Below, piece after piece: positions 1 through 44,813 of a DNA stretch of 44,813 nucleotides (the first letter of the stretch is position 1; every line of letters begins with the position of its first letter). Source of the stretch: Acidobacteriota bacterium (GTDB taxonomy: Bacteria > Acidobacteriota > Blastocatellia > UBA7656). The translations under genes and the position numbers were made by a program. The stretch is from assembly GCA_038040445.1 (NCBI GenBank), contig JBBPIG010000027.1:1-44813 (forward strand). Direction: 5' to 3'. The notes below the pieces were generated by a model. The model searched no databases. It was not told the DNA's origin and worked only from the letters and a program-made list of their open reading frames with translations.

Positions 1-172
1 CCAGCAATTCGTTCTTGGTGACGACTTCACCGCCGTTTTCGGTCAACACGCAAAGCAGTTCGATCTCCTTCAAAGGCAGATTTACGGGTTCGCCATCATG
101 CCACAAAACTTTCTTCTGGGCGTCTAACCGAAACCTTCCGAATTGCCTAAGACGCTTAATTTCACTGCTCAT
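1..172 (-). CDS. Winged-helix (OmpR/CadC-type) transcriptional regulator, N-terminal fragment
   Basis: The gene enters from the left edge, so only the first 57 residues are visible. They read as the N-terminal beta-sheet and first helix of an OmpR/PhoB-type winged-helix DNA-binding domain: RFRLDAQKKVLWHDGE, then VNLPLKEIELLCVL, then TKNELL. In many acidobacterial proteins this domain sits at the N-terminus and is followed by a transmembrane segment and TPR or beta-propeller repeats, but nothing of that part is in the window. The ATG is preceded by a strong GGAGG at 5 nt spacing. It is divergent from the small gene that begins near 341. Confident for the domain, unknown for target genes. Confidence 0.8.
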   Translation of the reverse strand, partial: MSSEIKRLRQFGRFRLDAQKKVLWHDGEPVNLPLKEIELLCVLTENGGEVVTKNELL

Positions 173-340
173 AGAAACCTCCGGTAAACGAATGGAGATT
201 TATTGGAGAAAAACTTCAAGACATTTCTCTCGCGCACACAGTTTAATGCCAGTCATCAACGGAAGGTACGTTGAAAGGCTTTGCGAAAGCAGTTGGCTCA
301 GAAGGCTAATTGTTTCCGTCGCGGCGCAATTCTAGAACAT

Positions 341-621
341 ATGACCCCAAAAGGAAAGAAATTCCGAATCACCACCGAAAGCACGAAATCTTTATCGTTC
401 GGTTGAGCCGCGACACGGAGATCTACGGATTCTGTCCGAACTGCAAAACGGAAGTCAAGATGTTGTCTTTGGATTCTACAGGGAGGGTCTCAGGAGTAAG
501 TGGACGAGAAGTGATCAGACGAATTGCTGCGGAAGAAATTCACTCGATTGAAACCGCAAGCGGTGACCTGCTCGTCTGCCGGAACTGTTTGAAGCACTGT
601 CTTCAAAAGGAGAACTCATGA
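341..621 (+). CDS. Small CxxC / helix-turn-helix-like protein, apparently frameshifted
   Basis: The reading frame open to the stop at 621 carries RDTEIYGFCPNCKTEVKML, then GVSGREVIRRIAAEEIHSIE and LLVCRNC, which resembles small excisionase/MerR-like helix-turn-helix proteins with a leading CxxC pair. That frame has no convincing start: upstream it only offers a TTG at 310. A neighbouring frame starts with ATG at 341 and reads MTPKGKKFRITTESTKS before a stop. Adding one T to the TTT run at 391-393 joins them as ...TTESTKSFIVRLSRDTE.... I therefore place the start at 341 and infer a one-base deletion, real or a consensus error. No clear Shine-Dalgarno precedes 341. Function unknown; DNA binding is only a guess from the helix-turn-helix-like stretch. 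Confidence 0.5.
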
Positions 622-739
622 GGCGTGCTCGTGTTCCAGGACCCTGAGCCGGGCTGCAATGAGACAAGCCGGAACAAAGGCCGGTCAAACCGGGCCCGTT
701 CCTGGTTGTGGAATAACCTGACTAACCGGAGGCACTGTC

Positions 740-3670
740 ATGTTGAAATTGTCAAACCCTACATTCTCTACGATCGGGTTCTTAGTACTGTCGATAACGC
801 TGTATGCCCAGAACCCTCAACCAAATATAGCTTCGACTGAGAAGATTCAATCCAGGCTAGTCACCGCTTCCGTCGCCGGTGAGTCCATACGCTTCGTATC
901 TCTTGGAGAACTGATCCAGATGCGTCTCGAAGTCATCGCCGCGTCCGGCGAGACGATGTTTGACTCGGGCTTCAAACCAGGCAATGTGATTGATTGGCCC
1001 TCGTCAGATAAGCAGGGACAGCGTGTTTCCGCTGGATCATACCTCTGCGTCGTTACTGTCAAAGACCGTTCAGGCCAGATCACAAGAAAGCAAGTAATTG
1101 CCAGCTTGCGCGATCAATCGCTCAGATTGAGTCAGTCCGATAGTTCACTGCTTACCGCCGCTCAAGCTCAAACAGCCGATATGAATTCAGATGCAGATGT
1201 CAGCTTGACCATTCTCGAGCCGGAACAGTCGCCGGCGGCGGCCGTTGTTGCGCACGACGGGAGCGGGGCTCATCTGGTCAGCGGGAGCGGGGGATTGTCA
1301 ATCAGCAGCGGGGACTTCTTCAGCAATAAAATACTCGAGCATCTCAGACTTACCGCGGAAGGCAATCTGGGGATTGGTGTTTCTAATCCGCAAGCGAAGC
1401 TCGACGTCGCCGGACTGATCAGATCAAGCCAGGGCATCATGTTTCCCGACGGAACAATACAAACCACAGCCGCCAAAGACCAAATCAAAGACCCCAGCAA
1501 AGATCCGGTGTTCAAGGAAGGGAACAACTCGAAGACATGGGATCAAAACAGCAAAGCGGGGAAAAAAGGGAAGGGTGACAAGACGGTCGGGCCGGAGTTA
1601 TTTGTCGGCGAAGACCTGACGGTCAATGGGAACATCTTCTTCACACCGCCGGCGGGGTGTTGTCGAGACATCACGATGCCGAACAGTAGTGGAGGGCTAA
1701 GGTTCTACGCAATGGCCTTTCCGCTTACGGGGAATCCAACGGGAGCGGCGATTCAGTTCTTTGGAAATAACACAGATTTACCTGGACAGATGTTTTTGGA
1801 CTCCGGAGCGCACGATGCGGCGGCGTTGATCTTCCGGACGACCGGTACAGGAGGGACCATAGCAGAGAGGATGCGAGTGAACGCTGGTGGGAACGTGGGC
1901 ATCGGCACGACTAACCCGGCGGCGAGACTTCATGCGCTCGGCGCTTCGAGCAACAGCGCAACACCTATTGGGATCTTGGAGTCTACGGGCAGTCAGATCC
2001 CTTTATCATTCAGGATCAATGGAACTGAACAGGCACGGATCAGGTCCGACGCCAACGGCAATATCGTGTTGGCGACGATCAACGGCGGATCTAGGAACAT
2101 TCATTTCAGGGCTGGGGACGACAGCACCACGAATATGTTCATCCAGTCGTCAACAGGCAACGTCGGCATAGGAACGACCGCTCCCAATTCGAGGCTCGAT
2201 GTAGTAAATACAAACTCACAAATCCACTTTACGGATACATCAACAGAGAGCGGCGGCTATCTTGTCAGCGCCGATGGCTCGGCAACCCTATCCAGTGGGG
2301 CCAGGTGGAACGGTCGCGACTGGGTCCCCGTAGGCGCTCCAGGCAAGTCCATAACTAGTATGACCAACGGTAACATTCGGTTCTTCACCGACAATGTGTT
2401 CTTCCCAGGCACGACTTTTACCCCAACCGAACGGATGCGGATTGACGTCATTGGCAGGGTCGGCATAGGCACGACCGCGCCAGCAAACCCACTTCATGTA
2501 GTCGGCCCGGGCACAGCAAGCGGGGGGGTTGCCGGAATCAATAATGTCGTTGCGCACTTCACGCAAGCTACAGCGACGGAAGCTGCGGCCGTTTCTATCG
2601 ATGCGCCTTCGGGACAGGAACCGGTTCTGTACCTGGCTGAACAGGGACTCCCAAAGTGGAGTATTAGGAACGATGCGAGCAACGGTGATAGATTCAAGAT
2701 TCGTTCACACAATAGCGACGGAACGAGCAATACGCTCTTGACGATGGAATCTCTTTCCGGTGACGTCGGCATTGGCACTACCAATCCGACGAATAAGTTC
2801 CACGTTCAGAGTAGCGTAATTGATCATTATGTGACAGGCCCTTGGCTTGTGGACCAACACATCGCTCGATTCGTAAATACGTCTCCTAACGAACCCGACG
2901 AAGGCCCACCCGGTATCGGCCGTACTCCGCAAGTGCTGTTGCTCCAGCTAAGCGAGGTGCATACCCCCGCACATAGTAACCACTACATCAGCTTTTGGAA
3001 CGATGACGCGGAATCCGTCGGTTCGATTCAAGGCAACGGTGATGGTGGTGTCCAGATTGGCAGCCCCGGCAGCGACTATGCAGAATGGCTGCCGCGCCTC
3101 AACCCCGCTGAGAAGATTCAACCCGGAGAAATCGTGGGTCTACACGCCGGCCGGATCACAAAACATACCCGTGGCGTGACAAAGGTGATGGCGGTGAGCA
3201 CCGGCGCGATTGTCGCCGGCAACGACCCAGGCGAAAAGGCTCGTGATGGGTATGAGCTTGTGGCATTTATCGGGCAAGCGCAAGTGCGTCTGCGTGGAGC
3301 GGTGAAGGCTGGCGACTTCATCGTAGCGTCTGGCCTGAACGATGGCACCGGGATAGCGGTCTCGCCCGATTGCATAAGCTCAGAACAATTCGAGCAAGTG
3401 GTGGGGCAGGCTTGGGAGTCTTCCGCGGACCCCGGAGTGAAGTCGGTGCGAACCGCTGTTGGGTTGATCCACCGTGATCCCACAGTAAGCCGCCTGCTCG
3501 AATCCAGCCGGAATCAGACAGCGCAGATCGCTGCATTGAGTGCTCGGCTAACCGCGATTGAATTAAGGTTGGGAAAGAAACTCGCCGCTCATAAGACTGC
3601 CGCCAGCCGAAATAGCACAAGCGGTATCAGGGAGCGCAGAGTGCAAAGCGGGGCGCTCGGCTCACGGTAA
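740..3670 (+). CDS. Secreted repeat protein with C-terminal Peptidase_G2-like (intramolecular chaperone) domain
   Basis: A 976-residue protein with an N-terminal hydrophobic segment ending in YAQ (likely signal peptide) and a GGAGG 7 nt before the ATG. Residues ~30-130 look like a beta-sandwich ending in VCVVTVKDRSGQ-type strands (as in FlgD-like extracellular caps). Five copies of a GNVGIGTTNPxxxLHV motif recur at about residues 209, 384, 473, 573 and 674; this repeat is typical of phage tail-fibre-like and other trimeric fibrous proteins. Residues ~775-930 (SDYAEWLP, IQPGEIVGL, GRITKHT, VMAVSTGAIVAGNDP) resemble Peptidase_G2, the self-cleaving trimerisation chaperone of tail appendages. A short coiled coil follows (QTAQIAALSARLTAIELRL). 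Inference: a trimeric surface fibre or adhesin whose C-terminal module folds it. The gene stands alone; its ligand is unknown. Confidence 0.7.
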   Translation: MLKLSNPTFSTIGFLVLSITLYAQNPQPNIASTEKIQSRLVTASVAGESIRFVSLGELIQMRLEVIAASGETMFDSGFKPGNVIDWPSSDKQGQRVSAGSYLCVVTVKDRSGQITRKQVIASLRDQSLRLSQSDSSLLTAAQAQTADMNSDADVSLTILEPEQSPAAAVVAHDGSGAHLVSGSGGLSISSGDFFSNKILEHLRLTAEGNLGIGVSNPQAKLDVAGLIRSSQGIMFPDGTIQTTAAKDQIKDPSKDPVFKEGNNSKTWDQNSKAGKKGKGDKTVGPELFVGEDLTVNGNIFFTPPAGCCRDITMPNSSGGLRFYAMAFPLTGNPTGAAIQFFGNNTDLPGQMFLDSGAHDAAALIFRTTGTGGTIAERMRVNAGGNVGIGTTNPAARLHALGASSNSATPIGILESTGSQIPLSFRINGTEQARIRSDANGNIVLATINGGSRNIHFRAGDDSTTNMFIQSSTGNVGIGTTAPNSRLDVVNTNSQIHFTDTSTESGGYLVSADGSATLSSGARWNGRDWVPVGAPGKSITSMTNGNIRFFTDNVFFPGTTFTPTERMRIDVIGRVGIGTTAPANPLHVVGPGTASGGVAGINNVVAHFTQATATEAAAVSIDAPSGQEPVLYLAEQGLPKWSIRNDASNGDRFKIRSHNSDGTSNTLLTMESLSGDVGIGTTNPTNKFHVQSSVIDHYVTGPWLVDQHIARFVNTSPNEPDEGPPGIGRTPQVLLLQLSEVHTPAHSNHYISFWNDDAESVGSIQGNGDGGVQIGSPGSDYAEWLPRLNPAEKIQPGEIVGLHAGRITKHTRGVTKVMAVSTGAIVAGNDPGEKARDGYELVAFIGQAQVRLRGAVKAGDFIVASGLNDGTGIAVSPDCISSEQFEQVVGQAWESSADPGVKSVRTAVGLIHRDPTVSRLLESSRNQTAQIAALSARLTAIELRLGKKLAAHKTAASRNSTSGIRERRVQSGALGSR

Positions 3671-3721
3671 TCGAATTAAGGGAGGAGAAAGAACCCATCA
3701 CTTAAATCCAAGGCGAAAGAC

Positions 3722-3999
3722 ATTGACCGGCGAACAATGGTCAATCCCCGGATAGAAGAATCTCGGATATTGAGCGAGCGAAGTGGAAAGAATCACCAGC
3801 GATGTAGGGGAGCCACTTGAGCCACCGCGCTACGAAGCCGAGGTAGAGGCTTTTCTCGGTGCGCGAGATGTGAAGATTCTCGCCGCCGGGTCTGGTCCCG
3901 AGCGGCGTTGAATGATAAACCGAGTACGCGACTGTGGGACGGAAGGTCCGGTCGTGGCCCCTGCACGACCGTGTTCGGAGAACTACTTCGTAACCGAAC
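3722..3999. other. Non-coding, hairpin-dense stretch (possible structured RNA or intron remnant)
   Basis: The 409 bases between the fibre gene and the toroid gene hold no convincing ORF, but stem-loops follow each other closely: ATTGACC/GGTCAAT (3722-3745), TCTCG/CGAGA (3854-3868), a nested CGCCGC-CGGG/CCCG-GCGGCG (3881-3907), GGAC/GTCC with loop GGAAG (3937-3949), GGTCGTG/CACGACC (3950-3970) and GTTCGG/CCGAAC (3973-3999). The last two abut. A GTGCG pentamer at 3859 recalls group II intron 5' ends, but no domain V or reverse transcriptase is visible, so intron identity is only a suggestion. Confidence 0.35.
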
Positions 4000-4079
4000 C
4001 AGTTTGTTCCTCATGCGCTCCGGTGATGACTATTATCTGCAGGCCTTTCGGCGTTAGATGATTGTCATCAGGCAAGCAA

Positions 4080-5105
4080 TCAGCTCTCTGCCGGAGGTAT
4101 GTCGATGCTATTGGATAAGCAAAGCAGAAACTCCGCCAGCACATAAGGCGGCTGGCTCCCCACGTATAGGCTGAGTTGTTGAAAGACTGAACCTAAAACA
4201 TCCCGACGTAGACGGAGAGCCATCTTCTCCTTTTCCTTCAAGCTTGAATCCGTTGACAGGTGGGTTGGTTCCGCAAAGGACCAGGGAAACCACAGTGAGG
4301 TTGATCCTTCCAGCTTGTAGGTCTTGTTGGGGGTGTGGATGTACTGATCAGAATCGGGGACGCGTTTGTTGTCTCCTATGCTGCGGTGGACATCCATAGA
4401 ATCTGTGAACGCCATTTCGGCGCTGATGTATTTGTCGTTTTGCTCGAGATCCGGGAAATACTTCTCTGCTCGAGATAACACAAAGAGAACCTGCGCCGTG
4501 AGTCCTTCAAACCGTTCAAATTGAGACTGTCTGTGAGGGTTAGGCTCCCAACCGATCCCTTCTTTGTAGGCCCTCAAAAGCCAGTCGATTCCCTTCTTGA
4601 TATTCTCATCAAAACGATTTCCGAGAAGCTCGTTTAAGGATTCGGATCTTTTTGTCTCCAGCAGACTCCAAACCGCCATTAGTGTTGGATAGACTCTGGT
4701 GAACTCCTCGCCTCTCACCTGCACTGGAGACCACCCGCCGGATTCATCCTGTCTCTCAACGAGTCGTGTGAGATCGCGCTGTATGCGACCCAGCATTTGC
4801 GCGCGCTCTGCGTCGCTCCATATTTTTGTTCGCGATTCGAGCGACGAAATGTTTGCCAAAGTCACCCAACCGGCTATCTCTGCGAGAGTGTCCTTGTCCT
4901 CCTCAAACACCCCCCAACCTTGCTGGGGATAAGAGCGGCGCGCATTCTCAAGGTAGTTCAAGGCGGCCTTGATCTGAGGAACATATCTCTCTAAGTTTGG
5001 CTGGCTAGACAGAACGGCCTGGAGACATTGCGCGGTGGTCCAGGCTTGCGTGCGGGCTCTTGGGTTCGATGAATCAATTCGAATACCGCCGTTACTTGCC
5101 TGCAA
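4080..5105 (-). CDS. Alpha/alpha-toroid (prenyltransferase/squalene-cyclase-like repeat) protein, probably 5'-truncated
   Basis: The 341 residues are helical with spaced toroid-type motifs: QASNGGIR near the start, QQGWGVFEEDKDT, QDESGGWSP and GIGWEPN. These resemble the QxxDGGW-like turns of terpenoid-cyclase/prenyltransferase (alpha/alpha)6 barrels. No cyclase DxDD motif or metal-binding set is evident, so an enzymatic role is not supported. The only start in frame is a TTG at 5105 without a Shine-Dalgarno; the frame stays open back to the TGA of the RND fragment at 5187-5189, which lies in the same frame. Family members usually have more N-terminal repeats. I infer that the 5' part was lost when the adjacent efflux remnant was rearranged. 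No signal peptide is visible. Confidence 0.5.
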   Translation of the reverse strand: MQASNGGIRIDSSNPRARTQAWTTAQCLQAVLSSQPNLERYVPQIKAALNYLENARRSYPQQGWGVFEEDKDTLAEIAGWVTLANISSLESRTKIWSDAERAQMLGRIQRDLTRLVERQDESGGWSPVQVRGEEFTRVYPTLMAVWSLLETKRSESLNELLGNRFDENIKKGIDWLLRAYKEGIGWEPNPHRQSQFERFEGLTAQVLFVLSRAEKYFPDLEQNDKYISAEMAFTDSMDVHRSIGDNKRVPDSDQYIHTPNKTYKLEGSTSLWFPWSFAEPTHLSTDSSLKEKEKMALRLRRDVLGSVFQQLSLYVGSQPPYVLAEFLLCLSNSIDIPPAES

Positions 5106-5186
5106 CGCAAATATGCGATTGATCCATCCACGACCAATGACACACCCCGCGCGGCGATATGAATGGCCGTGCGAAGCAACGACTTT

Positions 5187-6499
<1,313 letters not shown>

Positions 6500-6509
6500 T
6501 CTTTCCTCA

Positions 6510-7928
6510 CTATGGCTTCGTACCTATTGCCGATTGAAGGTCAGCCAGGGCGCGGTAGTATTCGGCCAGCGTCTCAGTAAACTCGCGCTGCGAGTCTACG
6601 AAGCGGCGTTGCTCAGATAACAGTTCGGTCACACGGAATGCCCCTACCTGATAAGCACCGCGAACCGCTGTAATGTTCTGCCTCGAACGCTCAAGCACGC
6701 CCTGCTCATAAGTGGCAATTGCAGAGCGCGCGGCTTCATATCGCCTGTATGCGCTTTGGACTTCGGCGCGCACCACCTGCTCGGCAAACTCGCGGCGGCG
6801 CTGCGCCTGTGAGATTGCAAGTTCGGCTTCCGCCTTCGCACCCTGGTTCCGATTGAAGACAGGGATGGTGATCGAGACGCCGAACGAAAGCAGTTTGTCC
6901 TGGTCGCGGAGTGTGCCAATGGGCGTGTTGTCGAAGCTCGACCGGTTGGTTGTGTACTTGCTGAAGGCGGTAACGTCCGGTGTCGCCTGTGCGCGCGCAA
7001 GGCGAAGTCCTGCCCGCGCCGCCTCCTCACTCAACCGCGCGAGTTTGAGGTCAGGACGAGTGCGGAGTGCGATGTCAACGGACGCCTCTATCGAGTCCGG
7101 GGGCTCGGCAAAGGCAGGAGCCGTCAATTCTTCTCGCAGTCGCAACGGCTCGCTCAGGGGCGTGCCGGTGATGCTCTTGAGCTTGAGCAACGCCGCTTGC
7201 AGGCGGCCCTCGACGAGCGCGCGCCGCGCCCGCAGGCGATCAATTTCAACCCGCAGAAGATTATGCTCAAGCGGGGCTGCGTCACCCTCCGTTACGCGAG
7301 CCTCGACTATGCGAGCAGTTTGAACATCAACGTTGCTTAGTTCCTCTGTGATTTGCAGCTCTCGGAGCGCAGCCAGGCTTTCGGCGTAAGACACGCGCAC
7401 TTCGTTTGCAAGCCGTCGCTCTTTATCGGCGATTTCGGCTTCAGCCGCTTCTAGCTCAACCCGCGCAAGATCAATACGCCGCTGTCGCTTCCCCCCGAGT
7501 TCAATCGGTAGCGCAAATCCGACGCTCGTCTCCCGTTCGCCAGGCGAGTTCGTAAAGCGTCCGGTTGTCTGCTCGAAGTCAACCGTTGGATTTGGCCGAA
7601 GACCCGCTTGACGCAACCGAGCCCGCCCGCGCTCTATGTCAAGTCTTACGGCTGCTAGTTCAGCATTCGAGGTAAGGGCACGGCGAACCAGGTCGTTGGA
7701 CGAAGCGCCTTGCACTGGATCTATGTAGCGGGAGAGCGTGGCGCTTACGGTGCTCAACGTGTCAGCGGCGCGCGCAGTTGATCCCCGATCAAATAATCGT
7801 GATCGCTCCGTACCAAGAGAGACGACTCCGGTCTCGATAGAAGGGTTCTGCCCGTAAGCAATATGTGTTGAGACAAGAGCCATTAGAATCCAGCTCAGTA
7901 AATTCGCTCGCGTAGGTTTAGAAAGCAT
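6510..7928 (-). CDS. TolC-family outer-membrane efflux channel (CzcC/CusC-like)
   Basis: A 472-residue outer-membrane factor that should trimerise to form the exit duct of the RND system encoded just upstream. I chose the ATG at 7928 because it opens a clean signal peptide (LLSWILMALVSTHIAYGQ) and is preceded by GAGAGG; the longer frame overlaps the pump gene and adds a basic leader with no export signal. The two long helical hairpin repeats of the family are evident: ALTSNAELAAVRLDIERGRARL with RQAGLRPNPTVDFEQ in the first, and DIALRTRPDLKLARLSEEAAR with AQATPDVTAFSKY in the second. No lipobox cysteine, so unlike CusC it is probably not lipidated. It lies 68 nt after the pump stop. Confidence 0.9.
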   Translation of the reverse strand: MLSKPTRANLLSWILMALVSTHIAYGQNPSIETGVVSLGTERSRLFDRGSTARAADTLSTVSATLSRYIDPVQGASSNDLVRRALTSNAELAAVRLDIERGRARLRQAGLRPNPTVDFEQTTGRFTNSPGERETSVGFALPIELGGKRQRRIDLARVELEAAEAEIADKERRLANEVRVSYAESLAALRELQITEELSNVDVQTARIVEARVTEGDAAPLEHNLLRVEIDRLRARRALVEGRLQAALLKLKSITGTPLSEPLRLREELTAPAFAEPPDSIEASVDIALRTRPDLKLARLSEEAARAGLRLARAQATPDVTAFSKYTTNRSSFDNTPIGTLRDQDKLLSFGVSITIPVFNRNQGAKAEAELAISQAQRRREFAEQVVRAEVQSAYRRYEAARSAIATYEQGVLERSRQNITAVRGAYQVGAFRVTELLSEQRRFVDSQREFTETLAEYYRALADLQSAIGTKP

Positions 7929-7996
7929 TATGGTTACGACCTCTCTGTTCAATGTCTGTGGGTTTCGCCGAGACGTGCGCATGCTCTCGACTCCTA

Positions 7997-10900
7997 CTAA
8001 TCTCCCACTGAGGCGGGTGCGGCTGACTGAACCTCGGCACGCCGGCTGCGCCATTGCGACCACGATAGGACGACTTTCTCGTGCAGGCCCTCGCTCATCC
8101 CATAAAGCGCCGGCAGTGCAACGAGCGTTAAGATAGTCGAGGTGATCAGCCCGCCGATCAGCGCAATCGCCATCGGCTGCTGAAGCTCCGCGCCGGCGCC
8201 CCAGCCGATTGCGATCGGAAGCACGCCGAGCCCAGCCGCAGCCGCGGTCATTAACACCGGGCGCATCCTGGTGTGAGCGCCGATATACAACGCCTCACGG
8301 AGACCGTGCCCTTCGGCGCGTAGCTGGTTGATATATTCAACGAGAATCAACCCCTTCTGCACGGACAGACCGAAATGAGCGAGCAAGCCGATTATTGATG
8401 AGACGTTGAGCGTAGTGCCGGTGACCCACAAGGCGATGAACCCGCCGGCCAGCGCCAGTGGGATCGTAGCGAGTATAAGCAACGCTTGCCACACCGAACG
8501 GAAGGCCACATACAGCAGGAGAAAAACCAGAAGCAACGAAATGACAAACGCGCGTGTCAGCTCTCCCGCCACTTCTTGCTGCCGCTCGTAGCCGCCGCCA
8601 TAACTTATGAAGTATCCGGGCGGCAGTTTTAACCCCGCCAGTCCCTTCTCGATATCGGCAACCACCGAGCCTATGTCACGTCCCTCTACGTTCATCGTCA
8701 CCTGGATGCGCCGGACTTGGTCCTCTCGCTTGATGCTGGCTGGCCCGCGCAAGACGCGCACGCTCGCAATGTCGCCGAGAGGCACTTTCTGGCCCGTCGG
8801 CGTATCGATCATGAGGCCGGCGAGTTTTTCAGGCGCGTCGCGACTCTCTTCCCGCAGCCGCACCACGACCGGGTATTCTTTCAGTTGATCCTTGATCACA
8901 GTGGTGACCTCACGGCCACCCAACAGCGCCTCAATCGAATCGCCAAGCTGGCCGGGATTGAGGCCGAAGCGGGACGCTCGTTCGCGGTCAACGGCAATGA
9001 CCACTTGAGGGACGCCTTCGAGTTGTTCCGCGCGCACATCAACGACGCCCGGCACTTTCTCGACAATCTCTTTGACCTGCGCGCCCTTCTGAGCGAGCGT
9101 ATCGAGATCGCTGCCGAAGACTTTAACGGCGAGGGCGGCCGAGGTTCCGGAGATGGATTCGTCAATCCGCATATTCAGCGGGGTGGTGATAGAAGCCGCC
9201 ACACCGGGCACCTTCTTCAACCGCTCGCGCACCCATTCTTCTATCTCCGGGATAGTGTGTTTACGCTCGGCGCGCGGCACGAGCTGGATGATGTGCTCGG
9301 CTACGGTGACGGGCATCGGGTCTTCAGACCTTTCGGCTCGACCTGTCGGCTGAACTATGGCTGCGATGTCCGGCCCGCCTTCGAGCACCTTGGTCACTTG
9401 CGAAGCGATGCGATCGGTTTCGCCAAGGCTTGTTCCGAGCGGTGTGTTCATCTGCAAGAGCAACGCGCCTTCGTCCATCTTTGGCAACAACTCCGTGCCG
9501 AGGAATGGCAAGAGTACAAGCGATAAAATGAAGATGGCTGCCGCCGCGCCCACCGCGCGAACAGGACGCCTTAATGATGATCGCAGCACAGGCTCATAAA
9601 CGCGCTCACACTGTCTTGCTAGCCAGCTCTCATCTTTAAGCTTTGAAGCGACTTTGCGGAGGAGCGTGTAACATAGCGCGGGGGTCAGCGTGAGCGACAG
9701 AATGAGGCCGACGGCCATCAGCACGACAACTGTGGCCGCGAACGGGGCGAGGATCTTGCCTTCTAATCCCGAAAGGAATAGGAGCGGCAGAAACACCACT
9801 ATGATGATCGCCGTCGAATAGGCGGCCGGCCGGCGTACCTCGCTCGCCCCGCGCAGCGTTGCCATCAGCGAGTTATCGGGGTTCGCTTTCAGATGCCGGA
9901 AAATGTTTTCGGTGTCGACAATGGCCGCGTCCACCATGATGCCGAGTCCGACGGCCAGTCCGCCCAGCGACATGATGTTGAGCGTCACGCCCCACGCGCG
10001 AAGGAAGATAAAACTGATCACTACAGCTACAGGGATCGTAATAGCTGCTATCAGCGTCGAGCGAATATTACCGAGGAATAGAAAGATGATCAGCACGACC
10101 GCCACACCGCCGATCAGGAGGGCTTCTTCCAGCGTCTTTGTTGCGACGTTGATTAGCTCAGATTGATCAAAGACCGTCACCATCGAGACGCCATCCGGCA
10201 TGAAGGGCTTCAATTCTTCAAGGGCCTTCTTAGCCCGATCAGTAACGGATAACGTATCTGTGCCGAACTGCTTGGCGATGGTCATCAGGACTGCTTCCCT
10301 TTCGTTGACACGCGCTATGCCGCGTCGCACCGCCGCGCCATCGCGGACATCAGCGATATCACGCACAAGGACAGGGAAGCCATCCCGCACTTTGATCACT
10401 ACCAGCCCGACATCCTCGAGTGAGTTGATTCGCCCCAGCCCACGCACGTCCATCTCGGTCGCGGTGCCGGTGATGAAGCCGCCTGAGAAGTTCTCGTTCG
10501 ACTCTCCGAGCGCGTCAACTACCTCGTTCAGCGAAATGTTGTAGGTTCGCATCCGATCAGGGTCGAGGACCACTTCGTACTGACGGCGCTCACCTCCATG
10601 CGAGGTGATGCGGATAATGCCAGGCACAGTCTGAAGTTTGTAACGAATGAGATAGTCGGCGGTCTCCTTGAGTTCCTTCTTGTCTACCTCTTCGCCTTCT
10701 TTGGTTTCTTTTGCCACATAGACCTGCAGCACCTCGCCCAGCCTTGAGGCGGCTGATGAGAGCACAGGCGGCGCTGTGCCTGCAGGAAAGTTGCGAGCTG
10801 CCGTGGCGAGCCGTTCAGCAAGCAGTTGGCGCGCCAAGTAGTAATCGGTGCCGAACCGAAATTCCGTGCGTACGGATACGACCCCGATCTCGGACTCAGA

Positions 10901-11179
10901 CCGCACGCGCACGACATTGGGCAGACTCCGAAATGCAGATTCCAATGGGCGGGCGATCAGCGTTTCGCCTTCCTGTGCGGCCAGCCCTGGATTCTCGACA
11001 ATCGTTATGATGACCGGCGAGGAAAGATCAGGGAATAAGTCTGTCTCCATCGCCCGGTAACCAATGAATCCCAGAATCGAGGCGAGGATGATTGCGAAGG
11101 CTATCAGGAGCCGGTTGCGCAGAGAGAACTCTATGATGCGATTAAGCAGCCCGCCGCGCTCCGTTTTAGTGATCGTCAT
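7997..11179 (-). CDS. Heavy-metal efflux RND pump, CzcA/CusA family
   Basis: A full-length 1060-residue inner-membrane RND transporter, expected to pump metal cations from periplasm or cytoplasm through the adaptor and channel using the proton gradient. The N-terminal helix (RNRLLIAFAIILASILGFIGY) with METDLFPDLSSP follows the family pattern. The central transmembrane helix 4 reads GLGIMVDAAIVDTENIFRHL (residues ~411-430): the second acidic residue of the CzcA DFGxxxD proton path (D417) is kept, the first is replaced, as in CusA. The periplasmic block LNMRIDESISGTSAALAVKVFG is CzcA-like. Substrate (Cu/Ag versus Co/Zn/Cd) cannot be decided by eye. The ATG overlaps the adaptor stop by 14 nt, implying coupled translation. 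Confidence 0.92.
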   Translation of the reverse strand: MTITKTERGGLLNRIIEFSLRNRLLIAFAIILASILGFIGYRAMETDLFPDLSSPVIITIVENPGLAAQEGETLIARPLESAFRSLPNVVRVRSESEIGVVSVRTEFRFGTDYYLARQLLAERLATAARNFPAGTAPPVLSSAASRLGEVLQVYVAKETKEGEEVDKKELKETADYLIRYKLQTVPGIIRITSHGGERRQYEVVLDPDRMRTYNISLNEVVDALGESNENFSGGFITGTATEMDVRGLGRINSLEDVGLVVIKVRDGFPVLVRDIADVRDGAAVRRGIARVNEREAVLMTIAKQFGTDTLSVTDRAKKALEELKPFMPDGVSMVTVFDQSELINVATKTLEEALLIGGVAVVLIIFLFLGNIRSTLIAAITIPVAVVISFIFLRAWGVTLNIMSLGGLAVGLGIMVDAAIVDTENIFRHLKANPDNSLMATLRGASEVRRPAAYSTAIIIVVFLPLLFLSGLEGKILAPFAATVVVLMAVGLILSLTLTPALCYTLLRKVASKLKDESWLARQCERVYEPVLRSSLRRPVRAVGAAAAIFILSLVLLPFLGTELLPKMDEGALLLQMNTPLGTSLGETDRIASQVTKVLEGGPDIAAIVQPTGRAERSEDPMPVTVAEHIIQLVPRAERKHTIPEIEEWVRERLKKVPGVAASITTPLNMRIDESISGTSAALAVKVFGSDLDTLAQKGAQVKEIVEKVPGVVDVRAEQLEGVPQVVIAVDRERASRFGLNPGQLGDSIEALLGGREVTTVIKDQLKEYPVVVRLREESRDAPEKLAGLMIDTPTGQKVPLGDIASVRVLRGPASIKREDQVRRIQVTMNVEGRDIGSVVADIEKGLAGLKLPPGYFISYGGGYERQQEVAGELTRAFVISLLLVFLLLYVAFRSVWQALLILATIPLALAGGFIALWVTGTTLNVSSIIGLLAHFGLSVQKGLILVEYINQLRAEGHGLREALYIGAHTRMRPVLMTAAAAGLGVLPIAIGWGAGAELQQPMAIALIGGLITSTILTLVALPALYGMSEGLHEKVVLSWSQWRSRRAEVQSAAPASVGD

Positions 11180-12683
11180 GGTGTCCCCCTTCTTCGCCGC
11201 CGCCTTTCGCCATGTTCTTGATCTGATAAGCGCCGGCTGTCACTATTTGCTCTCCAGCCTCAACTCCGCTCAGAATTTCGGCGAATTGGTAGTTGATCGT
11301 CCCCACTTTCACTGGCCGGCGCTCGTAGCGTTCGCCTTCCTTCACGTAAACGACCTTGATGCCTTCTTCATCAACGAGCGCCGAAGCCGGCACCAGCAGC
11401 GCCTCCTTGCGCCCTCCGGTCACGATACGCACCTCGACCGCCATTTCGTGCATGAGGTGTGTGCCCGTGTTGGTGACGCGAGCGCGAACGGCAACAGAGC
11501 GTTTTGCTGGATCGACAGTGCTGCCCACCGACTGAACTTTTCCTTCGAAGATTCCGTCGGGCGCGCCGGGGATGCGCGCTATGAGGCGTTGTCCAGCTTG
11601 CACGCGGCCGGCATACGACTCCGGTAGCTGCGCTTCGATGATTACGCTCGCCAGGTTCATCACGGTCATCAGCTCGGTGCCCAGTGTTACTGCTTGCCCT
11701 ACCGTGACATGCCGGTCCACGACCGTGCCTGCAATTGGGGAGGCAATGCTGATCATTCCACCCTGGCCAGTGGGGCTTGCGCCTAGCGCTGACAACGACT
11801 GGGTGAGCCGCGCGACAACGGCGCGCATCTGTTCTACCTCACTTGCGGCCTCTTGCTGTTCGCGCGTGATTTGAATGCTCGACTGGAACTCGTACTCGGC
11901 CTTCGCGTTCTTGTATTCCATTTCGGCCTCGGCCACCTCCCGCCCGGCGGCAGCGCCAAGCTCAGCCAGCCGTTTTTTTCGTTGAAGTGTAGCCTCGGCC
12001 AGATCGAGTCGGTTCTTCGATTGAATAACTGCCGCTCGGTTCTCGCTCATCGCCGTTCTTGTCCGCTTCTGCTCGGCGAGGTTGAGTTTCGCGCGCGCCT
12101 CGATCAACTGACCGCGCAGATCGGCGATCTGGGGGCTATCGACGAGCACAAGCGCCTGCCCGGCGCCCACGCGCTGCCCCGGTTCGGCTGAAATGCGCAC
12201 TGCGCGTCCGTCCACTTTCGCGCCGATGATCGCCTGGCTGTTTGGCGCGACGAGCACCTTGCCGGTTGTCGCGATCGTGTCTTCTATCTCACCCTGCGTA
12301 ACCTCCTCAGTCTTTATCCCGGCCAACTCGGCCGTCTCGTCGCTGATCTCAATTGCTCCTTCCTGGCTGTGCTCGTCACCATGCTCTCCCTCCTCCCCGG
12401 CGTGCTTGCCCTGAAGGGTAGGAGGCGTCTCGACAACAACGGTTTTCGCCTTCGGCTTTGGCCATAGCATGTAACCAATCACAAGGAACAAAAGCAGGAC
12501 ACCCGCGCCGATCAAAAGCACGCGGCGGGATGGAGGATCTAGCGCGCGTCCTTCTGTGGTTCTGTCAACAACGGCTCCGCCTCGGCCAGTTTCATCGCTG
12601 ACTCGCGGCGCCTCCGTAGCCGGATCGCGTTCTAAACCTCTATGCGCAGTGTCGTCCGTCACAGTCACATTATCATGTTTCAT
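11166..12683 (-). CDS. Heavy-metal RND periplasmic adaptor (CzcB-like, membrane fusion protein)
   Basis: The protein links the inner-membrane pump to the outer-membrane channel. I start at the ATG at 12683 (505 residues); the open frame continues 51 codons further but gives a Cys-rich leader with no signal. After an acidic cytoplasmic tail comes one anchor (VLLIGAGVLLLFLVIGYMLW), then a His/Glu-rich linker (HAGEEGEHGDEHSQEG) typical of metal adaptors. The lipoyl domain (VDGRAVRISAEPGQRVGAGQ), a long alpha-hairpin (residues ~165-310), the barrel (GRVQAGQRLIARIPGAPDG) and membrane-proximal domain (YERRPVKVGTINYQ) follow. The C-terminus GGHHDDH is a second possible metal-binding tail. It is the first efflux gene after the small CFCC protein. 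Confidence 0.9.
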   Translation of the reverse strand: MKHDNVTVTDDTAHRGLERDPATEAPRVSDETGRGGAVVDRTTEGRALDPPSRRVLLIGAGVLLLFLVIGYMLWPKPKAKTVVVETPPTLQGKHAGEEGEHGDEHSQEGAIEISDETAELAGIKTEEVTQGEIEDTIATTGKVLVAPNSQAIIGAKVDGRAVRISAEPGQRVGAGQALVLVDSPQIADLRGQLIEARAKLNLAEQKRTRTAMSENRAAVIQSKNRLDLAEATLQRKKRLAELGAAAGREVAEAEMEYKNAKAEYEFQSSIQITREQQEAASEVEQMRAVVARLTQSLSALGASPTGQGGMISIASPIAGTVVDRHVTVGQAVTLGTELMTVMNLASVIIEAQLPESYAGRVQAGQRLIARIPGAPDGIFEGKVQSVGSTVDPAKRSVAVRARVTNTGTHLMHEMAVEVRIVTGGRKEALLVPASALVDEEGIKVVYVKEGERYERRPVKVGTINYQFAEILSGVEAGEQIVTAGAYQIKNMAKGGGEEGGHHDDH

Positions 12684-12896
12684 TTTGTCGCCTATCACTC
12701 TTTGAATCGCGTAGCTTGCCTTGCAGCTCACGCAACTATCATTGCTTATCGGGCACCTTCCAATGCTCTCCTCAACGAAGCTCAGGTACCCGGAGCGGAT
12801 TGAAGGGTCTACGCACGAATCAGACACACGCGCCAAGAATTGAGAATCCGCGCCGCACTCGGAGTCCCCGAGCGGAGCAATGGCGTACTGGCGAAA

Positions 12897-13280
12897 TTAG
12901 GACAAGCGTGGAGGGTGAAACGGGCTGTTTGAGGGAGGCGAGGGTATGGAGTTGTCCTTGAGATCTGTCACAAGGACGTTCGCTGCCAGCGGTGGAACTA
13001 TTAGAGCAGATCCAGGTAAAGCATGGGCGCAGCAAAAACAGCCTTCGCTAGCAACACCGGATTTCGTGTGACGTTCTGTTTGGGAATAGTCCGAGGCGAT
13101 GATGCTACTTACCCCAATAATACTAGCGGTGACTATTAGAGACGCACTCCCGCCGTCGATGTCTGTCTCCTCTATGCAGCACGGCATTCGATATGTGAGG
13201 TCTAGGAGCGTGAAGACTAGAAGGAAGACCACAATGCCACGATCTAGGTATTCTTTCTTGGTGAGTCCCTTTACCTGCAT
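12897..13280 (-). CDS. Small membrane-anchored CFCC protein preceding the metal-efflux operon
   Basis: A 127-residue protein not assigned to a named family. An amphipathic start (MQVKGLTKKEYLDRG) leads into a hydrophobic helix (IVVFLLVFTLLDLTYRM), then CCIEE, a variable linker, the motif CFCCAHALPG and a C-terminal FHPPRLS. I recall similar short proteins with a CFCC/CCCSH core and HPPR end beside metal-efflux genes in acidobacteria, but could not check this. Position directly upstream of the adaptor (213 nt gap), same strand, suggests the same metal-response unit. The cysteine cluster could bind soft metals in the periplasm. No strong Shine-Dalgarno is visible at the ATG. Confidence 0.6.
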   Translation of the reverse strand: MQVKGLTKKEYLDRGIVVFLLVFTLLDLTYRMPCCIEETDIDGGSASLIVTASIIGVSSIIASDYSQTERHTKSGVASEGCFCCAHALPGSALIVPPLAANVLVTDLKDNSIPSPPSNSPFHPPRLS

Positions 13281-13289
13281 GAACCACTG

Positions 13290-13318
13290 ACTGTACCATA
13301 GTCAATAATCGTAATCAA
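13290..13318 (-). promoter_or_regulatory. Candidate sigma-70 promoter of the metal-efflux operon
   Basis: On the minus strand TTGATT (13313-13318) and TACAGT (13290-13295) are separated by 17 bases, a fair but imperfect -35/-10 pair. A GACT-N7-AGTC inverted repeat overlaps the -10 region and could be an operator. The predicted transcript would start only a few bases before the ATG at 13280, so the leader would be almost absent; this lowers confidence. Confidence 0.3.
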
Positions 13319-13739
13319 TCCGCCTTCAACGCGTGAAATGATTCGAGGACGCAGATTTCTTTTTCTTTGTTTCCCTGTCGCTGGAGTTGTAAACAACCAC
13401 TGACTTCTTCTTCGGTGATGACCTCTGTGTGCTATCCAATTCTGAGGGCAAGGTCCGCTGTTGTCTCGACTCTTGCTCGATTAAGCGCATTACTGGAAAC
13501 CTGGCACTCACATGACATTCCTCAATGGCCGGCGTCGCCGAGCCCGACGACTGAGAGAATTCTCTTGTCAGTCTGTGACATACGTCAAATTTGTACTACG
13601 GCTTCAGTCTCACGCAAGCCTCGTTTTCTACGGCCGCAGTTACCCACACCCTAAACTTCTGTCGAGACTCCGAATGATGAGCGTCACATCCTACGACCCA
13701 AGGCTGCTCTACCAGGCAATCCCTGCACGCGTCGCCACG

Positions 13740-14100
13740 CTATTGAACGATAACGGTGAGCGTCGCAGTTACTAGTGTGGCCCGAATCATCACGGGCTGT
13801 GAATGTTTCCTGATGCGGGCCGAGTGCCGCGCCTCCCTTGATTTTCAACTTGAATGTTACGTTCGTGTCTGTTGTCGCGATCGGATCAGGCGGCTTTGGA
13901 ATTATGCCCATTGCGGGATCAGGCGGAGTGACAGTCACATTGCCGGTGAATCCGACTGAGCGGTTTATGTTTACTGTTACACGAACCTTAGTTCCAGGTT
14001 GCCCTGTGACTGTTGGTGAATCAAACCCAATCGAAAAGAGTGGTGCTTTTCGGTGTCTAGTTCTGTCGATTACGTAGCGCCTCACTACATACAGACGCAA
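13740..14100 (-). pseudogene. Fragment of a secreted protein with Ig-like beta-sandwich domain, frameshifted
   Basis: One frame encodes an immunoglobulin-like repeat: FSIGFDSPTVTGQPGTKV, VTVNINRSVGFTGNVTVTPP, IATTDTNVTFKLKIKGG and TFTARDDSGHT. Past ~13772 this frame turns into basic nonsense, whereas the next frame reads TATLTVIVQ followed by a stop at 13740, the normal last strand of such domains. A single-base insertion near CACACTAGTAAC explains this. Upstream there is no signal peptide or believable start. It looks like the decayed C-terminal end of a larger exported protein. Confidence 0.5.
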
Positions 14101-14211
14101 TCAACAGACCGGATCATTCAGAATTCAGACGATGGGGTCCGAATCGTTATCACGCATAGCAGCCCAATAGAAGAGGCTTCATGATCGCCCTTGTTCTGCC
14201 AGCGTTGGTGG

Positions 14212-14468
14212 TCACCATTCGGGCTCGAACATTCCATCCATGCATTCTGATTCGGCTCTGAGATGACGGGCTGTCAGGCCGATGCTCATCAAGAGCGTAT
14301 CAAGCCTGGCCATTAGAGAATAGAACTCCTCGGTGGCTGGATCAGTTGTGTCAAGCTTTTCCTTGATCTCGCAGACTTCTCGGCAGTGTCCGGCCATCTC
14401 ATCTACATTACGCGAAACGTATCCGTAACCGGATGCTCCTCAAGCACAGCCGCTTTTAACTTTCTCAT
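14212..14468 (-). pseudogene. Small helical protein of unknown function, frameshifted
   Basis: From an ATG at 14468, with GGTGGAAG upstream, the frame gives MRKLKAAVLEEHPVTDTFRVM and then TAG. The next frame, starting within a few bases, carries on naturally as VDEMAGHCREVCEIKEKLD, TTDPATEEFYSLMARLDTLL and GLTARHLRAESECMDGM to a stop at 14212. The total is 257 nt, one short of a multiple of three, so one missing base near 14404 would restore an 85-residue helical protein. Its ATG overlaps the stop of the preceding tiny ORF. No family recognised. Confidence 0.4.
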
Positions 14469-14564
14469 ATCTTCCACCCCAAAGCTTCGAGGCGACGCTT
14501 GTACCGCGCTATGGAGGTTCTCGCCCCTCGGATTTCACTCTGCCAGGGTTTTATGAATCTTCAT
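14465..14564 (-). pseudogene. Tiny basic coiled-coil ORF, frameshifted
   Basis: An ATG at 14564 overlaps the end of the preceding ORF and reads MKIHKT; one frame over, the DNA encodes WQSEIRGARTSIARYKRRLE then ALGWKI and a TGA that overlaps the next ATG (ATATGAG). The span is 100 nt, so dropping one C of ACCCTGG gives a continuous 32-residue peptide. Function unknown; supported only by coding-like composition and the overlapping stop/start chain. Confidence 0.3.
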
Positions 14565-14667
14565 CAGGATTCGGTTTCCTTAACTCGTTGTTGATTTTGC
14601 CTTGATGCTCACTGATAAACCTCCGCTTGTCCTCTATGTTCAACAATAGCTTCTTTCTCTTACCCAT
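14551..14667 (-). CDS. Tiny ORF of unknown function, first of three overlapping ORFs
   Basis: A 38-residue basic peptide starting MGKRKKLLLNIEDKRRFI and ending NNELRKPNPDEDS, stop overlapping the next ORF's ATG. The frame stays open upstream to the kynureninase stop, so the true start is uncertain and no Shine-Dalgarno is seen. No family recognised. Confidence 0.25.
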   Translation of the reverse strand: MGKRKKLLLNIEDKRRFISEHQGKINNELRKPNPDEDS

Positions 14668-14719
14668 AGGAAACGTTGTCTCATCACGAACAAATCCGCA
14701 ACGAATAGCTTTGGCTCAC

Positions 14720-15901
14720 TCAATGCGCGAGAGCGGCATTGTGCTGTTCGTAGGCTTTCGTCTCGAGAATCTTTTGGATTTCGCGAATCGTGAGCTCAAG
14801 CTCTTCATCCTTCGAGTAGAAGTGCGGCGCTACTCGAATGCCTGCGCCCGGACGATAGTCGACGAGGAAGTCGCGGCGCAGAAGCTCGGTCGTCACTTGC
14901 TGTCCGTGTGGCACGTCGATCACCACCGTGCCGCCGCGCTCGGCTGGATTCTTCGGGCAGTTGATCTTGAAGCGCGCCTCTTCGGCGATCTCGATCAAGC
15001 GGGTTGTTTGTCTGATCGACTTCTCTCGAATCCTCTCAACTCCGATCTCGTTCACTATCTCGTAGCCGGACATCGCCGCGTACATCGCTGGTATGCAAGG
15101 CGTGCCGTTCAGGAAGCGATAGATGTTGTCGGCGTACTGGTTCGGCCCGGTCTCAAACGCGAACGGGTCTTCGTGCGCGAGCCATCCCGTCAATCGCGGC
15201 TCGAGCTTTGACCACAGATCGCGCTTGACGTACAGGTAGCCCGCGCCCGGCCCGCCGCAGAGCCATTTCACTGAACCGCCAGTCGCGAAATCCAACCCGA
15301 TCTCGCGCACATCGACCGGCACCGTCCCGGCTGATTGATAGATATCGGCTACAACAAACGCCCCGACTTCGCGAGCGCGTTCGGTGATGGCTTTAAGGTC
15401 TTGAATGAACGAGCTTCGGAAGATGACGTGTGAGACGCTGACGAGCAGCGTCTGCTCATCGATCGCGTTGAGCATCCTCTCGATCGGCACGGTTATCCCG
15501 TCGTCGGAAGGCACGGTCACCAACTCCGCGCCTTCGCGTTCAAGCGCCTGATAGATGTACAAATTCGATGGAAAGTTCAAGCTCTCGGTGACGATCTTGT
15601 TTCGCTTGCTGCCGAAAGCAAAGCACGAGGTGATGATCGACTGGCAGATTGAAACGTTCGGGTGCATCACTACTTCGCCTTCGCCGGCGCCAATTATCTT
15701 GCCGATCATATCGCCGACCGTCGTAGCCATCATCCACCATCCTTCATCCCAAGAGCGAATTCCGCGCGTCGCCCACATGTCCGCGTACTCCTGCAGACGA
15801 TCGCGCGTGCGCCTGGGCATCGCGCCCAGCGAGTGCGAGATCATGTAAACGGTGTTGTCGAGAATTGGAAACTCTTTTCGCCACTCTAGTAACTCGTCCA
15901 T
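14720..15901 (-). CDS. kynU: Kynureninase-like PLP-dependent aminotransferase class V enzyme
   Basis: A 393-residue cytosolic fold-type I PLP enzyme. With tryptophan dioxygenase next door, the likely reaction is hydrolysis of kynurenine to anthranilate and alanine. The ATG at 15901 has GGGAGG 5 nt upstream; the longer frame only adds residues translated from a repeat. Motifs: ISHSLGAMPRRT near the N-terminus, LNFPSNLYIYQAL, VSVSHVIFRSSF, DIYQSAGTVPVDV (PLP aspartate region) and TGGSVKWLCGGPGAGYLYV, where the lysine should form the Schiff base. FLNGTPCIPAMYA and RVAPHFYSKDEEL complete the family pattern. Kynureninase is favoured over a generic cysteine desulfurase because of context and the WLCGGPG block. 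Confidence 0.82.
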   Translation of the reverse strand: MDELLEWRKEFPILDNTVYMISHSLGAMPRRTRDRLQEYADMWATRGIRSWDEGWWMMATTVGDMIGKIIGAGEGEVVMHPNVSICQSIITSCFAFGSKRNKIVTESLNFPSNLYIYQALEREGAELVTVPSDDGITVPIERMLNAIDEQTLLVSVSHVIFRSSFIQDLKAITERAREVGAFVVADIYQSAGTVPVDVREIGLDFATGGSVKWLCGGPGAGYLYVKRDLWSKLEPRLTGWLAHEDPFAFETGPNQYADNIYRFLNGTPCIPAMYAAMSGYEIVNEIGVERIREKSIRQTTRLIEIAEEARFKINCPKNPAERGGTVVIDVPHGQQVTTELLRRDFLVDYRPGAGIRVAPHFYSKDEELELTIREIQKILETKAYEQHNAALAH

Positions 15902-15917
15902 GGAAACCTCCCTCTCA

Positions 15918-16028
15918 GGATTGCCGATTGCGGATTGCGGATTTCCGATTGCCGATTGCCGATTGAAACGGCCAGGCATCAAGAATCAAGAATGCAGAAA
16001 TCGGCAATCGGCAATCGCCAATCGGGAA
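15918..16028. repeat. Intergenic hairpin of tandem GATTGCC words
   Basis: The left arm (15918-15965) is a run of GATTGCC/GATTGCG heptamers; the right arm (15998-16028) is their reverse complement, CGGCAATCGGCAATC. They can fold into a long imperfect stem between the dioxygenase stop and the kynureninase Shine-Dalgarno. It ends at the dioxygenase stop codon region. Confidence 0.8.
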
Positions 16029-16871
16029 TCATTCGCCGCTGCTCTTGGTGCTGAGATAACTCCTCAGCTCCCACAACTCCGGGAAGAAGGTTCGGTCCAC
16101 AGTCTTCTTCAGGTAAGCCGCGCCTTCACTTCCCCCGGTGCCTGTCTTGGTGCCTATCATCCGCTCGACCATCTTGATATGACGCAGCCGCCACATCGAA
16201 AACATTTCGTCGTATTCGATCAAGCTCTCGGTCAACAGGAATAACGCATAGTGCTTCTCCGCATCCTGATAAACCCGCTTAAGCTCGCTGATGCGCTCCT
16301 GCCGCGCAGCCAGTTGCGCTTCCTCGCCGTCGGTCGCTACCTCCGGCAGGTTGAACCCGTGCCGTCGAAGCATCGCGTAGAACGCATCCGCAACCGAGGG
16401 TTGTGAGAGCCGCGCTTGCAGTCTCGCGTGCTCCTCCGAACCCGGATCGTAGTTCTTCAGGAATCGGGCGTCCTTCAAACCCGAGACACACTCGATCTCG
16501 CGAAATTGAAACGACTGAAAGCCGCTGGCAGGCATCAACTGATCGCGGAAGGCAAGGAAGTCCATCGGCATCATGGTCTCGAGCACGGCGATCTGGTCAA
16601 CCAGCACGCGCTCGATCTCGATGCAGCGCCGCACCAGGCGATGCGCGGCAAGCGGTTGATCGCCGTTGAGCCTTTCGATGATGGTGTCCAGTTCGTGCAG
16701 CAGTTCCTTGAACCACAGTTCGTAGACCTGATGGATGATGATGAACAGCATTTCGTCGTGCTGCGGCGGATCGGAGAGCTGCTCCTGAAGCGAGATCAGA
16801 TCGCGCACCTTGAGGTAGCCGCCGTATGTGAGTCGCGGCTCGTCCGTACTAGGCGGTAAACCGAATGACAT
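16029..16871 (-). CDS. kynA: Tryptophan 2,3-dioxygenase
   Basis: A heme enzyme that opens the indole ring of tryptophan to N-formylkynurenine, first step of the kynurenine route. The 280 residues show the family blocks in order: LTYGGYLKVRDLISLQ, LFIIIHQVYELWFKELLHEL (distal-pocket histidine), FLAFRDQLMPASGFQSFQFR (substrate-binding Arg and the SGFQS signature), and MWRLRHIKMVERMIGTKTGT with GGSEG, where the RH histidine is the proximal heme ligand. I start at ATG 16871; an in-frame ATG nine codons earlier is made of GGTCCTT repeat sequence. The repeat also provides an AAGGA at about 10 nt spacing. A formamidase is not in the window. Confidence 0.93.
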   Translation of the reverse strand: MSFGLPPSTDEPRLTYGGYLKVRDLISLQEQLSDPPQHDEMLFIIIHQVYELWFKELLHELDTIIERLNGDQPLAAHRLVRRCIEIERVLVDQIAVLETMMPMDFLAFRDQLMPASGFQSFQFREIECVSGLKDARFLKNYDPGSEEHARLQARLSQPSVADAFYAMLRRHGFNLPEVATDGEEAQLAARQERISELKRVYQDAEKHYALFLLTESLIEYDEMFSMWRLRHIKMVERMIGTKTGTGGSEGAAYLKKTVDRTFFPELWELRSYLSTKSSGE

Positions 16872-16877
16872 TAAGAA

Positions 16878-16925
16878 TGGTCCTTGGTCCTTGGTCATTG
16901 GTCATCGGTCATCGGTCATCGGTCA
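16878..16925. repeat. Tandem GGTCATC/GGTCCTT repeat between hydratase and dioxygenase genes
   Basis: Seven nearly identical heptamer words (GGTCCTT, GGTCATT, GGTCATC) in a row, running into the hydratase stop codon. Unlike the other copies it has no complementary second arm here. The same words occur inverted near 23591-23664. Confidence 0.75.
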
Positions 16926-17735
16926 TTTTTTGTTAAACACCGGCGCCCGCTTTTCAGTGAACGCCTGATAGGCTTCGCGGAAATCAGGGTTGAGCATGCA
17001 AATGGCTTGAGCCTCGGACTCGGCTTCCAGAGCCATATCGAGGCTCATATGAAGCTCGCGATTCAATGCGGCCTTGGTCATTCCCAGCGCAAACCCCGGT
17101 CCGGCCGCAAGCCTTTCCGCCCACCTCACCGTCTCCGCCTCGAGTTCGCCTGGCGCAACGACGGCGTTGTATAGACCGAGGCTGGCGGCTTCTTGCGCGC
17201 CGATGAAATCGCCGGTGTATAGCATTTCCGTTGCCTTGCCCAGGCCCACGAGCTTGGGCAGCAAGAACGCCGCGCCCATGTCCGCGCCCGCGAGTCCGAC
17301 CTTCGTAAAGAGAAACGCTATCTTTGCGGTGTCGGCTGCGATGCGCATATCGCAGGCCAGCGCGATGACCGCGCCAGCCCCGGCAACTGTTCCGTTGAGC
17401 GAGGCAATTACTGGCTTGTCGAGGCGGCGAATGTTCCTGATCAACTCGCAGGTCATCCGTGTGAACTCGAGAAGCCCGCTTATGTCGCGCTGGAACAACT
17501 CGCCAATGATCTCTTCGACGTCTCCGCCCGAGCAAAACCCGCGCCCGCGTCCGGTGATGACGACAACCCTTATCTGATCGCGCGAGCGGAGGGAGGCAAG
17601 CGTGTCCGTAAGCTCGCGATAGACTTCAAATGTGAGCGAGTTCAGCCGTTCCGGCCGATTGAGGGTCACAGTCGCGATCGGGCCTCGCTCCTCGTACAAA
17701 AAGCTTTTTGGATCGATGACCTTCGAGGTTTTCAC
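16923..17735 (-). CDS. Enoyl-CoA hydratase/isomerase family protein
   Basis: A 270-residue crotonase-fold protein. Oxyanion-hole and CoA-binding signatures are visible: TLNRPERLNSLTFEVYREL, TGRGRGFCSGGDVEEIIGEL and ASLNGTVAGAGAVIALACDM; the C-terminal NPDFREAYQAFTEKRAPVF is the usual trimerisation tail. One catalytic-region position has FTKVGLAGADMGAAFLLPKL, where hydratases carry a Glu after the FxxxGL block; here it is not obvious, so the reaction may not be a simple hydration. Its GTG start shares GTGA with the RidA stop, so translation is coupled. In this cluster a role in CoA-ester breakdown downstream of anthranilate is possible but unproven. Confidence 0.85.
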   Translation of the reverse strand: MKTSKVIDPKSFLYEERGPIATVTLNRPERLNSLTFEVYRELTDTLASLRSRDQIRVVVITGRGRGFCSGGDVEEIIGELFQRDISGLLEFTRMTCELIRNIRRLDKPVIASLNGTVAGAGAVIALACDMRIAADTAKIAFLFTKVGLAGADMGAAFLLPKLVGLGKATEMLYTGDFIGAQEAASLGLYNAVVAPGELEAETVRWAERLAAGPGFALGMTKAALNRELHMSLDMALEAESEAQAICMLNPDFREAYQAFTEKRAPVFNKK

Positions 17736-18160
17736 CGCGGGTCCCCGCTCGAACTGTCGGCCGTTGGGATGACCGCGATTGCTTCAATTTCGACCTTGGC
17801 AAGGTGTTCGACCAGGCTGTTAACCTCGACCAGGGTCATCGCGGGATAGTTCTTGCCCATGAGTTGGCGGTAAGCAATGCCCACAGCCCGGAGCCCCGAC
17901 GTGTATTCATCCTTGTTGGTGACAAAGATCAACATTCGCGCGATGTTTTGAGGTCCGCCGCCGGCCTCGCGAACCACGACAAGAACATTCGAGAGCGCCT
18001 GCGCGAACTGTTCGGCAAAATCGTCGCTCACGATTCTGTTCGCGGCGTCCCAACCAACCTGCCCGGCGATAAACAACAGCGAGCCGCCTTCGAACAACAT
18101 GCCGTTGCTGTAGCCGCTAGGGTGGCCGAGCACTTCCGGATTGATTATTGTCATCCTCAC
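17732..18160 (-). CDS. RidA family (YjgF/YER057c/UK114) protein
   Basis: A 142-residue RidA-fold protein: GHPSGYSNGMLFEGGSLLFI, AGQVGWDA, the dimer/trimer core AQALSNVLVVVREAGG, and NYPAMTLVEVNSL with VEIEAIAV at the end. Canonical RidA has an Arg followed by a Pro/Ala pair before the last strands; here the corresponding region reads YPAMTLVEV without that Arg, so deamination of 2-aminoacrylate is doubtful. Some members of this superfamily act as 2-aminomuconate deaminases in tryptophan/anthranilate breakdown, which would suit the neighbourhood. GTG start at 18160 with AGGA upstream; an ATG two codons later is an alternative. Confidence 0.85.
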   Translation of the reverse strand: MRMTIINPEVLGHPSGYSNGMLFEGGSLLFIAGQVGWDAANRIVSDDFAEQFAQALSNVLVVVREAGGGPQNIARMLIFVTNKDEYTSGLRAVGIAYRQLMGKNYPAMTLVEVNSLVEHLAKVEIEAIAVIPTADSSSGDPR

Positions 18161-18178
18161 ATTGATCCTGACTTGTGA

Positions 18179-18961
18179 TCAAAGCGCTTTGAGTCCGCTA
18201 TATTCCTTAAGCTCCCAGCTCGTGCCTTCTTTGGCGCGCCGCTTCACCAGTCCCAAGCCGGGCACGTAATGATCGACTGTAAGATTCTCCCCTATTTTGC
18301 GAGTGATCTTAACGGCGTTGAAAGTGCCGACCGCAGTGGTCACGTCCTCCGGACCGATCACCTCGAAGATGATGAACGTGAGATCGTCACCTCTCGACGG
18401 CGGCATGCCGGGGCTATGCACTATGGTACGGAAGGCGTGCGTCCAGGTCGTGCCCTTTCTCGAAATCGACTGTGGATCGACCATCATCACCGAATTCTCT
18501 CGATACTCAAAATCAAGCCTGGATTGTTGTCCGGCGATATTGCTCTCGGTTGTTTCTGAAAGGATCTGCACCCTCTCGCCATCGCAAACAAACTTTCTGA
18601 CTATCGATTGAACTATTTGCATGCCGCCGCTGCGGTCGACGAGTTGCGACCGTTGCGCGAAGACCTTGCGCCCTGCTTCGTCAGCGGCATCGACGATAAC
18701 AGTCAAGTCTCCGACTATGCCGCTGGAATAGTTGATCACAAATTTGGCAATTGACCCGGGCACGAGCGGGAAGTACGGGTTACATGCTTTGAAATTCGGA
18801 TCGGCTGCTTCGAGGGGCTTGATTGGTTGAGGCGGCTTGAAATTTGGGGCGCTGTTGGCGTTAAGATTTGAGCTGGCGTTGGAATTGATGTTGGTATTGG
18901 CGCCATTGCAGCCGCTGAGCGCGATCACGCCCAGCAGGATAATGACCAAACTGATTCGCAT
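18179..18961 (-). CDS. Putative lipoprotein of unknown function
   Basis: A 260-residue exported protein with a type II signal peptide: MRISLVIILLGVIALSGC, the cysteine being the lipidation site. A low-complexity Asn/Ser/Ala linker follows (NTNINSNASSNLNANSAPN), then a beta-rich domain with FPLVPGSIAKFVINYSSG and FNAVKITRK, ending VPGLGLVKRRAKEG. This layout resembles many acidobacterial lipoproteins that measure or bind at the outer membrane, but no named family is recognised. It ends 18 nt before the RidA start, so it may head the same transcript. Confidence 0.75.
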   Translation of the reverse strand: MRISLVIILLGVIALSGCNGANTNINSNASSNLNANSAPNFKPPQPIKPLEAADPNFKACNPYFPLVPGSIAKFVINYSSGIVGDLTVIVDAADEAGRKVFAQRSQLVDRSGGMQIVQSIVRKFVCDGERVQILSETTESNIAGQQSRLDFEYRENSVMMVDPQSISRKGTTWTHAFRTIVHSPGMPPSRGDDLTFIIFEVIGPEDVTTAVGTFNAVKITRKIGENLTVDHYVPGLGLVKRRAKEGTSWELKEYSGLKAL

Positions 18962-19160
18962 TGACGAGTCATTCCTTTCGATTAATTCTCGTTGGGAGCA
19001 ATCAAGTTATTAGCACCTCGGGGCCGCTGTTCGCAAGCAGTAGCCTGAACGCTTCTCATCGAACGATCGCGATGCTATAACGTTCGAGCCGGATGGACGA
19101 AGGCTGGATATCGCTTCCTTCGCCAGCTTGCCGGCACCGGCTTGAGTTCTCAAACACATC

Positions 19161-20057
19161 GTGAGCGAAGAACACACCAACGCCTCGCAGCGCGGCCCAG
19201 GCCGGGTAATGGCAGCGATGGGGTTCGCCGTTCTAGCGCTCGCGTTTTCTGCGATATTTATCATCAAGCTGGAGCAAGCAGAAGTTCCAGCGCCGGTAAT
19301 CGCGTTCTACCGGATGGCTGTCGCGACCGCGTTGCTATTGCCGCCGGCGCTGGCGTTCAAGTGGAAAGAGATTCGGTCGCTGGCGCGAGAAGATATCGGC
19401 TTGCTGGCGTTGGGAGGATTCTGCCTGGCGGTCCATTTCGGCGCGTGGATCACATCGCTCAAGTATGTCCCCATCGCCACCGCGGTGGTGTTGGTCAACA
19501 GTCATCCGTTGTTCGTAGTCATCGCTTCGTACCTCTTTCTCGGCGAGCGGCCCTCACGGCGTAGCCTCATCGGCGCCGGCGTCGGGCTCGCGGGGATGGC
19601 AGTTATTAGCCACGACGCTCTAGGGGACCTTCGACCGGCGATGAAGGGTGATGCTCTCGCGCTGTTGGGCGCCCTGGCGGTGGTCGGCTATTTTATCGTT
19701 GGCCGAAAGGCGCGAGCACGAATCAGCGTGCTTGGCTACGTCACTCCACTCTACGCCGTGTGCTCTTTGTTGCTGCTAATCTGGGTAATCGCCGCCGGTG
19801 ATCAGCTTCTTCCTTACAGCGCAAGCACGTGGGGATATCTGGCAGCGCTGGCGATTGTGCCGACGATAATTGGTCATACGGTTTTTAACTGGGCGATCAA
19901 GCACGTACGGCCAACGGCAATCTCATTGGCGTTTCTCGGCGAGCCGGTAGCAGCAAGCGTGCTCGCACTGATTTTCTTTGCGCAGCGCCCGCCGCTCGCA
20001 ACTTTGGCCGGCGGCGCTCTCGTGCTTGCAGGTGTTTATCTGACGACCTCGAAGTAG
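19161..20057 (+). CDS. EamA/DMT-superfamily transporter
   Basis: Ten predicted membrane helices in two EamA repeats. The first repeat covers FAVLALAFSAIFIIKLEQ to AVVLVNSHPLFVVIASYLFL followed by GERPSRRSLIG; the second ends PTAISLAFLGEPVAASVLAL with FFAQRPPLATLAGGALVLAG. The paired Glu-Arg/Pro turn after each terminal helix (GERPSRR, AQRPP) is typical of drug/metabolite exporters. The 298-residue length is standard. The GTG at 19161 lacks a good Shine-Dalgarno; a later ATG at 19209 just before the first helix is possible. Its stop codon lies inside the left arm of a long inverted repeat. Substrate unknown. Confidence 0.85.
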   Translation: MSEEHTNASQRGPGRVMAAMGFAVLALAFSAIFIIKLEQAEVPAPVIAFYRMAVATALLLPPALAFKWKEIRSLAREDIGLLALGGFCLAVHFGAWITSLKYVPIATAVVLVNSHPLFVVIASYLFLGERPSRRSLIGAGVGLAGMAVISHDALGDLRPAMKGDALALLGALAVVGYFIVGRKARARISVLGYVTPLYAVCSLLLLIWVIAAGDQLLPYSASTWGYLAALAIVPTIIGHTVFNWAIKHVRPTAISLAFLGEPVAASVLALIFFAQRPPLATLAGGALVLAGVYLTTSK

Positions 20058-20137
20058 CGTAGACTGTCTAGTCTGTGTCTGGCAATTCCCACACAAGTCG
20101 GATCACCAGACAACAGACTAGACAGTCTATGCTACTT
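20053..20137. repeat. Long imperfect palindrome between EamA transporter and pcp
   Basis: Left arm AGTAGCGTAGACTGTCTAGT at 20053 continuing through CTGTGTCTGG, right arm CCAGACAACAGACTAGACAG continuing to TCTATGCTACTT at 20137; about 30 paired bases with three irregularities and a ~23-base loop. The arm contains the transporter stop. REP-like or a bidirectional transcription barrier. Confidence 0.85.
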
Positions 20138-20149
20138 CCCAATGAGGTT

Positions 20150-20776
20150 ATGCGAGTGAAGAGACTACTGCTAACTGCCTTCGAGCCTTTCGCCGGTGAG
20201 GGCATAAACCCCTCGCTTGAAGCTGCCCGCCAAATGGATAAGATCGACTTTCGCGATGCGCTCGTCCGCATCGCCGAGCTTCCGGTTGATCGATACCGGG
20301 CGGTCGATATGGCACTCGAACTCATACGCGCGGGCCACCCAGATATCGTCATTATGCTCGGAGAAGCAGGAGGCAGATATCGAATCACGCCCGAGCGAGT
20401 CGCGATCAACGTCGATGACTTTCGCATTCCTGATAACGCGGGGAATAAACCCAGGGACGAACCCATTGTCCAAGGCGGACCGGTCGGATATTTTTCAACG
20501 CTTCCGATTCGCGCGATCACCGATCGGATCAACAGAGCGCTCATTCCGGCAGCGATCTCAAACAGCGCCGGCGCATATTTGTGCAACAGGCTCTTCTACA
20601 GCGCGATGCATTCGATTAGCGTCGGACGGCTGCCCGCGATCGCCGGCTTCATACATCTGCCTTATCTTCACGAGCAGGCAATAAACAAATATCCGGACGT
20701 GCCCAGCCTCTCACGGGAATCGATAGTGGAAGCGGTACGGCTGGCGATCGAAGTTTCGCTAAGCGATGAGAACTAA
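20150..20776 (+). CDS. pcp: Pyroglutamyl-peptidase I (peptidase C15)
   Basis: A cytosolic cysteine peptidase that removes N-terminal pyroglutamate. The fold signature LLLTAFEPFAGEGINPSLEA opens the protein; GEAGGRYRITPERVAINVDD carries the catalytic Glu, AGAYLCNRLFYSAMH the nucleophile Cys, and IAGFIHLPYLHEQ the His. Length (208 residues) is normal. I use ATG 20150, but GAGG at 20144 is better spaced for a GTG at 20156, so the protein may begin VKRLLLTAF. Ends 11 nt from the convergent serA stop. Confidence 0.9.
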   Translation: MRVKRLLLTAFEPFAGEGINPSLEAARQMDKIDFRDALVRIAELPVDRYRAVDMALELIRAGHPDIVIMLGEAGGRYRITPERVAINVDDFRIPDNAGNKPRDEPIVQGGPVGYFSTLPIRAITDRINRALIPAAISNSAGAYLCNRLFYSAMHSISVGRLPAIAGFIHLPYLHEQAINKYPDVPSLSRESIVEAVRLAIEVSLSDEN

Positions 20777-20787
20777 GCCGAGATGCG

Positions 20788-22368
20788 TCACAGCTTTACT
20801 TGCTTGACTGAGATGACGCCTGGCAGCGAAGCAAGCGCGCTCAGTGTTTCTTCGGACATGGGCTGGTCGATCTGAATCAACGCCAGCGCGCTCTCTCCAA
20901 TCTTCTTGCGCCCGAGATAGAGCCGGCCGATGTTGACGTGGTTCTCGCCTATGAATGTAGCGATGCTTCCGAGAACGCCGGGCTGGTCGCGGTTGAAGAG
21001 CAGAAGCATGTGGCCCTTTGGGATCGCTTCGAGACTAAAGCCGTTGATTCGAACTATGCGTCCGTCGCGGCGGCCGAATAGCGCTCCCGCGACTTCGCTT
21101 TCGCGCTCCGCGGTCACCGCCCGAACTCGAATCATGCTCGCGAAGTCTCGCGCGCGGCGCGACAGCGATTCGCTGACTTTAATGCCACGCTGTTCGGCGA
21201 CCATTGCCGCGTTGACCATATTCACCCGCTCGATCACCGGGCCGAGCAGCCCTGCGAGCACCGCTTGAGTTATGGGCTTGACGTCGTACTCGGTGACCTC
21301 GCCCGAGTATTCGATGGCGACCTCGCGTAAGTCGTGGCCGAATACCAGACCTTGAAAGAGGCCTATCTTATCGCCAAGGGAGATGTATGGTCCGATGGAC
21401 GCGAGCAGCTCGGCGCTTACTGCGGGCATGTTGACTGCGCCGCGCACCGTGCCGTGTTTCAAGTAGTCAAGCACCTGCTCGGCAATCATCGTCGCTACTC
21501 CAAGCTGAGCTTCGGTCGTCGATGCTCCAAGGTGAGGCGTTGTGATCACCTCATCGAGCGCAAGCAGCGCATTGTCGGGCGGCGTCGGTTCCTGCTCGAA
21601 CACGTCCAGCGCCGCGCCTGCGACTTTGCCGGAGCGGATCGCATCGATCAGGGCTCGTTCATCAATCAAGCCGCCGCGAGCGCAGTTGATGAGTCTCACG
21701 CCGTGTTTCATTTTGTCGATTGCGGCGGAGTTGATCATTCCGCGAGTTTCATCCGTTAGCGGCGTGTGGATCGTGATGAAATCGGCGCGGGCTATGAGAT
21801 CATCGAGCGCGATCATTTCGATGCCGAGCTCGTGCGCGGCTTCACGCGTGAAGTAAGGATCGTAAGCCAATATGTTCATCCCGAACGCGCGCGCGCGCTC
21901 GGCGACGGCCGTGCCGATGCGCCCGAGTCCGACGATCCCCAGCGTCTTGCCCATAAGCTCGACGCCGAGGAATCTGTCCTTCTCCCAGCGGCCGGCTTTA
22001 GTTGAAGTCACGGCTTGCGGTATCTGGCGCGCGAGCGACAGCAGCATCGCCATTGTGTGCTCGGCCGTAGTGACCGTGTTTCCGGCAGCAGCATTCATCA
22101 CCACCACGCCGCGCCGCGTAGCGGCGGCGACGTCAATGTTGTCGACGCCCGTGCCGGCGCGGCCAACGACGCGGAGGTTGGTTGCTCGGTCGATCAGATC
22201 GGCGGTGACACTGGTCTTGCTGCGAACGATCAGCGCGTCGTAACCGCCGATGATTCGAGCGAGTTCATCGCCGCTGATCGAAGGCTGTTCGTCGACCGTC
22301 ATGCCGCTGGCTGATCTGAGCTTGTCAACCCCGCTCTTCTCCAATCCGTCACAAACGAGAATGCGCAT
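20788..22368 (-). CDS. serA: D-3-phosphoglycerate dehydrogenase
   Basis: Catalyses NAD-dependent oxidation of 3-phosphoglycerate, first step of serine synthesis. Start ATG at 22368 (MRILVCDGLEKSGVD), giving 526 residues, the normal size of the long form; upstream in-frame codons translate to an unrelated basic leader. Domains: substrate domain with DALIVRSKTSVTADLI; Rossmann GIVGLGRIGTAVAERARAFG; catalytic Arg in NCARGGLIDE, Glu in LDVFEQEP and His in TTPHLGASTTEAQ; then the allosteric-substrate-binding (ASB) domain and a C-terminal ACT domain (LLFNRDQPGVLGSIATFIGE) that usually senses serine. Monocistronic by context. Confidence 0.95.
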   Translation of the reverse strand: MRILVCDGLEKSGVDKLRSASGMTVDEQPSISGDELARIIGGYDALIVRSKTSVTADLIDRATNLRVVGRAGTGVDNIDVAAATRRGVVVMNAAAGNTVTTAEHTMAMLLSLARQIPQAVTSTKAGRWEKDRFLGVELMGKTLGIVGLGRIGTAVAERARAFGMNILAYDPYFTREAAHELGIEMIALDDLIARADFITIHTPLTDETRGMINSAAIDKMKHGVRLINCARGGLIDERALIDAIRSGKVAGAALDVFEQEPTPPDNALLALDEVITTPHLGASTTEAQLGVATMIAEQVLDYLKHGTVRGAVNMPAVSAELLASIGPYISLGDKIGLFQGLVFGHDLREVAIEYSGEVTEYDVKPITQAVLAGLLGPVIERVNMVNAAMVAEQRGIKVSESLSRRARDFASMIRVRAVTAERESEVAGALFGRRDGRIVRINGFSLEAIPKGHMLLLFNRDQPGVLGSIATFIGENHVNIGRLYLGRKKIGESALALIQIDQPMSEETLSALASLPGVISVKQVKL

Positions 22369-22567
22369 AAGAACTTCGACTCCCGGATTCGAAGCTCGAA
22401 TTGTACCGGACGTGCAGACTTCCTTCCACCGCACGCCCGCTTGGGGATTCGTGACGGCGCGCGATTGTCTCGCGGCGCCCTCGATCAATCTTGCTTTGCT
22501 TGGCTTGCGCAATCTTGCTGACTGTCAGCACCTTGTTGTGGCAAAGTGACTTGGCTGGAGAGCGCAG

Positions 22568-22846
22568 ATGACCAACTGGCAATTCATAACGATCATTGGT
22601 ACGTTCGTGCTGAGTTTTTTTGGATTCATCCTGACCATTCTCGGCACGGCGCGCTCAACGCAGGCTGCGCTCAACGAGCAATTCACCGCCTTTAGAAACG
22701 AGATGAAGGCCGAGATGGAGACGCTGCGGAACGAAATTCGTCAGAACGATAAACGATACGAAGAACGCTTCGCCCGCCTCGACGCCGACATCCGCGAGAT
22801 CAAGGATGACCTCCGCCAAGTCTTCAAACCTGTCCTGCCGCACTAG
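22568..22846 (+). CDS. Small membrane protein with coiled coil
   Basis: A 92-residue protein: N-terminal transmembrane helix (FITIIGTFVLSFFGFILTIL), then a charged heptad-repeat helix (FRNEMKAEMETLRNEIRQND, YEERFARLDADIREIKDDLR). GGAGAG is 8 nt before the ATG. This architecture is common in bacterial genomes, often as a tethered oligomerising helix, with no established function. It precedes the rplU promoter and is probably a separate unit. Confidence 0.75.
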   Translation: MTNWQFITIIGTFVLSFFGFILTILGTARSTQAALNEQFTAFRNEMKAEMETLRNEIRQNDKRYEERFARLDADIREIKDDLRQVFKPVLPH

Positions 22847-22879
22847 CCGATCCGCTATAACCGACCACGTTTGGAGGCG

Positions 22880-22909
22880 TTGACACTCGATTCAAGCGCC
22901 CGCTATACT
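22880..22909 (+). promoter_or_regulatory. Sigma-70 promoter of rplU-rpmA
   Basis: TTGACA at 22880-22885 matches the -35 consensus exactly, TATACT at 22904-22909 matches five of six -10 positions, and the spacer is 18 bases. It lies ~45 bases before the rplU start, leaving a short leader with GATTTTTTGGAGGGAG. Confidence 0.8.
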
Positions 22910-22951
22910 TTTGGACTTTCGTCAGAAGCGATTTTTTGGAGGGAGCTAACC

Positions 22952-23275
22952 GTGGCATACGCGATCATTCAGTCCGGCGGCAAACAGTTCCGAGTCACTG
23001 AGGGAGAGATCGTTCGTCTCCCCTCGATCAGAGCGGAAGTCGGCGCGTCGGTCGAGCTTGAGGCGCTTTTGCAAGCCGATGGCGACCGCATTCAAGTCGG
23101 GCAAGTCGGCGGCGATCAAGTCAAGGCTACCGTCGTCGAGCACGGCCGCGGCAAGAAGGTGATCGTCTTCAAGAAGAAGCGCCGCAAGCAATACAAGAAG
23201 ATTCACGGTCATCGCCAGGACTTCACCGCGGTTCGGATCGAATCAGTTGGCGCGGCTTCGGACAAATCAGAATAG
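22952..23275 (+). CDS. rplU: 50S ribosomal protein L21
   Basis: Binds 23S rRNA in the large subunit. The GTG start at 22952 with a strong GGAGGGAG gives MAYAIIQSGGKQFRVTEGE, the exact usual L21 N-terminus; frame upstream is only leader. The C-terminal basic loop VFKKKRRKQYKKIHGHRQDF is the diagnostic rRNA-binding motif. 107 residues. First gene of rplU-rpmA. Confidence 0.97.
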   Translation: MAYAIIQSGGKQFRVTEGEIVRLPSIRAEVGASVELEALLQADGDRIQVGQVGGDQVKATVVEHGRGKKVIVFKKKRRKQYKKIHGHRQDFTAVRIESVGAASDKSE

Positions 23276-23333
23276 GCAGCGATCGACCGCGGATGGTTAC
23301 AGCCGTTCGCTTTGATCGCTCGACAGAGGATTT

Positions 23334-23590
23334 ATGGCACACAAAAAGGGAGTAGGCAGTTCGCGGAATGGGCGCGACTCGAACGCGCAGCGGCTCGGCG
23401 TCAAGCGGTTTGGCGGCGAGAGCGTGTTGGGCGGCGCGATTCTGGTTCGTCAGCGAGGCACGAAATTCAAGCCCGGCAACAACGTTGGCCGCGGTTCGGA
23501 CGACACGCTCTTCGCGCTGGTCACCGGCGTCGTCAAGTACGAAGAGAAGGGACGCAAAGGCAAGTTCATCAGCGTGTACCCGCAATCTTA

Positions 23591-23591
<1 letters not shown>
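23334..23591 (+). CDS. rpmA: 50S ribosomal protein L27
   Basis: L27 reaches the peptidyl-transferase centre with its N-terminus. The sequence begins [20 protein letters not shown], i.e. without the cleaved leader found in Firmicutes, and continues [16 protein letters not shown]. 85 residues, 58 nt after rplU, AGAGG before the ATG. Confidence 0.97.
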
Positions 23592-24696
<1,105 letters not shown>

Positions 24697-24766
24697 TTCC
24701 GGGTTCCGGGTCTGTCTATCGGTCGAGTTAATCGTATGAACCCTGAACCCTGAACCCTGAACACAG
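24697..24766. repeat. Intergenic repeat of CCGGGTT / TGAACCC words
   Basis: GTTCCGGGTTCCGGGT at the left and three TGAACCC units at 24737-24762 can pair in part. The array occupies the obgE-nadD gap and runs up to the nadD ATG, which therefore has no independent Shine-Dalgarno. Confidence 0.75.
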
Positions 24767-25432
24767 ATGATGGACGAACGCCGCATAGCAGCATTCGGAG
24801 GAACATTCGATCCGGTGCACAACGGACACATTGAAGTCTCGCGCGCCATCGTCCAGAACTTCCTGCTTGATCAACTGCTGATCATTCCTGCAAACAGGCC
24901 GCCGCATAAGAACTCGAGCGCAATCGCTGACGCTTACCATCGATTTGCAATGTCGGTCATGGCTTCGCTCGAGGAGCCGCGGGTGGTGGTTTCAACTATC
25001 GAACTGGAATCGCCCGACCGTCCATACACGTTTGAGACCGTCGAGCGGCTTCGAAGCATTTTCGGAACTAGGACCAGACTGTTTTTTGTTTTGGGCGCGG
25101 ATTCGTTCGAGGAGATCAGCACCTGGCGCGAACCCGCGCGATTGCTATCGTCCACGAACCTAATTGTAGTTGCGCGGCCGGGGCACGAGGTGACTTCATC
25201 GCACCTGGACGAGCGATTCAGGTCAACCGTCGTGGACTTGCGCGGACGCGACGGTAAGCTCGAGATAGGCGGAGAGTTGAACGAGCATCGTATCTACTTG
25301 ACCAGCTATGTTAACACCGGCATCTCGTCTACGGAGATCAGGCAAAGAGTGCGCGACGGAAAGTCGATAGAAGGCCTGGTGCCGGCGCACGTGGCCGACT
25401 ATATCAGAAAGTACGAACTGTACAGACGGTGA
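24767..25432 (+). CDS. nadD: Nicotinate-nucleotide adenylyltransferase
   Basis: Makes nicotinic acid adenine dinucleotide from NaMN and ATP. The nucleotidyltransferase motif GGTFDPVHNGHIEVSRA is at the N-terminus, followed by IPANRPPHKNSS (substrate loop), FFVLGADSFEEISTWREP and the second ATP motif TGISSTEIRQRVRDG. 221 residues is typical. Two adjacent ATGs are possible starts. It sits in the obgE-nadD-rsfS arrangement common in bacteria. Confidence 0.95.
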   Translation: MMDERRIAAFGGTFDPVHNGHIEVSRAIVQNFLLDQLLIIPANRPPHKNSSAIADAYHRFAMSVMASLEEPRVVVSTIELESPDRPYTFETVERLRSIFGTRTRLFFVLGADSFEEISTWREPARLLSSTNLIVVARPGHEVTSSHLDERFRSTVVDLRGRDGKLEIGGELNEHRIYLTSYVNTGISSTEIRQRVRDGKSIEGLVPAHVADYIRKYELYRR

Positions 25433-25436
25433 CTTA

Positions 25437-25835
25437 ATGGGTGGTGGCGCTGACAAACAACCCCGATCGCGATCGGTACCGGTGCTGGAAACTGAAACCG
25501 CGGTCATGATCGCGGCTCGCGCCGGAATCGACAAGAAGGCGACCGATCTGGCCGTGCTTGACCTGCGGCAAGTCGCCTCCTTTACAGAGTATTTCCTGAT
25601 TTGCACCGGTGCGAGCACGCGGCAGGTACAAGCTATTTCCAACGCAGTTGAAGAGGCGTTGCTTCAGAGCGGCAAACGCCCGCTTCACATCGAAGGCTAT
25701 AGCAGTGCAGAATGGATTCTGCTAGACTACGGCGATTTTATCGTGCATGTGTTCGGGCCGGCATCGCGCCGGTTTTACGATTTGGAGCGTTTATGGCGCG
25801 ACGCGCCTCGCGTTGAAGTAGCCAGTGACGTGTAA
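25437..25835 (+). CDS. rsfS: Ribosomal silencing factor RsfS
   Basis: Binds L14 and blocks 30S-50S joining in poor nutrients. DLAVLDLRQVASFTEYFLIC, TGASTRQVQAISNAVEEAL, HIEGYSSAEWILLDYGDFIV and HVFGPASRRFYDLERLW are the family blocks. Four bases after nadD, so co-translated. The N-terminus is about 20 residues longer than in E. coli; a start nearer MIAARAGIDKKA is possible. Confidence 0.94.
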   Translation: MGGGADKQPRSRSVPVLETETAVMIAARAGIDKKATDLAVLDLRQVASFTEYFLICTGASTRQVQAISNAVEEALLQSGKRPLHIEGYSSAEWILLDYGDFIVHVFGPASRRFYDLERLWRDAPRVEVASDV

Positions 25836-25857
25836 TGCATGGTGATAGCGAGGCCGC

Positions 25858-26850
25858 GTGACCAGCGGACCATGCATAAGCACTTCAGTCAGTCTTATGA
25901 AGCTCGTTGCCAATTCGCCGGCTATGCAGAAGGTCGCGGAACTGATCGACAGAGTCGCGGCCACCGGGTCGAACGTGCTGGTGTTGGGCGAATCGGGAAG
26001 CGGCAAAGATGTCGCGGCTCGGCTTATTCACGATCGCAGCCTTCGACGCGATCGGGCGTTTGTAAAGATCGACTGCGCGGCGTTGCCCGAAGACCTTCTG
26101 GAGTCGGAGTTGTTCGGTTATGAGAAGGGGGCCTTCACTGGTGCGACCGAATCGAAGCCCGGACGATTTGAGGCAGCCGACGGCGGCACCCTGGTGCTCG
26201 ACGAGATAGCCAGCCTCATGTCGTCGTCTCAGGCGAAGCTCCTGAGGGTGATTGAGGAACGCAGGTTTGAGCGGCTCGGCGGGAAGCAACCGGTAAAGAT
26301 CGACGTTCGTATAATCGCGTTGGCGAACATCGATATCAAGCAGGCCGTGCGAGTTCGAACTTTTCGCGATGATCTGTACTACCGGCTCGCGGTGGTGACT
26401 ATTGAGCTGCCGAGGCTGGTCGATCGACTCGAGGATTTGCCTCAGCTTGCAGACGAGTTCGTTAGACAGTTTGCGTCTCGCAGCGGCCGGGATGGCGTAC
26501 GGCTTTCAAAGGCGGCCCTGGAGGCGCTTTCGAGCTATGATTTTCCAGGCAATGTTCGAGAGCTAAGGAACATCATAGAACACGCGGTGGTCACGTCGAG
26601 CGAAGACGTTATCGAGCCGGCGGGGTTGCCCGAGTACTTGCGATCGGCTGCGCGGCTGATGCAATCGCGCAAGACAAAGCCATCGCTCGCGGAGCTGGAG
26701 GCTGTCTATATCGCCGAGGTGCTCGAGCATACGCGCGGAAACAAAACGCGCGCGGCCGAGATATTGGGAATTAGCCGCAAGAATCTCTACGAAAAGATGC
26801 GGCGGTATAACATCGGCAAGCTGGGAACGGGCAGCCCGGCGCTGAACTAG
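25858..26850 (+). CDS. Sigma-54-dependent transcriptional activator lacking a sensor domain
   Basis: A 330-residue AAA+ activator of RpoN promoters. Walker [16 protein letters not shown], the sigma-54 loop [11 protein letters not shown], Walker [11 protein letters not shown], and the sensor/arginine-finger block [17 protein letters not shown] are all present. The Fis-type helix-turn-helix is at the end ([36 protein letters not shown]). No receiver, PAS or GAF domain precedes the AAA+ core, so control must come from elsewhere or it is constitutively competent. GTG at 25858 has GAGG 4 nt upstream; ATG at 25897 would start right at the domain. It interrupts the usual rsfS-rlmH neighbourhood. Confidence 0.92.
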
Positions 26851-26923
26851 CCGGTTCCGAGTTTCGGGTTCTGGGTTTCGGGTTAAGGGAACTATGAACC
26901 AGAACTCGGAACCCGGAACCATC
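26851..26923. repeat. Intergenic hairpin of GGGTTTC / GGAACCC words
   Basis: Left arm GGTTCCGAGTTTCGGGTT plus CTGGGTTTCGGGTT; right arm GAACTCGGAACCCGGAACC. Arms are complementary. It fills the gap up to the rlmH ATG. Confidence 0.8.
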
Positions 26924-27391
26924 ATGAAGCTGCGGATCGTTTGGATCGGCAAAACGAAAAACGCTCCTGCGAAGCAATTGCTTCAGGAATACCTGGAGCG
27001 CGTCGGCAAGTTTGCCGCCGTTGAAGTAACCGAGTTGCGCGATCGCAATGACGTCGGCAGCGATACGCGACGGATCATTGATAAAGAGGGCGAGGACATA
27101 CTTGCTCGAACAGCGGCGGCCCCGTATCTTATTGCGCTTGACGAGCGCGGGCGCGAGCTTGATTCGATCAAGCTGGCCGAGCTGATCGAAAAGCACAGGG
27201 TGCTGGGTACGAAGCAGTTGACGTTCGTGATTGGCGGATACGGTGGACTATCGGAGGCGGTGTGTAGGCGAGCGGATTTTGTGCTGGCGTTGTCGAAAAT
27301 GACCCTGACCCACGAGCTCGCGCGAGTCTTGTTGATGGAGCAGATCTACCGTGCTTTTACAATTATTCATGATTTGCCTTATCAAAAGTGA
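26924..27391 (+). CDS. rlmH: 23S rRNA (pseudouridine1915-N3)-methyltransferase RlmH
   Basis: SPOUT methyltransferase acting on helix 69 of 23S rRNA. Starting at ATG 26924 (MKLRIVWIGKTK) gives 155 residues, the family length; an ATG ten codons earlier is repeat-derived. Signature blocks: LIALDERGRELDSIKLAELI, the SAM-binding knot FVIGGYGGLSEAV, and the C-terminal LSKMTLTHELARVLLMEQIY with RAFTIIHDLPYQK. Confidence 0.95.
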   Translation: MKLRIVWIGKTKNAPAKQLLQEYLERVGKFAAVEVTELRDRNDVGSDTRRIIDKEGEDILARTAAAPYLIALDERGRELDSIKLAELIEKHRVLGTKQLTFVIGGYGGLSEAVCRRADFVLALSKMTLTHELARVLLMEQIYRAFTIIHDLPYQK

Positions 27392-27468
27392 GGAGCCCGT
27401 GGCGAGTGAGTCTGAACCGAGCATTGGGTAAAGGGGATAGTTAAAGAAACTGGACCAGGAGAATTTCG

Positions 27469-27837
27469 ATGGACAAAAGGAAATTAAGACAATACGAGGC
27501 CATGTTGACCGAGCAAAGAAATTCGCTGCTGGGCATGGTAGAGCGCACTGAAGACTACGGCCGCGAGGCTGACCGCGATGTCAGCCAGGATCCCGCCGAC
27601 AAGGCGTCGAACTCATACACTAAAGAGCTTCTCTTCTCTCAGAGCACAAACGAGCGCAATACGCTCCGGTTGATCGAAGAAGCGTTGGATCGAATCACCG
27701 AGGGGACTTTTGGCGAGTGCATGAACTGCAGTGAGGATATTCAGCCCAAGCGACTCGATGCCATACCCTGGACGCCTCACTGCATCAAGTGTCAGGAGCA
27801 AATGGAGCTAGGCCTGCTAGTTGAAAAAGAGAGTTGA
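27469..27837 (+). CDS. DksA/TraR family zinc-finger protein
   Basis: A 122-residue protein with an N-terminal coiled-coil hairpin ([20 protein letters not shown]), a [10 protein letters not shown] tip-like loop and a C4 zinc finger: [12 protein letters not shown] and [10 protein letters not shown]. The acidic pair at the coiled-coil tip that lets E. coli DksA act in the RNA polymerase secondary channel corresponds to the DPAD region. Shine-Dalgarno AGGAG. Probably modulates transcription initiation; some homologues are simple YteA/TraR-like proteins of unknown role. Confidence 0.9.
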
Positions 27838-27942
27838 TTTGAAGATCCGCCCGCAAAACTATTAGACACAGTCGCCGACTTGTGGGGCCTACACACTTTG
27901 TTTAGCCTTCCTCTTAATATTCTCACTTGTGGAGGATCAAGC

Positions 27943-28707
27943 GTGCTGCCACGCGCACTGCGAAACATCAGAGATGGACTGCTGGGCCTGGCATATCCTG
28001 AACAGTGCCGTGTGTGCGGCGGCGCCGTGGAATCTTGGGACGACGGTGTAGCGTGCGCCGAATGCTGGGACGATCCAAACGTAACAAAACTTCTAAAGGA
28101 ATCTTTGTGCGCGAAGTGCGGCGTACCGGTGTCGAACGCCATAGTCGATGTTCAGGCGGCTACTCGGCCAGCCCGGCTTTGCGGAATGTGCGCGACGCTT
28201 CCGTTAACGTCGGCCCGCGCTTGTGGAGTTTATGCTGGCGCTCTCGAAGCCAGCGTTCTGTTCTTGAAGGTCACCCCTCACATCTGTCCTCGTCTGCGGG
28301 AAATCATCTGTCACACCTTGTCTGACCATCGCCAGGCGTTGGCTGGCGATGTAGTTGTGCCGGTCCCGCTGCATCGCCTTCGAGAGCGGCAGCGTGGATT
28401 CAATCAAGCGGCAATTATCGCCAGGCTGATCTCACGCGAGTTCAGCTTCCGTCTCGACGATCGCTCGATGCTGCGGACTAAACCTACCGAGCGGCATCGC
28501 ACAGGAATGGACGCGGCCGACCGCGCGCAGTCGGTCGAGCGAGCCTTCGAGGTCGCGAGGCCGCGGTTGATAGACGGCGCGTCCGTGCTGGTGGTCGACG
28601 ACGTGTACACGACTGGCAGCACTCTGTGCGCAGCGGCCCTCTCGCTGATCGAAGCAGGCGCTCGACAGGTTACCGCCCTAACCATCGCGCGAGTCGGGGA
28701 CAGGTGA
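27943..28707 (+). CDS. comF: ComF family protein (double zinc ribbon plus phosphoribosyltransferase fold)
   Basis: Residues ~15-85 form a split zinc ribbon with CRVCGG, CAEC, CAKCG and CGMC pairs; the rest is a type I phosphoribosyltransferase fold with VVPVPLHRLRERQRGFNQA and the PRPP loop LVVDDVYTTGSTLCAAA. In naturally competent species ComF helps import DNA; in others (GntX) the role is unclear. I take the GTG at 27943 with GGAGG at 7 nt spacing; the ATG 21 codons earlier has no ribosome-binding site. Confidence 0.88.
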   Translation: MLPRALRNIRDGLLGLAYPEQCRVCGGAVESWDDGVACAECWDDPNVTKLLKESLCAKCGVPVSNAIVDVQAATRPARLCGMCATLPLTSARACGVYAGALEASVLFLKVTPHICPRLREIICHTLSDHRQALAGDVVVPVPLHRLRERQRGFNQAAIIARLISREFSFRLDDRSMLRTKPTERHRTGMDAADRAQSVERAFEVARPRLIDGASVLVVDDVYTTGSTLCAAALSLIEAGARQVTALTIARVGDR

Positions 28708-28761
28708 TCAGCCGTAGACGGGCCTTGCTCCTGCCAGGGCAATCCCAGCATCCGACCAGAG

Positions 28762-29050
28762 GAAATCCGATAATTTGGATGCGAAGTTCATGGTTTTGGA
28801 TAATCTCCGGTATGACCACCGCAGGTCGTTCTCCTGCTTAGCTGGAAACGGTATAGCTGGTGGACTTATAATGGCGGGGGAATTAGGCCTGTCAGGGTAT
28901 GGTACTTGCTAAAATCAGACTCTCCCTTCAGTAATCATTAAACTTCGTCATAATGATCCGTTACGCCATCGGGAATTCATTTCTGTTGGTGCTTGGCCTA
29001 GTTCGATCCTAGATCAACCGGAACCAAAGGGTCACTTCTAGCTGCCTGTC
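28762..29050. repeat. ~290-bp dispersed repeat, copy 1
   Basis: Directly repeated at 30067-30359 with roughly 92-93% identity by eye: the first ~165 bases differ at only four positions, the rest at ~15 with small indels. It has no ORF. At 28816-28863 an outer CCACC/GGTGG helix encloses a GCAGG/CCTGC hairpin and an AGCT/AGCT hairpin, identical in both copies. The copy ends 66 bases before the ATG of the unknown ORF. The remaining gap 28708-28761 and 29051-29116 shows nothing recognisable. Confidence 0.9.
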
Positions 29051-29116
29051 CTCCAGGCGAAGTCTCCATTACAAAGTTCTGCAGACTGAGTTTCTAAACT
29101 ACTAGAGTGAGTAATT

Positions 29117-30004
29117 ATGAGCGGAACACACAAACAGAAAGGAAATCGAAGACGATCACTCCTCGGCAGAGCGATCCAACGGATTGGTGTTGTCATCCGT
29201 CAAATACGCAAACATTGGATCGTCTCACTGGGGGCATTCGTTGTACTGATTCTCGCAACAGCCAGCCAGTTCCTGTATCAGCTCTTTAAAGATCGGAATG
29301 AAGATCTTGCGAAAGGAACTATCCAAACTGGGTTCGCCGTTCTGATGCACACCGAGAGTCATGGACACGGCACTCTTGAAGTTGTCTGCTCGGACCCTAA
29401 AGAACGACCACCCGCCGATATCGATCTCGCAATTGACTGGCGGATAATGAATATCGGCAATACAAACAATCTGATTGTAGCATACTCTGTCGTTGTGAAA
29501 TCGGGTGATCGCCTTGTTAGGCTCCGGCGCATCGTCGTCCAGAGCCCGCATTATCTACTAAGACATCATGATGGCATCGTAGAATACACAGATATTTCAA
29601 ACACTTGCTTTGATAACGTGGCTCATTCGAGAGTTCTAACGCCGAGAGACTCTGTAGGCGGTTGGGTATTCTTCAAGGCAGATTTCCAAAACGATCACAG
29701 GTTCAGCATAGATCGCATTCACGTATATATAGTGGATCAATATTCAAAGTTGCACGTGATCGTACCCAAGAGGATAGCTGAAGACGAATACAACCAGCTA
29801 ACAGAAGGCACTGCGAAAACCACTCCCTCACGAAAGCGCGTGTCGTCGGGAGACGCAAGACTAAAGGAACCGATTGCGATAATACGAAACCGATTGCGAT
29901 CAAGGCGCGCCAAGAGTGCTCCTAGTCGCAGAAAAAGATGGATTAATACCAACAGGGCGGAATACAATACGATAGCCTTAAAAGCGAGAAGACTCGACCG
30001 CTAA
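29117..30004 (+). CDS. Single-pass membrane protein of unknown function, AT-richer than neighbours
   Basis: A 295-residue protein I do not recognise. A basic N-terminus (HKQKGNRRRS) precedes one transmembrane helix (IVSLGAFVVLILATASQFLY), then a beta-rich domain of ~170 residues (ADIDLAIDWRIMNIGNTNNL, IVAYSVVVKSGDRLVRLRRI, FSIDRIHVYIVDQYSKLHVI) and a very basic C-terminal tail (RNRLRSRRAKSAPSRRKRW). The topology rule places the basic head inside and the beta domain outside. Base composition and codons look distinctly AT-richer than flanking genes, and the gene is bracketed by direct repeats, so horizontal origin is likely. Start has only a weak GAGTGAG. Confidence 0.6.
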   Translation: MSGTHKQKGNRRRSLLGRAIQRIGVVIRQIRKHWIVSLGAFVVLILATASQFLYQLFKDRNEDLAKGTIQTGFAVLMHTESHGHGTLEVVCSDPKERPPADIDLAIDWRIMNIGNTNNLIVAYSVVVKSGDRLVRLRRIVVQSPHYLLRHHDGIVEYTDISNTCFDNVAHSRVLTPRDSVGGWVFFKADFQNDHRFSIDRIHVYIVDQYSKLHVIVPKRIAEDEYNQLTEGTAKTTPSRKRVSSGDARLKEPIAIIRNRLRSRRAKSAPSRRKRWINTNRAEYNTIALKARRLDR

Positions 30005-30066
30005 CCAGCCGGTATCTCAACAGTTCTTTGACCTATTTGCCTCTCAACCTGGAAATCCCCTTCCAA

Positions 30067-30359
30067 GAAATCCAATAATTTGGATGCGAAGTTCATGGTT
30101 TTGGATAATCTCCGGTATGACCACCGCAGGTCGTTCTCCTGCTTAGCTGGAAACGGTATAGCTGGTGGACTTATGATGTCGGGTGAATTAGGCCTGTCAG
30201 GGTATGGTACTTGCTAAAATCAGACTCTCGCACCTTCAGTAATCATAAGACTTCGTCATAATCATTCGTTACGTCATTGGAAATCCATTTCTGTGGGTGC
30301 TTGGCCTAGTCCGATCTTAGATCAACCGGAACCAAAGGGTCACTTCTTAGCTGTTTGTC
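30067..30359. repeat. ~290-bp dispersed repeat, copy 2
   Basis: Same orientation as copy 1, 1305 bases further on. It begins with a perfect ATCCAA-TAAT-TTGGAT palindrome (one mismatch in copy 1) and contains the identical 48-base structured core at 30121-30168. It lies in the long leader in front of the TonB-receptor gene. Nothing recognisable in 30005-30066. Confidence 0.9.
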
Positions 30360-30377
30360 GTTCTTGAACAAGCATGA

Positions 30378-30473
30378 ATGTTTGAGGCGCTCGGTCTCAA
30401 ACATCAATTATCAATGGTCGACCGATTCTCAGGCGCAAAACAGGCACGCAGTCCGATAGCGGGCTACCTGTTT
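30378..30473 (+). promoter_or_regulatory. Two leader hairpins upstream of the Oar-like receptor
   Basis: ATGTTTGAG/CTCAAACAT (30378-30404) is a perfect 9-bp stem with a 9-base loop. AAACAGG/CCTGTTT (30438-30473) closes a 22-base loop and is followed by TTTCTTTT, like an intrinsic terminator or attenuator. The receptor's AGGAGGAGA ribosome-binding site comes 35 bases later. They suggest control in the leader; mechanism unknown. Confidence 0.5.
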
Positions 30474-30523
30474 CTTTTGAGACTCCCGGACGGCCCCTCA
30501 AATCCATTAGGAGGAGAATCTAG

Positions 30524-33500
30524 ATGAGAAAGAAAAAAGTGCTAGCTAGAGTAGTAATCTGCACACTCTCAACTCTGCTAATATTGGGCTCATTTAGCGG
30601 TTTGGGTAGCGCGCAGGTTACCACCACCGGCCGAATAAGCGGCACGGTGATGGATCAGCAAGGCGCAGTGCTACGCAATGCCGAGGTTGTCGTTAGGAAC
30701 AATGAGACCGGCGCGGAATACAAGGCCCAATCTGGTGACGAAGGCACCTTCTTCATCTCTGCCTTGCCGGTATCGACTTATACCGTGACGGTTACCGCTC
30801 AGGGGTTCAAACAGACCAAGGTAACAGATGTAAAAATCGAAGTGGGTAAGTCGGCAACCGTCGAAGTCAAGCTCGAAGTCGGCGCAGCCAGCGAGTCGGT
30901 CACGGTTACCGGCGGGGCTGAAGTCCTGCAAAGGGACTCCACCAATATCGGCTCAATTATCTCCGGCCGCCAGATCACCGAGCTGCCGTTCACCTCGCGT
31001 GATGCTCTTGATTTGGTGCTGACGCTTCCGGGCACGACCACACCAGGCCGCCCGCGTTCTTCTTCGATAAATGGCCTGCCTAAGGGCGCGCTGTTCATCA
31101 CCCTCGACGGCATCAATGCTCAGGACAACTTCAATCGGACTGGTGATGCGTTCTTCACCTACATCCGTCCTCGCATTGACGCCATAGAACAGGTGGAGGT
31201 TTCAACGTCTACTCCGGGCGCCGAAGCTGCGGCGGGCGGCGCGGTACACATTCGGTTCATCACCAAGGGTGGTTCGAACGACTACCACGGCGGTGCGTAC
31301 TGGTACAATCGCCAGAAGGGCTTCAATGCCAACTACTACTTCAACAACCTGACCGGCATCGAGCGCGCGCCGATTAGGTTGGATCAGTGGGGAATCAAGG
31401 CAGGCGGACCGATCACCCCCTGGCTCAAAGACCGCGCATGGTTCTTTGTTAACTACGAAGAATTCAGGTTGCCCGAAGCGACTGTGCGCACTCGCGTCAT
31501 CCTGACCCCCGAGGCGCAAGCGGGAATCTTCCGCTATCCTGGAGGACCTGCGAGCGGTGTAAATCTGTTAGCGCTCGCGGCGTCGAAAGGATTCACGGGG
31601 ACTTTCGATCCTACAATAGCGAAGATCCTTGCCGACATTCGCAGTTCGACGTCGGCGGGCGTGGTCAAAGCACAATCGGATCCGAACTTCCAGAATTTCG
31701 TCTTCACGAATACGGGAGGACAGCTTCGACGTTTCCCCACAATTCGTGTGGACTTCAACGTGACCAGCAAGCATCACGTCGAAGCCATCTACAACTTCCA
31801 GGATTTCGCATCCAGGGTGGACTTCCTCAATGGCGTTGATCCAGCTTTCCCGGCGCCAATGCCGCAGATTCTTGGAAGCCAGGCATCCAATCGTTTCTCA
31901 CTTTCAACGGCGCTGCGCTCACAGCTTACTTCGACCGTCGTAAACGAGGCGCGCTTCGGCCTGACCGGCGGGACGGTGGTGTTCTTCCCTGAACCCAATG
32001 CGGGCTCCTTTGCACCCTTTGGCGGTGTGTCGATGATCTTCCCTGGCGCACTGGCCAACCCCCAGTCGCTCGACAGCAATTCTCGGCGTAACTCTCCTGT
32101 CCAGCAGTTCAATGATAACCTCTCCTGGACCAGGGGCAATCACAATCTCAACTTTGGGGCTGCGTATAACAGAGCGAGTTCGTTCGCCCAGAACTCTGGT
32201 GGCCCCCTGGTTCCTCAAGTGAGTTTTGATGTGGTGGCAACCGATACTGCCACTTCGATATTCACTACTGCAAACTTCCCGGGTGCTGACGCCGCAACGA
32301 TAGCCAATGCCAGGGGAATCTATGCGCTGCTGACAGGCCGGCTATCGCAAGCCGCATTCAACGCCAAGCTCGACGAGACGACAAAGAAGTATTCACTGAA
32401 CGAGACGACGATCGAGCGCAACAGCGTTCACGGCTATGGCTTCTACTTCCAGGATTACTACAAATTCCGCCCGAACCTCAGCCTCAACTATGGACTGCGC
32501 TGGGAAGCCGCGATTTCGCCGCGTCACAACAATGGTGTCTACACCAGGCCGACGGGCGTGTTCGGCGTAAGCGGAGAGGGTAATCTGTTCAAACCAGGCG
32601 TCACACCTGGCGCGGCGACTACCTACGTCCGGGTCGACAAGAATACGAAGGCGTTTGAGGACGATCGCAACAACTGGGCGCCGAGCTTCGGCATCGCGTG
32701 GAGTCCGAATTTCAAGTCGGGCATACTCAAGCGCATACTCGGCGAAAACGACAGGACGGTCATTCGCGGCGCCTATTCGATTTCGTATGTGGTCGGCGGT
32801 TTCGCCGATTACAACGGCATATGGAACGGTAACACGGGCCTCAGCCGAAACATAAGCCTGCTTAACGGCAGAGATTTCGTAGCGGGCAGTCTCCTCTTGC
32901 GAAACGGCCTGCCGCCCTTCACTGCTCCGGCTGACCCGGTCTACCCATTGGCATCCGCCGTGGGTGTCCAGGCTCGGGACTTCAATCCGAACCTTAAGGT
33001 GCCCTATGTCCAGTCGTGGAATTTCGGCATCCAGCGCGAGCTTACCAGGGACACTGTCTTTGAAGCTCGCTATGTTGGAAACCATTCGATAGGGCTTGGC
33101 AGGCAGTACACCATCAACGAGGTGAACATCTTTGAGAATGGATTCCTCCCGGAGTTCATCGCGGCGCAGAACAACCTGAAGCTCAACGGAGGCACGAGTT
33201 TCCGCAACCTTGGGCTGCCTGGGCAAGTGGCACTGCCGATATTTGAGAAGTCGTTCGGGACGACGGCAAGTGGTCTGGCCAACTTCACGAACGCGACCTT
33301 TATACAGTTGCTCAATCAAGGTCAGGCCGGGAACGTCGCCAACCGACTGGGCAATGTAACAGGAGCAGTAGGGTTCCAGGCAAATCGGATAGCTGGGGGA
33401 CTGGCTGCAAATCTGTTCATCGCCAATCCGTCGGTGATGGGCGCGAATGCTCTACTGGCGACAAACAGCGGCAGCAGCACCTACAGTGCTCTCCAGGTTG

Positions 33501-34330
33501 AATTGCGCAGACGATTTTCGCGCGGGCTTACGCTCAATGGTAATTACACCTGGGCTCACGCGCTTACGAACACGTTCGCCGCTCAACCACACACGTTGCG
33601 CAATGAGGGGATGGACAAAGGGCCTTCACCCTGGGACATCCGCCATTCGTTCAAGGTCAGCTACACTTATGATCTGCCAATCGGCGCGGGCCACAGGTTG
33701 GATTACAAGGGCCCGGGCAATGTCGTTGGCAAGGTGCTGGAAGGCTGGGCGACGGATGGTATCATCCGATGGACAAGCGGCCGCGTGTTTCCGCTCGACG
33801 GCGGTCGCGCTACTGCCAACCAGTTCGAATCGGGTGTTAATCTGGTCGGCATAAGCATCCAGGAGCTACAGAAGCTGGTGGCGATTCGAAAGCAGCCTCT
33901 GGACGCAACTCGCGGCACGGTCTTCTGGCTTCCGGACGATATCGTTCAGAACACTCTGAAAGCGTTCGGCCTGGTGGCCGGTACGCCGACGGGAAGATAC
34001 ATCGCTCCGCCGACGACACCGGGCAAGTTCGGTACCTATCTCTTCCTGTATGGCCCGGAGTTCTTCCGCGCCGACTTGAGCATTGTCAAAAAGACGCGAG
34101 TAACCGAGCGCGCGAATGTAGAGTTCCGCGCAGAGTTCTTGAATGCGTTTAATAACCAGAACTTCCTGATCGGCAATGTTGGCGCGGGTGACGTAGCCAA
34201 CGCTGATTCCAACAGGGTAACGGTTAGCAGTCTCAACTTCGGACAAACGACTCACGCTTACCGAGACCTTTCAACCACCAACGATCCAGGCGGACGCTTG
34301 ATGCAGCTCGTCCTCAGGGTCAACTTCTAA
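30524..34330 (+). CDS. Oar-like TonB-dependent receptor with carboxypeptidase-regulatory-like domain
   Basis: A 1268-residue outer-membrane protein. A signal peptide (LSTLLILGSFSGLGSAQ) is followed by a CarboxypepD_reg-like beta-sandwich (GRISGTVMDQQGAVLRNAEV, ISALPVSTYTVTVTAQGFKQ), a plug domain (SVTVTGGAEVLQRDS, RQITELPFTSRDALDLVLTL, ITLDGINAQDNF, IRFITKGGSNDYHGG) and a large beta-barrel (WNFGIQRELTRDTVFEARYV, RRFSRGLTLNGNYTWAHALT, FRAEFLNAFNNQNF). It ends in LVLRVNF, the terminal aromatic used for barrel assembly. Such acidobacterial receptors are thought to take up large polymers or peptides; the ligand here is unknown. Strong AGGAGGAGA; terminator-like hairpin after the stop. Confidence 0.93.
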   Translation: MRKKKVLARVVICTLSTLLILGSFSGLGSAQVTTTGRISGTVMDQQGAVLRNAEVVVRNNETGAEYKAQSGDEGTFFISALPVSTYTVTVTAQGFKQTKVTDVKIEVGKSATVEVKLEVGAASESVTVTGGAEVLQRDSTNIGSIISGRQITELPFTSRDALDLVLTLPGTTTPGRPRSSSINGLPKGALFITLDGINAQDNFNRTGDAFFTYIRPRIDAIEQVEVSTSTPGAEAAAGGAVHIRFITKGGSNDYHGGAYWYNRQKGFNANYYFNNLTGIERAPIRLDQWGIKAGGPITPWLKDRAWFFVNYEEFRLPEATVRTRVILTPEAQAGIFRYPGGPASGVNLLALAASKGFTGTFDPTIAKILADIRSSTSAGVVKAQSDPNFQNFVFTNTGGQLRRFPTIRVDFNVTSKHHVEAIYNFQDFASRVDFLNGVDPAFPAPMPQILGSQASNRFSLSTALRSQLTSTVVNEARFGLTGGTVVFFPEPNAGSFAPFGGVSMIFPGALANPQSLDSNSRRNSPVQQFNDNLSWTRGNHNLNFGAAYNRASSFAQNSGGPLVPQVSFDVVATDTATSIFTTANFPGADAATIANARGIYALLTGRLSQAAFNAKLDETTKKYSLNETTIERNSVHGYGFYFQDYYKFRPNLSLNYGLRWEAAISPRHNNGVYTRPTGVFGVSGEGNLFKPGVTPGAATTYVRVDKNTKAFEDDRNNWAPSFGIAWSPNFKSGILKRILGENDRTVIRGAYSISYVVGGFADYNGIWNGNTGLSRNISLLNGRDFVAGSLLLRNGLPPFTAPADPVYPLASAVGVQARDFNPNLKVPYVQSWNFGIQRELTRDTVFEARYVGNHSIGLGRQYTINEVNIFENGFLPEFIAAQNNLKLNGGTSFRNLGLPGQVALPIFEKSFGTTASGLANFTNATFIQLLNQGQAGNVANRLGNVTGAVGFQANRIAGGLAANLFIANPSVMGANALLATNSGSSTYSALQVELRRRFSRGLTLNGNYTWAHALTNTFAAQPHTLRNEGMDKGPSPWDIRHSFKVSYTYDLPIGAGHRLDYKGPGNVVGKVLEGWATDGIIRWTSGRVFPLDGGRATANQFESGVNLVGISIQELQKLVAIRKQPLDATRGTVFWLPDDIVQNTLKAFGLVAGTPTGRYIAPPTTPGKFGTYLFLYGPEFFRADLSIVKKTRVTERANVEFRAEFLNAFNNQNFLIGNVGAGDVANADSNRVTVSSLNFGQTTHAYRDLSTTNDPGGRLMQLVLRVNF

Positions 34331-34352
34331 TCGAACGATCACAATAGGGTAG

Positions 34353-34385
34353 GAAACGGGAGCGCGCCCGAGGCGCTCCCGTTTC
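34353..34385 (+). terminator. Strong hairpin after the receptor gene
   Basis: A perfect 12-bp stem GAAACGGGAGCG/CGCTCCCGTTTC with a 9-base loop, 23 bases after the receptor stop. The T-rich tract is short (the stem ends GTTTCTACT), so it may be a leaky terminator or an mRNA-stabilising stem that lowers expression of the next gene. Confidence 0.8.
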
Positions 34386-34401
34386 TACTAGAGGATGTCG
34401 T

Positions 34402-35589
34402 ATGAAGCTGCGGTTCCCTACGAGTCAAGCCCTACACATCCTTCTGGGTATCTTCTGCCTGGCTTTTGTAGCGAATGCTCAACTGGGCATAAGGGGCCAG
34501 ATGTTCATGCCCGACGGGTCGCCCATCCAAAAGCCGACGCGACTCACCTTGCTCACAGACAACGGCATGCGCACTGAGATCTTTTACACAGACTCAAACG
34601 GGAGAATCGCCCTCCCGCGCATCAACGTCCCTTACACGATCTTGGTCGAAACAGACGGAGAGAGCTACGAGACGACTACTGTGTCATTCAATCCGGTCCA
34701 CGCAGGTAATTACATAGTCGTTAATTTAAGGCCGCTCACCGCTGCCAACCCTTCCAAACCCGGAACAGTAAAAGCCGACGCGTTAGGCGCTAACGTTTCT
34801 CCAAAAGCCAAACTGGCTTATGAAGAAGCGACGAAGCTGCTACAGGCTGGAAAGTATGATGAAGCTTCGGAGCTCCTCAAGCGGGTCATCTCGCTTCAGC
34901 CGGATTACGTACAGGCTCACAACGACCTGGGCGCCGTTTTCATGAAACTTGATCAGCTCGACAAAGCCGAGGAAACGTTGCGCCATGCGATCAAGCTCAA
35001 CGACAGATGGTACCTTCCTCAGCTAAATCTCGGGGTCGTTCTTAACCGCCAGCGCAAACACAAAGAGGCCGCCAAGCTGCTCACCAATCTCCGAAACAAC
35101 CATCCGGATCAGACAAAAATTCACCCTCCGCTTGTCGAAGCATTGATCGAAGCGCACGAGTGGCGTCAAGCCGAAGAAGAGTTAGGGAAAGCGCTCGCTG
35201 TGAAAGGCGCAGACGCGGTGGACCTGAAGATCAAGCTGGGCATGGTCACCTTGAGGCAAAATAAGTTCGACGCGGCGGTGACCGCTTTTCGCGAGGCAAC
35301 TTTCGCCGAACCTGAGAATGCGCTCGCTCAGTTCAATCTCGGCGCCGCCCTGCTTGAGAGTGGCAACCTCGACGAAGCAGAAACAGCGTTGCGTCTTGCA
35401 TATAGGATCGAGGGCGCCAAGGTGCCCGGCGCACAATTGCAATTGGGTCAGCTCTACTTCCGCAAGAAGAATTATCCGAAAGCGATCGAGGCATTCGAAA
35501 CTTATCTACGCGATCTCCCAAACGCTCCCAACGCGGGTCAAGTCAAAGAGGCCGTTGAGAAGCTCCGCCAGGCGCTTAACAAACCTTGA
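34402..35589 (+). CDS. Secreted tetratricopeptide-repeat protein
   Basis: 395 residues with a signal peptide (ILLGIFCLAFVANA). Residues ~28-115 form a carboxypeptidase-regulatory-like beta domain (RGQMFMPDGSPIQKPTRLTL, YTILVETDGESYETTTVSFN), then at least six TPR units, e.g. AKLAYEEATKLLQAGKYDEA, AHNDLGAVFMKLDQLDKAEE and AQFNLGAALLESGNLDEAET. It is probably periplasmic and partners the Oar-like receptor directly upstream, as this pair recurs in acidobacteria. Expression is probably set below that of the receptor by the intervening hairpin. Confidence 0.88.
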   Translation: MKLRFPTSQALHILLGIFCLAFVANAQLGIRGQMFMPDGSPIQKPTRLTLLTDNGMRTEIFYTDSNGRIALPRINVPYTILVETDGESYETTTVSFNPVHAGNYIVVNLRPLTAANPSKPGTVKADALGANVSPKAKLAYEEATKLLQAGKYDEASELLKRVISLQPDYVQAHNDLGAVFMKLDQLDKAEETLRHAIKLNDRWYLPQLNLGVVLNRQRKHKEAAKLLTNLRNNHPDQTKIHPPLVEALIEAHEWRQAEEELGKALAVKGADAVDLKIKLGMVTLRQNKFDAAVTAFREATFAEPENALAQFNLGAALLESGNLDEAETALRLAYRIEGAKVPGAQLQLGQLYFRKKNYPKAIEAFETYLRDLPNAPNAGQVKEAVEKLRQALNKP

Positions 35590-35674
35590 GCCGCGAGTAA
35601 GTAATTTCCGCCTGAATCGCCTTCCGGCTACAACCGGTCCACACTTGGTTTTGCCTGTTTGCCTATCCCTTTGA

Positions 35675-36982
35675 TTAGCCATGCTGCGCTGAGTCCGCCT
35701 CGGTTGGTTCTCCAGCCATCGCCCCCTGGGCGACCAATATCGGCACTGCCTCGCGGCGAAGGTGCGGCAGTCTCGACCAAAAGAATAGCGACGCCACAAT
35801 GCACAAAGCTCCGCCGCCGGCCACCGTCGCTGGAGCACCGATGCGGGCGGCCACGGCGCCGGCCAGCAGGCTTCCAAACGGCGCCATTCCCATCAAGCTC
35901 ATCGAGTAGAAACTCATCAAGCGGCCGCGCATTCCGTCCGGCGCCATCGTCTGCACAAGGGTGTTCGACGCCGACATCTGAAGGATCAACGCGAAGCCGA
36001 CCGGCACCAGCAACACTGCCGAGATGATCAGATTTCGCGACAGCGAGAATAGAATCAGCATCGAGCCCAGTGCCGCAACGCTCAGCGCCACGACCCGGCC
36101 AAGCCCTTCAACATGACGCCGCGCAGCAAGCGTCAACGCGCCCGCAAGGGCTCCCGCCCCCGCCGCTCCAAGCAACACGCCGAGCGCCCGCGGACCGCCT
36201 TTCAAAACCTCGCTGGCGAAGATCGGCATCAGCACGATGTAAGGCAAACCGAATATGCTGACGAAAGCGACCAGCAAGAGTAGAGCGCGAACAGGACTCG
36301 TGTGAAGCACATAGTCGAATCCTTCTTTGAGATGGGAGAAAGCCGATCCGGAAGCGGGACCCGCGCTCTCTCTGCCCACTCGAATCGCAAACAGCCCGCC
36401 GATGACCGCGAGATAGCTGATTCCGTTTATCAGGAAGCACGGCCCTTCGCCAAGCCATCCCACCAGCAACCCTGCCAGAGCCGGACCCAGCACGCGCGAG
36501 CCTTGAATCATTGACGAGTTCAGGGCGATTGCGTTCATCAAGTCTTCCCTGCCGACAAGCTCGACCATGAAAGACTGACGGGTCGGTAGATCGAACGCGT
36601 TCACTATGCCGAGCAGGATTGCGAGCGCGAATACCCCTTGCACGGTGACGAGACCGCCGATCGTTAGCACAGCTAATGCAAACGCCTGAAGCATCGCCAA
36701 TGTTTGAGTAATGATGACGATTCGATGGCGGCTGTGCCGGTCGGCCATAACACCGCCCAGCGGAGCCAAAAGGAAAACGGGAACCTGCCCGGCAAACCCT
36801 ACCAATCCAAGAAGCCATGCAGACCCGGTGAGTCGATAGATCAGCCAGCTCTGCGCAACGCTTTGCATCCACGTGCCGGTGAACGATACGAGCATGCCGA
36901 AGTAGTAGATTCGGTAGTTGCGGTGACGAAGCGCTCGAACAGCTTCGTGGATCCGCCGCGCATTCGGTTTTCCGTCCGTCAC
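35675..36982 (-). CDS. MFS transporter, EntS/MFS_3-type exporter
   Basis: 435 residues with 12 predicted helices. The GTG at 36982 has GAGGAGG 4-5 nt upstream; the longer frame would translate a palindromic repeat. Family marks: LRHRNYRIYYFGMLVSFTGT, WMQSVAQSWLIYRLTGSAWL, the loop GGVMADRHSRHRIVIITQ, and AFDLPTRQSFMVELVGREDL, all typical of the enterobactin-exporter-like MFS_3 group. A second-half loop reads QTMAPDGMRGRLMSFYSMSL. Substrate unknown; siderophore or drug export are the usual roles. It is convergent with the TPR gene, 85 bases apart. Confidence 0.9.
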   Translation of the reverse strand: MTDGKPNARRIHEAVRALRHRNYRIYYFGMLVSFTGTWMQSVAQSWLIYRLTGSAWLLGLVGFAGQVPVFLLAPLGGVMADRHSRHRIVIITQTLAMLQAFALAVLTIGGLVTVQGVFALAILLGIVNAFDLPTRQSFMVELVGREDLMNAIALNSSMIQGSRVLGPALAGLLVGWLGEGPCFLINGISYLAVIGGLFAIRVGRESAGPASGSAFSHLKEGFDYVLHTSPVRALLLLVAFVSIFGLPYIVLMPIFASEVLKGGPRALGVLLGAAGAGALAGALTLAARRHVEGLGRVVALSVAALGSMLILFSLSRNLIISAVLLVPVGFALILQMSASNTLVQTMAPDGMRGRLMSFYSMSLMGMAPFGSLLAGAVAARIGAPATVAGGGALCIVASLFFWSRLPHLRREAVPILVAQGAMAGEPTEADSAQHG

Positions 36983-37024
36983 TGTGCCTCCTCTTAAACC
37001 CGCGAGCTGTTTCGCTTCCCGGTA

Positions 37025-37128
37025 GTGGGTCAGTTTGCGGTTCAGAGTACAAGCTTTAGCTTGCCTCTCAGGTTCATGCGGCCGAAAGAGCAAGCTGAAG
37101 CTTGTACTCCGAACTCAAACTGACCCAC
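37025..37128. repeat. 104-bp palindromic element
   Basis: Outer arms GTGGGTCAGTTTG (37025-37037) and CAAACTGACCCAC (37116-37128) are perfect; inner arms of 20 bases beginning GAGTACAAGCTT (37045) and ending CTTGTACTC (37109) pair with one T-G wobble. Loop 37065-37089. REP/MITE-like. The rest of the 359-base gap before the glycosylase gene shows nothing recognisable. Confidence 0.9.
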
Positions 37129-37341
37129 CACCCGATTCCCGTTATGAGATGAGATGGGATTCTAGTTGGCGGCTAGGACCGGCTCAAGTTGTTGCGCATC
37201 AGGCCGACCCTGTGGCTGGGAAAACACGACGCGGTCCTGGTCTATCGGTAACCGTCACTAACGTGAGACAACGAGCTACCATCGGAGTTCAATCCGCGTC
37301 CCGCTTGACCCGTGCCAGGGTGTTGTGGAGAATTCGTTGCG

Positions 37342-38253
37342 ATGTCGAAACAGAACATCGATGAAACATTGGGCATCGCCCGCGAGATCAAAGACCAGTT
37401 GAAGTTCTATCGCGAGATTGGACTCGAGGACATCGGCGGATCAGCCCGCACTACAGACTCGGCTCCAACAGCTTCCACGGAGTCGGTTTCAATGAGCTTA
37501 ACGTCCAATGATGCGCCTGCCCGAACGGCCGCCGTGACAGCCGCGCCTCAAGCTCGATATGAGGAACCTGCGCACGGAACATCGCAGACAGAACAGGCTG
37601 GACTGTTTGGCGAAATCGCCGTGGCCGGCCAACAAGGCAACTCACGGCTCCGCCCCGCGGTTCTTCCCGCCCTCGAGTCCCGTGACCTTTCGCTTGAAGC
37701 GATTAGAGAAGATATCGGTGATTGCCGTCGCTGCAAACTTCACGAGCATCGCCGGACGATTGTATTCGGAGAGGGCGATCCTAAGGCGAGGCTGGTGTTC
37801 ATTGGCGAAGGCCCGGGTGCGGAAGAAGACGCCAGCGGCCGGCCTTTCGTCGGACGCGCCGGTCAACTACTCGACAAGATCATTGCGGCCATCGGCCTTA
37901 AACGCGAAGACGTCTACATTGCGAACATCGTCAAGTGTCGCCCACCCGGGAACCGTACTCCTGAGCGCGACGAAGTGGACACCTGCGAGCCGTTTCTGTT
38001 TCGCCAGCTCGCGTTCATTCAACCAGACGTAATTGTCGCACTCGGTTCACCAGCCTTTCAGTGCCTTATGAAAACGAGAGAGCCGATAACCCGTGCGCGA
38101 GGCGAGTGGCGTGAATGGAACGGAATAAAACTGATGCCCACGTTTCACCCGGCTTTCTTGTTGCGCTCCCCCGATAAGAAGCGCGAGGTTTGGGAGGACA
38201 TGAAGAAGGTGCGAGACTACTTGAACGCCATCGCAACCCGAGGGGCACTCTAA
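37342..38253 (+). CDS. Uracil-DNA glycosylase, family 4 type (Fe-S)
   Basis: Removes uracil from DNA as the first step of base excision repair. Start ATG 37342 ([11 protein letters not shown]). Residues ~1-120 are a low-complexity linker-rich extension not found in minimal family members; the catalytic domain follows. [20 protein letters not shown] has two cluster cysteines; motif A is [35 protein letters not shown] and [12 protein letters not shown] supply the other two; motif B is [12 protein letters not shown]. The four cysteines imply a 4Fe-4S cluster. Monocistronic. Confidence 0.92.
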
Positions 38254-38352
38254 GCCGAGACTAGGAACGCCTCAAAGAAAAGCCGGATTCGGCAGAGTCG
38301 AGTGCTGAACCTGCGCGACCCCACTGAGAAGTATGGAAGGTTCGGAGTTGGC

Positions 38353-38691
38353 CTAGGGAAGCGGCGCGTGAATATGGGCTGAAGCCCGCATCCTTAAGAA
38401 GCAATCTCGACAATAGACTGGTCGTCCCTGGGTTGGCCTGAATGGCACGGTAGTTTCAATCCCGCACAACGCGCATTTGACTGTGACCTCGACGCGCTCA
38501 CGCGGAAAAGGCTGACCGTAGGCCTGTAGATTGACTGCGATGCGCTCATTCTTTTTCGACTTGCACGGCTTACACCGCTTTGGATCGTTTCTCAACCCTT
38601 TGTCTGCGAAGAACAGTTGCTCTCCAGCGCTGAAGACAAACTCTTCGCCGCAATCGATGCACCTTAGAACCTTGTCCTGGTATTCGTGCAC
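38353..38691 (-). CDS. Double zinc-ribbon protein
   Basis: 112 residues from the GTG at 38691, which has GGGAGG 8 nt upstream (the longer frame begins in non-coding sequence). Two zinc ribbons are visible: LRCIDCGEEFVFSAGEQLFF with RCKPCK, and VKCALCGIETTVPFRPTQGR with YCRDCF. The pair corresponds to the zf-trcl / CxxC-x17-CxxC arrangement common in acidobacteria, Chloroflexi and Patescibacteria. Nucleic-acid binding is likely but unproven. Confidence 0.88.
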   Translation of the reverse strand: MHEYQDKVLRCIDCGEEFVFSAGEQLFFADKGLRNDPKRCKPCKSKKNERIAVNLQAYGQPFPRERVEVTVKCALCGIETTVPFRPTQGRPVYCRDCFLRMRASAHIHAPLP

Positions 38692-39289
38692 TTCGGTCTC
38701 CTCCCTTGCTCGAACTCGCGCCTGTTTCGGCACGCAATGATCGCAGCTTCCGTTTATCGTGTGTTTTTGGACGGTGAGTTTACAGGAAACTAAGCTATTG
38801 TCCCCGTGCAGGACTTGGCCACCTGATACTCCGGCTCGCCGCAACCACCCTAACTTGGATATCAACCTACTATTATTGCCAGCTAAGAGTTCAACCTAAA
38901 GGGATGCCTGCCATTATCGCTTTATTTGAATGGGTGTCAAGCGAATTGTCGCGGGTCGGGGATGACCTACGGCGTAAGTGAGCGATGATCGGCTGCGCAT
39001 CAGATTTCGCGGTGGCCGCATAGCGACCTCCTAGCGATATACGACCGCGGGAGCAAAAGGGAATCAGGTAGCCGCCAGGCGGCCAAGCTGACGCTCGTTG
39101 TACGCTGCTATCGATCGTTATGCGCCCAGCGCAGCCGGCCCGCCTGTTTCGCGAGAATCTGACGCACACCCGCGCGATCTTAATTATTGACTTAGGTATA
39201 AGACTTTGTTACCTTGCGGGCAGATCTTACGCGCGTCTTTTGCCCCTTCGATTTGCTTCAAACCCCGCCCCACACCCGAAGGAGTAGCA
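38692..39289. other. Intergenic region, no gene supported
   Basis: About 600 bases between divergent genes. A reading frame on the minus strand (38891-39169) lacks a ribosome-binding site and protein-like composition. ATTATTGACTTAGGTATAAG at 39184 resembles promoter elements but with impossible spacing. The end holds GAAGGAG, the ribosome-binding site of the next gene. Confidence 0.6.
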
Positions 39290-40213
39290 ATGAAAAGCAT
39301 GGCCCGTATGGGCGTCGCCTTGATCATCTTTCTCGTTGGATCCTTATCCAGTTCGGTCATTGCCCAGCGGCAGAATTCAGACCAATCCGAGTTTTTAGCC
39401 AAACGGTCAGACATCTACTGCACAGGTTATATTGCCGACGTTCTGCCGCGAAAAGACCTGCAGGTCGTCGGGGCTGAAAAGGAGAACTTAAAGGTAACCT
39501 TTGCGCAGGGCGACGTGGTATTCCTCAATCGCGGGCTCGGAGCGGGCATGCAGCCGGGCGCGGTCTACTACATAATACGGCCGCTGGGCGAGGTCAATCA
39601 TCCGTTTACCAAAAAGAAACTTGGCTATCTAGTGCGCGAGATCGGACTGCTTCGAGTAATCGAAGTCGGGGACAAGACCTCCACGGCTGAGATAACGATA
39701 TCCTGCGACACGATAGAATTTGGGGACCTGCTCAAGCCCTACGAAGAATACACCGGACCAGGCGTCGGTGAGGCCCGCCCCTTGCCACGATACGGTGAAG
39801 GGTCAGGAGGGACGGCCGGACAGATCGTGATGTCGCCTGGCTTTCACGAGCACTTGTCCGCAAACCGAGTCGTCTATATCGATCTTGGCACTCGACAGGA
39901 CGTTCATCCCGGCGACCTGTTCACCATCTATCGCGAGATCGGAAGGCGTGAGGGCATAACAAAAACCCCTCAAGACAAAGTCATCATAGACCGAAGCAGC
40001 GGATACAGCGGCGATCGCTATCACGGCGGCGAATACTCGATTCAAGGAACGCGCGTTCCTCAAGACCAAGTCATGCGCGAGCGCCCGCCGCTGCCGCGCA
40101 AGGTGCTGGGTGAACTCGTGGTGCTCAAAGTCGAGAAGGGCACTTCAGTGGCACTCATCACGCGAACGAACGCTGAAGTCTGGATCGGTGATCGAATCGA
40201 ACGGGCAAACTGA
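39290..40213 (+). CDS. Exported protein of unknown function
   Basis: 307 residues from the ATG at 39290 (GAAGGAG 5 nt before). Signal peptide VALIIFLVGSLSSSVIAQ. The body is beta-rich with two similar halves: KVTFAQGDVVFLNRGLGAGM, QPGAVYYIIRPLGEV and again VVYIDLGTRQDVHPGDLFTI, YREIG, closing GTSVALITRTNAEVWIGDRI. The repeated x-PGDxxxIYR pattern recalls the C-terminal FlgT-like/LysM-adjacent beta modules of exported proteins, but no named family is certain. Probably periplasmic. Confidence 0.75.
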   Translation: MKSMARMGVALIIFLVGSLSSSVIAQRQNSDQSEFLAKRSDIYCTGYIADVLPRKDLQVVGAEKENLKVTFAQGDVVFLNRGLGAGMQPGAVYYIIRPLGEVNHPFTKKKLGYLVREIGLLRVIEVGDKTSTAEITISCDTIEFGDLLKPYEEYTGPGVGEARPLPRYGEGSGGTAGQIVMSPGFHEHLSANRVVYIDLGTRQDVHPGDLFTIYREIGRREGITKTPQDKVIIDRSSGYSGDRYHGGEYSIQGTRVPQDQVMRERPPLPRKVLGELVVLKVEKGTSVALITRTNAEVWIGDRIERAN

Positions 40214-40230
40214 GCGTAACATTGATACTC

Positions 40231-40286
40231 GCGAGGCGCGCCGTGAACTCCGGCGCCTCTCGCTCCCTTCGGGCAGCTTCTTGCCC
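40231..40286 (+). terminator. Two stem-loops after the exported-protein gene
   Basis: GCGAGGCGCGCCG (40231) pairs imperfectly with CGGCGCCTCTCGC (ending 40263), and GGGCA/TGCCC (40271-40286) follows, then ATTTCT. Terminator-like, though the T-run is short. Confidence 0.5.
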
Positions 40287-40314
40287 ATTTCTCCATCTTT
40301 CAAAACCTTGGCTC

Positions 40315-40384
40315 GGTAACAAGTCGCGAAGTCGCTTTGCGACCTGTTACCAAATGTCTATAATGGGCTGGTTGACAAATTGTC
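40315..40384 (+). promoter_or_regulatory. Promoter with overlapping palindromes upstream of the kinase-like gene
   Basis: TATAAT at 40359-40364 is a perfect -10; TTGCGA at 40337 lies 16 bases upstream as a fair -35. The -35 falls in the right arm of a GGTAACA-GTCGC / GCGAC-TGTTACC palindrome (40315-40351), and a GACAA-A-TTGTC palindrome (40374-40384) follows the start point. Both could be operator sites. GGGAGG at 40385-40390 is the ribosome-binding site. Confidence 0.6.
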
Positions 40385-40399
40385 GGGAGGGCTCAATCA

Positions 40400-41443
40400 A
40401 TGCAGCTTAAGTTGAAGAAAATCTCCGCGTTCACGTTGATTTCACTATTGATGTGTTCGACCTTTGTGCTGTCCGGCTACGCCGCTGGGGGCCAGAAAAA
40501 AGACAAAGCCGAAAAGCCAAAAAAGCAGAAGGAAGAAAAGAAGAAGGACGGCGCGGACGGTGGTGGCGATCGAGAGGCTCGCGCGGTGCTATGGATGGAT
40601 CCGACCGATATTGAAAGCCGGGATCTGTTCAACGGTCTGGGTGGCGCAGAGGGCGCGCCCGACGCGAACGGCAAATTCACTTTCGAGGCGCGCTCAAAGG
40701 GTGGTACATCCGAAAAGATTATTGTCGTCGACGACAAGGGTCGTAAGTGGACTGTCAAGTTCGGGGCCGAGGCCAGACCAGAAACTTCAGCGACGCGCTT
40801 ACTGTGGGCCGCCGGATACCACGTGGACCAGGACTATTTCGTCAAACGAGCGCACATCGAAGGTCGCGGCGGCTTCGACGTTTGGGACGTCAGATTCGAA
40901 CGCCGGGACGATGGCTACAAAGACGATGGGCCGTGGTCGTGGGAGAGCAATCCGTTCGCCGGTACCCGAGAGCTGCAAGGCTTGAAGATAATGATGGCTT
41001 TGCTCAACAACTGGGACCTGAAGGACGTGAACAACAAGATCGCGCGGCCGGATAAGAAGGGCGGCGGTGACCGGGATTCTCGAACATATTACGTCGGCGA
41101 TATGGGTGGAACGCTCGGTAAGACAGGGTCATTCTTCCGTAAGCTACCTTTCTTCGGCAGTGCTCCCGCCGGATCGAAGGGCGACCCAAATGGCTACTAC
41201 AACCAGCCGTTCATCGACGGCGTGAAAAACGGTCAGGTCGAGTTTCACTACGAGGGCAAGAACTCTAAAGCGCTTGAGGGAGTGACGGTTGAAAACGCTC
41301 GTTGGATGGGAAACTTGCTCGGGCGGCTCTCGGACAAGCAGCTCTCAGACGCTTTCCGCGCGGGCGGCTTCAGTGACTCTGAAGCCACGATTTACTTGCG
41401 GGCAATTCGGGATAGGATAAACCAACTGAAGAATCTCAAGTAG
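40400..41443 (+). CDS. Exported protein with kinase-like motifs
   Basis: 347 residues: signal peptide (FTLISLLMCSTFVLSGYAAG), a Lys/Glu-rich linker (residues 31-58), then a compact domain. Sequence marks recall the protein-kinase/PI-kinase/HipA superfamily: an N-lobe strand KWTVKFG with a lysine at 120, a catalytic-loop-like LLNNWDLKDVNNKI (D206, N211/N212), and a metal-binding-like YYVGDMGGTLG (D234). The order and spacing fit, but I assign no named family, and a C-terminal helical part (ARWMGNLLGRLSDKQLSDAF) follows. If real, it would be a secreted or periplasmic kinase-like enzyme or pseudokinase. It stands alone with its own strong promoter and is convergent with the MCP-SBP gene. Confidence 0.6.
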   Translation: MQLKLKKISAFTLISLLMCSTFVLSGYAAGGQKKDKAEKPKKQKEEKKKDGADGGGDREARAVLWMDPTDIESRDLFNGLGGAEGAPDANGKFTFEARSKGGTSEKIIVVDDKGRKWTVKFGAEARPETSATRLLWAAGYHVDQDYFVKRAHIEGRGGFDVWDVRFERRDDGYKDDGPWSWESNPFAGTRELQGLKIMMALLNNWDLKDVNNKIARPDKKGGGDRDSRTYYVGDMGGTLGKTGSFFRKLPFFGSAPAGSKGDPNGYYNQPFIDGVKNGQVEFHYEGKNSKALEGVTVENARWMGNLLGRLSDKQLSDAFRAGGFSDSEATIYLRAIRDRINQLKNLK

Positions 41444-41466
41444 AGTCGGGAACGGAGCCTCACCCT

Positions 41467-44400
41467 TTAACTGCTGCTTTTCGCGAACCACAAATGCTTC
41501 GGGGTTACGGACGGCGACAGCAGATGAAGAGTTACTCCCTCCAGATCGGCCCGATGTGCGACGAAGCCCCGGCGGTGCGCCAGAAAAGCACACGGCGCGT
41601 CTTCGAGCAACAGCTTTGTAATCTCACGATAGATGCCGGCTCGTTGCTCGCGGTTCATCACCGAGCGAGCTTCGCCGGTCAAGCGGTCAACTTCTTCGCT
41701 TGAATAGGTGCTGATGAACAGATCGCGATTGCATGAATTGAACAGCACGTAAGTGAAGTTGTCTGGATCAGGATAGTCGGCGTACCAGTCGCGGCCGGCG
41801 ATAGGCACCGTACGCAGTCTAAGCCCGCGCTCCATCTCCTCGGCCTCAACATACCGGAATTCAGCGCGTATGCCTACCTCGGCGAGGTCTTCTCTCAAGC
41901 ACTCAACAGCCGAGCTGACTGACTGTGGCCACCATACTTCCGTTTCGAAACCGCCCTCGTATCCCGCGGCTGCCAGCAAGGCTCGCGCGCGGTCCGGATC
42001 GTAGGCGTAGCCGCGCTCGCCCGGGTCGTAGCCCAATATCCCGGGGGGTATCGGGCCAATGCTTAGCTCGGCCATCTCGCCGTACACCTCGCGCAAGAAA
42101 CGTCTGCGATCGATCGCAAGACAGATCGCCTGCCGCACCCGCCTGTCGGACAGCGGAGGCCGCTCGCAGTCAAAGACAAGCATGCGAGTCTGTAATTGCA
42201 CGGCTTCGAGCACCTGAATGTCCGCTGCCCGCTCCTTGAGCTCGCTCAGGTTGGTGAGCGGCAAATCGCTGACATAGTCAAGCTCGCCGCGCAGGAACGC
42301 CTCGAGTATCTCTTCAGCGCTGAGTCCGAAGTAGACGCTCAGCCGGTCAACGTACGGCAGCTCCGGATTCCAATAATTGGAAAACCGTTCGAGTTGCACT
42401 TCCTTGCCAAGCACGGGCTCGACCACGCGGAACGGACCCGAGCCTACGGGTCTAATCTCGAAATCAACCGCCGGCCGCTCAACCTCTTCGCGCGGGACTA
42501 TGTAAGTGTATTCAGTGCAAAGCGTCGAAAGGAAAAAGGCGACGGGTTGAATCAGCTCGAGTTTCAACACTTGCTCGGTAACGACCTGAACCCCGGCGAC
42601 GGAGTCAGCTTCGCCTGACATGAATTGCTCCGCGCCAAGCAGCGGTCTGAACGCCCACGCGGCGGCGTCTTCGTTTTGCCGCATCTGCCGCTCGAAGGAA
42701 TACTTGACGTCGTCCGAGCGCACCCGCCGCCCGTTATGGAACCGGGCGGACTCCCGCAAGTAAAAGGTATAAACACGGCCGTCGGGTGAGATCTCCCATC
42801 GTTCAGCTACTGCCGGTCGAATCTCCGCGCGCTCGCCGAACTGCACCAGCCCCTCAAAGATATTCGCCATCACGTCGACGCGCGACAGCGACGACACAGT
42901 TGCGGGATCCAGCGTCACATGCGAAGCCCGCAACGCGAACCGCAAATGACCGCCGCGTTCGGGCGCCGGCAAATGAAACGTCTCGACTTCGCGATTGAGC
43001 AGTTCAGCTTCGCGCACCAGAAGATCGACCGCGCTATTGATACCCGAGATTGAAGCTTGATTCCGGCTGACTACTTCCTTGATCGTTTCCACCGCGCGCA
43101 GGACCTGGTCTGCTCCGGCGGACTGTTCATCCGAAGCCGAGCGAATCTGTTCGACCGCCGTCGTCAGTTCTTCCATAGCCTCGGCAATCGATCGAGATAC
43201 TTTTGCCTGCTCGCGCGTAGCTCGACGCACCTGCTCGGTGAGCTCGCTCATGTGAAGTGCGCGCTCGCCGATGTGGCGCGAAGTGAGAGCTTGCTCGCTG
43301 GTCGCACGCTCGATGCCGCGTGCTTGTTGCCGCACCAGATCGGCGGCCTCGAGCACCGTGTGGCTCTCAGCCGCCTGAATCGCCGTCGAGTCAGCAATCG
43401 CTCTAATACGGGACGACGCGGCGTTCGTTTTGTCGCGTATCTCCGTGAGCAGCGCCGCGGCGCGGGATGCCAGATCAACGCCCTCATCCGCGCGCTGTCC
43501 ACCAACCGCGACGCGCTCGATCGTCTCTGTTACGTCTTCGCGCACCGCTTTTATGACCTCTTCGATCTCCCGAGTCGAGGCCGAGGTGCGCTCGCTCAAC
43601 TCCTTGATTTCGTCGGCGACGATGCGAAAGCCCCGGCCTTGCGTGCCCGCTTGCGCAGCGAGTATCGCCGCGTTCAACGCGAGCAGGTGAGTCCGGTCTG
43701 CAATCTCATTTATGACGTGGGTAACCTCTCCTATCTGGTCGGACCTCTTGCCCAGCCGGGTGATGGTTTCGGTCGCGGCGTCGATGGCGGTTTTTATCTT
43801 GGACACGCTGGCGGCAGTCTCCCCGACGAGTTGACTGCCTGAATCGGCCGAGCGTGCAACCTCGTCGGCGAGCATGGTTGTTTCGTTGACCGATTCGCCA
43901 ATACTCCGCGTCGAATTGTCGATCGCCTCCATGGCGCGGGCGGTCTTCTCCGCCGACTCTGCCAGCGCCTCTGTAGAATCGGCAACCTTACGCACGGTGG
44001 TCGCCATGTCTTCGATGGCGATCGCCGTCTCTTCGACAAACTGCGCCAGCTCGTCTGCGTTCTCGGACACCTGGTTGATCGAGGTCGCCATCCTCATCAC
44101 CGAGCTGGAAGTCGATTTAGATAGGTTCGAGAGAGTCTGCAGATTCTCTCCGACCGAGTGCATCGAAGCGTTGATTTCGGCAATTGAGCGCGAGGTCTCT
44201 TCGACTGACTTGGCTTCATCAAGTACGCCGGCCGAGAGCATCTGTGTTCCACGCAGCACTTCTCCGACGACTGCTTCGATTGAGTCAGCGGCGCGTTGAA
44301 GTCTCCCGACTATGTAGCGCAAACGGCGGGCTAGCCCATCGAGGTTGATGAGCAGTTGTCTGTCTCTTCCGGCCAGCTCCAGGTGCTTCCCATTGGCGAG

Positions 44401-44559
44401 CACGCTGAGATCGCCCTGGGCTATGTGAGCCAGCGCTTCGAAGATGCGCTCACCTGAGTCCTGTGCCTCACTGTCGCTGGCGGAACGAGGTTTGTCGCTG
44501 GGATTGCGATCCAGGGCTACTGGTCGCGCGTCGATAGTTGTCTGGCGCGGGTCCTTCAT
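41467..44559 (-). CDS. Fusion: soluble methyl-accepting chemotaxis-type signalling domain plus family-5 solute-binding domain
   Basis: 1030 residues from ATG 44559 (TTG at 44565 is possible; neither has a Shine-Dalgarno). Residues ~40-95 look HAMP-like ([15 protein letters not shown] then [20 protein letters not shown]). Residues ~100-525 are a continuous coiled coil with an MCP hairpin tip at ~285-330: [20 protein letters not shown], then [20 protein letters not shown]. From ~535 the protein becomes a whole SBP_bac_5 (oligopeptide/nickel-binding type) domain: [81 protein letters not shown] and [12 protein letters not shown]. No signal peptide or transmembrane helix is visible. Tip residues normally Glu and Arg (AAxEAARAG) are Leu and Gln here. 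Probably a cytosolic ligand sensor. Confidence 0.88.
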
Positions 44560-44691
44560 AATCAAGTAGTGGTTGGGATTGAGCCATTATCGTACCGGCT
44601 GAGGTGGGGCGAGTCAAACAATCGCGTTGCGGCGGGCCATTCGGATACACGGAACTGGGTTGGATGCCGCGCGGTTTGGATGGCAACTGCT

Positions 44692-44813
44692 TTCAGCCGC
44701 GTGGTGCTTCAATTTCACCCTACGAACCGAGGCGACAGTTCTCTTCGACACCACCGGCTTCAGCCGCGTGGTGCTTCAATTTCACCCTACGAACCGAGGC
44801 GACAGTTCTCTTC
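44692..44813. repeat. Tandem repeat, period 67, running off the right edge
   Basis: TTCAGCCGCGTGGTGCTTCA at 44692 and 44759 starts two copies that are identical for 55 bases, up to the window end; the intervening 12 bases are GACACCACCGGC. The period is not a multiple of three and no ORF fits. The 55-base identity at the very end equals a common assembly k-mer, so the contig probably stops at a collapsed tandem array. Nothing else is recognised in 44560-44691. Confidence 0.75.

Follow-up and report, generated by a model that had tools for sequence, protein, structure and literature searches.

The window analysed here, i.e., the whole stretch of 44,813 nucleotides that makes up positions 1 to 44,813 of contig JBBPIG010000027.1 of an Acidobacteriota assembly (GCA_038040445.1), encodes a protein that we read, with a probability of about 0.6, as a soluble chemoreceptor in which a cytoplasmic SBP_bac_5 sensor ends the signalling hairpin and passes ligand binding on to CheW and CheA, with a non-flagellar output. 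The fusion of the two parts is a real and conserved variant of the cytoplasmic chemoreceptors. Its features are as follows.

41467..44559, (-): whole gene, MCP coiled coil plus SBP_bac_5, 1030 aa (P0001)
44368..44481, (-): HAMP-like helix-connector-helix, residues 27-64, with invariant Gly49 (model and alignment)
43651..44367, (-): signalling hairpin, N-terminal arm, residues 65-303, 239 residues (model helices and Pfam)
43627..43683, (-): hairpin tip, residues 293-311, canonical Glu and Arg replaced (alignment)
42982..43650, (-): signalling hairpin, C-terminal arm, residues 304-526, 223 residues (model)
41470..42963, (-): SBP_bac_5 ligand-binding domain, residues 533-1030 (Pfam, alignment, model and Foldseek)
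41755..41787, (-): 11-residue motif, residues 925-935, holding Asp928 (alignment)

A receptor coil and a binding domain in one frame

The gene runs from an ATG at 44559 to a stop at 41467-41469 in one continuous frame of 1030 residues. Two Pfam domains score far above their cut-offs: MCPsignal at residues 249-407 (140 bits vs 34.6) and SBP_bac_5 at residues 579-943 (261 bits vs 32.4), the latter covering profile positions 1-364 of 368. This bears out the original prediction, made from the sequence alone, of an MCP coil running into a complete SBP_bac_5 domain. By Pfam the N-terminal half is the MCP coil, and the DNA-binding domain that opens SgrR-type proteins is absent. The prediction also held that signal peptide and membrane helix are missing, and it was right in this: over 19-residue spans, hydropathy peaks at 0.83 within residues 1-110 and at 1.43 beyond them, and there is no hydrophobic N-terminal segment that could belong to a signal peptide or a lipobox. 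Upstream of the ATG the frame is open for 9 codons only, and we therefore reject a membrane segment missed ahead of the annotated start.

We searched 396 genomes of the phylum and obtained matches at E values up to 1e-60 in 48 of them: the homologue is full-length in 29 genomes (the window's included) and incomplete or split in three (G230, G109 and G124), and in the other 16 only one half matches. An assembly join or a frameshift as the origin of the fusion is thus ruled out, since the same architecture recurs in 29 genomes. Nor are the homologues always two genes; coil and SBP lie in separate frames in G124 and L097, which are exceptions. The alignment used below (A1) holds 27 of the 29 full-length carriers, the omitted ones being L035 (G026) and L044 (G002, a near copy of L043); a second copy in G219 is also outside it. 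The frame of G026 is open over query positions 71-1026, and the TGA flagged there is probably the natural stop. The aligned members are 24-76% identical to the window protein (n=27), and all 27 have both MCPsignal and SBP_bac_5 matches. Carriers include Pyrinomonas methylaliphatogenes K22, Aminicenantes, Holophagales and other acidobacterial assemblies; one carrier assembly lies outside the phylum, in Archangiaceae, and may be a binning error. In the coil tree, 28 fused receptors form one side of a branch with a support of 94. Among the open-licence papers listed by our literature searches, no title or abstract opening names a chemoreceptor-SBP_bac_5 fusion, and no open-licence paper was retrieved for MCPsignal and SBP_bac_5 together.

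The single-chain AlphaFold2 model (mean pLDDT 77.5, pTM 0.60) places the turn of a helical hairpin at residues 303-305. Confidence is very low at residues 1-26, middling in the coil (10-residue means of about 40-88, falling below 50 at residues 156-178 and 433-455) and high in the SBP domain (74-98). The predicted SBP has the fold of peptide/nickel-binding proteins, and its best Foldseek match is the peptide-binding protein 8upi (TM 0.84 by target length, 30% identity to the SBP part). The N-terminal helix-connector-helix has an invariant glycine, and yet a Pfam HAMP match is absent in all 27 aligned members. Methylation-site patterns fit the window protein loosely at just two positions, residues 466 and 474. 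With about 32 heptads, the C-terminal arm is similar in length to 64H, the longest receptor class named in PMC8235581.

The modelled linker between coil and SBP spans about six residues. MCP signalling coils are antiparallel hairpins in which input normally enters at the HAMP-side end, away from the tip. The original prediction had stressed that sensor and signalling part come in reverse order. This is true in sequence only, where the SBP is C-terminal to the coil: because the coil pairs antiparallel, its C-terminal end sits at the HAMP-like end. The model thus predicts that the SBP is attached at the tip-distal end of the coil, where other receptors receive their input.

The ligand can be narrowed down from the alignment. 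Asp928 aligns with Asp408 of DppA, which presumably anchors the amino group of the peptide, and is invariant (27/27), as are Trp925 and Phe935. DppA Arg355, presumably the carboxylate anchor of that protein, has no counterpart in the alignment, so that a dipeptide held in the manner of DppA is not implied and a longer peptide or another amine is possible. A peptide would be the most likely class of ligand on these sequence grounds. Of the two ligands suggested beforehand, a peptide or a metal chelate, the invariant aspartate favours the former and nothing favours the latter.

Cellular location and related fusions

The N-terminus divides the family. The window protein and the four other aligned members of its class have no N-terminal hydrophobic segment (5/27), nor have six further copies, five of them from the same class (four of the same family and the second G219 copy) and one, L095, whose class is not established. 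The remaining 22 aligned members, all outside the window's class, begin with two hydrophobic segments separated by a loop of 3-11 residues (start codons were picked by hand for this comparison), the second being weak in 6 of the 22 (hydropathy 1.36-1.59). Summed over these 22 proteins, 66 lysines and arginines precede the pair, 14 lie in the loop and 93 fall within the 20 residues that follow the second segment. Both outer flanks of the membrane hairpin are positively charged, and by the positive-inside rule its topology is therefore N-in/C-in. It follows that coil and SBP are predicted to be cytoplasmic, whether the protein is anchored or not. The five aligned members that have no hairpin group together in the SBP and coil trees (support 99), which fits a single loss of the hairpin or, the family being unrooted, its gain elsewhere; neither tree includes the divergent second G219 copy.

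Sister fusions also argue for a cytoplasmic SBP. The window's own genome (G000) encodes, on contig C11 (L015, 3303-8939, (-)), a protein of 1879 aa that joins a Ser/Thr kinase and AAA_16 to two SBP_bac_5 domains, and G219 has four further kinase-AAA_16-SBP proteins. Two SBP_bac_5 domains also occur in a protein of G063 (L192, 996-6323, (+)), together with AAA_16 and a Trans_reg_C DNA-binding domain. We built a quick tree of 62 SBP domains, which has several long branches; it separates 29 MCP-fused and 2 kinase-fused domains from 31 others, mostly secreted, with a support of 97, and nests the kinase-fused domains within the MCP-fused group at a lower support of 86. Together with the membrane-hairpin topology, the kinase and DNA-binding fusions support the intracellular sensing that had been proposed.

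In the same tree, the 25 rows labelled secreted include L158 and L134, from Chloroflexota. Their SBP_bac_5 domains follow 277 and 77 in-frame residues, respectively, and a signal peptide is absent from the stretch viewed; these are perhaps other intracellular fusions.

Receptor tip, kinase partners and output

The tip of the hairpin is unusual. Leu300 and Gln303 occupy what we take to be the positions of Glu385 and Arg388 of Tsr. In Tsr, these tip residues make contacts with CheA and with other members of the trimer. The loss of both, noted in the original prediction, extends to all 27 aligned members: the first position is Ile (17), Leu (6), Ala (3) or Phe (1), never Glu, and the second is Gln (26) or Asn (1). 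Other tip residues are kept, Leu293, Asn296 and Phe311 in 27/27 and Gly305 and Gly308 in 23/27. One lineage (L046-L048 and L050) retains the fusion with the rest of the tip strongly degraded, in genomes that hold 1-3 CheW domains.

Relatives that consist of the receptor only (L075-L078 and the myxobacterial L108 and L144) share the same long coil, at 31-37% identity, and the same kind of tip; by our reading they differ in having a membrane-spanning N-terminal sensor part of their own and in ending right after the coil. Some adjoin cheW or pilus genes. Among the 14 receptor-only relatives scanned, 13 have this kind of tip (LNAAIIAAQAG in 12, LNASILAAQAG in one), and in the fourteenth the tip pattern was unmatched. 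L076 and L078 adjoin a cheW gene; L075 has genes for a pilus-type ATPase and platform protein nearby, and eight CheA and CheW queries found no cheW there. By these alignments the altered tip is a trait of the receptor group, and since it is common to receptors encoded beside cheW, it is by itself no sign of signalling independent of CheA. The suggestion that the altered tip points to signalling outside standard arrays is thus unsupported.

CheW occurs in all 29 carriers vs 203 of the 363 other genomes of the phylum (the three partial carriers being counted with the others). The proposed check for neighbouring cheW and cheA genes gave a divided answer. The same eight queries detected neither gene in the 27 fusion loci, which span 8.5-19 kb each, and did recover the cheW genes of the control loci L076 and L078; this absence favours a role outside arrays, and the presence of CheW in every carrier does not. 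An MCPsignal search found two receptors in the window's genome, the fusion and a HAMP-PAS-GAF-PAS receptor on contig C1 that adjoins CheW and CheA genes and whose tip keeps Glu and has His in place of Arg. A second CheA-CheW pair lies on contig C15 (L017, 6014-8775, (-)) with no receptor gene beside it.

Within the class, this second kinase tends to co-occur with the fusion. The fusion is present in 9 of the 48 genomes of the window's class, and a CheA of the C15 type (aligning from residue 40 or earlier to residue 732 or later of the C15 protein, in one or two neighbouring pieces) occurs in 8 of these 9 vs 2 of the 39 non-carriers (Fisher p 1e-6, shared ancestry ignored). The one carrier without it is G396, whose genome is 92% complete, and the two non-carriers with it, G025 and G075, gave no MCPsignal match. 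Genes that look by eye like ribH and/or nusB precede the CheA gene in the window's genome and in G009, G331, G401, G086 and G075, and do not in the loci read from G397, G219 and G025. In P. methylaliphatogenes (G086) the sole MCPsignal match is the fusion, and the genome has one CheA. Of its four CheW-domain matches, two are proteins made of that domain alone, one is weak and one is this CheA, which also has Hpt and HATPase domains. The receptor-less pair of contig C15 would most likely be the partner of the fusion in the window's class.

The pathway probably acts on type IV pili or on some other behaviour that needs no flagella. A flagellin match occurs in 1 of 33 carriers (P. methylaliphatogenes) vs 115 of 392 genomes of the phylum, and among genomes with CheW in 1 of 29 carriers vs 97 of 203 others. 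P. methylaliphatogenes is described in PMC4644332 as non-motile though most flagellar genes are present. PilT is present in all 33 carriers, a count that covers carriers only.

A cluster search of 36 neighbourhoods, 27 of them with the whole or part of a fusion gene, gave only local synteny among the matches listed. Genes named by eye as alanine dehydrogenase-like and acetyl-CoA hydrolase-like recur in at least four loci and a DUF711-like gene in at least five. No opp/dpp transporter genes were recognised on reading L016 or among the nine window proteins scanned; an ABC ATPase most like those of amino acid transporters lies 6-7 kb from the fusion.

Two further observations concern these loci. 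Past the window's end (L016, 9892-13749, (+)), an M20 peptidase gene is followed by genes for an apparent lipoprotein, an apparent permease and that ABC ATPase. A RelA/SpoT-type gene neighbours the fusion in at least four loci of three families (L060, L063, L072 and L080), three of them confirmed; this proximity may be due to chance.

The explanation that we prefer has the following steps. A small molecule bearing a free amino group, most probably a short peptide from uptake or turnover, would bind the SBP and close its two lobes. With a linker of only about six residues, lobe movement would be passed to the HAMP-like end of the bundle, opposite the tip; in turn, the tip would alter the activity of the CheW-CheA kinase. 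What we observe is the conserved fusion, the lack of export signals in the window protein, the kept Asp, the co-occurrence with CheW and with the C15-type CheA and the rarity of flagellin among carriers; the cytoplasmic topology, the peptide as ligand, the mechanical coupling of SBP to coil, the CheA partner and the output are inferred from there.

Alternatively, the coil may no longer talk to CheA and serve as a cytoplasmic scaffold, or as a ligand-controlled coil with another partner, the MCP tip being a relic. The replacement of Glu and Arg in every aligned member, the further decay of the tip in one lineage and the 27 loci devoid of cheA and cheW genes point in this direction; against it stand the conservation of other tip residues, the same kind of tip in receptors encoded beside cheW, the presence of CheW in all 29 carriers and the sole receptor match beside one CheA in P. 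methylaliphatogenes. We consider this reading unlikely, though it is the strongest of the competitors. It is more doubtful still that the SBP is past ligand binding and has become a module for dimerisation or for docking, e.g., to an ABC permease. The SBP of the fusion has no known ligand, and its sequence varies widely by lineage (24-36% identity to members outside the class, for whole proteins); against this stand the near-complete profile match, the confidently modelled fold and the invariance of Trp925, Asp928 and Phe935.

The least probable alternative, to which we give very little credence, is that of an exported protein active in the periplasm, its coil forming a stalk outside the cell. 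The periplasm is the normal place of SBP_bac_5 proteins, and a hydrophobic segment opens many of the homologues. However, such a segment is absent in the examined members of the window's class, elsewhere it is one of two with positive charge on both outer flanks, and the related SBPs occur in fusions with kinases and with a DNA-binding domain. On the same topology and sister fusions we reject secretion of the fusion protein by an unspecified route, which the original prediction had left as an option. A cytoplasmic receptor acting through CheW and CheA is the reading that we retain.

Relation to known systems and significance

Transporter-type binding proteins are known for signalling outside the cell, where they partner with receptors. 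The fusion shares with the DppA/OppA-type peptide-binding proteins (nearest solved structure 8upi) the fold, the full domain and the Asp at the amine anchor of DppA, and differs from them in having no export signal and in being joined to an MCP coil. Known examples of cytoplasmic chemoreceptors use CZB, PAS, GAF or globin domains as sensors. In the window protein and the members of its class examined, the MCP part has no transmembrane segments, as in these receptors, and the soluble coil recalls TlpD and the cytoplasmic arrays described in PMC3964821. The fusion differs from them in that its sensor is a complete transporter-type SBP and that many of its relatives keep a small membrane hairpin.

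A C-terminal SBP_bac_5 domain is also the sensor of the intracellular signalling proteins SgrR and DsvR, the latter with an N-terminal HTH according to PMC13060122; in both cases the output is DNA binding. A close relation to SgrR is unsupported: against NCBIfam, the window SBP scores 164 bits with DppA and 41 bits with SgrR, and the fusion thus probably arose independently of SgrR. The precedent of SgrR and DsvR for an intracellular SBP_bac_5 sensor makes the fusion less surprising; the combination with a chemoreceptor, the relatives with a membrane hairpin and the genome with a single receptor make it more so.

In the fusion, a transporter-type binding protein has been built into a chemoreceptor and is predicted to face the inside of the cell, in many lineages of one phylum. 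That a whole group of receptors does without the Glu/Arg pair raises the question of what this pair at the tip is needed for. More broadly, and tentatively, since we rate the whole of this proposal somewhat below even odds, Acidobacteriota may have made the SBP of peptide transport an intracellular sensor module of chemoreceptors, Ser/Thr kinases and DNA-binding regulators, so that the internal peptide pool would steer surface behaviour and, in P. methylaliphatogenes, would be the sole input of a pathway with one receptor and one kinase. This cultured thermophile offers a minimal natural pathway in which to test how ligand-driven closure of the lobes controls a CheA kinase, and the fusion opens the question of whether bacteria that have no flagella can be guided by nutrient signals arising inside the cell.
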